Positions 1 to 64,000 of a DNA stretch of 64,000 bases are shown here, in pieces; position 1 is the first letter of the stretch; every line of letters begins with the position of its first letter. Made by a program: the position numbers and the translations under genes. The stretch is taken from the NCBI RefSeq assembly GCF_021568695.1, contig NZ_JAKGTI010000001.1:1426001-1490000 (forward strand), given 5' to 3'. The notes under the pieces were generated by a model. It ran no database searches and was not told where the DNA came from. It worked only from the letters and a program-made list of their open reading frames with translations. Origin of the DNA: Maritalea mediterranea (GTDB lineage: Bacteria > Pseudomonadota > Alphaproteobacteria > Rhizobiales > Devosiaceae).

Positions 1-379
1 GGATGTCCAATGCCTCAGCAATATCAATGCCAAAGCTGGTGTTCATGTTCAGCACAAGCGCGTCTGCACCCTGGCACATTTCCCAAGAATGTCGTGCCGC
101 CGTTTCCACAATCTTTTGACCCTTGGCCAAAAGCGACGGCATGTTCACCAACATGTTCTGACTCATCGCATTTTCGAAGTCAGATTGTTGCAGGAAGTTT
201 TGGATCTTATCGCCGAGCGAATAGAATTGAAGGCCGCGGCTTTCAATCATGTCTTTGAAATCATCCGGTGCGCCCAACACCACGTCATAGCCACGATCTT
301 GTAGTGCCATCGACAGAGCCACATAAGGCTGGACGTCACCTTGCGTGCCAATGGTGGCAACAGCGATGCGTTTTGCCAT
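1..379 (-). CDS. Glycosyltransferase, GT28/GT1-like N-terminal domain (partial)
   Basis: This gene runs off the left edge, so only its first 126 codons are present. The ATG is the complement of 377-379. The frame reads MAKRIAVATIGTQGDVQPYV and continues with ALSMALQDRGYDVVLGAPDD. A GTxGDVQPyvaL stretch followed by helix and strand, with F.dmiesrGLqFysLGD after it, is the hallmark N-terminal Rossmann half of family 28/MGT glycosyltransferases (sterol, rhamnosyl or macrolide glucosyltransferases). Such enzymes move a sugar from a nucleotide-sugar to a lipid or small molecule. The nucleotide-sugar-binding C-terminal half lies outside the window, so donor and acceptor cannot be named. It is divergent from argC, with about 130 bp shared between the two starts. 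Confidence 0.8.
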   Translation of the reverse strand, partial: MAKRIAVATIGTQGDVQPYVALSMALQDRGYDVVLGAPDDFKDMIESRGLQFYSLGDKIQNFLQQSDFENAMSQNMLVNMPSLLAKGQKIVETAARHSWEMCQGADALVLNMNTSFGIDIAEALDI

Positions 380-509
380 TTGTACCCTCACTTCCGCCGA
401 CTGGCCGAACCATAACCCCTGTTCAGCCCATTTACTTTACATATTCAAGCAAGTAGAACGGCTTTCTGGACATTTTCTTTCGCATAATCAACCAAGAAGG
501 GCAAGAGAT

Positions 510-1562
510 ATGAGCAACAAGCTCAAAGCAGCACTCCTGGGCGCATCAGGTTATACCGGAGCAGATTTATTGCGAATAGGTGTCCTCCATCCCCAGCTTG
601 AATTCACTGCACTAACTGCGAACACCCACGCAGGAAAGCCCTTGGGCGCGGTGTTTCCCCATCTAGATGGGTTAGGCTTGCCGCAATTGCAACAGACTGA
701 TGAATTGAATTGGCAAGATTTTGACGTTGTCTTTTGCGGATTGCCCCATGCCACCTCGCAAGAAATCATTGCGGAGATTGTGGAAAACCATGACCGGCCA
801 CGCATTATCGACATGTCTGCTGACTATCGGTTGCGCGATCCCGATTCCTATCAAAAATGGTACGGCAACAAGCATGTTGCACCTCATTTGCAGGAAAAAG
901 CGGCCTATGGGCTCTCCGAGCATTATCGTGAGCAGATCAAGGATGCGCGTATCATTGCCTGCCCCGGCTGTTACCCAACAGCAGCGCTGATGGCATTGAT
1001 TCCATTGGCCAAAGCGGCACTTGTTGACCCTGCCGATATCGTGATTGACGCGAAATCGGGCGTCAGCGGGGCCGGACGTGGCTTAAAACAAAACACACTG
1101 ATGGCCGAAGCCGGGGAAAGCCTGTCACCCTATGCAGTGGCATCGCATCGGCACAGTGCCGAGCTGGATCAGGAAATTAGCCTGGCCGCGGGCAAGGACG
1201 TGGCCGTGGGCTTCACCCCGCACCTCATTCCGATGAGTCGCGGCGAATTGGTGACCTGTCATCTAAGGCTTGCAGCGGGCAAGACGGCAGCCGATTTGCG
1301 CGCCGCACTGAAGGCGCAATATGATTCTGAGCCTTTCGTACAAGTGTTGGATGAAGGCAAAATCCCATCCACTAGCATGGTGCGGGGCTCAAACCTCTGC
1401 AAAATCAACGTGTTTGAGGACCGTATTCCGGGCCGCGCAATTGTGATTGCCACACTGGACAATCTGGTCAAAGGCAGTGCGGGGCAGGCGATCCAAAACT
1501 TCAATATCGCCTTTGGGCTAGAAGAAACCAATGGTCTACAACAAGTGGCCATGTTCCCCTAA
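510..1562 (+). CDS. argC: N-acetyl-gamma-glutamyl-phosphate reductase
   Basis: ArgC makes N-acetylglutamate 5-semialdehyde from N-acetylglutamyl phosphate with NADPH, the third step of arginine biosynthesis. The 350-residue product has the NADP-binding LLGASGYTGADL at 9-20. The catalytic cysteine is in ACPGCYPT (Cys154) and the conserved histidine region is HRHSAELDQ near 213. Length and motifs fit the long (type 1) ArgC class. The frame is open back to 345, but the ATG at 510 is chosen because GAAGG lies just upstream and the protein then begins MSNKLKAALLGASGYTGA, the usual ArgC N-terminus. A GNAT gene follows after 20 bp and is probably co-transcribed. Other arg genes are not in the window. 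Confidence 0.95.
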   Translation: MSNKLKAALLGASGYTGADLLRIGVLHPQLEFTALTANTHAGKPLGAVFPHLDGLGLPQLQQTDELNWQDFDVVFCGLPHATSQEIIAEIVENHDRPRIIDMSADYRLRDPDSYQKWYGNKHVAPHLQEKAAYGLSEHYREQIKDARIIACPGCYPTAALMALIPLAKAALVDPADIVIDAKSGVSGAGRGLKQNTLMAEAGESLSPYAVASHRHSAELDQEISLAAGKDVAVGFTPHLIPMSRGELVTCHLRLAAGKTAADLRAALKAQYDSEPFVQVLDEGKIPSTSMVRGSNLCKINVFEDRIPGRAIVIATLDNLVKGSAGQAIQNFNIAFGLEETNGLQQVAMFP

Positions 1563-1582
1563 GGGGGGGCGGGAGAAAGAGT

Positions 1583-2002
1583 ATGCCGACGCTGGAGCCT
1601 TTCACCGATGATGCAGAGATACGCGAAGCCCTGTTTGATGGGCTTCGTCAGTTCAATGCACGCCAAAATCCCGATATGAAAACGGACAATTTTGGCTATG
1701 TCCAACGCGACGAGAACAACGCCATCATTGCGGGTATCTGGGCCCGCGCCCGCATGGGCGCTGTCGAGATTGACTCCCTGGGGGTGGCTGATGCGCACAG
1801 GGGAAAAGGCTTGGGGCAAACCCTTCTTCTGACCGCCTTGGAAGAGGCCAAAACACGCGGCGCCAAAATGGCCCATCTCGATACACTCGATTTTCAGGCC
1901 CGTCCTTTTTATGAGCGGTTCGGCTTTAAAGTGTTTGGCGAGATCACCTTTCCCAATGGCACCTCAAAATATTGGATGAAGCTGGATTTGACCGCTGACT
2001 AG
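1583..2002 (+). CDS. GNAT family N-acetyltransferase
   Basis: This 139-residue protein is a single GNAT domain. The acetyl-CoA pyrophosphate-binding loop is visible as HRGKGLGQ (72-79), preceded by the beta-4 strand VEIDSLGV and followed by the C-terminal ARPFYERFGFKVFGE, where family members stack a tyrosine near the CoA thiol. It transfers an acetyl group to an amine. The substrate cannot be told from sequence. Its start lies about 20 bp after the argC stop with GGGAGAAAGAG upstream, so it is probably in the argC transcript. That does not show a role in arginine synthesis. About 190 bp without a convincing gene follow it. Confidence 0.8.
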   Translation: MPTLEPFTDDAEIREALFDGLRQFNARQNPDMKTDNFGYVQRDENNAIIAGIWARARMGAVEIDSLGVADAHRGKGLGQTLLLTALEEAKTRGAKMAHLDTLDFQARPFYERFGFKVFGEITFPNGTSKYWMKLDLTAD

Positions 2003-2195
2003 GACGTTCTCGTAGCTTTCCCGCCATGTCTTGACTTAATGACCAGGAGGCGTAGCTTTAGTAATAGGTTTACGCCACCTGCCTGCGCAAGCCCTAAGGG
2101 TATGGTGAAGGCGCATCATGAATATTGATCGTCACATCAGCGACGATGTTCAGTAATTTGCGCAACTGGCTTTAATCGTCGCGAATGAGGCGACC

Positions 2196-2885
2196 ATGAC
2201 TTACTATTCTGACCATGCCAAAGCGCTGGCCAAAAGGCTGCGCCAGTTCCTAAAACAGCGCGATATTGACCTGTCTCACAGCCAATGTCTTGAGATATTC
2301 TCCGAATTGACCGGGGAAATCAGTTGGAATCATTTGAACGCAAAGCTGAACACCAATCAAGATCGGGACAGATTGCCCTATGGTTGGTTTGCCCACGGAG
2401 AATATCTCAGCTCTTCCTATCAATTTGCGTTTGAAAAAGCGGCACGAACGATATCAATAGCGTGCGAAAAGCAGCGTCCTAGAACTTATGCGACGCTGAT
2501 GCAGTTTTTCGCAGCGGACCGCTTTAAAGACACAACACTGATGTTTTCTTGGCAAATCAAGACCGAAGATGCCGATAGCGCGAGCCTATGGATGCGTGCC
2601 GATGGCGCGGAACGCGAGCGACTGGCGTTCGACAATATGCAAACACCTGAACCGGATCGCTCCATTAAAGGAACCACTGGTTGGCAGGATGTCGCCATTG
2701 AGCTGTTTATCCCAAGAGAGACGGAGAAGATCTTCTTCGGTGTGTTGCTGTCAGGCAAAGGCAAGGCCAGCTTCCGCAACCTTCAAATGATTGCACAAAA
2801 TGGAGAAGCCTTGCCCCTTAATTATGACGACACTGACTCGCTTTATCCGGTTAATTTGGGGATGTTCGCTAGCCAAACAAAGTAA
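2196..2885 (+). CDS. Uncharacterised protein with Glyoxalase_8-like N-terminal domain
   Basis: The function of this 229-residue protein is unknown. Its first 50 residues (AKRLRQFLKQRDIDLSHSQ, then WNHLNAK) match the short helical domain often annotated 'glyoxalase superfamily protein' in proteobacteria, whose signature is a basic helix, LSHSQ and WN.L.A. That domain is not itself a glyoxalase fold. The rest, about 75-225, alternates strands (TLMFSWQIKTEDADSASLWM, GWQDVAIELFIP, IFFGVLLSGKGKASFRN) and looks like a beta-sandwich of the kind found in sensory or carbohydrate-binding proteins. No signal peptide or membrane segment is seen. The last 17 bp overlap the 3' end of the convergent MarR-type gene. 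Confidence 0.6.
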   Translation: MTYYSDHAKALAKRLRQFLKQRDIDLSHSQCLEIFSELTGEISWNHLNAKLNTNQDRDRLPYGWFAHGEYLSSSYQFAFEKAARTISIACEKQRPRTYATLMQFFAADRFKDTTLMFSWQIKTEDADSASLWMRADGAERERLAFDNMQTPEPDRSIKGTTGWQDVAIELFIPRETEKIFFGVLLSGKGKASFRNLQMIAQNGEALPLNYDDTDSLYPVNLGMFASQTK

Positions 2886-3390
2886 GCTGGGAGGCGTCGA
2901 ATTCGGCTTGTTTTGCAGCGTCAGCCGCCTCTTTGACCTTTTTCGGTTCAGCTTTCTTTTTGGCTTTCGCAGGCGCTGTTCCAGGTTCGATGTTTGCCGC
3001 CTTTGGTGGCGTTGCGCCAATGCCTAACTCAGCCGCCGCCGTTTCCAGAGCGGCATAGGCGGCTTTGCCCGCTTGCCGCAGTTCGTCGCCCTTTGCAGTC
3101 AACACAATATGCTGTGCCCGCGCATCTTTTTTGCATGGCTTGCGCTTGACCAGCTTGCGCTTTTCCAGCTTGTCCATCATGGCGCTGGCCGAGGCTTTGT
3201 TCACGCCCATCATACGTACAATATCGTGCAGGTGTTGACCGTGGAAGTCCTTGTCTTTCGCAAGCTCTGCCTGCTCATAAATGGCACTGAGATATTCAAA
3301 CTCGCTATAACTCATGCCCAGTTGAGATGTGTGTTTCATCCAATAACGGTGGGCGAGGCGGTGGAGCACTTCCAGATGTTCGGCACGCAT
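2869..3390 (-). CDS. MarR-type winged-helix regulator with Lys/Ala-rich tail and C-terminal QLTLF motif
   Basis: Residues about 8-110 form a MarR-like winged helix: HLHDIVRMMGVNKASASAMMDKLEKRKL as helix-turn-helix, then a wing (KRKPCKKDARAQ, HIVLT) and the closing 'AKGDEL' helix. After residue 125 the protein changes to a low-complexity tail rich in Lys, Ala and Pro (about 130-165) and ends ASQLTLFG. QLTLF (168-172) fits the bacterial sliding-clamp-binding consensus QL(S/D)LF, which is normally found on replication and repair proteins and often at the very C-terminus. MarR proteins usually end after the dimerisation helices, at about 140-160 residues. An inverted repeat lies 18-32 bp upstream of the start and suggests autoregulation. 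The ligand and targets are unknown. Confidence 0.8.
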   Translation of the reverse strand: MRAEHLEVLHRLAHRYWMKHTSQLGMSYSEFEYLSAIYEQAELAKDKDFHGQHLHDIVRMMGVNKASASAMMDKLEKRKLVKRKPCKKDARAQHIVLTAKGDELRQAGKAAYAALETAAAELGIGATPPKAANIEPGTAPAKAKKKAEPKKVKEAADAAKQAEFDASQLTLFG

Positions 3391-3407
3391 ATCTAACTCT
3401 TATTTTG

Positions 3408-3422
3408 GTACGCTTGCCGTAC
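3408..3422. promoter_or_regulatory. Inverted repeat upstream of the MarR-type gene (candidate operator)
   Basis: GTACG, five bases, then CGTAC forms a perfect inverted repeat 18-32 bp before the start codon of the MarR-type gene (minus strand). MarR regulators commonly bind palindromes of 15-20 bp in their own promoter, so this is the natural autoregulatory site. It also lies in the shared upstream region of the aminotransferase gene at 3653, about 230 bp away. No binding data. Confidence 0.45.
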
Positions 3423-3652
3423 TAATTGGAAAAATACCGTGATGGTCAATTATCTTTACGCGCGGGCGCGCGATTTCAGATACTTATCAACGGATTTTCG
3501 CGGGCGAAAATCTGCGCCAACCGGTCACATCATGACAAATTCGGCTTTGCAAAACTTCTTATCCATTTAAAAACCATAATTTGTTACAATTCTAGCATGG
3601 AGCGGACGGCAAGGCGCCGTGCGCATTCAACATCGAGGTCGAAAGAGGAACC

Positions 3653-4867
3653 ATGACCGAAGAATTTCACCGTATTCGCAGACTCCCCCCTTACGTGTTT
3701 GAGCATATCAATCCGATCAAGGCGGCGGCGCGAGCGGCGGGGAAGGATATTATCGACCTCGGCATGGGCAATCCAGACCTGCCAACCCCTCAGCATATCG
3801 TCGAGAAGCTGCAGGAAACGGTAAAAAATCCGCGGACCCACCGTTATTCGTCCTCACAAGGTATTCCGGGGCTGCGCAAGGCGCAGGCCAGCTATTATGG
3901 GCGGCGGTTTGGTGTGAAGCTCGATCCGGACACTCAGGTTGTGGCCACGCTCGGCTCCAAAGAAGGCTTTGCCAACATGGCCTCCGCCATCACCGCGCCC
4001 GGCGATGTGGTGCTGGTGCCCAACCCAACATATCCGATCCACTCCTTTGGCTTTATCATGTCCGGCGGCGTTGTGCGTTCCATGCCAGCTGAGCCGAATG
4101 AAGAATTTATGCGTGCACTTGATCGCTCTGTGCGGCACTCAATTCCGAAGCCAATTGCATTGATTCTCAACTATCCGGCCAACCCAACGGCCTATACGGC
4201 TGATTTGGATTTTTATAAAGAGGTCGTGGACTATTGTCGGCAGCATGAAATCTTTATCCTGTCCGATCTGGCTTATTCCGAAATATATTTTGACGGCACA
4301 CCTCCACCTTCTATTCTGGAAATAGAGGGGGCGATGGATATCGCGGTGGAATTCACGTCCATGTCAAAAACCTTCTCCATGCCCGGTTGGCGAATGGGCT
4401 TTGCCGTAGGCAATGAGCGGCTGATCAAAGCATTAAAGCGGGTAAAGTCTTATCTCGATTATGGTGCATTTACACCGATCCAAGTGGCCGCCGCCGCGGC
4501 GCTCAATGGGCCTGATGATTGTGTGGCGGAGGTGCGCGATATCTATCAACACCGTCGTGATGTGCTGGTGGAAAGCTTCAGTCGGGCGGGGTGGGAAGTA
4601 AACTCACCGCCGGCCACCATGTTCGCCTGGACGCCTATTCCCGACCAGTTCGCCCATTTGGGGTCGCTTGAGTTCGCCAAATTGCTGATCACGGAAGCGG
4701 ATGTGGCGGTTGCCCCCGGCCTTGGCTTTGGCGAATATGGCGATAATTATGTCCGTATCGCGCTGGTGGAAAACGAACAACGTATCCGTCAGGCGGCGCG
4801 GAACGTAAAACGTTTCATGCAAAAGCATGGTGGTATGGGCGACAATATTGTGAAGCTGAAAAGCTGA
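3653..4867 (+). CDS. Class I/II PLP aminotransferase, AlaC / LL-DAP-aminotransferase-like
   Basis: This 404-residue protein is a fold-type I aminotransferase. The PLP-binding lysine is in SMSKTFSMPGWRMG (Lys239). Asn177 (NPT), Asp205 and Tyr208 contact the cofactor, and Arg247 or a C-terminal Arg holds the substrate carboxylate. The opening RIRRLPPYVFEHINPIK and GMGNPDLPTPQHIVEKL are typical of the glutamate-pyruvate aminotransferase AlaC group, often annotated as LL-diaminopimelate aminotransferase. In related genomes this gene sits beside hom and glpX, as here, which fits a link to aspartate-family amino acids. The exact substrate (alanine or another amino acid) is not decided by sequence. 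A strong terminator follows 30 bp after the stop. Confidence 0.85.
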   Translation: MTEEFHRIRRLPPYVFEHINPIKAAARAAGKDIIDLGMGNPDLPTPQHIVEKLQETVKNPRTHRYSSSQGIPGLRKAQASYYGRRFGVKLDPDTQVVATLGSKEGFANMASAITAPGDVVLVPNPTYPIHSFGFIMSGGVVRSMPAEPNEEFMRALDRSVRHSIPKPIALILNYPANPTAYTADLDFYKEVVDYCRQHEIFILSDLAYSEIYFDGTPPPSILEIEGAMDIAVEFTSMSKTFSMPGWRMGFAVGNERLIKALKRVKSYLDYGAFTPIQVAAAAALNGPDDCVAEVRDIYQHRRDVLVESFSRAGWEVNSPPATMFAWTPIPDQFAHLGSLEFAKLLITEADVAVAPGLGFGEYGDNYVRIALVENEQRIRQAARNVKRFMQKHGGMGDNIVKLKS

Positions 4868-4896
4868 GCAGCAGATTGACAATCAAACAACATCCG

Positions 4897-4923
4897 CGCC
4901 GCACAAATTGTGCGGCGTTTTTT
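4897..4923 (+). terminator. Rho-independent terminator after the aminotransferase gene
   Basis: CGCCGCAC and GTGCGGCG pair across AAATT (4897-4917), followed directly by TTTTTTG. It separates the aminotransferase transcript from the lipoprotein gene. Confidence 0.85.
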
Positions 4924-5013
4924 GTTTTAATCCGGAACCAATTCTTTTTGGAAATGTTGATGGGGTAGGGCGCGAGCGCGCGCTGCGTGAACGGGCGTCA
5001 TAAAGGGGTTACG

Positions 5014-5544
5014 ATGAAAAAGATTCTCCTATCATTAATGGCGGTAGGGCTGCTCGCAGCCTGCGATACGCCACAAGAAGTGCCTGAAGCTGAAAAAGAG
5101 GCTGAGGTGGAAGTCCAATCTCAGGAAAATTCGCAGCAACAATCTGAGAGTGCGACGGAAGACGAGCGTGGTGATGTGGTCAAAGACGCACAGACGCAAG
5201 CTGAGAAAGTCGCCAAAGACATAGAAAACAACGTCAACAGATTGACCGAAGAGGGCAAGCAAGCCGCTGAAAAGTTGGGTGAAGAGGCCAAAAAAGCGTT
5301 TGAGCAGACGCAGTCTGGCGCACAGCAATTAGCCGACGAGGCCGAAAAAGCACTCGACAGGCTGACCGATGGCGAAGCGGAAGAGGCTCACCAAGTTGTC
5401 GGGCCCGATGGGGAAATGCTCACATTGGAAACATGTGCCGCCTTTACCTATGACCCTGAGAACATGGATGCCAAAACCCGAGCAAAGGTAGAAGCTTGTG
5501 AGGCGCTGCAAGCGGCTGCGGAAGACGACGCCGGTAGCAATTGA
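5014..5544 (+). CDS. Small lipoprotein with coiled-coil helix
   Basis: The 176-residue product starts MKKILLSLMAVGLLAAC, a lipoprotein signal peptide with Cys17 as the lipidated residue. After a Glu/Gln-rich linker, residues about 60-125 form repeated amphipathic helix of the kind QAEKVAKDIENNVNRL, EEGKQAAEKLGEEAKKAFEQ, ADEAEKALDRL, resembling apolipoprotein/YtxH-like helices. A short Cys-containing C-terminal segment (LETCAAFTYD, VEACEALQAAA) closes it. The frame is open back to 4987, but the ATG at 5014 gives the clean signal peptide. Function is unknown; an envelope-anchored structural helix is likely. It sits between two Rho-independent terminators, so it is its own transcription unit. 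Confidence 0.75.
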   Translation: MKKILLSLMAVGLLAACDTPQEVPEAEKEAEVEVQSQENSQQQSESATEDERGDVVKDAQTQAEKVAKDIENNVNRLTEEGKQAAEKLGEEAKKAFEQTQSGAQQLADEAEKALDRLTDGEAEEAHQVVGPDGEMLTLETCAAFTYDPENMDAKTRAKVEACEALQAAAEDDAGSN

Positions 5545-5576
5545 CCGCTAAAATTTGAACCAAGCCAAATCATTTG

Positions 5577-5603
5577 AGCCGCGCGTCAGCGCGGCTTTCT
5601 TTT
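5577..5603 (+). terminator. Rho-independent terminator after the lipoprotein gene
   Basis: AGCCGCGC and GCGCGGCT pair across GTCA, followed by TTCTTTT. It closes the single-gene lipoprotein unit. Confidence 0.85.
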
Positions 5604-5616
5604 GCGCGCGGGTATA

Positions 5617-5687
5617 TTTCCTACACACAAGACTTGACCTGTAGGACTTTTATCTGTTTATCGGGGTGTAGGAAATGTGGTGTAGGA
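5617..5687. promoter_or_regulatory. Cluster of TGTAGGA repeats upstream of hom
   Basis: The heptamer TGTAGGA occurs three times on the plus strand (5640-5646, 5667-5673, 5681-5687) and once inverted (TCCTACA at 5619-5625). The longest pair is TTTCCTACAC at 5617-5626 and its exact complement GTGTAGGAAA at 5666-5675. A possible sigma-70 promoter, TTGACC (5634-5639) with a 17-base spacer to TTTATC (5657-5662), sits inside the cluster. The last copy ends 9 bp before the first start codon of the fused hom gene. Repeats of this density around a promoter suggest an operator, and the HTH domain encoded right behind it is the obvious candidate ligand. Confidence 0.5.
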
Positions 5688-5696
5688 TTTATAGGT

Positions 5697-7211
5697 ATGT
5701 CCGAGCAGGCAGAATTTTTGGCACAAATAGAAGGGTTTTTGGCGGAAACAGGATGTTCGCCCAGCCGCTTCGGACGAGAGTTTGCTGCGGATCCCTTATT
5801 TGTATTTAACCTGCGCAAAGGTCGCGAACCGCGCGCAGAAACACGCAAAAGAATATTGGCGCAAATGCGCGAAACGGAAAGGCAAGATATGAAGAACGAA
5901 GCTCCCCTTCGTGTAGGCATTGCAGGTGTAGGTACCGTTGGGGCCTCGCTCATTTCAATGTTTTTGAACGATCAGGAGCGCATGACGCAGCGCTTTGGGC
6001 GGCAAATCGTGGTCACAGGGATCTCCGCTCGATCGCGGTCTAAAGATCGGGGAGTCGATCTGTCCGAGATGGCTTGGTTTGACGATCCAGTCGCGTTGGC
6101 AAAGTCCGACAATATTGACCTTTTTGTGGAGCTCATGGGGGGCGAGGACGGCCCAGCGCTTGCCTCGATTCGCGCTGCACTTGAACTCGGCAAGCCGGTG
6201 GTCACCGCCAACAAGGCACTGATCGCCAAGCATGGGGTGGAAATCGCGCATCTGGCCGAGCAAACCAACACCCAGTTCGGGTTCGAAGCGGCAGTAGCTG
6301 GCGGTATTCCGATTATTAAAACTTTGCGGGAAGGCCTTGGACTGGCGCAGGTACAGCGTGTCTATGGCATTATGAATGGCACCTGCAATTATATTCTGAC
6401 GCGTATGACCAATGAAGGCATTAATTTTCAGGATTGCCTGAAAGACGCGCAGGAGCTTGGCTATGCCGAGGCTGATCCGACTTTTGATATCGAAGGGTTT
6501 GATACCGCACATAAACTGGCGATCCTCACCAGCCTGTGTTTTGGCTGCAAAATTGCAGCGGATCAAATGTATGTTGAAGGCATCACCCGCATTGATCAGG
6601 CTGACATCAAGGTGGCCAGCGATTTGGGCTTTGATATCAAGCTGCTGGGTGTCGCCCAGCGCACGCCGGACGGCATTGAGCAGCGTGTGCACCCCACACT
6701 TGTGCCAAAAACCAGCACTATCGCTGGAATTGACGGTGTACTTAATGCGGTGTCGTTAGAAACGGACCACGTGGAAGAATTATTGCTGGCCGGGCCTGGT
6801 GCAGGGGGCGATGCCACGGCAGCGTCTGTCATTTCGGATATTTTTGATTGCGTGCGGGGCACCCATGTGCCTCCATTGGGCTTGCCTGTGGCCGAACTCG
6901 AGCCTTACGATAAGGCACGCATGCGTGAGCATGAAGGCGGCTACTTTATTCGACTAAATGCTAGGGACATTCCTGGCGCACTTGCTGCTATAGCGTCACG
7001 CATGGGGGAAAGCGAAATTTCGCTTGAAAGCGTTATTCAACGGCCAGATCTGGTGGTGAATGACCCTGAGACAAAAAGCGAGGCAACGCGGACCGTTGTG
7101 TTGATCACGCAAAAGACCCTTGAGCAGTCAGTGCGGCAGACCATTGATCGGATTGCGGCAGATGGCTTTATCGTTGGAAAACCGCAAGTGATCCGGATCG
7201 AGCGGTTTTAA
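5697..7211 (+). CDS. hom: Homoserine dehydrogenase with N-terminal mini-HTH-like domain
   Basis: Homoserine dehydrogenase reduces aspartate semialdehyde to homoserine, the branch to threonine and methionine. From Met65 (5889) the protein is a normal 440-residue enzyme: Rossmann loop GIAGVGTVG (74-82), EAAVAGGIPII, FDTAHKLAILTSL with the catalytic Lys, and a C-terminal ACT domain (about 416-504, GGYFIRLNARDIPGALAAIA) for threonine feedback. The same frame continues upstream to an ATG at 5697. The extra 64 residues (FLAQIEGFLAETG, SRFGREFAADPLFVFNLRKG) match a small helix-turn-helix-like family normally found as free 60-80 residue alphaproteobacterial proteins. GGAAAGG just before 5889 could serve as an internal ribosome site, so two products are possible. 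Confidence 0.92.
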   Translation: MSEQAEFLAQIEGFLAETGCSPSRFGREFAADPLFVFNLRKGREPRAETRKRILAQMRETERQDMKNEAPLRVGIAGVGTVGASLISMFLNDQERMTQRFGRQIVVTGISARSRSKDRGVDLSEMAWFDDPVALAKSDNIDLFVELMGGEDGPALASIRAALELGKPVVTANKALIAKHGVEIAHLAEQTNTQFGFEAAVAGGIPIIKTLREGLGLAQVQRVYGIMNGTCNYILTRMTNEGINFQDCLKDAQELGYAEADPTFDIEGFDTAHKLAILTSLCFGCKIAADQMYVEGITRIDQADIKVASDLGFDIKLLGVAQRTPDGIEQRVHPTLVPKTSTIAGIDGVLNAVSLETDHVEELLLAGPGAGGDATAASVISDIFDCVRGTHVPPLGLPVAELEPYDKARMREHEGGYFIRLNARDIPGALAAIASRMGESEISLESVIQRPDLVVNDPETKSEATRTVVLITQKTLEQSVRQTIDRIAADGFIVGKPQVIRIERF

Positions 7212-7241
7212 CGCCAAAGTTGAAAAGGCAGAGGCAATAAA

Positions 7242-8231
7242 ATGGCAATGACAGCTAAATCTACAATCACCGCTGAGGCGATTGTTGATCGTAACCTGAC
7301 CCTTGAAATTGTACGCGTGACGGAAAATGCCGCCATTGCGGCCGCTCATTGGCGCGGCAAAGGCGACGAGAAATCGGCGGATCGCGCGGCCGTGGAAGCC
7401 ATGCGCGAGGAACTAGGCAAAATCTCCGTGGATGGCCGTGTTGTGATCGGCGAGGGCGAGCGTGACGAAGCGCCCATGCTGTTTATCGGTGAAGAAGTGG
7501 GCATTGGCAAAGGGGCAAAAGTCGACATTGCTGTGGACCCGCTTGAAGGCACCACGCTGTGCGCCAAAAATCAGCATGATTCGCTTGCCGTTTTGGCCAT
7601 GGCGGAACGTGGCGGGCTGTTGCACGCACCGGATGTCTATATGGAAAAAATCGCAGTGGGCCCCGGCTATGAGCCCGGCATTATCGACCTTGATCGCACA
7701 CCGACAGAAAATGTCGAAGCGGTGGCCAAAGCACGCGGTGTGACGGTCGCAGATATCACGGTGTGTGTGCTGGATCGACCGCGCCATGCTCATATTATCG
7801 ACGAGCTCCGCGAAATCGGCGCCTCGATCAAATTGATCAATGATGGTGATATCGCTGGCGTGATCCACACCACAGATCGCGACGAGACCGGTATTGATCT
7901 GTATATGGGCACCGGAGGCGCGCCAGAAGGCGTTTTGGCTGCAGCGGCACTGCGTTGCGTTGGTGGCCAAATGCAGGGGCGCCTGGTGCTGGACAACGAC
8001 GAGAAGCGTGCCCGCGCGACGCGGTTGGGCATCACAGATCACGACCGCAAATACGCGGTTGACGAATTGGCCTCCGGCGATGTGCTTTTCGCGGCTACAG
8101 GTGTAACCGATGGATCCATGCTGGATGGCGTGAAAATTCGTCCCAAGCATGTGGAAACATCGACCATTGTTATGCGCTCATGGTCCAAGACTGTACGCCA
8201 AATCAATGCGCGGCATTTGCGCGATATATAG
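7242..8231 (+). CDS. glpX: Class II fructose-1,6-bisphosphatase
   Basis: GlpX removes the 1-phosphate from fructose 1,6-bisphosphate in gluconeogenesis. The 329-residue length is standard for the family. The lithium-sensitive phosphatase metal/phosphate motif is DPLEGTTLCAKNQHD near 108-122, with GEGERDEAPML upstream providing acidic metal ligands and YMGTGGAPEGVLAAAAL near 222-238 as the substrate loop. The gene starts 30 bp after hom and probably shares its transcript. This hom-glpX-recJ order is common in Hyphomicrobiales. A strong terminator follows. Confidence 0.95.
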   Translation: MAMTAKSTITAEAIVDRNLTLEIVRVTENAAIAAAHWRGKGDEKSADRAAVEAMREELGKISVDGRVVIGEGERDEAPMLFIGEEVGIGKGAKVDIAVDPLEGTTLCAKNQHDSLAVLAMAERGGLLHAPDVYMEKIAVGPGYEPGIIDLDRTPTENVEAVAKARGVTVADITVCVLDRPRHAHIIDELREIGASIKLINDGDIAGVIHTTDRDETGIDLYMGTGGAPEGVLAAAALRCVGGQMQGRLVLDNDEKRARATRLGITDHDRKYAVDELASGDVLFAATGVTDGSMLDGVKIRPKHVETSTIVMRSWSKTVRQINARHLRDI

Positions 8232-8252
8232 ATCGACCAATTGACGGTTGAA

Positions 8253-8281
8253 GGCGCGCGATCACTGCGCGCCTTTTTTTT
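8253..8281 (+). terminator. Rho-independent terminator after glpX
   Basis: GGCGCGC and GCGCGCC pair across GATCACT (8253-8273), followed by eight T. It ends the hom-glpX unit before recJ. Confidence 0.85.
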
Positions 8282-8331
8282 ATGCCATTATTTGCTTCAC
8301 ATCATAGGGCGAGACCAGATAGGTTCGCGTT

Positions 8332-10125
8332 ATGTTTGAAGAAAAAGACTTCTTTTTGAAGGTAGAAAAGTCCGTAAACGGACGCGCCTGGATTGACCGG
8401 TTGAACGCGGCGCAGATGCGCACAGCGACCGCCATGGCGCAGCAATATGGCATCAGCGAAATCTTGGCGCGCATTCTGGCGGGACGCGAGGTGCCCTTAG
8501 ATGGTACAGAAGAGTTTTTGCAGCCCACCTTGCGCGATTTGATGCCCGATCCCAGCACGCTGACTCAAATGGATGCGCTTGTTGAGCGGTTGGTACAGGC
8601 CGTAGAACATGGCGAGAATATCGCGTTGTTCGGCGATTATGATGTGGATGGTGCTGCCTCCTGTGCATTGATGACCCGCTATCTGCGCGGGGTCGGGCTG
8701 GCGCCAGCGACCTACATCCCAGATCGCATTTTTGAGGGCTACGGCCCCAATATCCCGGCAATGGATCAACTGATTGATGAGGGCGCGCAACTCATCATCA
8801 CACTCGATTGCGGTGCCACTTCTTTTGAACCTATTGCTCATGCGCGCCAACGCGGCATAGATGTGCTGGTGATCGACCACCATCAGGTGGCCCATGAATT
8901 GCCGAACGCCAACGCAGTGGTCAATCCAAACCGTCCAGACGATATTTCTGGATTGGGGCATTTGGCCGCCGCAGGCGTGACCTTTATGGTGCTGGTTGCG
9001 CTCAATCGGGTGCTGAAAGAACGGGGGAATTCGGGACAATTGCCCAATTTGATGCACCTCACCGATTTGGTGTCGCTGGCTACAATTTGCGATGTGGTGC
9101 CCTTGCAGGGATTAAATCGTGCCTTTGTTCAACGTGGGCTAGACGTGATGCGCTCCGGCAAAAATCCAGGGCTTGCAGCGCTTGCGCTGGCGGCGCGCGT
9201 ATCGGGCCCGCTGAACGCCTATCATCTGGGCTTTTTGCTCGGCCCGCGCATAAATGCAGGTGGGCGAATAGGCGATGCTTCGCTAGGGGCACGGCTACTT
9301 TCTTGCGACGACCAGCATGAGGCGATGCATATTGCAGAGCAACTGGAAGGTTTGAATGCGGAACGACAAGCCATTGAAAAGCAGGCTGTGGAAGAAGCTG
9401 TGGCGGTGGCTGAAGCCGAAATTGGCGATGGGGAAGGCCCACCCGTTATCGTGGTGGCCTCGCCAGATTGGCACCAAGGTGTCGTGGGGCTCGTGGCCGC
9501 GCGGCTGAAAGAACGGTTCAATCGCCCCGCCTTTGCCATCGCACAAAAGGCGGATGGCTCAGGCACCGGCTCTGGCCGCTCCATCCCCGGTGTTGATTTG
9601 GGCAAAGCCGTGATCTCTGCGGTGGAGCAAAAATTGCTCACCAAAGGCGGTGGTCATGCCATGGCTGCGGGCATTTCAATTGGATCGGGCGAAATCGGCC
9701 ATTTCCGAGCGTTTTTGGCGGAAAAATTGGCTGAGAATGTGCAGGACGCGCGCAAACAGAACACGATAAAAATTGATGCCGCAATGACCGCTCGTGGGGC
9801 GACGGCTGATTTTATCCATCAAATTGAACGGGCAGGCCCCTTTGGCGCGGGCAATCCTGGTCCATTGTTCGCATTTCCGGCACATCGGGTTGCCTTTGCC
9901 GACATTGTCGGTGTTGGCGGGCATGTCCGGATCTCCATCAATTCCCCCGATCGAGCACGGCTGAACGGCATTGCGTTCCGAGCAGCCGATACACCGTTAG
10001 GACAAATGCTGCTTAATGCAAAAAATAGTGATCCAATTCATATAGTTGGCGCGTTAAACATTAACCATTGGCAGGGTCGAGAAGAACCTCAACTTAGAAT
10101 TTTGGATGCCGCAAAATCATCGTAA
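8332..10125 (+). CDS. recJ: Single-stranded-DNA-specific 5'-3' exonuclease RecJ
   Basis: RecJ degrades single-stranded DNA from the 5' end in recombination and mismatch repair. The 597-residue protein has the DHH-family motifs in order: GDYDVDGAAS (101-110), the LDCG motif near 158-161, DHH (182-184), LVSLATICDVVPL, and the DHHA1 region with GVVGLVAARLKERFNRPAFA and GGGHAMAAG. The C-terminal OB-like part (AGPFGAGNPGPLFAFPAHRV) is also present. Length and motif set match intact bacterial RecJ. It stands alone after a terminator. About 175 bp of AT-rich sequence separate it from the next gene. Confidence 0.95.
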   Translation: MFEEKDFFLKVEKSVNGRAWIDRLNAAQMRTATAMAQQYGISEILARILAGREVPLDGTEEFLQPTLRDLMPDPSTLTQMDALVERLVQAVEHGENIALFGDYDVDGAASCALMTRYLRGVGLAPATYIPDRIFEGYGPNIPAMDQLIDEGAQLIITLDCGATSFEPIAHARQRGIDVLVIDHHQVAHELPNANAVVNPNRPDDISGLGHLAAAGVTFMVLVALNRVLKERGNSGQLPNLMHLTDLVSLATICDVVPLQGLNRAFVQRGLDVMRSGKNPGLAALALAARVSGPLNAYHLGFLLGPRINAGGRIGDASLGARLLSCDDQHEAMHIAEQLEGLNAERQAIEKQAVEEAVAVAEAEIGDGEGPPVIVVASPDWHQGVVGLVAARLKERFNRPAFAIAQKADGSGTGSGRSIPGVDLGKAVISAVEQKLLTKGGGHAMAAGISIGSGEIGHFRAFLAEKLAENVQDARKQNTIKIDAAMTARGATADFIHQIERAGPFGAGNPGPLFAFPAHRVAFADIVGVGGHVRISINSPDRARLNGIAFRAADTPLGQMLLNAKNSDPIHIVGALNINHWQGREEPQLRILDAAKSS

Positions 10126-10300
10126 AAAACGCCTATGGTTGTCTGGGGTGGCAAAAATGTCATTTAAAATCAACAAGATTCCTAAAAGGCTTGAATTTTT
10201 CACATTCGCCGATAAAATTTTGAGCACAATTAGGGAGGTCTTGAGCCGGACAAAAAAGGTTAATTCCATCAAGTTTGGCGAAGGTTCAAGAGTATAGCGT

Positions 10301-11539
10301 ATGAGTGATTTGGCATTTGACCAACAGCGGTCGTCACCGACTTTGGCCTCTAAATTTCTGTCTTTTATGTTGCACCGTGCCGCGCGCCGGATCATTAAAG
10401 ATGTGCCCCATGGCAGTATCAAAGTCATTTTGCCTTCGGGCCGCGTCGGCTATGTGGGGAACCCAGAAAATGCCGGGCCAAAGGCAACGCTCAAGCTCAA
10501 CAATTTTAGACTTCTGATTGAAGCGGCGCGCCGCGGTACGGTGGGTTTCGCTGCAGCCTATATGAACAAAGACATCGAATGCGATGATTTGTTGGCCGTA
10601 TTCAAATTCTTTTTGATGAACCGCGAAGCGCTGAGTGAGGCTAAACCGGGCTTTTTCCACCGAGCGGCCAAGGATATGGCCTACCATATTTCGCGGCGGA
10701 ACACGCGCGAGGGATCGAAAAAGAATATTGCTGAGCACTATGATCTCGGCAATGATTTCTACGAGCTCTGGCTGGACGAGTCGATGATTTATTCATCCGC
10801 CTATTATACGGCCGAAAACCAATCACTCACCGACGCGCAATGGGCCAAAAATCATCTCGTTGCCGATTTGGCCGGCGTGAAACCCGGCAGTGATGTGCTA
10901 GAAATCGGGTGTGGTTGGGGGGCCTTTGCCGAGACGATCGCCAAAGATTATCAGGCCAATCTGTGCGGCATCACTTTGTCGAAAGAGCAGCACAAATATG
11001 GTCTAAAGCGGTTGTCCGATAAAGGGTTGGACAATTTTTCTAAACTGGTGATTGAAGACTATCGCGACACCAAAGGTCAATTTGATCACGTATGTTCCAT
11101 CGAAATGATTGAAGCGGTAGGTGAAGATCATTGGCCCACATATTTTCAAACCGTCCACGACCGGCTGAAACCAGGCGGCACCGCCTCCATACAGGCGATT
11201 GTGATCGACGAGAATGACTTTGAAGAATATCGCAACAATGTTGATTTTATCCAGCGTTATATTTTCCCCGGCGGCATGTTGCTCACCGACAGGGTGATGC
11301 GCGAACAGGGCGAGAATGTGGGATTGAAACTTGAGCAGCAAGTGATGTTCGGGCAATCCTATGCAAAGACGCTCGCGACGTGGCGTGAAGCATTTTTGGC
11401 CAATTGGGATAAGATCGAGAAACTCGGCTTTGACGAGACCTTCAAACGCAAATGGGTCTACTATCTGACCTATTGCGAGGCGGGCTTCGCCGAGAAGATG
11501 ATTGACGTTGGTGTCTATCAATATAAGCGGATCGACTGA
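10301..11539 (+). CDS. Cyclopropane-fatty-acyl-phospholipid synthase family methyltransferase
   Basis: This 412-residue protein belongs to the Cfa/mycolic acid methyltransferase family, which adds a methylene from S-adenosylmethionine across the double bond of membrane fatty acids. It has the N-terminal lipid-binding part (about 20-115), the family signature EHYDLGNDFYELWLDESM (145-162) with SSAYY, the SAM loop DVLEIGCGWGAF (198-209), and SIEMIEAVGEDHW, the active-site region. The C-terminal IFPGGML and YAKTLATWREAFLANW are also typical. Alphaproteobacteria often carry several Cfa-like paralogues with differing roles, so the exact lipid product is an inference. It converges on the GT39 pair with only 8 bp between stops. 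Confidence 0.88.
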   Translation: MSDLAFDQQRSSPTLASKFLSFMLHRAARRIIKDVPHGSIKVILPSGRVGYVGNPENAGPKATLKLNNFRLLIEAARRGTVGFAAAYMNKDIECDDLLAVFKFFLMNREALSEAKPGFFHRAAKDMAYHISRRNTREGSKKNIAEHYDLGNDFYELWLDESMIYSSAYYTAENQSLTDAQWAKNHLVADLAGVKPGSDVLEIGCGWGAFAETIAKDYQANLCGITLSKEQHKYGLKRLSDKGLDNFSKLVIEDYRDTKGQFDHVCSIEMIEAVGEDHWPTYFQTVHDRLKPGGTASIQAIVIDENDFEEYRNNVDFIQRYIFPGGMLLTDRVMREQGENVGLKLEQQVMFGQSYAKTLATWREAFLANWDKIEKLGFDETFKRKWVYYLTYCEAGFAEKMIDVGVYQYKRID

Positions 11540-11547
11540 TCGTTGGA

Positions 11548-13032
11548 TTACGGCGTGAAATTGCGCCCCAGATATAGTTGATAGCGATAAATCTCCGCGC
11601 CAAATCGCGTGATCGTTAGCTCGTCAATAAGGTGCAGATCATCAAACCTTTGCGTCAGCAGTGTGTTTGATGCCACTTTATCCTTAAGAACCAGCACATC
11701 CTGTCCTTTTGCCGCATGGGGCAAGTGCCAATAATCAAATTGTGTAGGACGGCTATCGATTGCAAATATATCCAAATTGCCCGTCGCCAGGCTAAGCATG
11801 CTGGCGGACTGGAACCGCAGCGCGGCAATGTGATCGACATCCAAATTGTTCGCCTGGGTCTCCACCCAGTCTGCGATTTCCGGCCAGCCATAGACGCTGG
11901 AGGCTTCTTTGTCATAACCTGGAATCCACACAGTGACGGGCGCCACAATATAGTGAAAGCTGGTCAGGGTAATCAAAAGAAGCCCAAATATATAATGCCC
12001 CCAAATCGCAAGTTTTGAGCGCATAAGATATGGGATGAGCAGCAATAGGCCCAGATAAGCCAGATCGCTCCAATACCAAAGCGTATAAGCAAAGGCAGAA
12101 ACGGTGGCAAAGGCGAGGGTGGAGAGCACAAATGTATATTGCACCAGTCGCATCAGATAGCGCGGGGCGTCTTTTGTATATTTGCGACGGAACTGATTGA
12201 TGAGGGCTGTGATCAGGAAGGGCCCAAACAAGAACCAGGTCGCAGCAACAAAATTAAATAGCGCTATGGGGTTAAACCGGTCTAGCCAATCCGCCCCGTG
12301 CCTTTGATTCAAATGAAATCCGAAAGACGCCCAATCATTGAAAAAATTCCACGCCAACAACGGCAACATGCAGGAAAACGTAAGCAAAGCAGCCAGATAA
12401 AGATGGGGCGATTTCAATTGCCACCGCAATTTGCTGGAAAACAAGATCACCAAGGCAAGCGCCAGCCCCAAAAAAACTGAACTATATTTGGTGAGGCCCA
12501 TCAGTCCCAAAAACAGGGCGCCCAGATAAAGACCCCTCAAATCACTTTGTTGGCGTCCTGCGCGATCCAGATAACGCCCTAGATAGAAATAGGCGCCACT
12601 GGCCAGAAAAATCAACAAATGGTCGTGATAGATCAGGCTGGACCACACCAGCATGGTGGGAGAGGCATAGAGCATTGTGGCCACAAACAGAAACAAGTGC
12701 CCATGAGAAATATGGGCGTCGTTGCTGCGATAATGGCCAATGATCTGCCAAATGAAATAGAGTGTGCCAGCTGTTGTCAGCAGTGTCACAGCACGCATGC
12801 CCAAAATATCACTCAGGCCGGCCGCTTGACCTGCTGCAATCAGCCATGCACCCAATGGGGGGTGATCGAAATAGGAGAGCTCGGGCGTTTGCGCCCAGCG
12901 CCAATAATAGGCTTCGTCACCGAGCGGTGCCATGCCGAATGTAATCGCCAGTTTTAACAGCAGCAACAGCCCCGCAACCACACCTAGTGATCGAATAGAC
13001 GGCAAATAGGTTGGTTCTTTGGTCAATTGCAT
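11548..13032 (-). CDS. GT39 (ArnT/PMT-like) membrane glycosyltransferase, copy 2
   Basis: This is a 494-residue integral membrane protein with about 10-12 hydrophobic segments. Its N-terminal loop, GDEAYYWRWAQTPELSYFDHPP (about 38-59), carries the acidic 'DEAYYW ... YFDHPP' signature of the PMT/ArnT superfamily, which moves sugars from a polyprenyl-phosphate donor onto lipid or protein on the periplasmic side. The charged C-terminal part is the soluble periplasmic portion. It follows its paralogue with a 4-bp gap, has the same length, and shares the ending pattern 'RFG.(E/P)IYRYQLY(L/F)G', so the pair arose by tandem duplication. The acceptor is unknown; lipid A or another envelope glycan is a guess from family. 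Confidence 0.85.
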   Translation of the reverse strand: MQLTKEPTYLPSIRSLGVVAGLLLLLKLAITFGMAPLGDEAYYWRWAQTPELSYFDHPPLGAWLIAAGQAAGLSDILGMRAVTLLTTAGTLYFIWQIIGHYRSNDAHISHGHLFLFVATMLYASPTMLVWSSLIYHDHLLIFLASGAYFYLGRYLDRAGRQQSDLRGLYLGALFLGLMGLTKYSSVFLGLALALVILFSSKLRWQLKSPHLYLAALLTFSCMLPLLAWNFFNDWASFGFHLNQRHGADWLDRFNPIALFNFVAATWFLFGPFLITALINQFRRKYTKDAPRYLMRLVQYTFVLSTLAFATVSAFAYTLWYWSDLAYLGLLLLIPYLMRSKLAIWGHYIFGLLLITLTSFHYIVAPVTVWIPGYDKEASSVYGWPEIADWVETQANNLDVDHIAALRFQSASMLSLATGNLDIFAIDSRPTQFDYWHLPHAAKGQDVLVLKDKVASNTLLTQRFDDLHLIDELTITRFGAEIYRYQLYLGRNFTP

Positions 13033-13036
13033 TTAT

Positions 13037-14521
13037 TCAATCTTCTTGTGGCTGGGAATTGGTGCCGAAATAGAGCTGATAGCGGTAGATGGGAAAGCCA
13101 AAACGCTCAATATCAATTTCATCTACAAGCTGAATTTGTTCAAATTGGCCCGTAAGATGGTCAATTTTGGCTTGTTCGTCGTGCAGCACGAGCCCATTCT
13201 GACCATCAAGCGCGTCCAGATTTTGCCAGAAATCAAATTGGGACTTCTGTGGAGATAGCTCAAATATATCCTGCCGCTTTGCGTGATAATTGAGCTGAGC
13301 AACGGTTTTAAACCGGCTGGTGCCGATAAAATCAGCCTGATATTCACTTTCGGCTGCCTTTACAGCTGCCACAACTTGATCCCAGCCATATGTTTTGCCT
13401 GTTTCTACGTCATGCACACCAAAAAACGCAGCCAAGGGCAAAAGGCCATAATTGATTGTCACCAACACAGCTGCCACTAACCCCAGCGCAATATGGGGCC
13501 AAAGCAGCCAACTGGTCCCCATCAACACAGGGGCCAAGACAATAAGGCCAAGATAGGCAAGGTCAGTCCAATACCAATGGCTTGACACGGTCATCACCAT
13601 CGACAGCAAAAATGCCATCGTGGTGCCGCTGACAAACAGCATCAGCCATGCCAGCGTGTTGGTGAACTGATTTTCAGCACGGATCAACCGAATGCGGCAC
13701 AAGCTTAGCGCCAAAAAAGGGCTAAATAGGATGAAGGTGTAAAGGAAATAGCGAATGAAATAATGCGCCGCATAGCTTTGCCACCAGGGTCCAGAATGCC
13801 GATCGTAAAGATGAAAGGCGAAAGAGGCAAAATCATTTTGTAAATTCCAAATCAGTGTCGGCGCTTGCAGCGCAATCGCCAGCAACGCGGCAAAATAAAG
13901 ATGAGGGCGCAGCAGATGCGGCCAGTATCTGGGGGAGCATATAATCACCAGAGCAAAACCGAGCCCGACGAACAGCGCGCTATATTTGGTTAGCGCCGCC
14001 AACCCCAGATAAAAGGCCGCCCAATATAGGGCGGCGATGCCGGTGCGGTCATCCGTGGGCGAATCCAGAAAACGCGCATAATTATAGATCGCAGCCAGAC
14101 TCAAAAAGATCAGTAAATGATCAAAATAGACAATTGTGGTCCAGGCAAAAAAGGTCGGAGAGGCGAGCAGGGCAATCTCGGCGACCAGAAATGCCCTCAA
14201 AGGCGCCACAGGGCGCATACGACGCGCGAACAGCCATAACATGTAACTGGTGCCCGCAAAACTGAACAAGGCGCTCATACGGGCGCCAAGAATGCCATCG
14301 CCGAAAATCAACTGTGTTAAACCGATCAACCATGCGGCCAGCGCTGGATGGTCGAAATAGGCAAGCTGCGGCCGCTGGCCCCAAACCCAATAATAGGCTT
14401 CGTCATCAAGCAGGCCTGCCTGCGTCATCAACAGCAGCTTCAAAAGGATAAATGCCGCGATAATTGCAATCAGCAAACGATCAAAAATGTCCAACTTTTT
14501 TAGTGTTTTTAGCGCCATCAA
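13037..14521 (-). CDS. GT39 (ArnT/PMT-like) membrane glycosyltransferase, copy 1
   Basis: First gene of the tandem pair and also 494 residues. It carries LLDDEAYYWVWGQRPQLAYF followed by DHPALAAWLIGL, the same acidic loop as its neighbour with moderate divergence elsewhere, and multiple membrane helices. The two proteins match over their full length, including WTDLAYLGL and the final FP/EIYRYQLYFG. Two ATG codons are adjacent at the start (MMALKTL), and either may be used. The pair probably forms one transcript starting in the 230-bp gap towards tRNA-Glu. Having two diverged copies suggests different acceptors, or donor and acceptor positions, rather than dosage. That is inference. Confidence 0.85.
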   Translation of the reverse strand: MMALKTLKKLDIFDRLLIAIIAAFILLKLLLMTQAGLLDDEAYYWVWGQRPQLAYFDHPALAAWLIGLTQLIFGDGILGARMSALFSFAGTSYMLWLFARRMRPVAPLRAFLVAEIALLASPTFFAWTTIVYFDHLLIFLSLAAIYNYARFLDSPTDDRTGIAALYWAAFYLGLAALTKYSALFVGLGFALVIICSPRYWPHLLRPHLYFAALLAIALQAPTLIWNLQNDFASFAFHLYDRHSGPWWQSYAAHYFIRYFLYTFILFSPFLALSLCRIRLIRAENQFTNTLAWLMLFVSGTTMAFLLSMVMTVSSHWYWTDLAYLGLIVLAPVLMGTSWLLWPHIALGLVAAVLVTINYGLLPLAAFFGVHDVETGKTYGWDQVVAAVKAAESEYQADFIGTSRFKTVAQLNYHAKRQDIFELSPQKSQFDFWQNLDALDGQNGLVLHDEQAKIDHLTGQFEQIQLVDEIDIERFGFPIYRYQLYFGTNSQPQED

Positions 14522-14692
14522 GCTTCAGTCCCGCACCACATGTTCTTTGATGTATAAAGTGTTTACGGCCTTGCCGCCAGCCGAACATCCGTTTCGAGCG
14601 GTGCTGGCGCAGGGCAAAACCCGCGAGGTGTCACCGAGCAAATGAATTTAATTTGTAATCAATTTGTTAGGGTGATTTCTTAAAGCACAAAA

Positions 14693-14713
14693 AAACCGGC
14701 CAGAGGCCGGTTT
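14693..14713 (-). terminator. Rho-independent terminator of tRNA-Glu
   Basis: AAACCGGCC and GGCCGGTTT pair across three bases. On the minus strand the stem is followed by a run of T, about 40 bp after the tRNA-Glu 3' end. Confidence 0.8.
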
Positions 14714-14750
14714 CTTGTCGTTCGTTTGATCCTCACATCATGAGGACCGT

Positions 14751-14826
14751 TGGTACGCCCTACGGGACTCGAACCCGTGTTTCCGCCGTGAAAGGGCGGC
14801 GTCCTAGACCGCTAGACGAAGGGCGC
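14751..14826 (-). tRNA. tRNA-Glu (TTC)
   Basis: Read on the minus strand this folds as a complete cloverleaf of 76 nt: acceptor GCGCCCT, D-arm GTCTAGCGGTCTAGGAC, anticodon stem GCCGCC around CTTTCAC with anticodon TTC, T-arm CGGGTTCGAGTCCCG, and an encoded CCA end. TTC reads GAA and GAG. Confidence 0.95.
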
Positions 14827-14939
14827 CTCGAACGGTGGTTGTCCGTATATTGACGTTCTTCAAAAGACGCAAGAGGCTTTTTCATTTTTTTTCGTCTTTT
14901 TTTCAAAAAACTGACAAAAACCCCGAATTTCTCGCTATC

Positions 14940-15410
14940 TCAACATCCTTTAAATTGCACAGGTTGTTTATAACCGCTTGGCCGCCCTCGAATATCCACA
15001 TGAATGAATTTGCGCCCCGGATAACACCCAAGCCCACCCACTTGTGATTGGGTGCGCATAAAGGCAATCAATTTGGATTTTGAGACGCCGGGGATAAAAA
15101 TATCCGCTGCCATGCATTTCTGGTGATAGGAACCCCACGCGCCACCGACCATGAAATTGTGAATCGGATTGCGGAAGCCAGAGGACACCACAACCGGTCG
15201 GCCAAAACGCAACTCGGCTTTCCAAAGGACATAACGTAGCTTGGGCAACAGACAAAAAGTGTTCACATCATCATTGGCAACGTAGATGCCATATTTCTTG
15301 TCATAGTGCTTAGAGGCATCAAAGCCGCCCAAGGAGGCACAGCCCGCCAGAATCGCTGAAGTGATCAGCGCGGCAAGCAGCGGGCGCAGCAATGTAGTGA
15401 AATGTTGCAT
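14940..15410 (-). CDS. M15-type peptidase lipoprotein (Peptidase_M15_3/YcbK-like)
   Basis: The 156-residue protein begins with a lipoprotein signal ending LAGC (Cys24). The core resembles the zinc D,D-carboxypeptidase/L,D-peptidase fold: SSGFRNPIHN at 76-85, then the metal ligands His96 and Asp103 (SYHQKCMAADIFIP) and His137 with Asp139 (FIHVDIRG). This is the pattern of the M15 family, which trims peptidoglycan peptides. It may therefore act on the cell wall from the outer or inner membrane. The four catalytic positions are all present, so it is probably active. It is located between tRNA-Glu and gloA on the same strand. Confidence 0.75.
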   Translation of the reverse strand: MQHFTTLLRPLLAALITSAILAGCASLGGFDASKHYDKKYGIYVANDDVNTFCLLPKLRYVLWKAELRFGRPVVVSSGFRNPIHNFMVGGAWGSYHQKCMAADIFIPGVSKSKLIAFMRTQSQVGGLGCYPGRKFIHVDIRGRPSGYKQPVQFKGC

Positions 15411-15460
15411 GTGGCCAAGCCGATTCCATTAAAGGAGATTGTTTTGCGTTTGGCCAAAAA

Positions 15461-15489
15461 TAAACCGGCGATGCCTAATCGCCGGTTTA
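15461..15489 (-). terminator. Rho-independent terminator after gloA
   Basis: TAAACCGGCGAT and ATCGCCGGTTTA form a perfect 12-bp stem with loop GCCTA. The minus strand continues into TTTTTGG, so it ends the gloA transcript. Confidence 0.8.
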
Positions 15490-15518
15490 AACAAATGGTT
15501 AATTTTCTATTTTCAATT

Positions 15519-15938
15519 TTACCATTCGCCCGTGTTGCTCATGCTGGCCCAGGGCTCTTTCGGTTCTAAATGATCGCCTTCCTGCAAGAGCTCGATGGAG
15601 ATTTTGTCCGGCGAACGGACAAAGGCCATATGCCCGTCACGCGGTGGGCGGTTGATGGTGTAGCCCATATCCATGAGATGCTGGCAAAGCGCGTAAATGT
15701 CCTTTACCCGATAGGCGAGGTGGCCAAAATTGCGGCCGCCATCATATTCTTCCGGGTCCCAATTGTACGTCAGCTCAACTTGAGCGTCTTCATCACCGGG
15801 CGCCGAGAGGAAAATCAGCGTGAATCGGCCTTTCTCGTTATCGACGCGCCGATTCTCTTGCAGACCAAGGCCCTCACAATAGAATCGGAGGCTTTCCTCA
15901 ATGTTCGAAACACGAACCATTGTGTGCAGATATTTCAT
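15519..15938 (-). CDS. gloA: Lactoylglutathione lyase (glyoxalase I)
   Basis: GloA converts the methylglyoxal-glutathione hemithioacetal to S-lactoylglutathione, detoxifying methylglyoxal in the cytoplasm. At 139 residues it has the short bacterial form made of two beta-alpha-beta-beta-beta units. The metal ligands are in the expected places: His5 (MKYLHTMVRV), Glu55 (VELTYNW), His73 (FGHLAYRV) and Glu116 (SIELLQ). The glutathione-contact stretch NWDPEEYDGGRNFGH is typical of the Ni-type enzymes. The gene is transcribed alone and is divergent from the double cold-shock gene across about 250 bp containing two palindromes. Confidence 0.93.
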   Translation of the reverse strand: MKYLHTMVRVSNIEESLRFYCEGLGLQENRRVDNEKGRFTLIFLSAPGDEDAQVELTYNWDPEEYDGGRNFGHLAYRVKDIYALCQHLMDMGYTINRPPRDGHMAFVRSPDKISIELLQEGDHLEPKEPWASMSNTGEW

Positions 15939-15998
15939 ATTTTGCCTAACTTTTCTGGTGGATTAATTAGTCATGCGACCCAACGAACTGAGCATAAA

Positions 15999-16052
15999 AT
16001 CGGTTCCGATAAAACCGCGGGACGTTCGCGCATGTTCAAAAAACCTTGAACA
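15999..16052. promoter_or_regulatory. Two palindromes in the gloA / cold-shock divergent promoter region
   Basis: ATCGG-TT-CCGAT lies at 15999-16010 and TGTTCAA, six bases, TTGAACA at 16033-16052. Both are perfect inverted repeats in the 250-bp gap between divergent genes. They have the size of dimeric repressor sites. No regulator can be named, and spacing does not fit the alphaproteobacterial LexA box. Confidence 0.35.
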
Positions 16053-16191
16053 ATCAGCCGCTTGGTTGAATGGTTAATAAAAAGCAATTAAACTCTTAAC
16101 AAATCACTCTGAATCGGACAAACTCGTTTGATTAGGAGTAATTGAGTAACCTGGCTGTGGCGGGCAGGTCAATTTAAGAGGACACGGCAAA

Positions 16192-16809
16192 ATGGGGGCC
16201 AAGAGCACACCGGATCTGAATTCCGATTTGGAATATGAGCGCGATCAAAGCAATCTGGACCGGGCGCGCAGTGACGCGGAAGAGGGCTCGGTTGATGTCA
16301 TCGAGATTTCCGGCACGATCAAATGGTTTGACGTGGCGAAAGGGTTCGGTTTCATCGTTCCAGACAATGGCATGCCCGATGTGTTGGTCCATGTGACATG
16401 TCTACGCCGTGACGGCTATAAAACGGCCTATGAAGGCGCGCGCATTGTGTGCGAAGCGCTTGACCGCCCCGGTGGCTTGCAAGCCTTCCGCATTCTTTCC
16501 ATGGATGAGTCCACGGCCAAGCACCCCTCGCAAATGCCTGCCCCGCGTACCCATGTGGTGGTAGAGCCAACCTCCAAACTTGAGCGTTTGGAAGTGAAGT
16601 GGTTTAACCGCCTGCGCGGTTTTGGCTTTCTGTCCAAAGGTGAGGGGCATCCTGATATTTTTATTCATATGGAGACACTGCGCCGCTTTGGTTTAACAGA
16701 GCTGCGGCCCGGTCAATTTGTGCTGGCGCGTTATGGCGATGGCCCCAAAGGGCTGATGGTCGCTGAAATTCGTCCAGATGATTGGGGCGAAGCACCGTCT
16801 TCGCACTAG
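16192..16809 (+). CDS. Double cold-shock-domain protein
   Basis: This 205-residue protein has two cold-shock domains. The first is about 43-105 ([30 protein letters not shown]) and the second about 127-190 ([32 protein letters not shown]). Each keeps an RNP1-like KGFGFI/RGFGFL and an RNP2-like VHV/FIHM motif for single-stranded nucleic acid binding. Double-CSD proteins followed by a DUF192 gene are a standard alphaproteobacterial arrangement. They act as RNA or ssDNA chaperones, often stress- or stationary-phase-linked. AAGAGGAC lies before the ATG. The neighbouring DUF192 gene starts 13 bp after the stop, so the two form an operon. Confidence 0.9.
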
Positions 16810-16822
16810 ATTGGTAGCCAAC

Positions 16823-17281
16823 ATGCTATGGAATCTTGCGCAACGCTCGGTAAAGCTGCTGGGCGTTATTTTTTTGGCGCTGGCGCTAAGCGGTTGCTGG
16901 CAAAGCGACAACAAAGTTGTGCTCCGAACTGATCTAGGCGACATTCCGATCACCGTGGAGGTGGTAGACACGCCGGAATCTCGCCGCAAGGGCCTAATGT
17001 TCCGCACCAAGATGCCGCGTGACGAGGGCATGTTGTTCGACTTTAAGGAAAGCCGCGAAGTCTCTTTTTGGATGCGCAACACTTTTATTCCGCTCGATAT
17101 GATTTTCATCGATGAACAGGGTGTGATCAAACATATTCATCAAAACGCTATTCCCCAAGACCCGACGGCCATTCCCTCAAAATATCCAGTGCGCTTTGTG
17201 TTGGAGATCAATGGTGGGCTTTCGTCACAATATGGATTGAAGCCGGGGGATCAGGTGCGCCATCCGCGCATGAACGGATAA
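16823..17281 (+). CDS. DUF192 family lipoprotein
   Basis: The frame is open from 16778, inside the upstream gene, but the ATG at 16823 gives a 152-residue protein with a clean lipoprotein signal ending LALSGC. The rest is one DUF192 domain: VEVVDTPESRRKGLMFRTKMP, then GMLFDFKESREVSFWMRNTF, IPLDMIFID and VLEINGG. The family is widespread and its molecular function is not settled. It is an exported or membrane-anchored small beta-barrel-like protein. Its pairing with the double-CSD gene is conserved in the group. Confidence 0.85.
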   Translation: MLWNLAQRSVKLLGVIFLALALSGCWQSDNKVVLRTDLGDIPITVEVVDTPESRRKGLMFRTKMPRDEGMLFDFKESREVSFWMRNTFIPLDMIFIDEQGVIKHIHQNAIPQDPTAIPSKYPVRFVLEINGGLSSQYGLKPGDQVRHPRMNG

Positions 17282-17287
17282 ACGACG

Positions 17288-17896
17288 ATGAAGTGGACGA
17301 ATTGGCAGGTGGATGCCGCCCAATTGCGCCGCGGCGCAACATCTAAAAAGGCCTACAGCCTTTTGGCCACCACGTCTTTCCTGGAAAGCGCTATTCTGCC
17401 CATATCCGTCGATGTGATCGCCTTGCCCATGATGATAGGGGCGCCGAAAAAGGCGCTGACAATTGCCAATATCGCCTTGATTGCTTCAGTTTTTGGTGGC
17501 CTTGCAGGCTATCTGATCGGCTACGCATTTCTGGAAACGATCGGCCAATGGATTATCTCCACCTATGGGCTAGAGCGCGCTTTCGCCGAGTTTCAACAAG
17601 AAGCCGACCAAAACGCATGGGCCGCGATCTCCGCCATTTTTTTGGGGGCTGTCACTCCGTTACCCTTCAAACTGGTCTGCCTTGGCGCAGGTGTGCTGAA
17701 AATCAACCTGCTACTCTTTATTGGCGCGGCCTTCGCGGGCCGTGCGCTTCGCTTTTACGCCTTTGCCTTGGCCTTTTTGCTGCTTGGCGAACGCCTATCG
17801 GACTGGGCCGGGCAAAATCTCAAAGCGTTTGGCCTAATCATTGTTGCCGTAACCATTTTGGGGTTTGTGCTGGTAGCTTATTGGCCAAATGGATAG
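17288..17896 (+). CDS. DedA/YqaA-like membrane protein (VTT domain)
   Basis: This 202-residue protein has four to five hydrophobic segments and the VTT/SNARE-associated pattern: an N-terminal re-entrant stretch (FLESAILPISVDVIALPMM), GGLAGYLIGYAF, and GAVTPLPFKLVCLGAGVLKI, where a proline-rich turn precedes a long helix. That last motif is typical of the YqaA branch. DedA-family proteins are linked to lipid flipping (undecaprenyl phosphate or phosphatidylethanolamine); the role of the YqaA branch is less certain. It begins 6 bp after the DUF192 stop and is likely the third gene of that operon. Confidence 0.75.
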   Translation: MKWTNWQVDAAQLRRGATSKKAYSLLATTSFLESAILPISVDVIALPMMIGAPKKALTIANIALIASVFGGLAGYLIGYAFLETIGQWIISTYGLERAFAEFQQEADQNAWAAISAIFLGAVTPLPFKLVCLGAGVLKINLLLFIGAAFAGRALRFYAFALAFLLLGERLSDWAGQNLKAFGLIIVAVTILGFVLVAYWPNG

Positions 17897-17955
17897 GGCA
17901 TGCTTGACAGTGTTGGCCATACCGCCCATCAAAGCTGCGAGCGATTGGGGAACAT

Positions 17956-18453
17956 ATGACGCACGAGCCAAAAAGCAATAATGACGTGTTGCATCGCGCC
18001 GTTGACGGATTAGCCCTTCTAGGGGGTGCCTTGCTGGTGGGAGTTATTCTGGTCAATGTGTGGGCCACTTTGCTCAACGCGCTGGCCATTGGCTTTGCAG
18101 GCGACTTTGAATTAACGGAAATGGGCGTGGCGATCGCCGTGTTCTGTTTTTTGCCGCTGTGTCAGCGTGATGGGGCACATTTGGCGGCTGATATTTTTAC
18201 CCAACGGCTTGGCGAACGGCCGCGCCGCTTGCTGCAGCAGGTGGCCACGTTGGTATCACTCCTGATCGCAACGTTGCTCCTGTGGCGCATGAGTTTTGGT
18301 TTGGTCGATCAATGGCGCTATGGCTATCAAACCGCCATTTTGCAATTGCCCCATTGGGTCGCATTCGTGCCGATATTGGCGTCTTTGTTTTTATGGAGCC
18401 TTGTGGCACTTGTTCAACTCGGCACCGGCATAAAGGACGCTTCGCATGATTGA
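17956..18453 (+). CDS. TRAP transporter small permease (DctQ-type)
   Basis: The 165-residue protein has four hydrophobic helices and the DctQ signature EMGVAIAVFCFLPLCQRDGAH followed by LAADIFTQRLGERP. In TRAP transporters the small subunit sits with the large permease in the inner membrane and uses the sodium gradient to take up organic acids or similar solutes delivered by a periplasmic binding protein. GGGGAACAT precedes the ATG. The stop overlaps the DctM start by 8 bp. No gene for the DctP binding protein is found nearby, which is unusual for this family. Confidence 0.9.
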   Translation: MTHEPKSNNDVLHRAVDGLALLGGALLVGVILVNVWATLLNALAIGFAGDFELTEMGVAIAVFCFLPLCQRDGAHLAADIFTQRLGERPRRLLQQVATLVSLLIATLLLWRMSFGLVDQWRYGYQTAILQLPHWVAFVPILASLFLWSLVALVQLGTGIKDASHD

Positions 18454-19816
18454 GTGGCTGACCAGCGCCTTTGGCCTTGGCCTTTTGGGCACCTTCTTTT
18501 TGATTGTGTTGATCATTCTGCGCATGCCGATCGCATTCGCCATGATTCTGGTGGGCGGTATCGGCGTAACGCTGCTCAATGGCCCAGCGATCTTCTTGTC
18601 CCAGCTCAAAACGTTGGCTTATGGCCAGTTCTCCATTTATGATTTGAGCGTGGTCCCGATGTTTTTGCTGATGGGCGCGCTGGCCACAAAAATCGGCATG
18701 GGGCGTGATTTGTTTCAGGCGGCGCAGGCTTGGCTGGGCTGGCTGCGCGGTGGGGCTGCCATGTCTGCCGTGGCCGCGTGCGCCATTTTCGGCGCTGTAT
18801 GCGGCTCTTCGTTGGCGACGGCCACAACCATGGGGAAGGTCGCGCTGCCCGAACTGGAACGCCTGAAATATGCTGGAAGCTTGGCCACCGGCACCATCGC
18901 CGCAGGCGGTGTGCTGGGCATATTGATTCCGCCGTCCGTTGTGTTGGTGATCTACGCAATCATCGTCGAGGCAAATATCGTCACTATGTTTATGGCCGCT
19001 CTGGTGCCCGGTCTGATCGCAGTTGTGTTTTTCCTGATCGCCATCGCCATTGTAGTGCGCGTGCGGCCCCAGCTGGCGCCCAAAGCAGAACGGATCAGCA
19101 AACAAGCGCGCCGCGGCGCCACCTATGCGGTGTTGCCGGTGCTGCTTATCTTTGCCGTGGTCATTGGCGGCATTTATCTTGGGCTCTATAACCCAACCCC
19201 CGCCGCCGCAATTGGTGTCTTTCTCGTGGCCGTCTATGGCCTTGTGCGCAAACAACTCAACTGGGCAGATGCCAAATCTGCCCTGTTTGATACGGCCCGC
19301 ACCGCCGGCATGATCTATTTGATCCTCCTGGGCGCCGAAATGCTCAAAATCTTTATGTCGCGTGCTGGCGTCCCGCAAGCCGCTGCGTCCTGGGCCATTG
19401 AAAGCGGCTTGCCCGCCTTTTCCATTCTGATTGCGCTATTGATCGCGCTGATCATCCTCGGCTGTCTGATGGATTCCCTTTCGATGATCCTTTTGGTGGT
19501 GCCATTTTTCTGGCCGGTGCTCGTGGAAGTGAATGGCGGGCTTTATCAAGGCGCGGACGGTGCAGCCTTTGGCATGAGCACCGAGGATCTGAAAATCTGG
19601 TTCGGCATCCTTGCGCTGATAGTGGTTGAGCTGGGGTTGATCACGCCACCGGTAGGCATGAATGTGTTTGTGATTTCAGGTCTCAGCAAAAACACAACAA
19701 TGGCTGAGACCTACAAGGGCGTCATGCCGTTTTTCACTGTGGAGCTATTGCGCGTCGCGCTCTTGCTGGCGCTGCCGGGTTTGGTGCTGTTTGTCCCGCA
19801 TTTGCTGCAAGGATAG
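18446..19816 (+). CDS. TRAP transporter large permease (DctM-type)
   Basis: This 456-residue protein has about 12 membrane segments and the DctM domain from end to end: LRMPIAFAMILVGGIGVTLL, VPMFLLMGALATKIGMGRDLF, the AACAIFGAVCGSSLATATTM gate region, and the C-terminal ELGLITPPVGMNVFVISG. The last motif is the strongest family marker. It is co-translated with the small subunit. The operon for a racemase-like protein, an M24 protein and a PLP lyase converges on it 20 bp away, so the transported solute may be the substrate of those enzymes. That is inference from position only. Confidence 0.92.
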   Translation: MIEWLTSAFGLGLLGTFFLIVLIILRMPIAFAMILVGGIGVTLLNGPAIFLSQLKTLAYGQFSIYDLSVVPMFLLMGALATKIGMGRDLFQAAQAWLGWLRGGAAMSAVAACAIFGAVCGSSLATATTMGKVALPELERLKYAGSLATGTIAAGGVLGILIPPSVVLVIYAIIVEANIVTMFMAALVPGLIAVVFFLIAIAIVVRVRPQLAPKAERISKQARRGATYAVLPVLLIFAVVIGGIYLGLYNPTPAAAIGVFLVAVYGLVRKQLNWADAKSALFDTARTAGMIYLILLGAEMLKIFMSRAGVPQAAASWAIESGLPAFSILIALLIALIILGCLMDSLSMILLVVPFFWPVLVEVNGGLYQGADGAAFGMSTEDLKIWFGILALIVVELGLITPPVGMNVFVISGLSKNTTMAETYKGVMPFFTVELLRVALLLALPGLVLFVPHLLQG

Positions 19817-19835
19817 GGCGAGCAAGCTGAACCGG

Positions 19836-20576
19836 TTAGGTCGAATTATGCATTCTGCCCAGCACCCCCGGAATATCGGCGTCATAGCCGCTGAGCTGGC
19901 CCATATGCCAGGTTAATACCTGATTACTGGAGAGGCAGGGCAGGCCGGTCGTCTGCTCCATCTCATCAATAATATCGACAGTGCGCAGATTGGTGCAGCT
20001 CAAAAAGACGGCGTCAACATCTCCTTGGGCGGCTAGTTCTTGCGCGGCGGCGCGGATCGAGGTGGCGGAAATGCGCACAACTTTTGATTCCTCCGGTTCC
20101 TCAAAGCTGCCAAAAACGGGTGTCGCCACACCGGCGATCTGAAGAGCGTCTCGCAGCTTGACCGATACATCCGCCACATAGGGCGAAAGCAGCGCCAACC
20201 GGTGAATGGACAGGTTTTGGCAGGCGGCGATCAGCGCCGTCAGCGGATTGGTCACATGGGCAGTGCTGCGGCCCGCGCGCACATAATTGGCCACCATGTC
20301 GGCGCCAATTTCTGCCGCGCCAGAGGTACACCCATAGCCGATACAGTCAAACTGCGCTGCCGGCGGCAAAAGTGCTGCCGCCCCCGTCAACCGGGAGGCC
20401 ATTGCAGCCAATGTTTCGCGGGTCACCGCATCCCCTGATGGGATTCGCGTGGTATGTAGCTCAACCCGCCCAGGCATCAAGCGTCGCATGTCCTGCTCAA
20501 GGGTTTCGTCCGCCTGCAACACAATTAGACCGAGCGCAGGCTTAAGATCAGGCACCGTTTCATACTCGATTTTCAT
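19836..20576 (-). CDS. Asp/Glu racemase / arylmalonate decarboxylase / maleate isomerase superfamily
   Basis: This 246-residue protein belongs to the Asp/Glu/hydantoin racemase superfamily, whose members use a pair of cysteines as acid and base. The two expected positions are visible: FDCIGYGCTSGAAEIGAD (first Cys pair near 77-83) and DAVFLSCTNLRTVDIID (second Cys near 192). The N-terminus (GLIVLQADETLEQDMRRLMP, VELHTTRIP) and LLSPYVADVSVKLRDAL are typical of the maleate cis-trans isomerase/arylmalonate decarboxylase branch. EutA of ectoine catabolism is in the same branch. Which reaction it catalyses is unknown. It is last in a three-gene operon, overlapping the M24 gene by 4 bp (ATGA). Confidence 0.8.
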   Translation of the reverse strand: MKIEYETVPDLKPALGLIVLQADETLEQDMRRLMPGRVELHTTRIPSGDAVTRETLAAMASRLTGAAALLPPAAQFDCIGYGCTSGAAEIGADMVANYVRAGRSTAHVTNPLTALIAACQNLSIHRLALLSPYVADVSVKLRDALQIAGVATPVFGSFEEPEESKVVRISATSIRAAAQELAAQGDVDAVFLSCTNLRTVDIIDEMEQTTGLPCLSSNQVLTWHMGQLSGYDADIPGVLGRMHNST

Positions 20577-21721
20577 CGCAACACCTCCAAATCTGCACCC
20601 GCGCGCGGACTGAGAAAACGACAGCCACTCTCGGTGATCACGATGTTTTCTTCATGAACCATCATCCGGCCCGGTGTCGTCTCTATGCCTGGCTCCAGGG
20701 TTATGACCATGCCCGGCCGCAATTCAGTGTGATCGCCCGGAATGAGCGAAAGCCCCTCGGTCAATTGCATGCCGAGGCCGTGGCCCAATCGCCCCGCATC
20801 CGATCCGCCCGCGCCGCCAGTCAGGACGTCGTCCATGGCGTGAAATAATTGCGCGGCTGTTGTGCCGGGGCAGGCTATATCGGCCGCCCGATCGATAGAG
20901 TCAATCAGCCGCGCCTGTGCATTACGAGCAGTGTCAGAAGCGGTTCGGATGGCAAAGTTTCGGTCGAAATCACAGAAATAGCCATCAAAAACCGCGCCAG
21001 TGTCCAGCATCAATACGTCGCCATCTGCGAGGGGGCGCTCAGTCGCTGGCGAAATCACATCGGCATAGCCCTCCGGGCCGGCGCCACCTGCCAGATAAGG
21101 CACCCAATCGGCTCCTTCATCGAGAAGCAATTTCTGGAATGCACGAAAAACCTCTGAAAGCGGGGTGCCCAGACCGGCAATGTCTGGCACTCGGGCAAAG
21201 GCACCACCCGCGATGGTGCAAGCCGTGGCGATCTTTTCAATTTCAGCAGGGGATTTGACTGCGCGAAGCATTGCAGTGATCCCGTTATCCGAAACGATGC
21301 TCCCCTTTGTTGCCCTGTCGATCCGCCGCCAATCCGCCTGCGGAACCCGGACAAAGGTTTCAGGCCCGGATGGTATGCCAATTTGTCCGGTGCCAGCGAC
21401 GGCGTTCAGCGTGTCGCTGAGCAAGCTCACGCCATCATCGATAGGATGGGGCGCACACCAGGTTCGGATATCCTCAATCCAGGTCTGGGCCATCAGGGCG
21501 GCTCCAATGCTGGGGATCACGGCAATCGGCTTGCCACTGGCGGGAATCACAAGAAACCACGGTCGGGAAGGGCTCTCCCAGAAGCGGGTCAAAAAGCCAG
21601 TAAAATATCGAATCTCTGCCTCTGTCGTCAGGAGGAGGGCGGCGAGACCGTGCACTTGCATTTGCGTCTGCGCGCGGGCCATTCGAGCTTCAAATTCGCT
21701 CACCGGAAATCCGCGCGTCAC
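20573..21721 (-). CDS. M24 family metallopeptidase (Xaa-Pro peptidase / ectoine-hydrolase-like)
   Basis: The 382-residue protein has the two-domain creatinase/aminopeptidase P layout. The N-terminal domain (1-150) begins FEARMARAQTQMQVHGLAAL and has the YFTGF motif. The C-terminal pita-bread domain carries the metal ligands: two Asp in DTGAVFDGYFCDFD, His in RLGHGLGMQ, Glu in TLEPGIE and Glu in VHEENIVI. All five dimetal ligands are present, so it should be active. Members hydrolyse Xaa-Pro peptides or ring and amide substrates such as creatine and ectoine. It overlaps both flanking genes by 4 bp, showing tight translational coupling in the operon. Confidence 0.85.
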   Translation of the reverse strand: MTRGFPVSEFEARMARAQTQMQVHGLAALLLTTEAEIRYFTGFLTRFWESPSRPWFLVIPASGKPIAVIPSIGAALMAQTWIEDIRTWCAPHPIDDGVSLLSDTLNAVAGTGQIGIPSGPETFVRVPQADWRRIDRATKGSIVSDNGITAMLRAVKSPAEIEKIATACTIAGGAFARVPDIAGLGTPLSEVFRAFQKLLLDEGADWVPYLAGGAGPEGYADVISPATERPLADGDVLMLDTGAVFDGYFCDFDRNFAIRTASDTARNAQARLIDSIDRAADIACPGTTAAQLFHAMDDVLTGGAGGSDAGRLGHGLGMQLTEGLSLIPGDHTELRPGMVITLEPGIETTPGRMMVHEENIVITESGCRFLSPRAGADLEVLR

Positions 21722-22773
21722 GATTCTGGCCCTTCGCTGAGGATGGTGAGGACGACTGAATTCGAATCAAGGCCAAGCTTTGCTTTCTGCGCATTGGTTG
21801 ACGACAGCAGCGCAGCAATGCCCGCAGCTCCGGAGGGTGCAGATGTCATCCCGGCGTCTTCCAACGCTTTCGCCCCGGCCTCACCCTCACTTTCAGAAAG
21901 CAGCGCAAAGGCATCCGCATCGCGGGCCAGTCCCTTGAGCGCGATGAGCGACGGCATCTTGCAGTCCAGCCGCCCCATAGCGCTGACGGGGCCGTTGCTC
22001 TCCACTGGGGCACCATTCTTGATTGATCCGTGTAGTGCTGGTGCCGCGTCGGGCTCGACCACAATAATACACGGCGCGTCACCCCAAGCCTTTCGGGCAA
22101 GCGCAGCGCACGCCCCGGCGAGGCCGCCAACGCCGGCCTGTAAAAAGATATGTGTGGGTGGCGTCGGCATTTGGCGAATGGCCTCTGCCATCAGCACCAA
22201 ATAGCCTTCCATCAACCGATGGGGGCGATCAAAATAGCCGGGCCATGAACTGTCAGACAGCAGCGCCCAACCATTTTCCTCGGCAGCTTGATGCGCAGCA
22301 GCCATGCTGTCTTCATAGGTCGCACCGGCGCGACAGACCTCAGCGCCATGATCGCGCAACCGCGCGGCAAAGCTTTCGGGCACACTCTCTGCCAGATAGA
22401 TCACTGAGGCGGCGCCAAAGGCTTGCGCCCCGGCAGCGACCGAAAGGCCGTGATTGCCTGCACTAGCCGCCACATAAGTGCGGCCCTCATGTTCACCCTT
22501 CTCTTTGTCGCAGGCAATCACATAGGCCGCGCCCAGCGCCTTGAAACTGCCCAGCCCCATCCGGTTGCGCTCATCTTTGATCCAAAGTTGGGCGATACCG
22601 GCCTGTGTGGCCAGCGATTTTGCGTCAGTCAGCGGGGTTTCCGCGTGTAGTGGACAACGCTCCACCAGCGCTTGCGCGCGTTGCGCGTCAACAGAAGGCT
22701 CAGGACTGTCGTTGAGATCAGAAACCAGCGCAGGGCGCGCAATTTTCAAAACATCCATTCGGCACTCCCCCAA
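21718..22773 (-). CDS. PLP-dependent lyase, diaminopropionate ammonia-lyase / threonine dehydratase-like
   Basis: This 351-residue fold-type II PLP enzyme has the cofactor lysine in GLGSFKALGAAY, inside RNRMGLGSFKALG, which is characteristic of diaminopropionate ammonia-lyases. The family also shows VAASAGNHGLSVAAGAQAFG for the Asn-Gly loop and FLQAGVGGLAGACAAL for the phosphate-binding glycine loop. Such enzymes eliminate ammonia from beta-substituted or hydroxylated amino acids. EutB of ectoine catabolism is in the same broad family. It is the first gene of the operon with the M24 and racemase-like genes, so the three probably act in one catabolic route. The substrate cannot be assigned from sequence. 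Confidence 0.82.
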   Translation of the reverse strand: MGECRMDVLKIARPALVSDLNDSPEPSVDAQRAQALVERCPLHAETPLTDAKSLATQAGIAQLWIKDERNRMGLGSFKALGAAYVIACDKEKGEHEGRTYVAASAGNHGLSVAAGAQAFGAASVIYLAESVPESFAARLRDHGAEVCRAGATYEDSMAAAHQAAEENGWALLSDSSWPGYFDRPHRLMEGYLVLMAEAIRQMPTPPTHIFLQAGVGGLAGACAALARKAWGDAPCIIVVEPDAAPALHGSIKNGAPVESNGPVSAMGRLDCKMPSLIALKGLARDADAFALLSESEGEAGAKALEDAGMTSAPSGAAGIAALLSSTNAQKAKLGLDSNSVVLTILSEGPES

Positions 22774-22890
22774 TTATGCGTGTCACCGCTAATCTTGTGG
22801 GGTTTTGGCCGTGTAAGCAAGGATGAACTTGGATGGACCGCAACTGCCCGAATGCGGCAGAAGCGGGCGCATTGCTTTTATATATTGCGA

Positions 22891-22930
22891 GATGGCAAAA
22901 ATATCGCGAAATGCCTTGATTTTCGCCATC
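22891..22930. repeat. Imperfect inverted repeat in intergenic region
   Basis: GATGGCAAAAAT at 22891-22902 pairs with ATTTTCGCCATC at 22919-22930 with one mismatch over 12 bp. It lies between the promoter of the PLP lyase operon and the small membrane protein. No T-run follows on either strand, so it is not a standard terminator. Confidence 0.4.
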
Positions 22931-22988
22931 CAGCGAACGTTATGTAGACGGAGCGCCTTTTCGTCAAGCGCGCCGAGTTTCCGTTCAA

Positions 22989-23159
22989 TTAGCCGCCAAT
23001 CATAGGTGCGAAATGTGTACCCAAATAATAGGGCCAAACAACTAATCCGAACAGGCCCTGAATAAAGTTGAGGTTTAAAAAGCCGATTGTAAATAACCAG
23101 CCGACAAACCAAAGCATGCCGGTGCCAGAATGTTGTGTAATGTTGATTTTACGTTCCAT
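22989..23159 (-). CDS. Small two-helix membrane protein
   Basis: This 56-residue protein starts MERKINITQHSGTG and contains two hydrophobic helices, MLWFVGWLFTIGFLNLNF and GLFGLVVWPYYLGTHF. The start is set by GGGGGAGAAA placed directly before the ATG at 23159, a strong ribosome site; the frame itself extends further upstream. Aromatic-rich small membrane proteins with a WPYYLG-like ending recur in proteobacteria, usually as uncharacterised proteins. I recognise the pattern but no function. It stands alone between the PLP lyase operon and tRNA-Arg. Confidence 0.7.
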   Translation of the reverse strand: MERKINITQHSGTGMLWFVGWLFTIGFLNLNFIQGLFGLVVWPYYLGTHFAPMIGG

Positions 23160-23305
23160 TTTCTCCCCCAGAGTTAAGGACAATTGAGATGTGGGGAGTG
23201 AAATGGTTATTTCAATAGAGGTTAATTAGTTACACTTCACTTGTAACGAACAATTCACACGAAGCGATTGGGTTCATCATTAGTCGAGAGGGAACCGCGA
23301 TATAG

Positions 23306-23382
23306 TGGCGATCCCGGCAGGACTCGAACCTGCAACCTATTGATTAGAAGTCAATTGCTCTATCCAGTTGAGCTACGGGACC
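23306..23382 (-). tRNA. tRNA-Arg (TCT)
   Basis: Minus-strand cloverleaf of 77 nt: acceptor GGTCCCG, D-arm AGCTCAACTGGATAGAGC, anticodon stem TTGAC with loop TTCTAAT (anticodon TCT), T-arm GCAGGTTCGAGTCCTGC, and an encoded CCA. Reads AGA and AGG. Confidence 0.95.
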
Positions 23383-23401
23383 CAGAAAAGCCAATGATTA
23401 T

Positions 23402-23707
23402 TTAGTGGGTCCAGGGCGCTTTGCGATCAGACCGGAAATTGTCAGCGTAGGCGACTTTCTTCGGTGTCGTATCATGGGGCTGCTGCACCACATATTCAAT
23501 GCCCTTGCGCTTGGCATAGCTTTCGGCCTCTTCAAGGCTGTCAAAATTCAGCTTGATCTGCGAAGTCATGTCAGTTGAAGAGGTGTATCCCATGAGGGGG
23601 TCGATCTCACGTGGGGCTTCGGGCTCAAACACCAACACCCAGTGTTTCGATTTGCCTTTGCCAGATTGCATGGCATTTTTGGCTGGACGAAAAATACGTG
23701 CTGTCAT
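23402..23707 (-). CDS. NDUFS4-like complex I accessory protein (ETC complex I conserved region)
   Basis: The 101-residue protein matches the NDUFS4 (18-kDa) accessory subunit of NADH:ubiquinone oxidoreductase, which in bacteria is restricted mainly to alphaproteobacteria. Recognised features are ARIFRPAKNAMQSGKGKSKHW at the N-terminus, WVLVFEPEAPREIDPLMGYTSS, DMTSQIKLNFDSLEEAESYA and the closing YADNFRSDRKAPWTH. The ATG at 23707 is chosen over an upstream extension because the family starts at M.ARI(F/Y).P. It lies between two tRNA genes on the same strand, an arrangement common in the group. It helps stabilise the peripheral arm of complex I. Confidence 0.9.
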   Translation of the reverse strand: MTARIFRPAKNAMQSGKGKSKHWVLVFEPEAPREIDPLMGYTSSTDMTSQIKLNFDSLEEAESYAKRKGIEYVVQQPHDTTPKKVAYADNFRSDRKAPWTH

Positions 23708-23734
23708 GATCTGTTTGTCCCCATTTTCTCGTGA

Positions 23735-23811
23735 TGGTCGGAGCAGCAAGATTCGAACTTGCGACCCCTGGTACCCAAAACCAGTGCTCTACCAGGCTGA
23801 GCTATGCTCCG
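23735..23811 (-). tRNA. tRNA-Pro (TGG)
   Basis: Minus-strand cloverleaf of 77 nt: acceptor CGGAGCA, D-arm AGCTCAGCCTGGTAGAGC, anticodon stem CTGGT with loop TTTGGGT (anticodon TGG), T-arm GCAAGTTCGAATCTTGC, and an encoded CCA. Reads proline CCA and CCN codons. Confidence 0.95.
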
Positions 23812-23938
23812 ACGCTTCACACGAGATGTGATCACCGGACAGGGCTTTACACATTCTTGTGACGTCAGGCAAGTCATGATAGTTGCCCTTTTGAAAAAAA
23901 GTGCATTTTTTTCCAATTTATCACAAAAGGCGGCCCCT

Positions 23939-24661
23939 ATGGTAAACATATTCACAGGTCCTGATCTCAAGAGGTGGTCGCCCATCACCTATCTGTTCAT
24001 TCTGATTTTTGCTCCAGCCATCTTTTTTGTCACCGCCATGTGGATAGATGCGCCTGTGACGAACGCCTTGACCAATTGGCCGCCGCAAATCATCAACTTT
24101 TTCGAACTGCTTACTCGTTTGGGCGAATCGGACTGGATATTGATTCCCACACTATTGTTTTGGGGTGTTGCCCCTGTGAGCAACCTTTTGCCGTTGGGCT
24201 ATCGTCTACAATGGCGGCTGCGGACCTTTGGTGCAGGTTGCGGCTTTGTTTTTGCCGCTGTGGCTCTGCCGGGATTGGTCTCGGCCTTGATCAAGCGCGG
24301 GCTTGGCCGGGCGCGGCCTGTGCATATGGACGAACTTGGTACGTTGCATTTTTCGCCGCAATGGGGGGATTGGACGTTTCAATCTTTTCCCTCTGGCCAC
24401 ACAACCACCGCCTTTGCTTTGGCAACTGCCATCTATCTTCTAACCGGACGCTGGGGCGCACTGGCCTATATCGGCGCCGTTCTGATCGCGCTTTCGCGCA
24501 TCGTCGACGGTGTTCATTATTTCTCAGATGTAGTTGCGGGAACGTTTTTAGGAGTTGGCGGCGCCCTGTGGGTCTATCACCAATACCGCAAGCGCAAATG
24601 GGGCTTTGACGGGCACAAAAAAGGGCACCGCCTAAGATGGGCGGTACCCTACAAAATCTAA
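23939..24661 (+). CDS. PAP2 superfamily membrane phosphatase
   Basis: This 240-residue inner-membrane protein carries the full PAP2 signature: KRGLGRARP (119-127), PSGH (151-154) and SRIVDGVHYFSD (186-197), with the conserved lysine, arginines and histidines of the phosphatase site. It has about five membrane helices. Substrates of the family include lipid A phosphates, undecaprenyl diphosphate and phosphatidic acid; which applies here is open. The frame is open upstream across tRNA-Pro, so the ATG at 23939 with AAAAGG before it is the plausible start. The last 40 bp of the gene contain the terminator of the convergent metC. Confidence 0.85.
   Translation: MVNIFTGPDLKRWSPITYLFILIFAPAIFFVTAMWIDAPVTNALTNWPPQIINFFELLTRLGESDWILIPTLLFWGVAPVSNLLPLGYRLQWRLRTFGAGCGFVFAAVALPGLVSALIKRGLGRARPVHMDELGTLHFSPQWGDWTFQSFPSGHTTTAFALATAIYLLTGRWGALAYIGAVLIALSRIVDGVHYFSDVVAGTFLGVGGALWVYHQYRKRKWGFDGHKKGHRLRWAVPYKI
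24615..24650 (-). terminator. Rho-independent terminator of metC inside the PAP2 gene 3' end
   Basis: GGGCACCGCC (24623-24632) pairs with GGCGGTACCC (24640-24649) with one mismatch. On the minus strand it is followed by TTTTTTG. The stem lies in the last codons of the convergent PAP2 gene, so that coding sequence doubles as the metC terminator. Confidence 0.75.
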
Positions 24662-24672
24662 ACCAACCCAGC

Positions 24673-25872
24673 TCAGTCCAGCTTTATATTAGCCATTTGG
24701 CGGTAGCGTTCAAAACCGGCCGACAAATCGGCCTGCAGGTCCTCTATGCCTTCTAGGCCGATATTCAGTCGAATCAAGTTGCCGTCATGGGGCCATTGTG
24801 TCACTGAACGCTGGCTGGAAATTTTGACAGGCAAAATCAAACTTTCGAACCCGCCCCAACTATAGCCCATGGCAAAAAGCTCCATGTCGTCGACCATCGC
24901 TGCGACGGCCTCTTCACCTGCTGGCTTAAGAATGAGTGAAAACAGCGCGCCTGGCCCAGTAAAGTCTCGCTGATAGATATCATGCTGTGGGTGCTGCGGC
25001 AGAGCAGGGTGCAGGACCGTTTCGACAAGGGGATGCTTTTCCAGCCATTTTGCCATCTCCAGCGCCTTTTGCCCTTGCTCACGCATGCGCAACTCCAGCG
25101 ATCTCAGGCCGCGCGCGATCAAATAGCTGTCGTCCGGCCCCACGCAAACGCCCAAGGCGCGGTAGGTATTTTGTACCCGTTTTTCGTAGGTGGCATCTGT
25201 GGTGATGGTGCCAAACATGATGTCAGAGTGACCGGAGAACATTTTTGTACCGGCATGGACGACAATATTGGCACCTAAATCAAGTGGCTTATAATAGAGC
25301 GGAGAGGCCCAGCTGTTGTCAGCAATGATTGCGATTTCCTTCGGGCCACATACGCTGGCGATCGCGGGAATATCTTGAACCTCAAATGTAAGTGAACCGG
25401 GCGACTCAACCATGACCGCTTTGGTATTGGGCTGAATTAGCTTTTCAATGCCCACGCCAATCGTCGGATCGTAATAGCGCGTCGTCACACCCATTTTTTC
25501 TAATATCGAATCGCAAAATTGTCGGGTGGGTTCATAAACTGTGTCACAAACCAACAAATCATCACCTGTCTTTAGAACCGCCATCAGTGCGGTGGTGATC
25601 GCACTCACGCCCGATGGTGCCAAAAAGGTCTGCGCGCCATTCTCCAACTCGGTCACCGTGGACTGCACTGCATCATTGGTGGGGTTGCCATGTCGCCCAT
25701 ATCCATAGGGACGCTTATGCCCCTTTAGTTGATCATAGCTTTGAAAAATCACCGTCGACCCGCGCACGATCGGCGGATTCACGAACCCATATTGCTTTTC
25801 CGGGTCACGGCCGTAATGCGTAACTATTGTTGCAGGACTTCTTGGTTTTGAATTGGTATCGTCAGAGTTCAT
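24673..25872 (-). CDS. metC: Cystathionine beta-lyase
   Basis: MetC cleaves cystathionine to homocysteine in methionine synthesis. The 399-residue fold-type I PLP enzyme has the cofactor lysine in VVHAGTKMFSGHSD (Lys210), YGYGRHGNPTNDAVQ, APSGVSAITTALMAVL for the phosphate loop, and DNSWASPLYYKPLDLGANIV. The SWGGFESL motif near 345 separates cystathionine beta-lyase from gamma-synthase. It is divergent from the aapJQMP operon across about 210 bp, and it ends at a terminator within the convergent PAP2 gene. With hom in the same window, it serves the homoserine-to-methionine path. Confidence 0.92.
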   Translation of the reverse strand: MNSDDTNSKPRSPATIVTHYGRDPEKQYGFVNPPIVRGSTVIFQSYDQLKGHKRPYGYGRHGNPTNDAVQSTVTELENGAQTFLAPSGVSAITTALMAVLKTGDDLLVCDTVYEPTRQFCDSILEKMGVTTRYYDPTIGVGIEKLIQPNTKAVMVESPGSLTFEVQDIPAIASVCGPKEIAIIADNSWASPLYYKPLDLGANIVVHAGTKMFSGHSDIMFGTITTDATYEKRVQNTYRALGVCVGPDDSYLIARGLRSLELRMREQGQKALEMAKWLEKHPLVETVLHPALPQHPQHDIYQRDFTGPGALFSLILKPAGEEAVAAMVDDMELFAMGYSWGGFESLILPVKISSQRSVTQWPHDGNLIRLNIGLEGIEDLQADLSAGFERYRQMANIKLD

Positions 25873-25961
25873 TTATTTTACCACTACCAAACATTTTTTT
25901 CTATCTGTGCGCATTACTTACCTGAGATTGGGTAGGAATTGCATTACTTTTATCAACACTC

Positions 25962-26017
25962 TTGACCGCAAAGCAAAAGTGCTTTTCGATAGCGCTTGTG
26001 CGCACAATCAATTGTGC
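25962..26017 (+). promoter_or_regulatory. Candidate promoter and overlapping palindromes upstream of aapJ
   Basis: TTGACC (25962-25967) with a 17-base spacer to TTCGAT is a possible but weak sigma-70 promoter. Just after it lie two overlapping palindromes: TTGTGCGCACAA (25996-26007) and GCACAAT-CA-ATTGTGC (26002-26017). Both are perfect. Their position near the expected start point suggests a repressor site. The GCAC/GTGC spacing is 8, one more than the NtrC consensus. Confidence 0.4.
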
Positions 26018-26086
26018 AGCACGCAAAGCCTCCATCCAAGGAGGGGGAGGCAAAATAATTAAAAGGGTTAGGAAAAAGGCAACGTT

Positions 26087-27100
26087 ATGAACAAAAAAAT
26101 CGTAACAATCGCACTTGGTGCAGCGCTGGGCCTTACAGCGTCAGCCGCCTATGCGGACACTTTGGACGACGTGCAGGAAAAGGGATATATCCAGTGTGGT
26201 GTGTCGCCAAGTACTCCAGGTTTTGCGTCTCCAGATGAAAACAACAATTGGTCAGGTATTGACGTTGACTATTGCCGCGCAATGGCTGCTGCAATTTTCG
26301 ATGATCCAGAAGCTGTGCGTTTCACACCTTTGACATCTAAAGAGCGTTTCACCGCGTTGTCTTCAGGTGAAATCGACGTGTTGTCACGCACAACAACCTG
26401 GACCATGAGCCGCGACACCAACTTGGGCATCAGCTTTGCTGGCGTTATGTTCTATGATGGCCAAGGCTTTATGGTGCCGAAGGATCTTGGCGTGAACTCA
26501 GCAACTGAACTGTCAGGCGCTGCTGTATGTATCGAAGCCGGTACAACAACAGAACTGAACGCTGCTGACTATTTCGCGACCAAAGGCATGGACTACAACC
26601 CAGTTGTGTTCGAAGACCAGGACGAAGTTGTGAAGGCCTATGATGATGGTCGCTGTGACGTGTTCACAACAGACTCATCAGCCTTGGCTGCAGAGCGTTT
26701 CTCTTTGGCAGATCCTGATTCACACAAGATCTTGCCTGAAATCATCTCAAAAGAGCCATTGGGCCCATCAGTTCGTCAAGGTGACGACGAGTGGTTCAAC
26801 ATCGCGCGTTGGGTATACTTCTCACTTCTTGAAGCTGAAGAGTATGGCGTAACCCAAGCCAACGTTGATGAGATGCTTGGTTCAGAGAACCCATCTGTAC
26901 GTCGCTTGCTCGGCGTTGAAGGTGAGTTTGGCTCATATATCGGCCTGTCAAATGACTGGGCATACAACATCATCAAGCATGTTGGTAACTACGGTGAAAT
27001 CTATGAACGCAACGTGACGCCAATCGGCATCGCACGTGAAGGTTCATTGAACGCTCACTGGACACAAGGTGGTATTCAGTACTCACCACCAATTCGCTAA
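26087..27100 (+). CDS. aapJ: General L-amino acid ABC transporter, substrate-binding protein
   Basis: AapJ is the periplasmic binding protein of the Aap uptake system, which takes many L-amino acids in rhizobia. The 337-residue protein has a signal peptide ending SAAYA (about 1-23), then DTLDDVQEKGYIQCGVS, WSGIDVDYCRAMAAAIFDD, the ligand-binding SFAGVMFYDGQGFMVP region, and the AapJ-typical C-terminus YNIIKHVGNYGEIYERN with IQYSPPIR. Codon choice is strongly biased compared with neighbours, consistent with high expression. A hairpin with a T-run lies right after the stop, before aapQ, which would keep aapJ mRNA higher than the membrane genes. Confidence 0.95.
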   Translation: MNKKIVTIALGAALGLTASAAYADTLDDVQEKGYIQCGVSPSTPGFASPDENNNWSGIDVDYCRAMAAAIFDDPEAVRFTPLTSKERFTALSSGEIDVLSRTTTWTMSRDTNLGISFAGVMFYDGQGFMVPKDLGVNSATELSGAAVCIEAGTTTELNAADYFATKGMDYNPVVFEDQDEVVKAYDDGRCDVFTTDSSALAAERFSLADPDSHKILPEIISKEPLGPSVRQGDDEWFNIARWVYFSLLEAEEYGVTQANVDEMLGSENPSVRRLLGVEGEFGSYIGLSNDWAYNIIKHVGNYGEIYERNVTPIGIAREGSLNAHWTQGGIQYSPPIR

Positions 27101-27117
27101 ACCGAATTGAGTTGTTT

Positions 27118-27150
27118 GGCTCGGCGCCCATCGGCGTCGGGCCATTTTTT
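27118..27150 (+). terminator. Attenuating hairpin between aapJ and aapQ
   Basis: GGCTCGGCGCC pairs with GGCGTCGGGCC (two G-U pairs) across CATC, followed by A and six T. Its place inside an operon suggests partial termination or 3'-end stabilisation, giving more binding protein than permease. Confidence 0.7.
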
Positions 27151-27228
27151 CGGGGGAGGGCAATGCCCGCCAATAGGTGAATGAAAACACCTAGATAAGA
27201 CTACTCAACAATAAGAAAAAGGGTAGCC

Positions 27229-28425
27229 ATGGCCAAGAGTCAGGAACAGCTGCAGCAACGCCGCAGCTTATCATCTCTAATATACGACCCGCAATTTCGG
27301 TCCTACGCGTTTCAGATTCTGTTGCTCGTGGTCCTGGTTGGGTTTGGGTGGTGGATTGTTCAAAACACCATCGCCAACCTACAGGCACAGAACAAAACGA
27401 CAGGCTTCGATTTTCTGGATTCAACAGCCGGCTTTGATATTGGATTTTCGCTGATCCCATATAGCCGGGCCTCCACTTATCTCGATGTGTTTTATGTGGG
27501 GATATTAAACACATTACTTGTGGCGATTACCGGTATTGTCCTTGCGACAATGCTTGGGTTTGTCATCGGTATCGCGCGGCTTTCATCCAACTGGATCATT
27601 GCGCGGCTTGCCACGATCTATATTGAAGTCATCCGCAACCTGCCATTGCTGTTGCAATTGTTCTTCTGGTACTTCGCGGTGCTTAAATCCATGCCGTCGG
27701 TACGCGATAGTTTGGAAATCATTGGTGGTTCCGTCTATTTGAACAATCGCGGGCTTTATCTGCCAGATCCAAACCCAAATGATGCGTTCATGTGGGTGCA
27801 GATCGCGGTAGTTCTCGTTCTGATCGGCGGTTTTTTCTTGCAACGCTGGTCAATCCGCCGGGTTGAAGAAACGGGCCAACGTTTTCCATATATCCCAGTT
27901 TTCATTGGGTTGTTGATCGTTGTGCCCACGCTCACATGGTTCGTGACCGGCGCTGCGCTTGACGTCAATTATCCAGAGCTGAACCGGTTCAACTTCCAAG
28001 GGGGCATTCAATTGCCGCCAGAATTTGTGGCGCTTCTGTTTGGCTTGGTGATTTATACCGCCGCCTTTATCGCAGAAATTGTGCGGGCGGGTATTGTCTC
28101 TGTGAGCTCAGGGCAAACAGAGGCTGCTCAATCACTGGGCTTGAAGGATCGGGACCGTTTGAACCTTGTGGTGATCCCACAGGCGATGCGGGTTATCGTA
28201 CCGCCATTGACCAGCCAATATCTGAACTTGACCAAAAACTCATCACTTGCGGTGGCGATCGGTTATCCGGATATTGTGAACGTGTTTATGGGCACGGCGC
28301 TCAACCAATCCGGTAAAGCGGTTGAAGTGATCTTTATGACAATGGCGGTGTATCTCACCTTCTCATTGCTCACTTCGATAATCATGAACTGGTACAACGC
28401 GCGTATTGCGCTAACAGAGCGGTAG
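27229..28425 (+). CDS. aapQ: General L-amino acid ABC transporter, permease 1
   Basis: AapQ is one of two inner-membrane permeases of the Aap system. The 398-residue protein has several hydrophobic segments and the HisM-type inner-membrane domain with the EAA loop that docks on the ATPase: VSSGQTEAAQSLGLKDRDRL. Other family marks are IYIEVIRNLPLLLQLFFWYF and an inserted segment between helices near 150-270, as usual for Aap permeases. It begins 128 bp after aapJ, past the hairpin, and is followed 13 bp later by aapM. Confidence 0.93.
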   Translation: MAKSQEQLQQRRSLSSLIYDPQFRSYAFQILLLVVLVGFGWWIVQNTIANLQAQNKTTGFDFLDSTAGFDIGFSLIPYSRASTYLDVFYVGILNTLLVAITGIVLATMLGFVIGIARLSSNWIIARLATIYIEVIRNLPLLLQLFFWYFAVLKSMPSVRDSLEIIGGSVYLNNRGLYLPDPNPNDAFMWVQIAVVLVLIGGFFLQRWSIRRVEETGQRFPYIPVFIGLLIVVPTLTWFVTGAALDVNYPELNRFNFQGGIQLPPEFVALLFGLVIYTAAFIAEIVRAGIVSVSSGQTEAAQSLGLKDRDRLNLVVIPQAMRVIVPPLTSQYLNLTKNSSLAVAIGYPDIVNVFMGTALNQSGKAVEVIFMTMAVYLTFSLLTSIIMNWYNARIALTER

Positions 28426-28438
28426 AGGGAGGCCCGTT

Positions 28439-29566
28439 ATGTCGAATAAAGTCGCTTACGTGCGGACAGAAATGGCGCCCGATATGCCGCCACCGGTTAC
28501 CCAAACCGGTGTGGTGGGCTGGATGCGTAAAAATCTGTTCAGCGATATTCCAAACACACTGATGACCCTGGTGGCCTTGGCCTTCTTGGTCTGGACAGTT
28601 CCAACACTGTTCAACTTCTTGATTGGCAACGCTGTCTTCATCGCTGAAGACGGGACGCCTTGTCGGGCACCGGGAGCCGGGGCTTGCTGGGCTTATGTTG
28701 CCGATCGGTTTGACTTCTATATTTACGGGTTCTATCCGGACTCTGAATATTGGCGTCCCAATGTGGTCTTTATCGTGGCCGCATTACTGATCACCCATTT
28801 GCTGTGGCCAGATCTTCCTTATAAAGGCCTTTCAGCCATCGCCTTCTTTATCGGCTTGCCGATTTTGGCGATTATTCTGTTGAACGGCGGCAGCTTCGGT
28901 TTGCCCCAGGTCACAACAGAAAAATGGGGCGGCCTGATGGTCACATTGATCATCGCTTCCGTGGGTATTGTGGTCTCTTTGCCATTGGGGGTCGTCTTGG
29001 CTCTCGGGCGGCGGTCTCAAATGCCGTTTGTTAAATATGTCTCGATTGCCTTCATTGAATTGTGGCGTGCGGTGCCGTTGATCACGGTATTGTTCATGGC
29101 GTCGGTAATGCTGCCGCTGTTCTTGCCTGAAGGCACATCCATTGACAAAATCCTGCGTGCTCTCGTTGGCGTTGCGCTCTTCCAAACCGCCTATATGGCG
29201 GAGGTTGTGCGTGGCGGTCTGCAGGCCCTGCCAAAAGGGCAATATGAAGCCTCTCATGCATTGGGTTTGAACTATTTCAAATCCATGTATCTGATCATTC
29301 TGCCGCAAGCGTTGAAACACGTGATTCCCGGCATTGTGAACAGCTTCATTGCCCTGTTTAAGGATACCTCATTGGTATCGATTGTGGGGCTGTTTGATTT
29401 GTTGGGCACGGTGCAAGCCACCACGTCAGCGGTGGAATGGAAAGCACCGCACCAGGCCACAACAGGTTACTTGTTTGCCGCAGCAATATTTTGGGTTTTC
29501 TGTTTCGGGATGTCGCGCTATTCCATGTATATGGAACGCCGGTTGGACACGGGACATAAGGAGTAA
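28439..29566 (+). CDS. aapM: General L-amino acid ABC transporter, permease 2
   Basis: AapM is the second permease and forms a heterodimer with AapQ. The 375-residue protein shows [21 protein letters not shown], the EAA loop [20 protein letters not shown] and [20 protein letters not shown], all typical of the polar amino acid permease family. The long N-terminal region with a Cys-containing loop ([15 protein letters not shown]) is a regular feature of AapM. It ends 5 bp before aapP. Confidence 0.93.
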
Positions 29567-29571
29567 ATAAG

Positions 29572-30366
29572 ATGTCAGAAGTAAAAGAAGAAGATATCTC
29601 CGTAGATCGTACAAAGATGACCGTGTCCGAAACGGACGTGGCAATTGAAATAACGGATATGAACAAGTGGTTTGGTGACTTTCACGTGTTGAAAGACATC
29701 AATCTCAAGGTGATGAAAGGCGAGCGGATCGTGATCGCGGGCCCCTCAGGCTCTGGTAAATCCACGCTTATCCGTTGCATCAACCGCCTTGAAGAGCATC
29801 AGCAAGGCCAGATCATTGTAGATGGCATTGAATTGACCTCTGACTTGAAGCGGATTGATGAGGTGCGTCGCGAAGTGGGAATGGTGTTCCAACACTTTAA
29901 CCTCTTCCCGCATCTGACCATTATGGAAAACTGCACATTGGCGCCAATGTGGGTGCGGGGCATTCCCAAGGCTGAGGCCGAGGAAACGGCTATGCACTAT
30001 CTTGAGCGGGTGAAAATTCCCGAGCAGGCGCACAAATATCCAGGCCAGCTTTCCGGTGGTCAGCAGCAGCGTGTGGCGATTGCGCGTTCCTTGTGCATGA
30101 ATCCGAACATCATGCTGTTTGATGAGCCCACTTCGGCGCTTGATCCTGAGATGATCAAGGAAGTGCTTGAGGTAATGGTGAATTTGGCCGAAACCGGCAT
30201 GACCATGCTTTGCGTAACCCACGAAATGGGCTTTGCGCGTCAAGTGGCGAACCGGGTGATCTTTATGGATCAGGGGCAAATCATTGAGCAAAATGACCCT
30301 GAGCAGTTCTTTGACAATCCACAGCATGAGCGGACAAAATTGTTCCTAAGCCAGATTTTGCATTAG
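29572..30366 (+). CDS. aapP: General L-amino acid ABC transporter, ATP-binding protein
   Basis: AapP is the ATPase that powers the Aap system. The 264-residue protein has Walker [10 protein letters not shown] (57-65), the Q-loop [12 protein letters not shown], the signature LSGGQQQR (160-167), Walker [13 protein letters not shown] (181-192) and the switch His in [10 protein letters not shown]. The N-terminal 25 residues before the ABC core are longer than in many amino acid ATPases. It is the last gene of the core operon. A terminator about 60 bp later separates it from the second AapJ-like gene. Confidence 0.95.
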
Positions 30367-30424
30367 GAGCTCTTGCTTTATTGGTGGTTATTCGCTTTGC
30401 TGAATAGCTATCGGGGAATTAATT

Positions 30425-30453
30425 GAGGCGGCCCGATTTGGGCCGCCTCTTTG
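30425..30453 (+). terminator. Rho-independent terminator after aapP
   Basis: GAGGCGGCCC and GGGCCGCCTC pair across GATTT (30425-30449), followed by TTTG. It probably ends aapJQMP, though the short T-run may let some transcripts continue into the second binding-protein gene 20 bp later. Confidence 0.7.
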
Positions 30454-30469
30454 CATATTGGGTGTTCAG

Positions 30470-31477
30470 GTGCGTACAATTCTGGTTTTGATCCTGCTCC
30501 TTTTTGGTTTGAGCGCGACTTCGTTTGCCGACACGTTGGAAACCGTGCGGGAGCGTGGGGCGGTCAGGTGTGGCGCCAATGAGGGACATCGCGGCTTTTC
30601 GAACCTGTCGGCCGATGGCTTTTGGTTTGGATTTGATGTTGATTTGTGTCGGGCCGTTTCCGCCGCCATTTTCTCCGACCCGAACCGGGTGTCATTTATA
30701 GAGTATCCAGGCGAGTTCCGCATGACGCCACTGCGCGTGGGTGAAGTGGATTTGATGGCCCGCAATGGCTATTGGAACATGTCGCGCGACAATGAATATG
30801 GGGTGACATATACCGGAATCGCCTTTTATGACGGCCAGGCCATCATGGTGCGCGATGATACGGAAATCATTTCTGCTCTGGAGCTAGATGATATTTCGGT
30901 ATGTGTTGTCGTTGATTCGCTGCAACATGCTGCGTTGGATCGATTCTTCTTCAAAAACCAAATTACGTACGAGGAGGTGATGGTTGAAGATGATGCCGAC
31001 TTGGCGGGGGCCTACATGGCCGGCATTTGCGATGCCATCACTGCCTCAGCCTCAAAATTGCAAGAGATCAAAATCAACGCGGTTAACCCCTCGCAACATC
31101 GGATATTGCCTGAACGGTTGAGTAAAGAGCCCATGGGGCCGGTGGTGCGCAAGGGCGACATGAAATGGCAAACCATCATTCGTTGGGTCCTGTTTGCGAT
31201 GATCAATGCAGAAGAACTGGGCGTTAATTCCCGCAATGTCGACACGATGATTGAGACCAAAAATCCGCGCATGCGGCGACTATTGGGCCTCGAAGGCGAA
31301 TTTGGTCAGGCGTTGGGACTGAACCCGACTTGGGCACAGGACGTTATCCGCAATGTGGGAAATTACGGTGAGGTCTATGAGCGCAATTTCGGCAGCACTT
31401 CCGGTCTCATGATTCCGCGGGGCACCAATGAGCTTTGGACCAAAGGCGGGTTGCACTACGCGCCGCCCGTGCGCTAA
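30470..31477 (+). CDS. Diverged AapJ paralogue (amino acid ABC transporter binding protein)
   Basis: This 335-residue protein aligns with AapJ along its full length: DTLETVRERGAVRCGANEG, FGFDVDLCRAVSAAIF, WNMSRDNEYGVTYTGIAFYD, VIRNVGNYGEVYERNF and the C-terminal LHYAPPVR. It has a signal peptide ending SATSFA. Several ligand-region residues differ from AapJ (for example AGNEGHRG and LMARNGYW in place of VSPSTPGF and VLSRTTTW), so it may bind a different set of ligands and share the AapQMP permease. The start is a GTG at 30470; a TTG at 30458 is possible. No permease or ATPase of its own follows. The last 4 bp overlap the convergent GFA gene. Confidence 0.85.
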   Translation: MRTILVLILLLFGLSATSFADTLETVRERGAVRCGANEGHRGFSNLSADGFWFGFDVDLCRAVSAAIFSDPNRVSFIEYPGEFRMTPLRVGEVDLMARNGYWNMSRDNEYGVTYTGIAFYDGQAIMVRDDTEIISALELDDISVCVVVDSLQHAALDRFFFKNQITYEEVMVEDDADLAGAYMAGICDAITASASKLQEIKINAVNPSQHRILPERLSKEPMGPVVRKGDMKWQTIIRWVLFAMINAEELGVNSRNVDTMIETKNPRMRRLLGLEGEFGQALGLNPTWAQDVIRNVGNYGEVYERNFGSTSGLMIPRGTNELWTKGGLHYAPPVR

Positions 31478-31851
31478 TTGGCCTCGGTGTCTGCAACGCT
31501 TAGCTTTGATCCCGTAACCTGCACAATCTCAAGCTCTTCAGCTGTAACATCAGCATTGTCGAGGCAATAGAAATTGACACCATATTCATCGGGTTTTGTA
31601 CGCCGAGTGTGAAAAGTGTAGATGCCGCACACCTTGCAAAAGTAGTGTTTGGCAATTTTCATGTTCCACTGATAGAGGGACAGAAATTCTTCTCCGGCCA
31701 ACAGTTTGAACTGCGTTTTGTGCACCCCAACCATAACAGCATTCTTTTTGCGACACAGCGAACAGTCACATTTAAGTGCGCTTTTTAAATCGCTCTCAAT
31801 TTCAAACTTAACGTTGCCGCAATGGCAGCTGCCTTGATAGGTTTTCATCAC
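31474..31851 (-). CDS. GFA family protein (Mss4-like, zinc-binding)
   Basis: The 125-residue protein is a single GFA/Mss4-like domain. The zinc ligands are all seen: Cys9 and Cys11 (SCHCGNVKFEI), Cys28, Cys30 and Cys33 (KCDCSLCRKKNA), and Cys72 and Cys75 (FCKVCGIYTFH). The family is named for a glutathione-dependent formaldehyde-activating enzyme, but most members have no proven reaction. It overlaps the AlaX-like gene by 4 bp and is last in the cysK-alaX-GFA operon. Confidence 0.88.
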   Translation of the reverse strand: MMKTYQGSCHCGNVKFEIESDLKSALKCDCSLCRKKNAVMVGVHKTQFKLLAGEEFLSLYQWNMKIAKHYFCKVCGIYTFHTRRTKPDEYGVNFYCLDNADVTAEELEIVQVTGSKLSVADTEAN

Positions 31852-32585
31852 TCATCCGCAAAATGAATCGCCACGCGGCGATTTTGTTTGCCCTTTTTTT
31901 CCACCTTGCCCAGGCGCATCATACCAATCTCCTGCGTGTTGGCCACATGCGTGCCGCCGCAGGGTTGCCAATCAATGGTTTCATCCCCATCCACGATGCG
32001 GATCATACGGATTTTGCCTTGCCCCGATGGCGGTTTGACCGACATGGTTTTCACAAGGTCCGGATTGGCCTCGAGCTCTTCTTCGCTGATCCATTCTTCC
32101 TGCACATCCAGATTGCGCTCAATCAGCGCGTTCAATTGATCTGCGAGCGCGTCCTTATCTTCAGGCGGTTCGGGCATCTGAAAATCGAGCCGCGATTTGG
32201 CCACGCCAATAGACCCACCTGTCACGGGCAGGGGAATAACTACAGAAAGCAAATGCAGCGCGGTATGCATGCGCATCAGTTTGTAGCGGTTATCCCAATC
32301 AATATGGGCGGTGACTTGTTCGCCAGCGCTCAAACCATGATCCGCGGCCTCAGGCACCAGCATGCATCTGCCCTTGTCCCCGTCCGGATGCACACAGGTG
32401 ACAATGGCGATCTTGTCACCATTCTCTCGCTCCAAAAAGCCGCTATCGCCGGGCTGCCCACCCGAGGTGGCATAGAAATTAGAGCGATCTAAAAAGATGC
32501 CGCCATCTTCGCCAACGGACGAAATTGTGGCGGCAGCTGTTGTCAAATAGGCGTCGTTCCGAAATAGAAACTCAGTTTGCGTCAT
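31848..32585 (-). CDS. Alanyl-tRNA editing protein (AlaX-type)
   Basis: This 245-residue protein resembles the editing half of alanyl-tRNA synthetase as a free protein; it removes serine or glycine mis-attached to tRNA-Ala. It has the N-terminal beta domain with ATSGGQPGDSGFLE and the zinc-binding editing domain with RMHTALHLLSVVIP (HxxxH) and the CGGTHVANTQEIG ligands. Length fits the AlaX-M/L class, and it lacks the synthetase core. The ATG at 32585 is chosen over a TTG 6 bp upstream. The start overlaps the end of cysK by 14 bp, so the two are translationally coupled. Confidence 0.9.
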   Translation of the reverse strand: MTQTEFLFRNDAYLTTAAATISSVGEDGGIFLDRSNFYATSGGQPGDSGFLERENGDKIAIVTCVHPDGDKGRCMLVPEAADHGLSAGEQVTAHIDWDNRYKLMRMHTALHLLSVVIPLPVTGGSIGVAKSRLDFQMPEPPEDKDALADQLNALIERNLDVQEEWISEEELEANPDLVKTMSVKPPSGQGKIRMIRIVDGDETIDWQPCGGTHVANTQEIGMMRLGKVEKKGKQNRRVAIHFADE

Positions 32586-33633
32586 TCTCAAAAACCGTAC
32601 TCATGTCAATGTCATGAGAGTGGCTCAAGAATTCCGGCACTGGCAAGCCCTTCTCGCGCAAAAACAACGGGTTAAAAATCTTCGACTGGTAGCGGTTGCC
32701 ATAGTCGCACAATATGGTCACGATCGTGTGGCCAGGCCCCATTTCACGCGCCATCTTCACTGCCCCGGCAATGTTAATGGCCGTCGATCCGCCCATGCAG
32801 ATGCCCTCATGCTGCAACAGGTCAAAGATGTAGGGCAGGGCTTCTTCATCAGAAATCTGATAGGCAAAGTCCGGCGTGAAGCCTTCAAGGTTGGCGGTAA
32901 TGCGTCCCTGACCAATGCCTTCGGTGATCGATCCGCCCTGGGAGGAGAATTCACCGCTGGTGTAATAGCTGTATAGCGCCGCGCCCATCGGGTCAGCCAG
33001 GCCAATTTTAATGTCCTTATTGCGCTGTTTAAGCGCCGCAGAAACACCAGCAAGTGTGCCTCCCGAGCCAACCGCACAAATAAACCCATCGACCTTGCCG
33101 TCAGTCTGGTCAAAAATCTCGGGTCCGGTGGTCTCAATGTGTGCCTGCCGGTTGACAATATTGTCGAACTGATTGGCCCACACAGCGCCCTCAGGCAGCT
33201 CTTTGGCCAGCTTTTCGGCGAGACGACCAGAAACCTTCACATAGTTGTTGGGGTTTTTGTAGGGTTTGGCAGGCACCTCAATCAAAGTCGCCCCCGCGAG
33301 GCGCAGTGAATCCTTTTTCTCTTTCGACTGTGTTTCTGGAATCACAATTACAGATTTGTAACCCAGCGCATTGGCCACCATCGACAGGCCGATCCCGGTA
33401 TTGCCGGCAGTGCCTTCTACGATTGTGCCACCAGGCTTCAACAATCCCTTGCGTTCCGCATCGCGCACAATATAAAGCGCGGCCCGGTCTTTCACAGATT
33501 GGCCCGGGTTAAGAAATTCGGCCTTGCCCCAAATCTCGCACCCGGTCGCTTCAGAAACCGCGTTCAACCGGATAAGGGGCGTGTTGCCAATAGCGCCCAG
33601 AATATCATCATGCTTTTGATTGTGCTTTGTCAT
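32572..33633 (-). CDS. cysK: Cysteine synthase A
   Basis: O-acetylserine sulfhydrylase makes cysteine from O-acetylserine and sulfide. The 353-residue fold-type II PLP enzyme has the cofactor lysine in LNPGQSVKDRAALYI (Lys48), EGTAGNTGIGLSMVA for the substrate loop, and AVGSGGTLAGVSAAL for the phosphate loop. At about 350 residues it belongs to the longer cysK-like group common in alphaproteobacteria, with the C-terminal ICMGGSTAINIAGAVKMARE. Sulfate activation genes cysD-cysNC lie about 400 bp away on the other strand, so assimilatory sulfur genes are grouped here. Confidence 0.92.
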   Translation of the reverse strand: MTKHNQKHDDILGAIGNTPLIRLNAVSEATGCEIWGKAEFLNPGQSVKDRAALYIVRDAERKGLLKPGGTIVEGTAGNTGIGLSMVANALGYKSVIVIPETQSKEKKDSLRLAGATLIEVPAKPYKNPNNYVKVSGRLAEKLAKELPEGAVWANQFDNIVNRQAHIETTGPEIFDQTDGKVDGFICAVGSGGTLAGVSAALKQRNKDIKIGLADPMGAALYSYYTSGEFSSQGGSITEGIGQGRITANLEGFTPDFAYQISDEEALPYIFDLLQHEGICMGGSTAINIAGAVKMAREMGPGHTIVTILCDYGNRYQSKIFNPLFLREKGLPVPEFLSHSHDIDMSTVFENDAN

Positions 33634-34043
33634 TGGAAAATCCTCTGATGTGTTGGCCCAAAACTAAGCGGTGCCTGTGTGCTGATCAAGTGTAGAGTGC
33701 AGAAAAGAAAAGCGTTTTTCCATTTCGCCCATAAGACAATGCGAAAAAACTAATAGAGCAGGAAACAGCAAAAAATCCGGCTGGCATTCTTCTGGTCTTA
33801 TAGGTGCGCAAACCCGGGGTGCGTGCCTGAAAGCCGGTTAAACAATGCGGAAATAGTTTACCCGCAAATGCATGATCTGCGCGAAATGATTTTCTCCCCC
33901 TTTAGGACGGCTAGTGCAAAAAACCATGGATATTCAATTGCGCGAAAAATCAGCGCCCATCCGTTTAAACCTTTGAAATTATTACTTGTTTCGGTGTGTT
34001 CCGGCAATTACTTTAACGCTGTTTAAACAAGCGGACTTTTATT
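33634..34043. other. 410-bp divergent intergenic region between cysK and cysD
   Basis: This gap has no convincing gene. It must contain the promoters of cysK (minus) and cysD (plus). The octamer GTTTAAAC occurs at 33963-33970 and again at 34021-34028, just before cysD. No riboswitch class could be recognised by eye. Confidence 0.4.
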
Positions 34044-34952
34044 ATGCCAGAGATACGCCACAGCCACCTAGACGCTTTGGAAGCGGAAAGTATTGAGATT
34101 TTTCGCGAGGTCGCGGCCTCATTTGAGCGGCCAGTGATGATGTATTCGATCGGCAAGGATTCAAGTGTTTTGCTGCATGTGGCGCGCAAGGCGTTTTATC
34201 CTTCTAAAATTCCGTTTCCGTTGTTGCATGTGGACACCACCTTCAAGTTCCGCGAAATGATCGCCTTTCGCGATCGCATGGCCGAACAATATGGGTTTGA
34301 TCTGATCACCCACACCAATCAAGACGGTGTGGCGCAGAATGTGAACCCGTTTGACTATGGCTCAGCCCGCTATACCGACATTATGAAAACCGCCGCCTTG
34401 CGGCAGGCCCTGAATGAGGGGCAATATGATGCCGCCATTGGCGGCGCGCGGCGCGACGAGGAAAAATCTCGCGCCAAGGAGCGTGTGTTCTCGCACCGCA
34501 ACGCCCAACATGCCTGGGACCCGAAAAACCAGCGCCCCGAACTGTGGCGCTTGTTCAATACCCGTATTTCCCCGGGCGAAAGCATGCGCGTTTTCCCGCT
34601 GTCCAATTGGACCGAGCTGGACATCTGGACCTATATCTATAAGGAAGAGATCGAAATTCCCTCGCTCTACCTGGCCAAAAAACGCCATGTGGTCGAGCGC
34701 TCCGGCACGCTGATCATGGTCGATGATGACCGCTTGCCCTTGGAAGAGGGGGAAGTGCCGCAGGAAAAGATGGTGCGGTTTAGAACCCTTGGCTGCTATC
34801 CGCTGACCGGCGCGATTGAATCTGAAGCCACCACCTTGCCCGAAATTATTATGGAAATGAACGCCTCACGCACCTCAGAACGTGAGGGGCGCTTGATCGA
34901 CAGCGATCAGGCCGGGTCGATGGAGAAGAAAAAACAAGAGGGCTATTTCTAA
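34044..34952 (+). CDS. cysD: Sulfate adenylyltransferase subunit 2
   Basis: CysD and CysN together make adenosine phosphosulfate from sulfate and ATP. This 302-residue subunit is an ATP-pyrophosphatase fold: [20 protein letters not shown] holds the SGGxDS-like P-loop (here SIGKDSS), followed by [30 protein letters not shown] and [13 protein letters not shown]. All are standard CysD blocks. Its stop overlaps the cysNC start by one base (TAATG), giving coupled translation of the two subunits. Confidence 0.96.
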
Positions 34953-36868
34953 TGAGCAATGTAAGCGTTTCGGAACAGGCCCCCCAACTCGATATTGAAC
35001 AATGGCTGAGCGCCCAGACCGATAAAAGCATTTTGCGCTTTTTGACCTGTGGTTCCGTGGATGACGGCAAATCCACCCTGATCGGCCGTTTGCTTTATGA
35101 TAGCCAGTTGATCTTGGATGATCAGTTGGCCTCGCTGCAAAAAGAAAGCCACAACCGCACCACGGGCGATGAGGGGATCGACTTCTCTCTGCTGGTGGAT
35201 GGGCTGACCGCTGAGCGCGAGCAGGGCATCACCATTGATGTGGCCTATCGCTTCTTCACTACCGAAAAGCGCAAATTTATCGTCGCCGATACGCCGGGCC
35301 ATGAGCAATATACCCGCAATATGGCCACCGGCGCGTCCAACGCTGACCTGGCCATTGTGCTGATCGATGCGCGCAAAGGCGTATTGACCCAAACCAAGCG
35401 CCACAGCTTTATTTTGTCCCTTATCGGGGTGAAGCATGTGGTGGCCGTGGTCAACAAGATCGATCTCGTGGACTATGACAAAAAGATTTTTGACGAGATT
35501 GACGCCGAATACCGCGAATTTGCGGCCCAGCTCGGCTTCAAATCGTTGGTGACTGTACCGATCTCAGCGCTGCGCGGCGACAATATCGTCACCAAAAGCG
35601 AGAATATGGACTGGTATCACGGCCCGCAATTGGTGCCCTATCTGGAAGAAATTGATGTGGCGGAAGATCGGGTGGAACAGCCGTTCCGTTTTCCGGTGCA
35701 ATGGGTGAACCGCGCCAGCCTCGACTTTCGTGGCTTTTCCGGCACCGTCGCTTCCGGCGAAATCAAACCGGGCGATGAGGTGCTGGTCGCCGCGTCGCGT
35801 AAGCCCGCCAAAATTAAACGCATCGTCACCCTGGATGGTGACTTGCCCGTGGCGCGGGCAGGGGATGCCGTTACGCTGGTGCTCGACCGCGAGGTGGATA
35901 TCTCGCGCGGCGATGTGCTGTCCGCACCCGGTGAAACGCCGGAATATTCGAACCAGTTTCAGGCCCGTCTGATCTGGATGCATGAAACCCCGGCCATGGC
36001 AGGGCGTTCTTATCTGATCAAGATTGGCAGCCAGATGGTGCCAGCGACCATCACCACCATCAAGCAAAAGACCAATGTGAACACGCTGGAGCAAAACCCG
36101 GCCAAGTGCCTGGAGTTGAACGAAGTGGGCACGGTGACCATCGCGACCGACAAACCCATTGCCTTTGACCCTTACGATCAAAACCCGCTCACCGGCGGGT
36201 TGATCCTGATTGACCGTTTGTCCAACGCCACTCTGGGCGCGGGCACGGTTGAGTTCGGCTTGCGCCGGGCGCAAAACCTGACCTATCAGGACTTTGACGT
36301 GAACCGAAAAGTGCGCGCCGAAATGAAGGGGCAAACCCCACGCATTGTGTGGTTTACCGGCCTGTCCGGTTCGGGCAAATCCACCATTGCCAACCTCCTG
36401 GAAAAGCGCATCACCGCTGAGGGCAAGCACACCTACATTCTCGATGGTGACAATGTGCGCCATGGCCTGAACAAGGATTTGGGCTTTACCGAAGAGGACC
36501 GGGTGGAAAATATCCGCCGGGTGGCGGAAGTGGCTAAACTGATGGCAGATGCAGGCCTGATCGTTCTGGTCTCCTTCATCTCGCCGTTTAAAAACGAGCG
36601 CCGTCTGGCGCGCGAAGTGGCGGGCGATATTGATTTTGTTGAAGCCTATGTGAACACGCCCCTTGAAGTGTGTGCCGAACGAGACCCCAAGGGCCTCTAC
36701 GCACGCGCCAAAGCAGGTGAGATCAAAAACTTCACCGGCATCGACTCTCCGTTCGAGCCGCCTGAACGGGCCGACATTACCCTCAACGCCGCGGAAAAAG
36801 ACCCCGCTGAGTTGGCAGGCGAACTTTATGATCTTCTCTTCGAAGGGCATCAGTATAGCGCCCTGTAG
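34952..36868 (+). CDS. cysNC: Sulfate adenylyltransferase subunit 1 / adenylylsulfate kinase fusion
   Basis: This 638-residue protein joins two enzymes. Residues 1 to about 450 are the CysN GTPase that drives sulfate adenylation: GSVDDGKSTLIGRL (34-47), DTPGHEQYTRNMATG and NKIDLVD. From about 455 comes APS kinase (CysC), which adds the second phosphate to make PAPS: FTGLSGSGKSTIANLLEKR (near 468-486), DGDNVRHGLNKDLGFTEEDR, and FTGIDSPFEPP. The CysN-CysC fusion (NodQ-like) is common in rhizobia and related bacteria. No cysH/cysI is in the window. Confidence 0.96.
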   Translation: MSNVSVSEQAPQLDIEQWLSAQTDKSILRFLTCGSVDDGKSTLIGRLLYDSQLILDDQLASLQKESHNRTTGDEGIDFSLLVDGLTAEREQGITIDVAYRFFTTEKRKFIVADTPGHEQYTRNMATGASNADLAIVLIDARKGVLTQTKRHSFILSLIGVKHVVAVVNKIDLVDYDKKIFDEIDAEYREFAAQLGFKSLVTVPISALRGDNIVTKSENMDWYHGPQLVPYLEEIDVAEDRVEQPFRFPVQWVNRASLDFRGFSGTVASGEIKPGDEVLVAASRKPAKIKRIVTLDGDLPVARAGDAVTLVLDREVDISRGDVLSAPGETPEYSNQFQARLIWMHETPAMAGRSYLIKIGSQMVPATITTIKQKTNVNTLEQNPAKCLELNEVGTVTIATDKPIAFDPYDQNPLTGGLILIDRLSNATLGAGTVEFGLRRAQNLTYQDFDVNRKVRAEMKGQTPRIVWFTGLSGSGKSTIANLLEKRITAEGKHTYILDGDNVRHGLNKDLGFTEEDRVENIRRVAEVAKLMADAGLIVLVSFISPFKNERRLAREVAGDIDFVEAYVNTPLEVCAERDPKGLYARAKAGEIKNFTGIDSPFEPPERADITLNAAEKDPAELAGELYDLLFEGHQYSAL

Positions 36869-36892
36869 GTGAATTGCAGATACGAAAATAAG

Positions 36893-36919
36893 AGGGCGTC
36901 CAACGGGGCGCCCTTCTTT
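36893..36919 (+). terminator. Rho-independent terminator after cysNC
   Basis: AGGGCGTC pairs with GGCGCCCT (one G-U pair; 36893-36914), followed by TCTTTTG. It ends the cysD-cysNC operon about 25 bp after the stop. Confidence 0.75.
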
Positions 36920-37039
36920 TGTTTCAAATTTTAATCTGCCCATTAAAGCCGCATTCGCCAAAAGCATAACGTTTAGGTGGCATTAACTTTTGAGAATCCC
37001 TTCATATGCAAAGTTATGCATAAATAAGCAAACCCTGCA

Positions 37040-37279
37040 TTGGAGGAAATCAGGAAACGCACCCTGCTAGGTCTTGTGCCTGCATTAATGATGAGCACAG
37101 CACTGCCGGCAATGGCCGACAAATTGACACTAGACGGCTTATCAGACGTTACCCGTAATAAGCTGATCCGAGATTGTGAATCCTCTTCAAACGAATCCGG
37201 CAACAAGCCCGCCATTTGTGAAGCGCTTGAAGAATATCTCGAAGAGCTTGACGATGAAGACGACGACGATGAAGACTAG
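37040..37279 (+). CDS. Small exported acidic protein, reading frame stopped inside an Asp/Glu tail
   Basis: I do not recognise the family. The 79-residue product has a signal peptide (RKRTLLGLVPALMMSTALPAMA), a short domain with two cysteines (DCESSSNESG, PAICEALEEYLEEL), and then an Asp/Glu run ending at TAG (37277-37279). The same frame continues past the TAG as pure acidic codons for another 32 residues, so the natural protein may once have been longer. The start is uncertain: TTG at 37040 gives a full signal peptide, but GGAGGAAA lies inside it; ATG at 37088 is an alternative. A periplasmic cation-binding role would suit the composition, as inference only. Confidence 0.55.
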   Translation: MEEIRKRTLLGLVPALMMSTALPAMADKLTLDGLSDVTRNKLIRDCESSSNESGNKPAICEALEEYLEELDDEDDDDED

Positions 37280-37378
37280 GACGAATTAGAGGACGAAGAA
37301 AACGAAGAGGACGACGACGAAGAAGAGGATGACGACGACGACGATGACGACGAAGAGGACGAAGAGGACGATGAATAA
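37280..37378 (+). other. Continuation of the acidic reading frame after an in-frame TAG
   Basis: Thirty-two codons follow the TAG in the same frame and end at TAA (37376-37378). Apart from one Leu and one Asn they encode only Asp and Glu, from repeated GAC/GAT/GAA/GAG triplets. The plus strand is almost pure GAN repeat over about 140 bases. This is either the detached tail of the upstream gene or a slippage-prone repeat. Confidence 0.6.
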
Positions 37379-37756
37379 GTCTAGGCTGTAACTCTGATTC
37401 AAGAGAATGGTGACCAATTGGCCGGTATTCTCAATTTACAGAATTGACCTCTATATCTCTCAACCGTTTATCCAGTGCGTTCCTGTTGCAAACTTTCCTT
37501 GAGCGCAAGACCGCGAACACCGAATGCTATAAACCGCGTGGTGGTCAGTTTGGATATCGCGTGGTCGACCAACAGTTTAAAGAGCTGAGGGTCGCATAGG
37601 CACTTTAAAACACAGTGCTTTGGTTCAGCGAGCGATTGTGCGCTTAAGAAATTGAAATAAATTGGAATTAAAAATCGTCGGACAATGGAATTGCCGCCGA
37701 GCGGTCAGAATGTCGCAGGGTTCTGACACAGAGAGAAGAGGCTCGGCGGCAATGTT
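37379..37756. other. 378-bp region without a convincing gene, containing a large hairpin
   Basis: A frame without ATG is open from about 37408 to 37599 and reads as mildly coding-like (for example QFGYRVVDQQFKEL), but no family was recognised and no start is present; it may be a gene remnant. The strongest structure is the nested inverted repeat at 37691-37752. Confidence 0.4.
37691..37752. repeat. Nested inverted repeat downstream of ubiV
   Basis: TTGCCGCCGAGC (37691-37702) is the exact complement of GCTCGGCGGCAA (37741-37752). Inside lies a second stem, GTCAGAA (37704-37710) with TTCTGAC (37721-37727). It starts 4 bp past the ubiV stop codon on the minus strand and would form a 12-bp outer and 7-bp inner stem in the ubiTUV mRNA. 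A T-rich stretch (TTTTTAATT) comes only about 14 bases later, so it may be a processed 3' end or an imperfect terminator. Confidence 0.6.
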
Positions 37757-38671
37757 CTATTCGGCAGGCACTTTGTCGTGCCATTCATAGCCGGGGCGTT
37801 GATGATAAAACCCGTTGGAAAAGGGCGCATCCACGCTGTCGTCACGCATCTTTTTCAGCGCTTCAGACGGGCTGATGCGGTCGTTCAACACATCATCAAA
37901 GGCCTGAATAGCGGTAAAGGTGCCAATGCTTTGCGGCGAAATGCGGAAACGGTTGATGCCAATGGATTGTAAGTCATCCAAACAATCAATCAGATTGAGC
38001 ACTGAATGAGACTGGGTTTGGATGCCATTGACGGTCAGGAACTGATCGCCCTCCAGCGTATCCAACCGCATGCCATCCGGATCCTCATCGCAGACAAATA
38101 GGCAGGAATCCTTGGTGCGATTGTGGGCGCGGGCATGGTAGCACCTGGCTGAAAGCGCTAACGACATGCGTCCATAAACCTGCACTTCCAGCTCCACCCC
38201 ATGCCGCTCGGCCGCTTCTGCTAATGCGGCAATGCCCACGCGTGGCATTTCAGGATTGAGGCAGATGCTTTTCGCGCCATTGGCCGCATAAACCTCAAGC
38301 GCTTCTTCATTATAGCAATTCATCAACGGCCCGATATGGTGCGGCCCCGCTGCCATTTGCTGCAAAGCAGACACATCATTGGCTTCAATCGGAAAACCTT
38401 CAGACTGCGCGATGCGTTTCACCAGCCGCCGGTCAATGTCTGTGGTGACTTCCGACAGCGTAGAAAAGATCACATGCTTGCCCGCATCATGCAGGCGCTC
38501 CACCACGTCCGGCAGTTGATTGTCATAAAGCGGTGCGCGCTTCGAGCAGATGACTTCCCCGATAAAAACAGTTTCCACCGGCGTTTCATCGGCGACCTTA
38601 AAGTAGAAATCCCGCCAGTCTTCTGGCGCCCAATTATATTGTACCGGGCCAAGGGTCAGCTGTGCACTCAT
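37757..38671 (-). CDS. ubiV: UbiV, O2-independent ubiquinone hydroxylation protein (U32 peptidase family)
   Basis: UbiU and UbiV form an iron-sulfur heterodimer that hydroxylates the ubiquinone ring without oxygen, using prephenate as oxygen source. The 304-residue protein has the U32 layout: GPVQYNWAPEDWRDFYFKVA, VETVFIGEVICSKR, and the cysteine cluster SARCYHARAHNRTKDSC followed by FVCDEDPDGM, where three of the four [4Fe-4S] ligands lie. It is last in the operon ubiT-ubiU-ubiV, 2 bp after ubiU. Family assignment is by motif and by operon context; the reaction is known from E. coli. Confidence 0.92.
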   Translation of the reverse strand: MSAQLTLGPVQYNWAPEDWRDFYFKVADETPVETVFIGEVICSKRAPLYDNQLPDVVERLHDAGKHVIFSTLSEVTTDIDRRLVKRIAQSEGFPIEANDVSALQQMAAGPHHIGPLMNCYNEEALEVYAANGAKSICLNPEMPRVGIAALAEAAERHGVELEVQVYGRMSLALSARCYHARAHNRTKDSCLFVCDEDPDGMRLDTLEGDQFLTVNGIQTQSHSVLNLIDCLDDLQSIGINRFRISPQSIGTFTAIQAFDDVLNDRISPSEALKKMRDDSVDAPFSNGFYHQRPGYEWHDKVPAE

Positions 38672-38673
38672 CT

Positions 38674-39678
38674 CTATCTCCAGCTCTTTGATTTAAAGGC
38701 GCCCTGGGTTTCTTTGTGCCCTTCGGTCAGCGCGATCAATTCGGTGATGTCCGGTTCTTCCCCCGCCGCATAAGCATCCACCGCATCGCGGAAGGCTGAA
38801 ACAACCGACCGAATATAGGCGCGCGAGCGCTGTCGCCCCTCAATTTTCAACGCCGTGACACCGGCTTTCATCAAGTCGGGCAGCAAGCGGGTCAGATTGA
38901 GGCTGATCGGCTCTTCAAAGGCGTAATAGTTTTTCTTATGCGCCGTGTCATAGCGGCCTTTGCAGATGGTGGGATAGCCCGCGGTTTCGCCGCATGAAAT
39001 GCAATCAATGGCGAAATCACCGAGCCGGGTTGTCAGCCCGTCATCCTCATCCGGTTCATAATCCACATGGCTGGCAGGTGAGCACACCCCATCCATATTG
39101 GTTGAAATGCCCGTGACATAGTTGGTCAGCGAGCAACGCCCTTCGGCCATCATGCCGATATTGCCGAACACAAAGGCCTCGATCTCGCAATCAATCGCGT
39201 CGTGCACTCGTTTGATTTCCGGCACGGTCAGAATGCGCGGCAACACCACGCGCTTCACATTAAAGCGCTCCACATAAAAATTGATCGCTTCGGGCGAGGA
39301 GGCCCCGGCCTGCACGGAAAGGTGTAACCGCTGATCCGGATGCTGCTCGGCCACATATTTGGCCATGCCGATATCGGCAATAATCACCGCGTCGATGCCG
39401 ATGTCGACAGCATCATCAACCGATTGCTTCCAGAGATCGGTGCGTCCCGCTGTGGGGAAAGAATTAATCGCCGCCAGCACCATTGCGTCTTTATCGTGCG
39501 CATATTTCACGCTTTCCGAAAGTTCCTTTTTCGAAAAGTTCAGGCCGGGAAAATTCCGCGCATTGGTGGGGCCTTTAAAGCCGCAATAAACCGAGTTTGC
39601 GCCCGCATCAACTGCCGTACGCAAGCTGGCCGGCGTGCCAGCGGGACACACCAATTCAGGTTTGATCAAGTCACTCAT
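38674..39678 (-). CDS. ubiU: UbiU, O2-independent ubiquinone hydroxylation protein (U32 peptidase family)
   Basis: This 334-residue U32-family protein is the partner of UbiV. It opens ELVCPAGTPASLRTAVDAGA and carries EAFVFGNIGMMAEGRCSLTN, then Cys residues in MDGVCSPASHV, FAIDCISCGETAGYPTICKGRYD and the KIEGRQRS motif, giving the four-cysteine [4Fe-4S] set expected for UbiU. It overlaps ubiT by 4 bp (ATGA) and precedes ubiV by 2 bp. The trio shows that the organism can make ubiquinone without oxygen, which normally goes with anaerobic or microaerobic respiration such as denitrification. Confidence 0.93.
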   Translation of the reverse strand: MSDLIKPELVCPAGTPASLRTAVDAGANSVYCGFKGPTNARNFPGLNFSKKELSESVKYAHDKDAMVLAAINSFPTAGRTDLWKQSVDDAVDIGIDAVIIADIGMAKYVAEQHPDQRLHLSVQAGASSPEAINFYVERFNVKRVVLPRILTVPEIKRVHDAIDCEIEAFVFGNIGMMAEGRCSLTNYVTGISTNMDGVCSPASHVDYEPDEDDGLTTRLGDFAIDCISCGETAGYPTICKGRYDTAHKKNYYAFEEPISLNLTRLLPDLMKAGVTALKIEGRQRSRAYIRSVVSAFRDAVDAYAAGEEPDITELIALTEGHKETQGAFKSKSWR

Positions 39679-40205
39679 GTTCTGGAACCTACAATTTTTG
39701 TTACCGCATCAATGCTGGCGCGCACAGGGCCGCGCAGCGGGCCAAAGGCGGTGGCCACATCGTCCGCCAGGGTGGCGTCCATATCGTCAAGCGCATTGCG
39801 CAGCGCCACAATCGCCTCGGTGTCACCCGTCACGGTAATGTCCCGGTTGAAAAACAGCGCATCGCTATCGGTTTTACTGTCGATCATGCGCAGCAAGGTT
39901 TTGAACTTGCCGCTCACCAGCACATCATAGGGGATTTCCTCGTGGCGCGATTTGGCCACCAGCATCAGATTGTCTGGATCTGGACGCAAAAGCAGCAAAA
40001 AAGGCATGCCTTTCGCATCGATCAAAAAATGTTTGCGGCAGCTGTCGTCCAGCCGCTCAAAAAGCTCCGGATGCAAATTGGCCACATGCTGCACAATGCG
40101 CCGCAAAATGGGCTGTATGGCAAACAGCGGCATGACCTTGGACACCGGGCCTGCTTGGGAATCTTTATAGATTCGAGGTTGATCGCGTTTATGTTTGTCT
40201 CGCAT
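39675..40205 (-). CDS. ubiT: UbiT, SCP2-domain accessory factor for O2-independent ubiquinone synthesis
   Basis: UbiT is a lipid-binding SCP2 protein needed with UbiU and UbiV. The 176-residue protein holds an SCP2 domain at about 55-150: GKHFLIDAKGMPF is seen as KHFLIDAKGMPFLLLLRP, then LMLVAKSRHEEIPYDVLVSG, FKTLLRMIDSKTDSDALFFN and the closing TVTGDTEAIVALRNALDD. The ATG at 40205 has AGGGGG just before it; an internal ATG at 40133 with AAGG before it would also give a complete SCP2 domain. A FixK/FNR-type box lies 35-48 bp upstream of the first ATG. Confidence 0.9.
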   Translation of the reverse strand: MRDKHKRDQPRIYKDSQAGPVSKVMPLFAIQPILRRIVQHVANLHPELFERLDDSCRKHFLIDAKGMPFLLLLRPDPDNLMLVAKSRHEEIPYDVLVSGKFKTLLRMIDSKTDSDALFFNRDITVTGDTEAIVALRNALDDMDATLADDVATAFGPLRGPVRASIDAVTKIVGSRT

Positions 40206-40239
40206 GCCCCCTGATTAGGATGCGTCACGTCCCATCAGT

Positions 40240-40253
40240 TTGCAAAAGTGCAA
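40240..40253 (-). promoter_or_regulatory. FixK/FNR-type box upstream of ubiTUV
   Basis: TTGCAAAAGTGCAA has the exact TTG-N8-CAA spacing of Crp/FNR-family oxygen regulators, with C and G at the inner positions as in the FixK2 pattern TTG(A/C)-N6-(T/G)CAA. One more T/A base pair extends it on each side. If it is an activator site at -41.5, transcription would start close to the first ubiT ATG. Confidence 0.6.
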
Positions 40254-40294
40254 ATAAAATTAAATTTTTGCCGAAATCTGCCCCTTGCCAAACG

Positions 40295-41599
40295 CTAAAA
40301 ACGATCGCGCATCGCATAATAGGTCATGGCCAGATAGAGCAGCGGGCCACGCAGGGGCGGACCGCCGGGAAAGCGGGGGCTGGGCAGGCTGGCCATCAGG
40401 TCGAATTTCTCGGCCTGGCCCTGGGTCAGTTCGGCCAGAATCTGACCCGCCATCGTTGCCATACCAAGCCCGTGGCCAGAAAAGCCGGATGCCGAATAGA
40501 TATTGCGGTCAAGTCGGACAAAATGCGGCAGGCGTTTCATGGTAATGCCCAGCGTGCCGCCCCAGGCATAGTCAATCTGGGCATCCGCCAATTGCGGAAA
40601 GACATTCAACATAGGCTTGCGTGATATGGTTGCTAGGTCGGGCGGAAAGCGCAGGCTATAGGTTTCACCGCCGCCAAACAGCAGCCGGTGGTCGGGTGTG
40701 CGGCGGAAATAGTTCACCACAAACCGACTGTCCGCCACCGCTTCATTTTCAGGAATCAGCGCTTTGGCACGGTCCTCGCCCAACGGTTCGGTGGCCACAA
40801 TAAAGCTGTTGATCGGCATAACGCGCGCACTCACGCGTTTGTTGAGCTCACCCACATAGCCGTTACAGCCAAGAATTACGTGATCCGCTTTGATCGTACC
40901 GTTCGTTGTCTCCACCCACACTTTCGCACCGGGTTCAATTTGGGTGACGCGGCTATTTTCATATATTCTTGTGCCCGCCTTGTGCGCCAGTGCCGCCAGT
41001 CCGAAACAGAAGGCGAGCGGGTTTAAATGCCCCGCACCTTTATCAAGCGTGCCCCCAAAATATTGATTGCTGGCCACATGCTGGCGCATCTCATCCTTGC
41101 CAAGCGCTGAAAAGGGCTCATAGCCATACTCGCGGTTGAGCTTCTCCACATAGCGATGCGACTCTTCTACGAAACGGGCCTTATGGTCGGCTTCAATTAT
41201 GCCCGGTGTGTAGTCACAATCAATGCCATGATCAAACACCAAGCTTTTGACCAATTGCTTGCCTGCTTCGGCAATGTCCCACAGTCTATGTGCGTTTGGT
41301 TCGCCAACCAAACCTTCAAGCGTGATCTGATCCAGCCGCTGGCCGCTGCCCAACTGGCCGCCATTGCGGCCAGAGGCGCCCCAGCCGATGCGATGGGCCT
41401 CCAAAAGCGCCACGTCATAGCCTTCCCTCGCCAAATGCAGCGCCGCGGAAAGGCCGGTGAATCCGCCACCGATTATGCAAACATCCGCTGTATTGTGCCC
41501 CATTAGCGGGCGATGCGGCGCGGGCGCGGGGCGTTGCGCGGCATAATAGGACAGGGGATATTGCCCCGTCACATCATTGGCGGTCAGAACATCAATCAT
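40295..41599 (-). CDS. FAD-dependent amine oxidase, PuuB-like (gamma-glutamylputrescine oxidase family)
   Basis: The 434-residue DAO-family flavoprotein has the FAD loop DVCIIGGGFTGLSAALHLA (39-57), the second signature GWGASGRNGGQLGSGQ (72-87), LLFGGGETYSLRFPP, and the C-terminal GFSGHGLGMATMAGQILAEL. These match PuuB/OrdL proteins that oxidise the amine of gamma-glutamylputrescine. The start at 41599 shares one base with the stop of the upstream gene (TGATG), so they are coupled. The upstream partner is a shrunken PuuA-type synthetase, which questions whether the glutamylputrescine route still runs; other amines may be the substrate. Confidence 0.88.
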   Translation of the reverse strand: MIDVLTANDVTGQYPLSYYAAQRPAPAPHRPLMGHNTADVCIIGGGFTGLSAALHLAREGYDVALLEAHRIGWGASGRNGGQLGSGQRLDQITLEGLVGEPNAHRLWDIAEAGKQLVKSLVFDHGIDCDYTPGIIEADHKARFVEESHRYVEKLNREYGYEPFSALGKDEMRQHVASNQYFGGTLDKGAGHLNPLAFCFGLAALAHKAGTRIYENSRVTQIEPGAKVWVETTNGTIKADHVILGCNGYVGELNKRVSARVMPINSFIVATEPLGEDRAKALIPENEAVADSRFVVNYFRRTPDHRLLFGGGETYSLRFPPDLATISRKPMLNVFPQLADAQIDYAWGGTLGITMKRLPHFVRLDRNIYSASGFSGHGLGMATMAGQILAELTQGQAEKFDLMASLPSPRFPGGPPLRGPLLYLAMTYYAMRDRF

Positions 41600-42237
41600 C
41601 ACATATTCAGCAACAAATGCTCGCGCTCCCACGGGCTGATTTCGCCCAAAAATTCGTCCAGTTTCTGAGGTTTGATGGCTTCATAGACCAGACAAAAAAC
41701 TTCTCCCAGTGAACTGCGCAGCTCTTTGCTTCCTGCAAAGTGGCAAGGTACTTGATTTTGAGCACAGCCATCACGGATGGAGCGTTTGAAATAAAACACT
41801 TCATCGGTCAGTTTCGGCGGATCGCCATGCTGCAGATTTATTTCGATTTGGCCAACGCCGCCTTTCTGATCGAGCATATCGATCTCCAGTCCCCGTGCTT
41901 CGGCAAAATTGCATATATCGTTGATCACATCACCATATTCATCAACCGCTTTCATGGAATTGGCCTCATGATTGATGCCGTTGTGCCCGATATCGGTTTC
42001 CATCCGTTGAACCTTTATGATCCTGTTTGTACAGGCCCAGGTAATGCTTTGATAAAAGATCGACGTGGGAAGATAGAAGAGGGCGTCGGCGGAAAACTTT
42101 TCGGCGGGCATTGTCTTGCCGCGCGAAATGCCTACAATATCGCGCACGATACATTCGACTTCTTCAACCCAACGGCCTTCCAGCCAGTCCAGCGCGGCGC
42201 TTGGTAATTGATGAACCCATTTTTGTTTGTCGACCAT
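41599..42237 (-). pseudogene. Internally deleted glutamine synthetase (PuuA-type) remnant
   Basis: Three parts of a glutamine synthetase are recognisable but the rest is gone. Residues 1-67 match the N-terminal beta-grasp region (WLEGRWVEEVECIVRDIVGI, PTSIFYQSIT). Residues about 80-168 match the metal-binding stretch (SMKAVDEYGDVINDI, GQIEINLQHGDPP, VFYFKRSIRD). Residues about 171-212 match the C-terminus (FLGEISPWEREHLL). The family is about 450 residues; this frame has 212. The nucleotide- and glutamate-binding segments between these blocks are missing, including the usual NEPGSAMHIHQS region. The reading frame is still open, so deletions were in frame. It is probably a non-functional gene, though a stable fragment could be made. 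It is the normal upstream neighbour of the PuuB-like gene. Confidence 0.8.
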
Positions 42238-42338
42238 ATGATAGCCTTGCTGCTTAAATATTATGGCGCTCATTTCTTGTACGCCGCAAATTACTTCTCA
42301 AATAATGGCAACGCTAGGTGACTAAAGGAGGATCGCCA

Positions 42339-43781
42339 ATGACCTTTCGGAAAAGACATGAATTCTTTATCAATGGCGATTGGGTGCAAGCCGCCGAAGC
42401 CCCCACGATAGAAATGCTTAATCCGGCAACGGAACAATCCATTGGAAGCATTGCTGCAGGCGACGAGAATGTGGTGAATGCCGCTGTTGCCGCAGCAAAG
42501 GAGGCTTTGCCGCAATTTTCAAGCACGTCAGTGGCGGAGCGCAAGGAATTGTTGCAATCGATTCTTTCAGTCTATCGCAAACGTCGCGATGAAATTGCCC
42601 ATGCCATCATGCAGGAACTGGGCGCTCCGCGGCACCTGGCTTATGGCTCGCAAACCGCTGCGGGGGAGAGCCACTTGGATGGTTTTTTGCAGGCTTTGGG
42701 CACTTATAAGTTTGAAGAAACACTTATGAATGGTGACCTGGTGGTGCGTGAGCCCATCGGTGTATGTGGTTTGATCACGCCTTGGAACTGGCCGATCAAT
42801 CAGATTGCACTCAAAGTGCTGCCAGCGCTTGCCGCCGGCTGCACAATGGTCCTCAAGCCAAGCGAATTCACTCCATTCAACGCGATGCTTTATGCAGATA
42901 TTCTGTCAGAAGCCGGCGTGCCCAAGGGGGTCTTTAATCTGGTCAATGGTGAAGGTCCTGTGGCCGGCGCCGCTCTTTCGCGTCACCCTGATGTGGCGAT
43001 GATGTCGTTCACCGGGTCGGTGCGGGCAGGGGCAGCTGTCAGCAAGGATGCGGCTGATGGTGTTAAAAAGGTCGCCTTGGAACTCGGCGGCAAGTCGCCC
43101 AACCTGGTGTTTGCAGATGCAGATGTCGATGACGCGGTGAAACGTGGTGTACGGCAAATGTTCAATAATACGGGGCAATCCTGCAATGCGCCTTCCCGTA
43201 TGTTGGTCGAACAAAGCATTTATGACCGTGCCAAGGAAGTGGCGCTGAAAACAGCTGAACAGCAAGAGGTGGGCAATCCCGACGATGCCGGGCGCCACAT
43301 GGGACCGCTGGTCAATCATATCCAGTTTGATCGGGTGCAGGAACTGATCAAAACCGGCATGGATGAAGGCGCCACCTTGTTATGTGGCGGCCTCGGAAAA
43401 CCCGAGGGCATCAATGAGGGATATTATGTCAAACCGACAATTTTTGTGGATGTGCGCAACGATATGCGGATCGCGCAGGAAGAAATTTTTGGCCCGGTCC
43501 TCTGTATGATACCGTTTGAAGACGAGCAGCAAGCGATCGCCATCGCGAACGACACCGAATTTGGCTTGTCCGCCTATGTGCAAACCAAAGATGAGGAAAA
43601 GGCCATGCGCGTGGCACGTCAGCTCCAGGCTGGCATGGTGCATATCAACGGAAGCGGCATGGCGCCTGGTTCTCCCTTTGGCGGGTATAAAAAATCTGGC
43701 ATAGGCCGAGAGGGGGGCACATTTGGTCTTGAAGAATTTCTCGAGGTGAAAACCATCACCCGTCCCAAAGAAACAAACTAA
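42339..43781 (+). CDS. Aldehyde dehydrogenase family protein, PuuC-like
   Basis: This 480-residue NAD(P)-dependent aldehyde dehydrogenase is complete. The active-site glutamate is in ALELGGKSPNLVFA (Glu248) and the nucleophile in NNTGQSCNAPSRMLV (Cys282); the cofactor region is FTGSVRAG near 224-231. AAAGGAGG lies 8 bp before the ATG at 42339. It is divergent from the glutamine-synthetase remnant and PuuB-like oxidase, so it may oxidise the aldehyde formed by the oxidase, as PuuC does in putrescine use. Sequence alone does not fix the aldehyde. Confidence 0.9.
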   Translation: MTFRKRHEFFINGDWVQAAEAPTIEMLNPATEQSIGSIAAGDENVVNAAVAAAKEALPQFSSTSVAERKELLQSILSVYRKRRDEIAHAIMQELGAPRHLAYGSQTAAGESHLDGFLQALGTYKFEETLMNGDLVVREPIGVCGLITPWNWPINQIALKVLPALAAGCTMVLKPSEFTPFNAMLYADILSEAGVPKGVFNLVNGEGPVAGAALSRHPDVAMMSFTGSVRAGAAVSKDAADGVKKVALELGGKSPNLVFADADVDDAVKRGVRQMFNNTGQSCNAPSRMLVEQSIYDRAKEVALKTAEQQEVGNPDDAGRHMGPLVNHIQFDRVQELIKTGMDEGATLLCGGLGKPEGINEGYYVKPTIFVDVRNDMRIAQEEIFGPVLCMIPFEDEQQAIAIANDTEFGLSAYVQTKDEEKAMRVARQLQAGMVHINGSGMAPGSPFGGYKKSGIGREGGTFGLEEFLEVKTITRPKETN

Positions 43782-43830
43782 TCCAGATACTGCCACCTCG
43801 CGTAGATCAAGAGAAAACGGAGAGGTGGTT

Positions 43831-44529
43831 ATGCTAGATCAGGTTGAAGAAATAAACGCGATTATCGTTGGGGCGAACGGCGGCATTGGGCAAGCGCTCA
43901 AACAGAATTTGGCCAATCGTCCCAACGTGAAAAGCATTGAAAGCTTTGATCGCGAGCACTATCCACATTTCGACATCACGGATCCGGAGAGCTTTTCCCC
44001 TACGTTTGCTGGCTGGCAGCAGGAAGGGCGAAAGTTCAATCTCGCCATTATTGCCACCGGGGCGCTGATCATTGACGGTGCGCCGCCGGAACGCAGATTT
44101 GCGGAATTGGGTGCCCAAAATATGGCCAATCATTTTGCGCTTAACGCCATCGGCCCAGCCATGATGATCCAGCAGCTTCTACCGTTAATGCCGCGCGATG
44201 AACCTGCGGTCATCGCCGCACTAACTGCGCGTGTTGGCTCGATCGAAGACAATCATCTTGGCGGGTGGGTGTCCTATCGGGCCGCCAAAACAGCGCTCAA
44301 CCAAATCGTGCGCACAGCGTCAATCGAATGGACACGCAAGAACCAAGAATCGGCATTGTTGGCGATTCATCCCGGCACGGTAGACACACGACTGACCCAA
44401 GACTATGCGCATCCCAAAAAAGTGAGTGCCGGTATCGCCGCCGACAAGATTATCAACTGCATCTACAACGCCAAGCCCCCAATGAGTGGTGGCTTTTACG
44501 ACAATCAGGGCAAGCGCATACCGTTTTAG
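43831..44529 (+). CDS. Short-chain dehydrogenase/reductase (C-factor-like)
   Basis: The 232-residue protein is a classical SDR. The cofactor loop is VGANGGIGQAL (13-23), and the catalytic Tyr149 and Lys153 lie in VSYRAAKTALNQ, with Ser137 before them. The C-terminal IHPGTVDTRLTQDY is typical of CsgA/C-factor-like SDRs. The substrate is not known. The ATG at 43831 follows GGAGAGG. It starts 49 bp after the aldehyde dehydrogenase and may be co-transcribed with it. tRNA-Asn converges 70 bp downstream. Confidence 0.85.
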   Translation: MLDQVEEINAIIVGANGGIGQALKQNLANRPNVKSIESFDREHYPHFDITDPESFSPTFAGWQQEGRKFNLAIIATGALIIDGAPPERRFAELGAQNMANHFALNAIGPAMMIQQLLPLMPRDEPAVIAALTARVGSIEDNHLGGWVSYRAAKTALNQIVRTASIEWTRKNQESALLAIHPGTVDTRLTQDYAHPKKVSAGIAADKIINCIYNAKPPMSGGFYDNQGKRIPF

Positions 44530-44596
44530 ACGTGCAGACCCGACTTCAGAATTTGAATTAGGAAGCGAACGTAAGTTTTTGATTTTTAGGGAAAAG

Positions 44597-44672
<76 letters not shown>

Positions 44673-44790
44673 TCACAATGTGTGTATCTAACGAGTAGAT
44701 GAGGCGGTGTTTAGCGTTTTTGATCGCGCTTGCCAAGACCTTTTTTAAAAAAATAGCGGCCTTTTTGCAAAAATTTTGTGGCAGCAATTA

Positions 44791-45405
44791 TTAATCGGGA
44801 TATTGGGCGGCATATCGGCTTTGAAGTGCCAACAAATCGTTCATTCGATTGGCATTTGCGAATGGGTTTTCATCATAAAATTGTTTGAAATCATGCTCTT
44901 GGGCATTGAAATGGTGCAAAACCGGGCGAACAGCAAATCCCTCCTGCGATTCCAGTATGCGGGTAATTTCTAGCGCCTGTGACAGTGGCCACAAGCCGCA
45001 TACAGGATAGATATCCGTCCCATACCGACCGATGATGGGCGCGCGCTTTTCCATTTCATTGCGCACACGCTCAACAAAGTCAGAGGGGAAAAAGGGCCCA
45101 TCTACTGGCGCGGTCAATATCCAGCTGTGGTCGGGCTGCTGCGCGTGCGAACTTGCCCAGCGTGCGCCGGTATAAATACCGCCCAGCGGCCCGATAGGCG
45201 GGTCAAAATGATCGGAAGTGCTGGGCAAGGAAGTCAAGGCGCCATGTTCGTGTGGTCCAACATAAACAAGACGCTGGCATTGCGATTCGAGCCGCTGTTT
45301 AACATGGTGCAAAAAGCTTCGTTTGCCTAGGCGAAGGCGCGCTTTGTCCACGCCCCCCAACCGGGTGCCTTCACCACCAGCCAAAATAATGCCAAAAATC
45401 TCCAT
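44791..45405 (-). CDS. mobA: Molybdenum cofactor guanylyltransferase
   Basis: MobA adds GMP to molybdopterin to make the bis-MGD cofactor of enzymes such as nitrate reductase and formate dehydrogenase. The 204-residue protein has the nucleotidyltransferase motif IILAGGEGTRLGGVDKARL (about 5-23), PIGPLGGIYTGARWA and the metal Asp in LTAPVDGPFFP. The frame extends upstream across tRNA-Cys, so the ATG at 45405 is used. MobA fits with the oxygen-independent ubiquinone genes nearby, as both are needed for anaerobic respiration. They are not in one operon. Confidence 0.9.
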   Translation of the reverse strand: MEIFGIILAGGEGTRLGGVDKARLRLGKRSFLHHVKQRLESQCQRLVYVGPHEHGALTSLPSTSDHFDPPIGPLGGIYTGARWASSHAQQPDHSWILTAPVDGPFFPSDFVERVRNEMEKRAPIIGRYGTDIYPVCGLWPLSQALEITRILESQEGFAVRPVLHHFNAQEHDFKQFYDENPFANANRMNDLLALQSRYAAQYPD

Positions 45406-45477
45406 ACAAATACTGTGCCTTGGCCAACGGGTCTTGCCTAGAGGAAATATGCAATCAATTGAATTTTGGGGAGAATT

Positions 45478-45551
45478 TGGAGGCCACGCCCGGAATCGAA
45501 CCGGGGTACACGGATTTGCAATCCGCTGCGTCACCACTCCGCCACGTGGCC
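45478..45551 (-). tRNA. tRNA-Cys (GCA)
   Basis: Minus-strand cloverleaf of 74 nt: acceptor GGCCACG, D-arm TGGCGGAGTGGTGACGCA, anticodon stem CGGAT with loop TGCAAAT (anticodon GCA), T-arm CCCGGTTCGATTCCGGG, and an encoded CCA. Confidence 0.95.
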
Positions 45552-45733
45552 TCAATAGATTGAGCTAGCTATAGCAATCGGGTTAAAATTTCAAGCAAAG
45601 TTTGGCAAAAACTTCACGGAAAAGTGAACATCGCCAAAAGGCAGGGTCCCCGCGTGCTGATATCGTCTTGCATCGCGGCTATAAGATGGCTATTGAACAG
45701 GTGAACATCAACTTCACATATACGGGTGCTCCA

Positions 45734-46390
45734 ATGGATTTCGAACACGCACGCAAGTCAATGGTGGATTGTCAACTCCGCCCCAACGCGGTCACAGACT
45801 ATCGCATTCTGGCTGCTATGAGCGAAATCCCGCGAGAAAACTTCGTGCCTGCTGCAAAAAAGCCTTTGGCCTATCTTGATGAAGATTTGCCTTTGGACAC
45901 GATCGGTGCCCGAAAAATGATGGAGCCTATGTATCTCGCACGTCTCGCCCAGCTTGCCGAAATCAAATCGAGCGATCTGGTGCTGCACGTGGCCTGCAAC
46001 ACCGGTTACGGCACCGCGGTTATAGCGCAATTTGCTGATTCAGTAATGGCCATTGATGACAATGAAGACTTTGTCGAGATGGCGAATGATGCGCTTGCAG
46101 ATCTTGAAGTTGGTAATGCTGCGGTTTTGGCGGGGGAACTCAAGGATGGCTTGGCCAAAGAAGCGCCCTTCGATGTGATTTTTGTTGAGGGGCATGTAGA
46201 TGAACTGCCTGAAACCCTGTTCAAGCAGCTCAAGCAGGATGGTCGTCTGGTTTGTGTTGAAACCGAGAATGGTGTGCCAAGCGCTGTCTGCTATGTGAAA
46301 AACGCGGCTGGCGTGAGCCGACGGGTGGCATTTAATGCTGTCGTGCCGAAGCTTGTTGCCTTTGAAAAACAAAAAACTTTCACTTTTTAG
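45734..46390 (+). CDS. Protein-L-isoaspartate O-methyltransferase-like protein
   Basis: This 218-residue protein resembles protein L-isoaspartyl methyltransferase (PIMT) of the alphaproteobacterial type that sits upstream of tolC: ARKSMVDCQLRPNAVTDYRI near the start, IPRENFVPAAKKPLAYLDED, and the SAM region LVLHVACNTGYGTAVIAQF. The usual PIMT loop is E(I/V)G.GSGY; here HVACNTGYG departs from it, so activity as a repair enzyme is uncertain. The ATG at 45734 begins MDFEHARKSM as in homologues; the frame is open further upstream with another ATG at 45686. Confidence 0.8.
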   Translation: MDFEHARKSMVDCQLRPNAVTDYRILAAMSEIPRENFVPAAKKPLAYLDEDLPLDTIGARKMMEPMYLARLAQLAEIKSSDLVLHVACNTGYGTAVIAQFADSVMAIDDNEDFVEMANDALADLEVGNAAVLAGELKDGLAKEAPFDVIFVEGHVDELPETLFKQLKQDGRLVCVETENGVPSAVCYVKNAAGVSRRVAFNAVVPKLVAFEKQKTFTF

Positions 46391-46459
46391 TCACCGTCCT
46401 CTTGAACATTGTGTGAAAATCGCCACATCACGAAACATATATCGGCCCGTAATATCAAA

Positions 46460-46474
46460 TTAACGAAAAGTTAA
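46460..46474. promoter_or_regulatory. Candidate CtrA box upstream of tolC
   Basis: TTAA, seven bases, TTAA matches the TTAA-N7-TTAA core of the CtrA cell-cycle regulator site. It is also part of a perfect palindrome, AAATTAAC-GAAAA-GTTAATTT (46457-46477). It lies 50 bp before the tolC start, in the promoter position. CtrA sites control many division and envelope genes in this group. Confidence 0.5.
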
Positions 46475-46523
46475 TTTTATTTGCAGGCTGAAATGTGCAT
46501 ACTGGCGGCATAATTGTTCAGGG

Positions 46524-47879
46524 GTGAGTAAGTTGCTTTTTAAGAAGAGTGTTGTATTTGCAGGGTTTTTTGCCGCTGTAATGAGTAGTGCTGCTCAGGC
46601 AGAAAGCCTGACAGAGGCTTTGGCGCGCGCATATGTAAAAAATCCGGCTATTGCGTCGGCTGTGGTCAGCGTGAAGATGGCCTCTGAAGACATTGTGATG
46701 CGCAAAGCGGGGCTGCGGCCACAAATCGGCTTATCAGCAACGTCGCAATATAGCTTCACCATGACCAACGGCACCACCACAGATGGTGGCAGCACAACCC
46801 TGAATGTTTCATATAATCAACGCCTGTTCGACAATTTGCAAACCACGGCGCAAATCGATCAGGCGCGTGCGTTTGCGGATGCAGCAAAATATGGGCTGCG
46901 CAACACCGAACAAAACGTGCTGTTGTCCGCCGCCACCGCTTATATGGATGTGGTGCAGGACACAAATTTGGCCTCCTTGCGCGCAGACAATGTTAAGTTT
47001 TTACGTGCGCAGGTCGATAATGCCCGCAGCAGACTGAGTGTTGGTGAGGGAACAAAAATTGACGTCGCGCAGGCTGAAGCCCGTTTGGCGCAGGCTGTGG
47101 CGTCTTACAAATCTGCTGTGAACTCGTTGCGGACCTCGCAGGCTGCCTATGTTCGCTGGATTGGCGCAAAACCGTCTGGCTTGAATGAAGATTTCCGGTT
47201 TGGCCACATTATGCCAAAAAGCATCGATAGTGCGCTGCAATCTGCCCGTCGAAACCACCCCGCTATTTTGACCGCCCGTGCGCAGGTTGAAGCGGCACGC
47301 TATGGAACGGATGCGGCATTGCGCGCTTTCGGACCAACATTGGACCTGATCGGCTCAATCTGTGCCATTGATTGTTTGGGCGGCGGGGCAACGCCGAATG
47401 CAACGCAGGGATCAATTCGCTTGACGCTTTCAGTGCCGATTTATCAAGGTGGCCGACTGGGTGCTGCAGCGCGCAAAGCCAATCTCGGCCATATTAAATC
47501 TGAGATTGATGCGCAGGTGGCAGCCAATCAGGTTGAAGAGAGCGTGATTTCTGCCTGGTCTGGCCTCCAATCTTCAATTGCTGCAATTGAATCAGCTCAA
47601 GCCGCCGTTCGGTCTGGACAAATCGCCTTGGATGGGGTGATTGAGGAACGTAATGTAGGGCAGCGGACGACACTGGACGTGCTTAACGCGCGCGCAGAAC
47701 TGACCAGTGCCAAGGAGGCTCTATACACGGCCAAGCGAAATCGTGTTGTGGCGGCCTTTTCGTTGATTTCTGCAACGGGACGATTGGATGCGGCATCTCT
47801 AAATCTACCTGTTCAGCTTCAGTCCAGCGATGGTTATCGTGCGCGAATTGAAGATGTTTGGGCGGAATTACGTGAATAA
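46524..47879 (+). CDS. tolC: TolC family outer-membrane efflux/secretion channel
   Basis: TolC forms the outer-membrane exit duct for type I secretion and drug efflux. The 451-residue protein has a signal peptide ending SSAAQA (about 1-24) and two OEP repeats: SLTEALARAYVKNPAIASA to about 230, and SALQSARRNHPAILTARAQVEAARYG onward. The PIYQGGRLGAAARKA region and ERNVGQRTTLDVLNARAELTSA are hallmarks. The start is GTG at 46524 after CAGGGGTGA-type sequence. The preceding PIMT-like gene is its regular neighbour in alphaproteobacteria. No membrane-fusion or pump gene is in the window, so it likely serves several systems. Confidence 0.94.
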   Translation: MSKLLFKKSVVFAGFFAAVMSSAAQAESLTEALARAYVKNPAIASAVVSVKMASEDIVMRKAGLRPQIGLSATSQYSFTMTNGTTTDGGSTTLNVSYNQRLFDNLQTTAQIDQARAFADAAKYGLRNTEQNVLLSAATAYMDVVQDTNLASLRADNVKFLRAQVDNARSRLSVGEGTKIDVAQAEARLAQAVASYKSAVNSLRTSQAAYVRWIGAKPSGLNEDFRFGHIMPKSIDSALQSARRNHPAILTARAQVEAARYGTDAALRAFGPTLDLIGSICAIDCLGGGATPNATQGSIRLTLSVPIYQGGRLGAAARKANLGHIKSEIDAQVAANQVEESVISAWSGLQSSIAAIESAQAAVRSGQIALDGVIEERNVGQRTTLDVLNARAELTSAKEALYTAKRNRVVAAFSLISATGRLDAASLNLPVQLQSSDGYRARIEDVWAELRE

Positions 47880-48202
47880 GTTCAGTCGTGGATAAGCGCT
47901 GATTGGTGCATAGCTGGACTAACGAACAAATATTCATCACAATACTATAATATTAGCGAATCGCGGGAAATCCGCGAATCGCAATTCGGTAGCGGCGGCG
48001 ATGTATCAACATGTGCTGTATGCGTGTCCTCACCATTTGGTCGGGGCGCATGCGGGGCAAGATTAAATCAACGGATGTTGATACAAATGTTGAATATGTC
48101 ATGTCGCGTCGATTGGGGTGGAACACGCCGTCGCAATTTCAGGCGTTGACCTTCCCAAATGTAGTAAATGTATGTCGAGTGTTGCTCGAAGGTGAGGCCA
48201 AT
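47880..48202. other. 323-bp gap between tolC and popZ with inverted repeats
   Basis: There is no convincing gene. Two inverted repeats stand out: GCGAATCGCGG/CCGCGAATCGC (47956-47982, one mismatch, no T-run) and a perfect 11-bp pair at 48002-48012 and 48075-48085. The popZ frame is open back to 48011 but the popZ family starts at 48203. Confidence 0.5.
48002..48085. repeat. Perfect 11-bp inverted repeat pair upstream of popZ
   Basis: TGTATCAACAT at 48002-48012 is the exact complement of ATGTTGATACA at 48075-48085, 62 bp apart. They are 120-200 bp before the popZ start. The distance is about seven helical turns centre to centre, as for a looping repressor, or the pair may fold in the leader mRNA. 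Confidence 0.5.
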
Positions 48203-49225
48203 ATGAACCAACCTGCGTCTAAAGAACCGTCAATGGATGAAATCCTGTCGTCGATTCGACAAATTATTGCCGACGATGAGCCGCAGCAAGAAGAAGCCGC
48301 CACACCACCTGATGATGACGAAGCCGCTGCCCGCAGCGAATTAAGCGCTGCTCTGGGCGAAGTCGATGAAAATGGCGAAGCCACCACAATTGAAGTGGAA
48401 GACGGTCCCCACCCCGATATTGAAGCAGCACCGATCGAAAGAAAGGACGTCGCTGCGGAGGCATTGGCTGAAGCGAAACAGTCGCATATCGAGCCAGATG
48501 CAGACGCTGAAGAGCCGTTGACCTTGTCGATCGACCAAATGCTTAAACCATCCAACACAAACATTGAACCCGATCCTGCCGACGAGGAATTGATCGCTGA
48601 TCCCGGCGCGTCAGTGCCAACGCCAGCAGATGATGTGGATATGGCCTCTTTGTTGATGGAAGAGGTGAGTGGGGAGGAAAAAGCACCCGAATCCGCTTTG
48701 GATGATGACGCCAAATCAATCGAACAGTCAGTGCCCGACAACGTTTCACAGGTCGTGCCCGACGATATTGCCTTCATCAATGACGACGATAGCGAGGATG
48801 ACAACGCATCGGACTCTGAAGACAATGCGTTCGCCGGCATGGGCGTTGATGAAGAAGCAGATCCGGCCGAAGATATGGCTGCGGCAATGTTGGCGGCTGA
48901 AGCGCCTAGTAAACCTGAAGCGCCAACTCAACAGGCGCAGCAGCCACAACAGCAAACCGCTGCGCAAAGCCCGCTGCCCGACAAAGACCTGTCCAGCGAT
49001 ATCGCTGACAGCCTGTTGGAGCCCACTGCGCAGGCTGCCACCAGCCATGCCTTCAGCCAGCTCGATAATCTGATTATGTCGCAACGCCAAGGGCAGACTC
49101 TGGAAGATTTGATCCGCGAAATGCTACGCCCGATGTTGAAATCGTGGTTGGATGAAAATCTGCCCGGCGTGGTGGAGCAGCTTGTGCAGCGTGAAATCGA
49201 GCGTGTTTCGCGCGGAAAGCGCTGA
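48203..49225 (+). CDS. popZ: Polar organising protein PopZ
   Basis: PopZ self-assembles at cell poles and anchors the ParB-bound chromosome origin. The 340-residue protein has the three known parts: an N-terminal helix that recruits partners (KEPSMDEILSSIRQIIADDE), a long acidic Asp/Glu/Pro/Ala-rich disordered linker (about 25-250), and the C-terminal oligomerisation helices (DLIREMLRPMLKSWLDENLP, VVEQLVQREIERVSRG). At 340 residues the linker is longer than in Caulobacter PopZ (177 residues). The ATG at 48203 is chosen over upstream frame. In alphaproteobacteria popZ often lies before valS, as here. Confidence 0.93.
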   Translation: MNQPASKEPSMDEILSSIRQIIADDEPQQEEAATPPDDDEAAARSELSAALGEVDENGEATTIEVEDGPHPDIEAAPIERKDVAAEALAEAKQSHIEPDADAEEPLTLSIDQMLKPSNTNIEPDPADEELIADPGASVPTPADDVDMASLLMEEVSGEEKAPESALDDDAKSIEQSVPDNVSQVVPDDIAFINDDDSEDDNASDSEDNAFAGMGVDEEADPAEDMAAAMLAAEAPSKPEAPTQQAQQPQQQTAAQSPLPDKDLSSDIADSLLEPTAQAATSHAFSQLDNLIMSQRQGQTLEDLIREMLRPMLKSWLDENLPGVVEQLVQREIERVSRGKR

Positions 49226-49302
49226 CCCGGAACACAAATTGACCGCTTAGCGGTTGACTTGTCCCACCAGCTTCGCTTTTAAATCCAATAGACAAATTTT
49301 CT

Positions 49303-49323
49303 CCCGCCCATCACCTGGGCGGG
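49303..49323 (+). promoter_or_regulatory. Strong hairpin in the valS leader
   Basis: CCCGCCCA and TGGGCGGG pair perfectly across TCACC, ending just before CAAAAGGTA and the valS ATG at 49333. The hairpin is next to the ribosome site and has no T-run on the plus strand. It may control valS translation or protect the popZ transcript end. Confidence 0.5.
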
Positions 49324-49332
49324 CAAAAGGTA

Positions 49333-51999
49333 ATGGGCAAAATGATCGATAAAAATTATAACCCGCAAGACGTTGAAGGCCGCATCTATGATGAGTGGGT
49401 TCAACAAGACACATTTGCTGCAGGCGCTGGCGCAAAAGAGGGGGCAGAGAGCTACTGCATTCCCATGCCGCCCCCAAATGTGACGGGTGATTTGCATGTG
49501 GGCCACGCCCTGACCTTTACCATCCAGGATATGATCACCCGTTTTGAGCGCATGCGCGGCAAAAATGTGTTGTGGCAACCGGGCACTGACCATGCGGGCA
49601 TCGCCACGCAAATGATCGTTGAGCGCAAAATGATGGAGCAGCAATTGCCATCGCGCCGCGAAATGGGCCGGGAGAAATTCTTGGAAAAAGTCTGGGAATG
49701 GAAAGAACAATCTGGCGGCACCATTGTTAGCCAATTGCGTCGTCTGGGGGCGTCTGCCGATTGGTCGCGCGAGCGCTTCACCATGGATGATGGCCTGTCC
49801 AAAGCCGTGATCAAAGTGTTTACCGAACTTTACAAGCAAGGCCTGATCTATAAGGACAAACGTCTTGTGAACTGGCACCCGGTGTTGCAAACCGCCATCT
49901 CCGATCTCGAAGTGGAAAATATTGAGATCAACGGCCATATGTGGCACTTGCGCTATCCGATTGAAGGCACCGATGAAACCATCGTGGTGGCCACAACCCG
50001 GCCCGAAACCATGTTGGGCGATACCGGCGTTGCCGTACACCCGGAAGATGAGCGCTACAAACACCTTGTCGGCAAAATGGTGATCTTGCCGCTCACCGGG
50101 CGCAAAATTCCGATCGTGACCGACGAACATGCTGATCCGGAGCAAGGTTCCGGCGCGGTGAAGATCACGCCTGCCCACGATTTTAATGACTTTGAAGTTG
50201 GCAAGCGCAACAATCTGGAACAGATCAATATCTTCACAGACGATGCCAAGATCAATGATGAGGCTCCTGAAGCCTATCGCGGCATGGACCGGTTTGAGGC
50301 GCGCAAAAAGATCATTGCCGACCTCGATGCCCTTGGCGCCTTGGTGGAAGTGGAAGATAAAGTGATTTCCGTTCCCCATGACGAGAAATCCAAAATGGTG
50401 GTCATTGAACCCTATTTGACCGACCAATGGTATGTGGATGCGGAAACCCTAGCCAAGCCTGCACTTGCTGCTGTGAAGGAAGGGCGCACCAAATTCGTCC
50501 CGAAAAACTGGGAAAACACCTATTATCGCTGGATGGAGAACATCCAGCCCTGGTGTATTTCACGTCAATTGTGGTGGGGCCACCAGATCCCGGCGTGGTA
50601 CGGCCCGGACGGCGAATATTTCGTTGCTGAGGATGAAGCCGAAGCCCAGGCATTGGCCGACGCCCATTATGGCGCACCAACGCCGATCACGCGTGATGAA
50701 GATGTGTTGGACACCTGGTTCTCCTCCGCATTGTGGCCGTTCTCAACACTTGGATGGCCCGACAAAACGCCGGAACTCGAGACTTACTATAAGACGTCGA
50801 CCTTGGTCACTGGTTTCGACATTATCTTTTTCTGGGTCGCCCGGATGATGATGTTTGGCATCCACTTTATGGATGAAGAGCCGTTTGAAAATGTCTATGT
50901 GCACGCGCTGGTGCGTGATGAGCATGGGCAGAAAATGTCCAAAACCAAAGGCAATGTGATCGATCCATTGACCCTGTTTGACGAATATGGCGCCGACGCC
51001 ACCCGCTTCACCCTAGCAGCCATGGCCGCACAGGGGCGCGACTTGAAACTCGCCATTTCGCGGGTCGAAGGCTATCGCAACTTCGTCACCAAAATTTGGA
51101 ACGCGGCACGCTTCCTCGAAATGAATGAGTGCAAGCGGGTAGAGGGCTATGATCCGGCTTCGGTCAATTCAACGCTCAATAAATGGATTTTGAGCCGCGC
51201 CGCCAAAACTGTTGCCGAAGTTGAACGCACATTGGAAGCCTTCCGCTTCAACGAAGCCGCCAATGCCGCTTATGACTTTGTCTGGGGTACATTCTGTGAC
51301 TGGTTTGTGGAGCTGGCCAAGCCGGTATTCAATGGCGACGACGAAGAACTGAAAGCGGAAACCCGCGCCACAGCGGCCTATACGCTGGATCAAATCCTCA
51401 AATTGTTGCATCCCTTCATGCCGTTTGTGACTGAAGAGCTTTGGGCGCAAACCGGCAAAAACGGCCCGGCCCGCGAGGCGCTGCTGATCGTCAGTGACTG
51501 GCCAGAGCTCTCAAATCTGGTGGATGAAGCGGCAGAATCGGAAATGGGCTGGATGATCGATCTGATCACTGGCATCCGCTCGTTGCGCGTGGAGATGAAT
51601 GTGCCAGCCGGCGCGAAAGTGCCGCTGGTGGTGATCGATGCCAATGATGAATCGAAGGCGCGTCTGGGCATTCAGGATCCAATGATTAAGCGTCTGGCCC
51701 GGGTTGAATCTATCGATTTCGCCGATGAAGTGCCCGGTGAGTCCGCCCAATTGGTACTGGGCGAAGCCACATTCGCCATGCCATTGGCCGGCGTGATCGA
51801 TATTGCGGCTGAAAAAGATCGTCTCAACAAAGAGCTGACCAAACTGGATAAGGAAATTGATGGCGTGGCGAAAAAGCTGGCCAATGAGCAATTTATTTCC
51901 AAAGCTCCAGCGCATGTGATCGACGATCAGAAGCAGCGCAAAACCGACGCGGAAGAAAAAAAGGAGCGGGTTGAGGCTGCTTTGGCACGCCTGGGATAA
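49333..51999 (+). CDS. valS: Valyl-tRNA synthetase
   Basis: ValS charges tRNA-Val. The 888-residue class I synthetase has PPPNVTGDLHVGHALTFT (47-64) with the HIGH-type HVGH, the editing (CP1) domain with ATTRPETMLGDTGVAVHPED, WCISRQLWWGHQIPAWYG, and KMSKTKGNVIDP near 533-544 as the KMSKS loop. The C-terminal coiled-coil arm (AEKDRLNKELTKLDKEIDGV, AEEKKERVEAALARL) clamps the tRNA. Length and all landmarks are normal. It follows popZ and ends at a terminator. Confidence 0.97.
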   Translation: MGKMIDKNYNPQDVEGRIYDEWVQQDTFAAGAGAKEGAESYCIPMPPPNVTGDLHVGHALTFTIQDMITRFERMRGKNVLWQPGTDHAGIATQMIVERKMMEQQLPSRREMGREKFLEKVWEWKEQSGGTIVSQLRRLGASADWSRERFTMDDGLSKAVIKVFTELYKQGLIYKDKRLVNWHPVLQTAISDLEVENIEINGHMWHLRYPIEGTDETIVVATTRPETMLGDTGVAVHPEDERYKHLVGKMVILPLTGRKIPIVTDEHADPEQGSGAVKITPAHDFNDFEVGKRNNLEQINIFTDDAKINDEAPEAYRGMDRFEARKKIIADLDALGALVEVEDKVISVPHDEKSKMVVIEPYLTDQWYVDAETLAKPALAAVKEGRTKFVPKNWENTYYRWMENIQPWCISRQLWWGHQIPAWYGPDGEYFVAEDEAEAQALADAHYGAPTPITRDEDVLDTWFSSALWPFSTLGWPDKTPELETYYKTSTLVTGFDIIFFWVARMMMFGIHFMDEEPFENVYVHALVRDEHGQKMSKTKGNVIDPLTLFDEYGADATRFTLAAMAAQGRDLKLAISRVEGYRNFVTKIWNAARFLEMNECKRVEGYDPASVNSTLNKWILSRAAKTVAEVERTLEAFRFNEAANAAYDFVWGTFCDWFVELAKPVFNGDDEELKAETRATAAYTLDQILKLLHPFMPFVTEELWAQTGKNGPAREALLIVSDWPELSNLVDEAAESEMGWMIDLITGIRSLRVEMNVPAGAKVPLVVIDANDESKARLGIQDPMIKRLARVESIDFADEVPGESAQLVLGEATFAMPLAGVIDIAAEKDRLNKELTKLDKEIDGVAKKLANEQFISKAPAHVIDDQKQRKTDAEEKKERVEAALARLG

Positions 52000-52058
52000 T
52001 CTGCGCCTACAGCTGTTGCATTTTGGCAACGAAAATCTGAAATTCACGATTCAGTAAG

Positions 52059-52095
52059 GGTGGCCTCAATTATGCTTTGGGGCCGCCTTTTTTTT
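52059..52095 (+). terminator. Rho-independent terminator after valS
   Basis: GGTGGCCTC (52059-52067) pairs with GGGGCCGCC (52079-52087) using two G-U pairs, followed by eight T. Confidence 0.8.
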
Positions 52096-52284
52096 AACCA
52101 ATTCACAGCGCAAAACTGAATATGTTGTGTGAAACAACGGGGCGGATGATGTGCGAAAGGTTGGGCTGCGGCGAATAGAGCCGCCAATTGGACGCGCGCG
52201 ACCTAAAGTGCCCTTGCATCAAATAGCAGCACGATTAAAAGTTTGAGCAGATATGTGCCTGCTTGCGGGGGAAAGGTTTTTAAA

Positions 52285-54009
52285 ATGGACGCAAAAAACG
52301 TAGATAAATCAAAACTGCCAAGTCGCCACGTTACGGAGGGGCCGTCACGGGCGCCACACCGTTCCTATTATTATGCCATGGGGTTGACCTCAGGGCAGAT
52401 CCACCAGCCCTTTGTGGGCGTGGCCACCTGCTGGAACGAAGCCGCGCCGTGTAACATTGCGCTGATGCGCCAGGCGCAGGCGGTGAAAAAAGGCGTTGCC
52501 GCAGCTCATGGCACCCCGCGCGAATTCACCACCATCACTGTGACAGACGGTATCGCCATGGGCCACCAGGGCATGAAGTCCTCATTGGTGTCCCGCGACG
52601 TGATCACTGACTCCGTAGAATTGACCATGCGCGGCCACTGCTATGATGCGCTTGTTGGCTTGGCCGGTTGTGACAAATCTTTGCCCGGCATGATGATGGC
52701 CATGGTGCGTTTGAATGTGCCATCGATCTTCCTCTATGGCGGTTCAATTCTGCCCGGCAGCTTTAAAGGCAAGCCGGTGACTGTTCAGGATGTGTTTGAA
52801 GCGGTTGGTCGCTATTCCGTTGGCGATTTTTCAGACGAAGATCTGGAAGAGCTGGAAAGAAACGCTTGCCCATCAGCCGGAGCCTGCGGCGCGCAATTCA
52901 CCGCCAACACAATGGCCACCGTGTCGGAAGCCATTGGCCTGGCATTGCCATATTCAGCTGGCGCCCCGGCACCTTATGAAATTCGTGACCAATTCTGCGC
53001 CACTGCCGGTGAGCAGGTGATGGAATTGCTCAAGACCAATGTGCGGCCGCGCGATATCGTAACACGCAAAGCACTGGAAAACGCAGCGACCGTTGTGGCC
53101 GCTTCTGGTGGCTCTACCAACGCTGCGCTGCACCTGCCAGCGATTGCCCACGAGGCCGGCATTGAATTTGACCTGTTTGACGTGGCCGAGATCTTTAAAA
53201 AGACCCCATATGTCGCTGACCTGAAGCCGGGCGGCAAATATGTGGCCAAAGATTTGTTTGAGGCGGGCGGTATTCCATTGCTGATGAAAACTTTGCTTGA
53301 TCAAGGCTTCTTGCACGGCGATTGCATGACCGTGACCGGGCGCACCATTGCCGAAAATATGGAAAAAGTGCAGTGGAACGATCAGCAGGATGTTGTTTAT
53401 CCGGCCAACACGCCGATCACCAAAACGGGCGGTGTTGTTGGTCTGTCCGGCAACCTTGCGCCAGATGGCGCGATCGTGAAGGTCGCGGGCATGTCCAATT
53501 TGGTCTTTAAGGGACCGGCACGTTGTTTTGACAGCGAGGAAGAATGTTTCAAGGCCGTGACCAACCGTGAATATAAAGAAGGCGAAGTGTTGGTGATCCG
53601 CTATGAGGGCCCCAAAGGTGGTCCGGGCATGCGCGAAATGCTGGCCACGACTGCCGCGCTATACGGGCAGGGCATGGGCGACAAAGTGGCATTGATCACT
53701 GATGGTCGCTTCTCCGGAGCCACCCGTGGCTTCTGTATCGGCCATGTCGGGCCTGAGGCAGCCGTTGGCGGCCCGATCGGTCTGTTGGAAGATGGCGACG
53801 TCATCGAAATTGATGCCAACACCGGCTCGATCACAGTTGATTTGACCGATGAAGAGCTGGACGCGCGACGCAAAAATTGGAAACCACGCGAGACCGATTT
53901 CGGTTCTGGCGTAATTTGGAAATATGCCCAGCTGGTGGGGTCTGCGCGCTATGGCGCCTTGACCCATCCCGGCGGAAAGGCAGAGAAGGAGTGCTATGCA
54001 GATATTTAG
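52285..54009 (+). CDS. ilvD: Dihydroxy-acid dehydratase
   Basis: IlvD makes the 2-keto acids of valine and isoleucine. The 574-residue enzyme has the three iron-sulfur cysteines in [31 protein letters not shown] and [19 protein letters not shown], and the C-terminal [20 protein letters not shown]. It is about 40 residues shorter than the E. coli type and belongs to the short group that includes [2Fe-2S] enzymes. The ATG at 52285 follows GGGGAAAGG. Its end overlaps the exoR-like start by 14 bp. No other ilv gene is nearby, and no leader peptide rich in branched-chain codons is seen. Confidence 0.95.
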
Positions 54010-54787
54010 TGCGAATTTGATTGGCGTGGCGCGCGCAACTTTTGTTGCGCTCGCCCTGTCGACATGTTCTGCATGGGCCCAAGATGAAGCGGCAGATATT
54101 CTGTCGATCTTTGGGCAGTTTGATACCGATGTATCAAATGAAAATCTGCTTGCCGCATTGGAAGATGCCGCGGAGGCGGGGCAGCCTATTGCGCTGTGGC
54201 GCCTCGGCGTTATGTATGAAAATGGTGAAGGTGTGGCACCTGACCGCACCAAAGCCTTCCAATATTTCTCCAAACTGGCTGATGGCCATGCCAACACCCC
54301 GCCCAAATCCTTGGAAGCGGATATTGTGGCGCAGAGCTTTTTGAAAGTGGGCGAATATTATCGTGAAGGCGTGCCCGATGCCGGTGTGCCCGCCAATGAT
54401 GATCTGTCGCGCAAACTTTGGCTGCACGCAGCCTCCTATTTCGGTGACCCGGAAGCCCAGTTTAAAGTGGGTCAGCTTTATCTCGATGAAAACGAATTTG
54501 GCTATTCGCCGCTGCAAAGCGCGCGGTGGCTGGCGCTTGCTGCCCGCAAAGGCCATGCCGCAGCGCAGGCGACCTTGGGCAATCTTATGTTCAATGGCGA
54601 CGGGATTCCAGCCGATCCTGTGGAAGGGTTGATGTGGCTTACATTGGCGGATCGCAATGCCACGGGCACTGAAGAAGAACCTTGGATTGCCGAGCTATTT
54701 GATCGCGCGGTCTCCATTGCCTCGCAAGATCAACGCGCGCAAGCCATCGCCGCCGCAGATTCTCTCGGCGGACGATTTGGCGGCTGA
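53996..54787 (+). CDS. ExoR-like periplasmic Sel1-repeat protein
   Basis: The 263-residue protein has a signal peptide ending STCSAWA (about 1-28) and then Sel1-like helical repeats: [59 protein letters not shown] and [20 protein letters not shown]. This layout, its size and its position next to xthA match ExoR of rhizobia and Brucella relatives. ExoR is a periplasmic inhibitor of the ExoS-ChvI two-component system that controls exopolysaccharide, motility and acid response. ExoS/ChvI are not in the window, so the regulatory role is inferred. The start overlaps the end of ilvD, which is not the usual rhizobial arrangement. Confidence 0.8.
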
Positions 54788-54796
54788 TGCACCTAT

Positions 54797-55576
54797 TTAA
54801 ATATTGAAATGGCCGACGACCGGCACATGGTCGGACGGCTTCTCGCGTCCGCGCATATCCTTATGTACCTCAACCGTTTCTAACAAGTCGGCCGCTTGCG
54901 GTGACAGCATCAAATGGTCGATGCGGATGCCGTTATTTCGGCGCCAGGCTCCGGCCTGAAAGTCCCAAAATGTATAGGCTTCATCGCCATTTACGGCGCG
55001 CAATCCATCGGTAAATCCAAGATTGGAGAGGGCGCGGAACCGTTCCAGACTCTCGGGCCGAAACAGCGCATCGCCCCACCAGGCTTCCACACTATGCGTA
55101 TCAGCGCCAGTTGGGATGATATTGTAGTCACCTAAAATGATAAATGGCTCTTCCAGCTTCAGGCGTTCGACCGCCCATTTGATCAGCCGATCCATCCAGC
55201 CCAGCTTATAGGCAAACTTTTCGCTCTCCACCGGATTGCCATTGGGCAGATAGATACCTGCCACGCGCACCGCGCCCTCGGGACGTGAAATCACGGTTTC
55301 GATAAAACGAGCCTGCTCGTCGCCATCGTCGCCCGGCAGGCCGCGATTGACTTCGTCAAAAGGATGAAGCGAGAGCAGGGCGACCCCGTTAAAACTCTTC
55401 TGGCCATGTGTCTCCACATTATAGCCAAGCGCCTCAATTGCCTCGCGCGGAAAATTCTCATCAATGCTTTTGATTTCCTGCAATGCCACAAGGTCTGGCT
55501 TATATTCATTTAGCCAATATTCAACCTCATTAAGGCGCGCTTTGATGCCATTAATGTTCCAAGTTGCGATTTTCAC
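54797..55576 (-). CDS. xthA: Exodeoxyribonuclease III
   Basis: XthA is an AP endonuclease and 3'-5' exonuclease in base excision repair. The 259-residue protein has the EEP-family set: MKIATWNINGIKARL, LVALQEIKSID (catalytic Glu), GIYLPNGNPVESEKFAYKL, ILGDYNIIPTGADTHS (Asp/Asn), NNGIRIDHLMLS and SDHVPVVGHF (Asp-His). All active residues are present. It converges on the exoR-like gene 10 bp away, the pairing seen in many Hyphomicrobiales. Confidence 0.95.
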   Translation of the reverse strand: MKIATWNINGIKARLNEVEYWLNEYKPDLVALQEIKSIDENFPREAIEALGYNVETHGQKSFNGVALLSLHPFDEVNRGLPGDDGDEQARFIETVISRPEGAVRVAGIYLPNGNPVESEKFAYKLGWMDRLIKWAVERLKLEEPFIILGDYNIIPTGADTHSVEAWWGDALFRPESLERFRALSNLGFTDGLRAVNGDEAYTFWDFQAGAWRRNNGIRIDHLMLSPQAADLLETVEVHKDMRGREKPSDHVPVVGHFNI

Positions 55577-55666
55577 AATGCTTTTCCGATCCGAAAGGAA
55601 GTTGCCACGCGAGTCGCAATCATCCTATCGAGGCAGGGGGTGGAAGACAATCATGAGTTGGTGAAA

Positions 55667-56017
55667 CTACACGGCAAAGCTGGTGCCGCAGCCGCAAGAG
55701 GCGACCGCATTTGGATTGTTGATCTGGAAGCTTTGACCAATCAGGTCTTGCACAAAGTCGATCTCCGCGCCTTGCATAAATTCAAGGCTGAGCGAATCGA
55801 TCAGCACCGTGGCGTTTTTCTTTTGCAGCACAATATCGTCTTCATTGGCGCTTTCCTGCACCAGATTATATTCATATTGGAAGCCGGAACAGCCGCCACC
55901 GGAAACCGCAACGCGCAAAACCGTGCCTTCCGGCTGCTTTTCCAGGATTTTCGCTATGCGCTCGGCGGCGCGATCTGTAAGCTGAACCTGTGTTTCTGCC
56001 ATTTGCGTGTCAGACAT
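55667..56017 (-). CDS. erpA: Iron-sulfur cluster insertion protein ErpA/IscA-type
   Basis: ErpA-type proteins carry and insert iron-sulfur clusters into target enzymes. The 116-residue protein has the HesB/IscA domain with three cysteines: LRVAVSGGGCSGFQYEYNL, and the C-terminal ASCGCG. The frame is open upstream, but the ATG at 56017 has AGGG in the right place. Divergent dgt and argS follow, the normal order in this group. Confidence 0.92.
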   Translation of the reverse strand: MSDTQMAETQVQLTDRAAERIAKILEKQPEGTVLRVAVSGGGCSGFQYEYNLVQESANEDDIVLQKKNATVLIDSLSLEFMQGAEIDFVQDLIGQSFQINNPNAVASCGCGTSFAV

Positions 56018-56130
56018 TTTCCCTATCCTTATCCTGATGGCTTTTAATGAAACCATCCGATTGCTAACACATAGATAAGCGTCATCATCGCCTTTGAAAA
56101 GAACCCTAAGGGGATAAAGGGTACAAATTT

Positions 56131-57330
56131 ATGTCATCACAGCTCAACCTTGCCTCTTATGCAGCCGATCCGTTCAACAGTTTGGGGCGGCGCCATCAGA
56201 CGGACGACAGTGCCACACGGAATGAATTTCAGCGTGACCGCGACCGGATTATTCATTCCAACGCTTTCCGGCGGTTAAAGCACAAAACCCAAGTCTTTCT
56301 ACATCATGAGGGCAATCATTACCGCACAAGACTGACCCACACGCTGGAAGTGACCCAAATCGCCCGCTCAATCGCGCGTTCACTCAATCTGTGTGAGGAC
56401 TTGGCCGAAGCCCTGGCCTTGGCCCACGATCTTGGCCACACTCCGTTCGGCCATGCAGGCGAGCGCGTGCTACACGAAAAAATGCACGACCTTGGCGGGT
56501 TCGACCATAATATCCAGGCCCTGCGCCTGGTGACCCGGCTGGAAAATCGTTATGCGGAGCATGATGGGTTGAACCTGACTTGGGAAACACTGGAGGGCAT
56601 TATCAAGCATAATGGTCCACTGATGGATAGCGACGGCAAGCCCACACCAAAATATCAAAAGGAAGGTTTGCCCGGCGGGCTGGATGAGCCATGGGCCATC
56701 GCTGACTTGCGCTATGACAGTTATGCCAGCCTTGAAGCCCAGGCTGCCGCTATTGCAGACGACATCGCCTATAACGCCCATGATATTGACGATGCTTTGC
56801 GGGCCGGGCTGTTGTCGCTGGATGAATTGCGCGATGTGCCGCTGGTCGGCCCGATTGTGCGAGAAGTGCAGGGGAAATATCCGCTGGTCGACGAGGATCG
56901 CCAGACACACGAGGTTGTGCGGCGTTTGCTCACCCGCACCATTGAAGATGTGATTGCCGATGCCAAGGCGCGATTGGCGGCAGCGAACATCGAGACAGTG
57001 GAAGACGTTCGGCAAGCAAACCAAACCCTGATTGGCTTTTCGCCCCAAATGGCGCAAGCCGAAAAGGGCCTGAAAAGCTTCCTGTTTGCCAAGGTTTATC
57101 GCCATAAAAGCGTGATGGATCAGGTCGACAAGGCGCAACATATTGTCTCTAATTTGTTCGACGCCTACCTCGATGGTGAAGTTTTGCCTGGCGAGTGGAA
57201 AGAACGTGCCAAAGTCATCGAAAAACAGAAGATGCCGCGCCTCGTTTCTGACTTTATCGCCGGCATGACCGACCCTTATGCCACCGCGGAATATAACCGT
57301 TTGTTTGACGCGGACGAGGATTTCCGCTAA
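56131..57330 (+). CDS. dgt: dGTP triphosphohydrolase-like (dNTPase, HD domain)
   Basis: Dgt-like enzymes remove triphosphate from deoxynucleotides and balance dNTP pools. The 399-residue protein carries the HD metal site: RLTHTLEVTQIARSIAR with the first His, LALAHDLGHTPFGHAGERVL with the His-Asp pair, and a later Asp in AIADDIAYNAHDIDDAL. Length corresponds to the shorter (type 2) dNTPase group rather than to E. coli Dgt (505 residues). It is followed by argS after 36 bp. Confidence 0.93.
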   Translation: MSSQLNLASYAADPFNSLGRRHQTDDSATRNEFQRDRDRIIHSNAFRRLKHKTQVFLHHEGNHYRTRLTHTLEVTQIARSIARSLNLCEDLAEALALAHDLGHTPFGHAGERVLHEKMHDLGGFDHNIQALRLVTRLENRYAEHDGLNLTWETLEGIIKHNGPLMDSDGKPTPKYQKEGLPGGLDEPWAIADLRYDSYASLEAQAAAIADDIAYNAHDIDDALRAGLLSLDELRDVPLVGPIVREVQGKYPLVDEDRQTHEVVRRLLTRTIEDVIADAKARLAAANIETVEDVRQANQTLIGFSPQMAQAEKGLKSFLFAKVYRHKSVMDQVDKAQHIVSNLFDAYLDGEVLPGEWKERAKVIEKQKMPRLVSDFIAGMTDPYATAEYNRLFDADEDFR

Positions 57331-57366
57331 CCGCAATGCGCTAACAACAAAATGGACTGAACCTCA

Positions 57367-59121
57367 ATGGATTTATTCGCTTTATATCAATCGCGTATTG
57401 CAGATGCTCTATCTGCATTGTTCCCACAATTGGCCGAAACACCGGATGTGTTGCGCCGATTTGTGGTTGAGCCGCCACGCGATGCGTCTCATGGCGATAT
57501 GTCCACCAATGCGGCCATGGTGCTGGCCAAGCCGCTCAAGTCCAATCCACGGGCCATTGCCGAGCAACTGGCTCAAAAGATTGGCGCTTTTGAGGGCGTC
57601 GAGTCCGTCGATATTGCCGGACCCGGCTTCATCAATATGCGGCTGTCGCCCAGCGTGTGGCAGGATGTGATCGCCACCATCAATGAAGAGGGCGACGAAT
57701 TTGGTCGCCCAAAAGAAGCGCCCAGCGGCAAGGTGAATGTCGAGTTCGTATCCGCCAACCCGACCGGCCCTTTGCATGTGGGCCACACGCGGGGCACCGT
57801 TTTTGGCGATGCCTTGGCGCGGCTGATGGCGTTTTCTCGCTATGATCTGTCAAAGGAATATTACATCAATGATGCGGGTGGCCAGATTGACGTCTTAGCC
57901 AAGTCCGCCCTGCTGCGCTATCGCGAGGCATTGGGGCGGGATATTGGGGAAATCCCTAAAGGGCTTTATCCAGGCAAATATCTGATCCCGGCGGGCGAAA
58001 CACTGGCCAAACAGTTTGGCGACGAGCTTCTAAACATGGATGAAGCCGCCGCCGTCGCGAAGATCAAGCCGATTGTGCTTGACGAAATGATGGCGTTGAT
58101 CAAGGCTGATCTGGCCAAACTCGGTGTGCATCACGACCATTTCTTCTCGGAAAAGCAGTTGCACGGCGAAGATGGGGACATCCATAAAACGCTAGATTGG
58201 TTGCGTGACGAGGGGCTTGTCTATCAAGGCACCCTTGAGCCGCCCAAAGGTAAAACGCCCGAAGATTGGGAAGACCGCGAGCAAACCCTGTTTAAAGCCA
58301 CTGACTTCGGCGATGACACAGATCGCGCTTTGGTGAAGTCTGACGGCTCTTACACCTACTTCGCAGCCGACATTGCTTATCACCGCAACAAATACCTGCG
58401 CGGCTTTAACGAGCAGATTGTCGTGCTGGGTGCTGATCATGCAGGCTATGTGAAGCGGTTGAAGGCCGCAGGCAAAGCCGTGTCCGGTGGTGAGGCCAAT
58501 GTGGATGTCAAGATTTGCCAGCTGGTAAATTTGCTGCGCAATGGCGAGCCCGCCAAAATGTCCAAACGGGCAGGGACCTTCGTCACCCTTGGCGATCTGG
58601 TGGATGAAGTCGGCCCCGATGTGGTGCGCTTTATCATGCTTTTCCGCAGAAATGATGCGCCGCTGGACTTTGACTTTGATGTGGTCACAGCCCAAACCCG
58701 AGACAATCCGGTGTTCTATGTGCAATATGCCCATGCCCGCGCTTGCTCGGTGTTTCGCAACGCCAAGCGTGACCTGCCGGACCTGGATATCTCCTTGGAG
58801 GCATTGAAGAAAGCGGACTTGAGCCTGCTGAGCGATCCAGCCGAAATCGAGCTGATTAAAGTGGCCGCACAGTTCTCCCGCGTGATCGCCGGGGCAACGG
58901 AATCTCATGAGCCACACCGGGTTGCTTTCTATGTACATGACCTTGCCAGTGCGTTTCACACCTTCTGGACCAAGGGGAAAGAACGGCCAGAGTTACGATT
59001 TGTTAACCTTGATGAACAGACAATAACATTGTCGCGACTCGCTTTGGTGAATGCAGTTCGGCAAGTATTGGGAAATAGCCTGAAGATTTTGGGCGTTTCA
59101 GCGCCTGAAGAGCTATCATAA
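57367..59121 (+). CDS. argS: Arginyl-tRNA synthetase
   Basis: ArgS charges tRNA-Arg. The 584-residue class I synthetase has the N-terminal Add-1 tRNA-binding domain, SANPTGPLHVGHTRGTVFGD (HVGH near 137-140), the KMSKS-like PAKMSKRAGTFVTLGDLVDE near 396, and the C-terminal DALR-type helical domain with HDLASAFHTFW. Length is standard. It is followed by a SPOR-domain gene in the usual alphaproteobacterial order. Confidence 0.97.
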   Translation: MDLFALYQSRIADALSALFPQLAETPDVLRRFVVEPPRDASHGDMSTNAAMVLAKPLKSNPRAIAEQLAQKIGAFEGVESVDIAGPGFINMRLSPSVWQDVIATINEEGDEFGRPKEAPSGKVNVEFVSANPTGPLHVGHTRGTVFGDALARLMAFSRYDLSKEYYINDAGGQIDVLAKSALLRYREALGRDIGEIPKGLYPGKYLIPAGETLAKQFGDELLNMDEAAAVAKIKPIVLDEMMALIKADLAKLGVHHDHFFSEKQLHGEDGDIHKTLDWLRDEGLVYQGTLEPPKGKTPEDWEDREQTLFKATDFGDDTDRALVKSDGSYTYFAADIAYHRNKYLRGFNEQIVVLGADHAGYVKRLKAAGKAVSGGEANVDVKICQLVNLLRNGEPAKMSKRAGTFVTLGDLVDEVGPDVVRFIMLFRRNDAPLDFDFDVVTAQTRDNPVFYVQYAHARACSVFRNAKRDLPDLDISLEALKKADLSLLSDPAEIELIKVAAQFSRVIAGATESHEPHRVAFYVHDLASAFHTFWTKGKERPELRFVNLDEQTITLSRLALVNAVRQVLGNSLKILGVSAPEELS

Positions 59122-59207
59122 TTCAGGCACAATGCTATGCTGATCTACCTTCGGGGCGAATGCTTATTCTAACTATAGGGGCAGCGCGGTTGCGCGCTGA
59201 CCATTAA

Positions 59208-61463
59208 ATGGCAGATTCAAAAAAACCTGCAGACCAAGACCTCGATCAGTCTGATGATCTGATTGCCGAATTGGCCCGCATTGTGGCAGACGATGCAAAA
59301 CGCGCATCCGTGTCACAGTCTATTGAGCAGCGTGCGCAAAAAGAGCGCCCGACAGAAGAGCGAAAGCCAACCGTCTCGTCTGGAACTGAATCAAGTTCAG
59401 CAAAATCCTCTGCTTTTTCTGGTCAGCGAGATCGTCGTGAGCAACGTCAGGAGCCAACGTTCGCCACGCCCGCGGAGCCGAAAAAGCAAGAGCCTGCGGA
59501 GCCTCAATCAACTGATCCTTTCGAGTTTGACTTTGCCAGCAGCTACCGTGCCGAGCGCGAACAACAGCAGGAAACACCGTCTCGTCTGAGTGAGGATGTG
59601 GAACGGCTGGTGGCTGAAGCGGAGCGTGAGCCTCGGCCTGAGCCTGTAGCCCCACAAGCCCAGACAAGAGAAGAACGGCAGTCTGCTGAAGCGTTAAAGC
59701 AAGAAGTGAACGCGGCCGCTGAAGTAGATGAAATCGCCGAACTCATTTCCAAAGCAGATGAAACAGGCGGTGCGCCGCAATCATTATCTACTCAGGATGT
59801 AGAGGCTGAACAGCTGAAACCTGTTGAACCGCAATATGATCACGAAAGTGATGCTCTTTTTGCGGACGAGCCTTATATGGAACAGGAAGAGGTTGCGGAT
59901 CAGCAACCACAGGCAGAAGCAGCCACACCAGCAATGGCAGCAGAGAAATCTGAGCCGAAAACGCACCAGGTGCAGGCACCTGCTGCGGTGGAAAACGATC
60001 CTTTGGCCGAAATCGAACGGTTGATACAACACACATCCGGCGGTCAAAAGGGCAGATCACCCCATTCTTACCTGGAAACACCTGGAGATCAGACCGGACG
60101 CGACCGCAGTCAGGACGAGGATCCCACAAGCGCCGCGGAAGCCGCCATTTTGGCGGCAATGGCCGCAGCGCGCCCGGCATCGGATGCTGCAGAGCCCCCA
60201 AAAGCAAAAGCACCAGTTGGGCCAGCACCAGAAGCTGCGCCGACCCCCGCTGCCGAAGCGGCACGGCAATCGAGCGCGCCCTATCTGAGTGACGCGCAGG
60301 GCATGCCCCAAAATGGCCAGGGCGGCAGCCAGGTGAAGGCTGATAATCATCGCAACAAATTGCCTTTTTACGCTGGCGGCATCGCCGCGCTCCTGTTGCT
60401 GGGGCTAGGCGGCGTAACCGTTTGGAACTTTATTGGTGGTGAACCGGACGGCGATGTGCCGTTGGTTACGGCACAAAACACTGACGTGAAGCAGACACCT
60501 GAAAACACAGACGAAAACACCGATTCACCGACGGTTTTCTCTGCGCTAGAGGGGCAACCTGAGGATACATCTTCCGAACAAATTGTCTCTCGGGATGACA
60601 CGGGCGGCGCGTCCGGCGAAGGCGTATCGCGCGTCATTACGCCGTCCAGCAACAATCAGGACAGCTCAAGCGGTCTGACCAACCGAAAAGTCAAAACGGT
60701 GACTGTGCTCGCAGACGGGACCATCGTTACGGGTGACGAAGCGTCAGCAGGGGCCCAGCAATTGCCAGATATTCGTCCGAATGTGCCAGACGTGTCCGGT
60801 GGTCAGAGTGAAGGAACACCGCTTTCTGACGATCCGATCGGCCAGGCGATCCAAAGTGCTGAAAATGCCGGGGAAGCCCTGACAGACGTGGCTGAAGGCA
60901 CCACTGAACAGTCCGGTACGGAGAGCGGCGAACAAAGCGCAACTGATGCAAATGCTTCTGAAGAGGCCGCCAGTGAGCAAGGAACGGGCGAGGAGACTGC
61001 CACGACCGAGGTGGCGACCGCGCCAACACCACCCGCGCGCCCTCAAGGCTTGGGGACAGACCAGCCATTGGCCTCCGCGGTGCTGAACAATCCGGCCCCG
61101 ACGATCAACACCTCCGGTGATGATCAGCCTCTGGGGTTGGTGCCCGATTCGCAACCTGCCACCCCTGCACCGCAAACAAGCTCAGCCCCGGTCAACGCCA
61201 CGACAAACCCGGTGAGTGCGCCATTCTATGTTCAATTGGCATCTCAGCGCAGCCCTGAAGCTGCTCAGCAAACTGTTTCGACAGTATCGCGCCAATATGC
61301 CAACGCACTAGGTGGCCAGACAGTGGGCGTCAACCGCGTCGATTTGGATGACCGCGGTACTTTTTATCGTGTCTTGGTGCCTGCCAACTCGATCGAGGCT
61401 GCCAACGCGATCTGCAACAATGTTAAGGCATCTGGCGGCGATTGCTTCGTGCGCAACAACTAG
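59208..61463 (+). CDS. Large SPOR-domain membrane protein
   Basis: This 751-residue protein probably binds denuded septal peptidoglycan. The cytoplasmic part (1 to about 383) is low-complexity and rich in Glu, Gln, Pro and Ala. One membrane helix follows at about 385-407 (FYAGGIAALLLLGLGGVTVW). The periplasmic part has a long Ser/Thr/Glu/Asp-rich linker and a C-terminal SPOR domain at about 671-751 (APFYVQLASQRSPEAAQQTV, FYRVLVPANSIEAANAICNN, GGDCFV). Orthologues lie between argS and nagZ in many Hyphomicrobiales. Here scpA comes next and nagZ is absent from this place. Confidence 0.88.
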   Translation: MADSKKPADQDLDQSDDLIAELARIVADDAKRASVSQSIEQRAQKERPTEERKPTVSSGTESSSAKSSAFSGQRDRREQRQEPTFATPAEPKKQEPAEPQSTDPFEFDFASSYRAEREQQQETPSRLSEDVERLVAEAEREPRPEPVAPQAQTREERQSAEALKQEVNAAAEVDEIAELISKADETGGAPQSLSTQDVEAEQLKPVEPQYDHESDALFADEPYMEQEEVADQQPQAEAATPAMAAEKSEPKTHQVQAPAAVENDPLAEIERLIQHTSGGQKGRSPHSYLETPGDQTGRDRSQDEDPTSAAEAAILAAMAAARPASDAAEPPKAKAPVGPAPEAAPTPAAEAARQSSAPYLSDAQGMPQNGQGGSQVKADNHRNKLPFYAGGIAALLLLGLGGVTVWNFIGGEPDGDVPLVTAQNTDVKQTPENTDENTDSPTVFSALEGQPEDTSSEQIVSRDDTGGASGEGVSRVITPSSNNQDSSSGLTNRKVKTVTVLADGTIVTGDEASAGAQQLPDIRPNVPDVSGGQSEGTPLSDDPIGQAIQSAENAGEALTDVAEGTTEQSGTESGEQSATDANASEEAASEQGTGEETATTEVATAPTPPARPQGLGTDQPLASAVLNNPAPTINTSGDDQPLGLVPDSQPATPAPQTSSAPVNATTNPVSAPFYVQLASQRSPEAAQQTVSTVSRQYANALGGQTVGVNRVDLDDRGTFYRVLVPANSIEAANAICNNVKASGGDCFVRNN

Positions 61464-61508
61464 GTTCTGACCCTAAGTTGCCCAATCGCGCATAAAACAG
61501 TTGATGAA

Positions 61509-61538
61509 CGCAGGGCTTTATTGACCCTGCGCTTATCT
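61509..61538 (+). terminator. Weak hairpin between the SPOR gene and scpA
   Basis: CGCAGGG (61509-61515) pairs with CCCTGCG (61525-61531) followed by CTTATCTTT. It may be a partial terminator. Confidence 0.45.
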
Positions 61539-61580
61539 TTGCGCCATGATTTCTGTTCAGGCCGCAAGGATAAACAACCA

Positions 61581-62384
61581 ATGTGCCCCAATATGCCCAT
61601 GCAGGATGAAGAGTTCACCCAACAGCCGGAGCCGCGCCACAGCGTGATGTATGTGGACGTGAAGGGCTATGAGGGCCCGCTTGATTTGCTGCTCGACCTT
61701 GCGCGCAAACAGAAGGTCGACTTGGCGCATATCTCCGTGCTGTCGCTTGCTGAGCAATATTTGGGCTTTATCGAAACCCTCAAGGAACGTCGCATCGAGG
61801 TGGCGGCAGACTATCTGGTGATGGCCGCCTGGCTGGCCTATCTGAAAAGTCGATTGATGGTGCCGCATGACGATGAAGATGAGGAGCCCAGCGGCGAAGA
61901 AATGGCGGCCTTGCTGCAATTTCGGCTCAAGCGGTTGGAGGCAATGCGCGATGCCGCTGGCAAATTGGTAAGTCGACCGCGATTGGGCCGAGAAATTCAT
62001 CACAGGGGTGACCCTGAAACGATTATAACCACCAAAACAAACCAGTGGCAGGCCACCTATTACGATTTGCTGCGGGCCTATGTGATACAGCGTGAAAAAT
62101 CTTTCCCGCAGGACTATGCGGTAAAGCAACGCACGGTGTGGTCATTGAGCGAGGCTGAAGAAATTCTGGAACGTTTGATCGGGCAATCATTGGATTGGGC
62201 GCCGTTGCACGCCTATCTGGCAGATTATCTGGCTTCGGACGAGGAGCGGGTGACGGCCTTGGCTTCCTCATTCACCGCCAGTTTAGAAATGGTGCGACAG
62301 GGCCAAATAGAAATGCGCCAATCCTCACCTTTTTCGCCGCTGATGGTTCGGCGGCGTGCGGCCAAAACGCCAGACGATAACTAA
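61581..62384 (+). CDS. scpA: Segregation and condensation protein A
   Basis: ScpA is the kleisin that bridges the SMC dimer in chromosome condensation. The 267-residue protein opens the domain with YEGPLDLLLDLARKQKVDLA and LAEQYLGFIETLKERRIEVA, then YLVMAAWLAYLKSRLMVPHD. The C-terminal part, VRQGQIEMRQSSPFSPLMVR, is the winged helix that meets the SMC head. The ATG at 61581 with AAGGA upstream is chosen; the frame is open to 61521. scpB follows after 93 bp. Confidence 0.93.
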   Translation: MCPNMPMQDEEFTQQPEPRHSVMYVDVKGYEGPLDLLLDLARKQKVDLAHISVLSLAEQYLGFIETLKERRIEVAADYLVMAAWLAYLKSRLMVPHDDEDEEPSGEEMAALLQFRLKRLEAMRDAAGKLVSRPRLGREIHHRGDPETIITTKTNQWQATYYDLLRAYVIQREKSFPQDYAVKQRTVWSLSEAEEILERLIGQSLDWAPLHAYLADYLASDEERVTALASSFTASLEMVRQGQIEMRQSSPFSPLMVRRRAAKTPDDN

Positions 62385-62477
62385 TGCTTGGACAGTTTTC
62401 TGAAAGTTGCTAGATAAGGCAAGGATTGCCCAACGAAAGGGCGCACAACTTGTCAAACGAGCGTCGAAAGCGATTTC

Positions 62478-63161
62478 ATGGACCAAAACGACCAACATAG
62501 CGATATTCACACGCGCAATTTGCGGGTGTTGGAAGCTTTGTTGTTCGCGGCGAAAGAACCGCTGGGGGCGGAGGATTTACGACCTTTTCTGTCCGAAAAT
62601 GCAGACATCGCCGATTTGCTCGACCAGTTGCAGCAGCGTTATCAGCATGCCGGGATTAATCTTGTGCGGCGGGGTGAAAAGTTCGCTTTCCGAACTGCTG
62701 AGGATTTGTCCTATCTACTGCGCCGGGATGACGTTGAGCAAAAACCCTTGTCACGCGCGGCCTTGGAGACCTTGTCCATTATCGCCTATCACCAGCCGGT
62801 CACCCGCTCGGAGATTGAGGAGGTGCGCGGCGTCGCAACCTCCAAGGGCACACTGGATGTGTTGATGGAAGCGGGATGGGTGCGCATGCGTGGCCGCCGG
62901 CGGACGCCAGGCCGTCCCGTCACTTATGGCACAACACTCGAATTTCTTGACCATTTTGGCCTGGAGCAGATATCCGATCTGCCTGGCCTCAATGAGTTGA
63001 AAGGTGCAGGGCTACTGTCCTCCAATCTGCCGCCCGATTTCAGCGTGCCTAAGCCGCGAGATGGGGCATTAACCGAAGATGAGGATCCGCTTGAACCCGA
63101 TGATGCTGGCGACGACCTGCTGAGTGAACTCAACACCGCCCAAGACCCGGACAAAAACTGA
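62478..63161 (+). CDS. scpB: Segregation and condensation protein B
   Basis: ScpB dimers hold the ScpA kleisin in the SMC-ScpAB complex. The 227-residue protein has two winged-helix domains: LRVLEALLFAAKEPLGAEDL in the first, and ALETLSIIAYHQPVTRSEIE, with VRGVATSKGTLDVLMEAGWV and GRPVTYGTTLEFLDHFGLE in the second. The C-terminal tail is acidic. scpA-scpB is conserved; tatA, the usual next gene, is replaced here by an ABC ATPase 3 bp after the stop. Confidence 0.95.
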   Translation: MDQNDQHSDIHTRNLRVLEALLFAAKEPLGAEDLRPFLSENADIADLLDQLQQRYQHAGINLVRRGEKFAFRTAEDLSYLLRRDDVEQKPLSRAALETLSIIAYHQPVTRSEIEEVRGVATSKGTLDVLMEAGWVRMRGRRRTPGRPVTYGTTLEFLDHFGLEQISDLPGLNELKGAGLLSSNLPPDFSVPKPRDGALTEDEDPLEPDDAGDDLLSELNTAQDPDKN

Positions 63162-63164
63162 TTT

Positions 63165-64000
63165 ATGACCCAATCCAAATTGGAAACAAGGCCCGCCAAA
63201 TCTGATGTAAACTGGGGCCCTCGCGGCACGACGGGCATCAGTTTCGCTGCGGCCCTGGAGTTTCAGGACGTAGAGTGCAACGTGGGCAACAGCCATGTGC
63301 TGCATAAAACCAGCTTCGAAACGGCGCCGGGTGAAATCTTATGCCTGTTGGGCGAAAGTGGCTCAGGCAAATCGACCATTTTGCGCGCAGCCGCTGGCCT
63401 GCAGGAAATTGACGATGGGCGTATTCTGATCAACAAACGTGTTATGTCTGCCAAAGGTGTTACCGTACCGCCGGATAAACGTGGCATTGGCCTGATGTTT
63501 CAAGACTTTGCTTTGTTTCCTCATCTCTCCATTTTGCAAAATGTAGAATATGGGTTGAAGTCTCTGGGCAGGGAGGAGGCGCGCAAACAGGCGCTGCACG
63601 CACTTAAAAGGGTTGGTCTGGATCGACGTGCTGATGATTATCCGTCGCAGCTCTCTGGCGGACAACAGCAGCGTTTGGCTCTGGCGCGCTCCATCGCGCC
63701 TAAGCCCGGTCTTTTGCTGTTGGATGAGCCTTTTTCTTCGCTGGATGCGCGCCTGCGCGAAAGTGTGCGGGCGGAAACGCTCGCCGTGCTGCGTGAAACG
63801 CAGGCGACCTGTATTTTGGTCACCCATGACCCGGAAGAAGCGATGATTTTCGGGGATAAAGTTGCACTGTTGCGCGATGGGCAAATTGCGCAGATTGGGA
63901 CGTCGGACGAAATTTACAATCAGCCCAAAGATCTTGATGTGGCGCGTTTCTTCTCGCCCATCAGCGAGATTCCCACAATTGTGCATAATGGCGTGGCAAC
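63165..64000 (+). CDS. ABC transporter ATP-binding protein, FbpC/PotA-like (partial)
   Basis: The gene runs off the right edge; 278 codons are visible. It contains Walker A GESGSGKST, the Q-loop MFQDFALFPHLS, the signature LSGGQQQR, Walker B LLLLDEPFSSLD and the switch VTHDPEEAMIFGDKVALL. This layout is that of ferric iron or polyamine import ATPases (FbpC, PotA), and about 30 residues precede the core. The ATG at 63165 is 3 bp after the scpB stop, which is unusual for an importer gene. The permease and binding protein are presumably to the right. Confidence 0.85.
   Translation, partial: MTQSKLETRPAKSDVNWGPRGTTGISFAAALEFQDVECNVGNSHVLHKTSFETAPGEILCLLGESGSGKSTILRAAAGLQEIDDGRILINKRVMSAKGVTVPPDKRGIGLMFQDFALFPHLSILQNVEYGLKSLGREEARKQALHALKRVGLDRRADDYPSQLSGGQQQRLALARSIAPKPGLLLLDEPFSSLDARLRESVRAETLAVLRETQATCILVTHDPEEAMIFGDKVALLRDGQIAQIGTSDEIYNQPKDLDVARFFSPISEIPTIVHNGVA

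Follow-up and report, generated by a model that had tools for sequence, protein, structure and literature searches.

We identified in Maritalea mediterranea a 173-residue MarR-type protein whose C-terminus reads ...DASQLTLFG. Our main reading, to which we give a probability of about two in three, is that it is an autoregulated MarR repressor with a C-terminal DnaN-docking motif on a flexible linker, and that its action would be coupled to replication. The MarR fold, the disordered linker, and the conservation of both the terminal motif and a palindrome upstream of the gene were established by computation. Positions below refer to the window, that is, the whole stretch of 64,000 nucleotides that was analyzed, in which the following features were assigned:

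2869..3390, minus strand: coding sequence of the 173-residue MarR-type protein (ATG at 3388-3390, TAG stop at 2869-2871)
3028..3390, minus strand: MarR winged-helix domain, residues 1-121 (Pfam, AlphaFold2, Foldseek)
2890..3027, minus strand: disordered K/A/P/E-rich linker, residues 122-167 (pLDDT; little conservation between subclades)
2872..2889, minus strand: C-terminal QLTLFG, residues 168-173, putative sliding-clamp-binding motif (conservation and consensus match)
3407..3424, minus strand: putative operator TAGTACGGCAAGCGTACC, an imperfect palindrome kept 5' of all six tailed genes
3408-3422, minus strand: operator core GTACGGCAAGCGTAC (site scan)
3444..3449, minus strand: putative -35 box TTGACC, assigned by eye, with TTGAC at -59 from the ATG
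minus strand: putative -10 box ATTAGT, placed by eye, which would overlap the operator
2196..2885, plus strand: convergent neighbor with a Glyoxalase_8 match, overlapping the end of the coding sequence by 17 nt

The contig that carries the gene, 1.87 Mb in length, also contains dnaA and dnaN, and argC is found near the gene in the window and at three orthologous loci (L008, L009, and L010); by contig and argC neighborhood, it looks like an ordinary, vertically kept chromosomal gene. Elsewhere in the window, the homoserine dehydrogenase reading frame at 5574-7211 (plus strand) is open well 5' of its NAD-binding domain; in the stretch from 5691, the approximately 78 residues before that domain have no Pfam match and look helix-turn-helix-like by eye.

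The initial annotation, which did not mention that the gene is on the minus strand, had described a winged-helix MarR-type domain up to about residue 120 followed by a flexible tail, and the profile searches and the predicted structure agree with both parts of that description. Pfam returned MarR_2 (E 4.5e-9, residues 25-92) and MarR (E 9e-9), with PF12802 at 36.8 bits (cut-off 27) and PF01047 at 35.5 bits (cut-off 24.6). The protein has one MarR domain, and no enzymatic or toxin domain was detected by Pfam. In NCBIfam, the Saro_0803 family regulator model NF053777 scored 35.5 bits, below its curated cut-off of 200. An AlphaFold2 monomer model, built on the six-sequence orthologue alignment, placed a MarR fold at residues 2-121, with block means of pLDDT between 75 and 95 through residue 120. 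Confidence fell below 50 at residues 127-148 and 150-166 and averaged about 50 in the last block, and no helix or strand was predicted beyond residue 121. The Foldseek matches shown were MarR-type regulators, such as MepR and MexR. MarR family members form homodimers through their N- and C-terminal helices, and the monomer model has predicted helices at residues 2-24 and 99-121. The domain also carries DARA, which we take to be the DxR-type wing signature of MarR proteins.

Three residues ahead of DARA lies Cys86 (window 3133-3135, minus strand), which is kept in all 13 family members compared; a redox or metal switch near the DNA-binding wing is possible. Several other profile hits were judged to reflect generic winged-helix similarity: the PADLOC CARF3 matches (best E 7.8e-4, residues 55-97), phrog_11961 (E 1.9e-6, unknown function), and phrog_270 (replication initiation protein, E 0.015).

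The tail was then compared among six Maritalea orthologues, consisting of the window protein and those of five loci (L008-L012) labeled M. myrionectae, M. mobilis, M. porphyrae (two strains), and uncultured Maritalea. QL[ST]LFG forms the extreme C-terminus of every one, as QLTLFG in three and as QLSLFG in the other three. The initial annotation had read a C-terminal QLTLF plus one Gly and had named retention of QLxLF by orthologues as the check on its proposal; the reading is confirmed, and the motif is kept throughout the set. Counted back from the C-terminus without gaps, the hexapeptide is 83-100% identical in every pair, with five of six residues shared between subclades. Over the 34 positions ahead of it, identity is 50-59% among members of the window/myrionectae/mobilis group, drops to 15-26% in the porphyrae/uncultured group, and is 6-26% when sequences of the two subclades are compared. 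A conserved hexapeptide after a diverged linker is the pattern of a short linear motif that is probably under protein-level selection. The orthologues use different synonymous codons for Q, for both L, and for G, and their T codons are ACN where the S codon is AGC; we therefore infer that selection acts on the QL[ST]LFG peptide.

The linker itself spans approximately 40-55 residues and is Lys-rich, with nearly as many Asp and Glu residues in most species; its net charge is +3 for the window protein, and the five orthologues range from 0 to +1. It had been described as basic. What is kept is a spacer that is disordered by pLDDT and rich in K, A, P, and E, whereas net-basic character is not kept (0 to +3 across the six orthologues), Asp and Glu nearly balancing Lys.

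The published clamp consensus is summarized as QL[S/D]LF, or in a broader form as QxxLF, in which positions 1, 4, and 5 matter most (PMC12309361), and as QLxLF, often C-terminal (PMC4549789). QL[ST]LFG agrees with it at Q, L, L, and F, in keeping with the earlier suggestion that QLTLF fits the known consensus; the third residue, T in three of the six orthologues, lies outside the strict S/D. The motif is also exposed, standing at the extreme end of a segment predicted by AlphaFold2 to be flexible. The host DnaN keeps the ATDGHRLA and MPMR segments, which presumably line its pocket. Judged from its sequence, QL[ST]LFG probably binds DnaN, and docking on the clamp is strongly suggested.

Positive controls for clamp motifs in the host are weak. 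DnaE2 carries PLPLF and DnaE1 carries IMDMF, both read by eye and both without the first Gln, in stretches that we take to be the expected clamp-motif positions. A regular-expression search returned no clamp motif in DnaE1, only QMSML away from the expected position in DnaE2, and no QLxLF-type motif in the host's Pol IV or ImuB. Host motif usage is therefore not fully canonical. HdaA was not identified in this genome, where PF00308 gave DnaA and one match below the cut-off.

MarR autorepression typically involves a palindrome that overlaps the promoter of the regulator's own gene, and a putative operator of this kind was found at the promoter of all six tailed genes. An AGTnCG-N5-CGnAC palindrome lies just upstream of each, and its full forms, TAGTnCG-N5-CGnAC or AAGTACG-N5-CGTAC, stand 31-42 nt ahead of the start codon. 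The looser pattern AGTnnG-N5-CnnAC is present upstream of six of six tailed and five of seven short genes (the short homologues are described below), the remaining two short genes having near-variants by eye. On both strands of the 60,890 bases of L008-L012 this pattern has six matches, five of which are the upstream sites. TTGAC occurs 26-27 nt 5' of the operator AGT in four of the six tailed genes; L009 has TTGAT, and in L008 TTGAC is 45 nt from the operator AGT, with extra sequence between.

Genome-wide scans with strict versions of the operator returned 36 sites in six Maritalea genomes against 73 for the reversed control (first version), and 33 sites in four genomes against 352 for the reversed control (second version). 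Twenty-two loci were read in context, 14 of the 36 from the first scan and 8 of the 33 from the second. In the M. mediterranea genome this covered all five first-scan sites and three of seven second-scan matches; two of the other four are the own-promoter site on both strands, and L079 and L083 were left out of the reading, as were all non-promoter matches in G002 and G004. Two of the 22 loci are own-promoter sites, in the window species and in G005. Among the other 20 (19 distinct sites), 19 loci lie inside open reading frames of at least 90 codons, some of which may be spurious; L080, in G005, is the sole operator-like site read outside such frames, own promoters aside. No second promoter-located operator was recognized among the 22 loci. 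With no target promoter recognized beyond its own, no link to replication genes was seen.

An operator-like sequence also recurs inside the same reading frame in three Maritalea genomes (L061, L062, and L088, at about 1501-1518). The frame resembles NAD(P)H-hydrate repair enzymes, and the recurrence appears, by eye, to be due to a conserved peptide, GT(F/Y)AELIK. A related site lies in a similar frame in a fourth Maritalea genome (L066).

Seven short homologues were compared with the tailed form: a second copy in M. myrionectae (L023, genome G001), one on a Phaeobacter plasmid (L071), and one in each of five genomes of the same order or class (L069, L070, and L072-L074). In the alignment they share the DNA-binding domain, measure 128-152 residues, and have neither tail nor motif. 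Phylogenetic analysis gave an unrooted tree in which one branch divides tailed from short forms (support 89/88), 2 of its 13 inner branches being strongly supported. In six of the seven, the C-terminal stretch runs about 20 residues further, where the linker stands in the tailed protein; this final segment is probably the last MarR dimerization helix. The arrangement suggests that the linker may have taken the place of this segment.

Downstream of six short genes (all but L073), at a distance of up to approximately 1 kb and in the same orientation, there is a gene for a small CPYC-type membrane-like protein; in L074 one other gene separates the two. These partner genes are located as follows:

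L023, 938-1378, minus strand: CPYC membrane-like partner
L072, 1949-2338, plus strand: CPYC membrane-like partner
L074, 299-685, minus strand: CPYC membrane-like partner
L071, 9871-10269, plus strand: CPYC membrane-like partner, on the conjugative Phaeobacter plasmid
L069 and L070: CPYC membrane-like partner, near the MarR genes

The short MarR homologue and this membrane-like protein form a conserved two-gene unit, and the partner has no named family: Pfam gave no match at threshold, the best being a sub-threshold DUF1360. Among the six Maritalea genomes searched, the partner was found only in G001, adjoining the short copy; it was not found in the other five, M. mediterranea included (G004 is 83% complete). 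Since the partner is seen only beside the short copy, the tailed regulator has lost it or never had it.

The tailed form was found only in Maritalea among the genomes searched, which comprised 61 relatives, 397 genomes of the order, and 385 of the class (overlapping sets, with order and class matches listed up to E 1e-12). A scan of 84,980 species with exact short peptides gave five loci, all Maritalea. A phage origin was considered and rejected, with no match in 50,697 phage records, and viral contigs held no confirmed relative among 15 candidate stretches. The plasmid search returned the short form only, in two Phaeobacter records.

In the mechanism that we propose, the MarR-family protein would bind the palindrome over its own promoter and repress its own transcription, as MarR regulators usually do. 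Its terminal QL[ST]LFG, on the flexible linker, would dock in the hydrophobic pocket of DnaN, as the published consensus suggests. The two tails of a MarR dimer would meet two pockets in the DnaN ring, which could allow bivalent docking. The most likely consequence is that the repressor would be captured by clamps that were loaded at forks and stay behind on newly replicated DNA: the amount of free repressor, and hence autorepression, would follow replication activity or clamp availability, and the repressor would become concentrated on freshly replicated DNA. Coupling to replication, which the initial annotation had raised along with a role of the clamp as platform, is weakly suggested by this reasoning. 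A more specific version, in which a chromosomal repressor has its free amount set by DNA-loaded clamps and arose by replacement of the end of a short MarR protein within one genus, is offered tentatively.

The tail might also dock on the clamp for another purpose. The protein could be mainly a replication or repair accessory factor, or, like SocB, a dosage-controlled competitor of clamp clients, with the MarR domain serving only to autoregulate it or to hold DNA. SocB inhibits elongation through clamp binding (PMC9690074), no second promoter-located operator was recognized among the sites read, and in five of six Maritalea genomes no copy was found of the partner that six of the seven short homologues have. 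However, the scans were strict and only a portion of their matches was read in context, which could leave a regulon unnoticed; the protein has no enzymatic or toxin domain by Pfam; and a gene that shares a contig with dnaA and dnaN and has argC nearby looks ordinary and vertically kept. We regard this role as unlikely, though it deserves serious consideration. We consider it distinctly less probable that QL[ST]LFG serves a different partner, such as a protease adaptor, RNA polymerase, or the MarR domain of the protein itself within the dimer. Short hydrophobic C-termini can act as degrons, docking on the clamp is putative, and the last Gly, which the clamp pentapeptide does not need, is invariant in all six orthologues. 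Against this, Q, L, L, and F of the motif all fit the clamp consensus from the literature, and the low-confidence tail of the monomer model gives no support to packing on the protein's own predicted domain.

An ending that arose by chance, or that is preserved through overlap with the convergent gene, is hardly credible. The last 17 nt of the coding sequence do overlap the frame at 2196-2885, and the same overlap occurs in L009. The M. mediterranea genome was also searched at the DNA level for Q-[L/F]-x-[L/F]-F followed by one further codon and a stop-like codon (TGG being accepted too); this gave 13 matches and the reversed control 16, so the DNA word as such shows no enrichment. When 8 of the 13 matches were viewed in context, the MarR gene was the only convincing gene ending in QLxLF plus one residue, another of the eight (L034) being a doubtful 140-residue frame with such an end. 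However, the overlap is only 4 nt in L011 and is absent in L008, L010, and L012, all of which keep the motif. Because the overlap differs in this way among orthologues, it does not explain the conservation, and we rejected it as the cause, also in view of the synonymous changes; the diverged linker speaks likewise against chance. In addition, C-termini in this neighborhood can drift between species: the last residues of the small lipoprotein-like frame at 4987-5544 are AGSN in the window but GESQ in L009 and GEGQ in L008.

The Maritalea protein resembles MarR, MexR, and MepR in its winged-helix fold, in its DxR-type wing, and in the palindromic site at its own promoter; unlike them, it has the linker of about 40-55 residues and the conserved QL[ST]LFG. 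Its nearest functional parallel is found in T4 gp55 and gp33, transcription proteins with a gp45 clamp-binding motif past a linker of approximately 21 residues in gp55 and three in gp33 (PMC7892883). These are a phage promoter-specificity factor and a coactivator that work with a trimeric clamp, whereas the Maritalea protein is a predicted bacterial DNA-binding repressor with no known homology to them. Rep initiators of iteron plasmids have winged-helix domains, and TrfA and other initiators carry a clamp motif (PMC4980987), a combination that the Maritalea protein, with its putative motif, would share; TrfA, however, is an iteron replication initiator with an internal motif (Leu137-Phe138), whereas the Maritalea motif lies at a disordered C-terminus. 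Transposases of many families bind the clamp, mostly via a C-terminal QLxLF-like motif (PMC4549789); insertion-sequence transposases ending in this way are, in contrast, mobile-element enzymes without a MarR domain. HdaA and SocB, like the proposed regulator, act through the clamp in Proteobacteria, but HdaA is an AAA+ protein with an N-terminal QFKLPL and SocB is a toxin, and neither is a MarR protein (PMC3836487, PMC9690074).

No MarR protein with a clamp-docking tail appeared in the literature searched, which consisted of titles and abstract openings and included few subscription journals; within that coverage, the statement of the initial annotation that none had been described holds. The string "marr" in PMC12309361, PMC12448304, and PMC13220808 is part of author names (Marrin, Marr). 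In the literature searched, then, this is a MarR protein of a variant architecture not described before.

The proposal is easy to test, since the tag has only six residues, a single operator is predicted, and the short homologues provide natural controls. To our knowledge, only phage T4 offers a well-established case of clamp-dependent transcription. If our reading is true, a cellular repressor with a clamp-docking tail would tie gene expression directly and physically to replication in bacteria.
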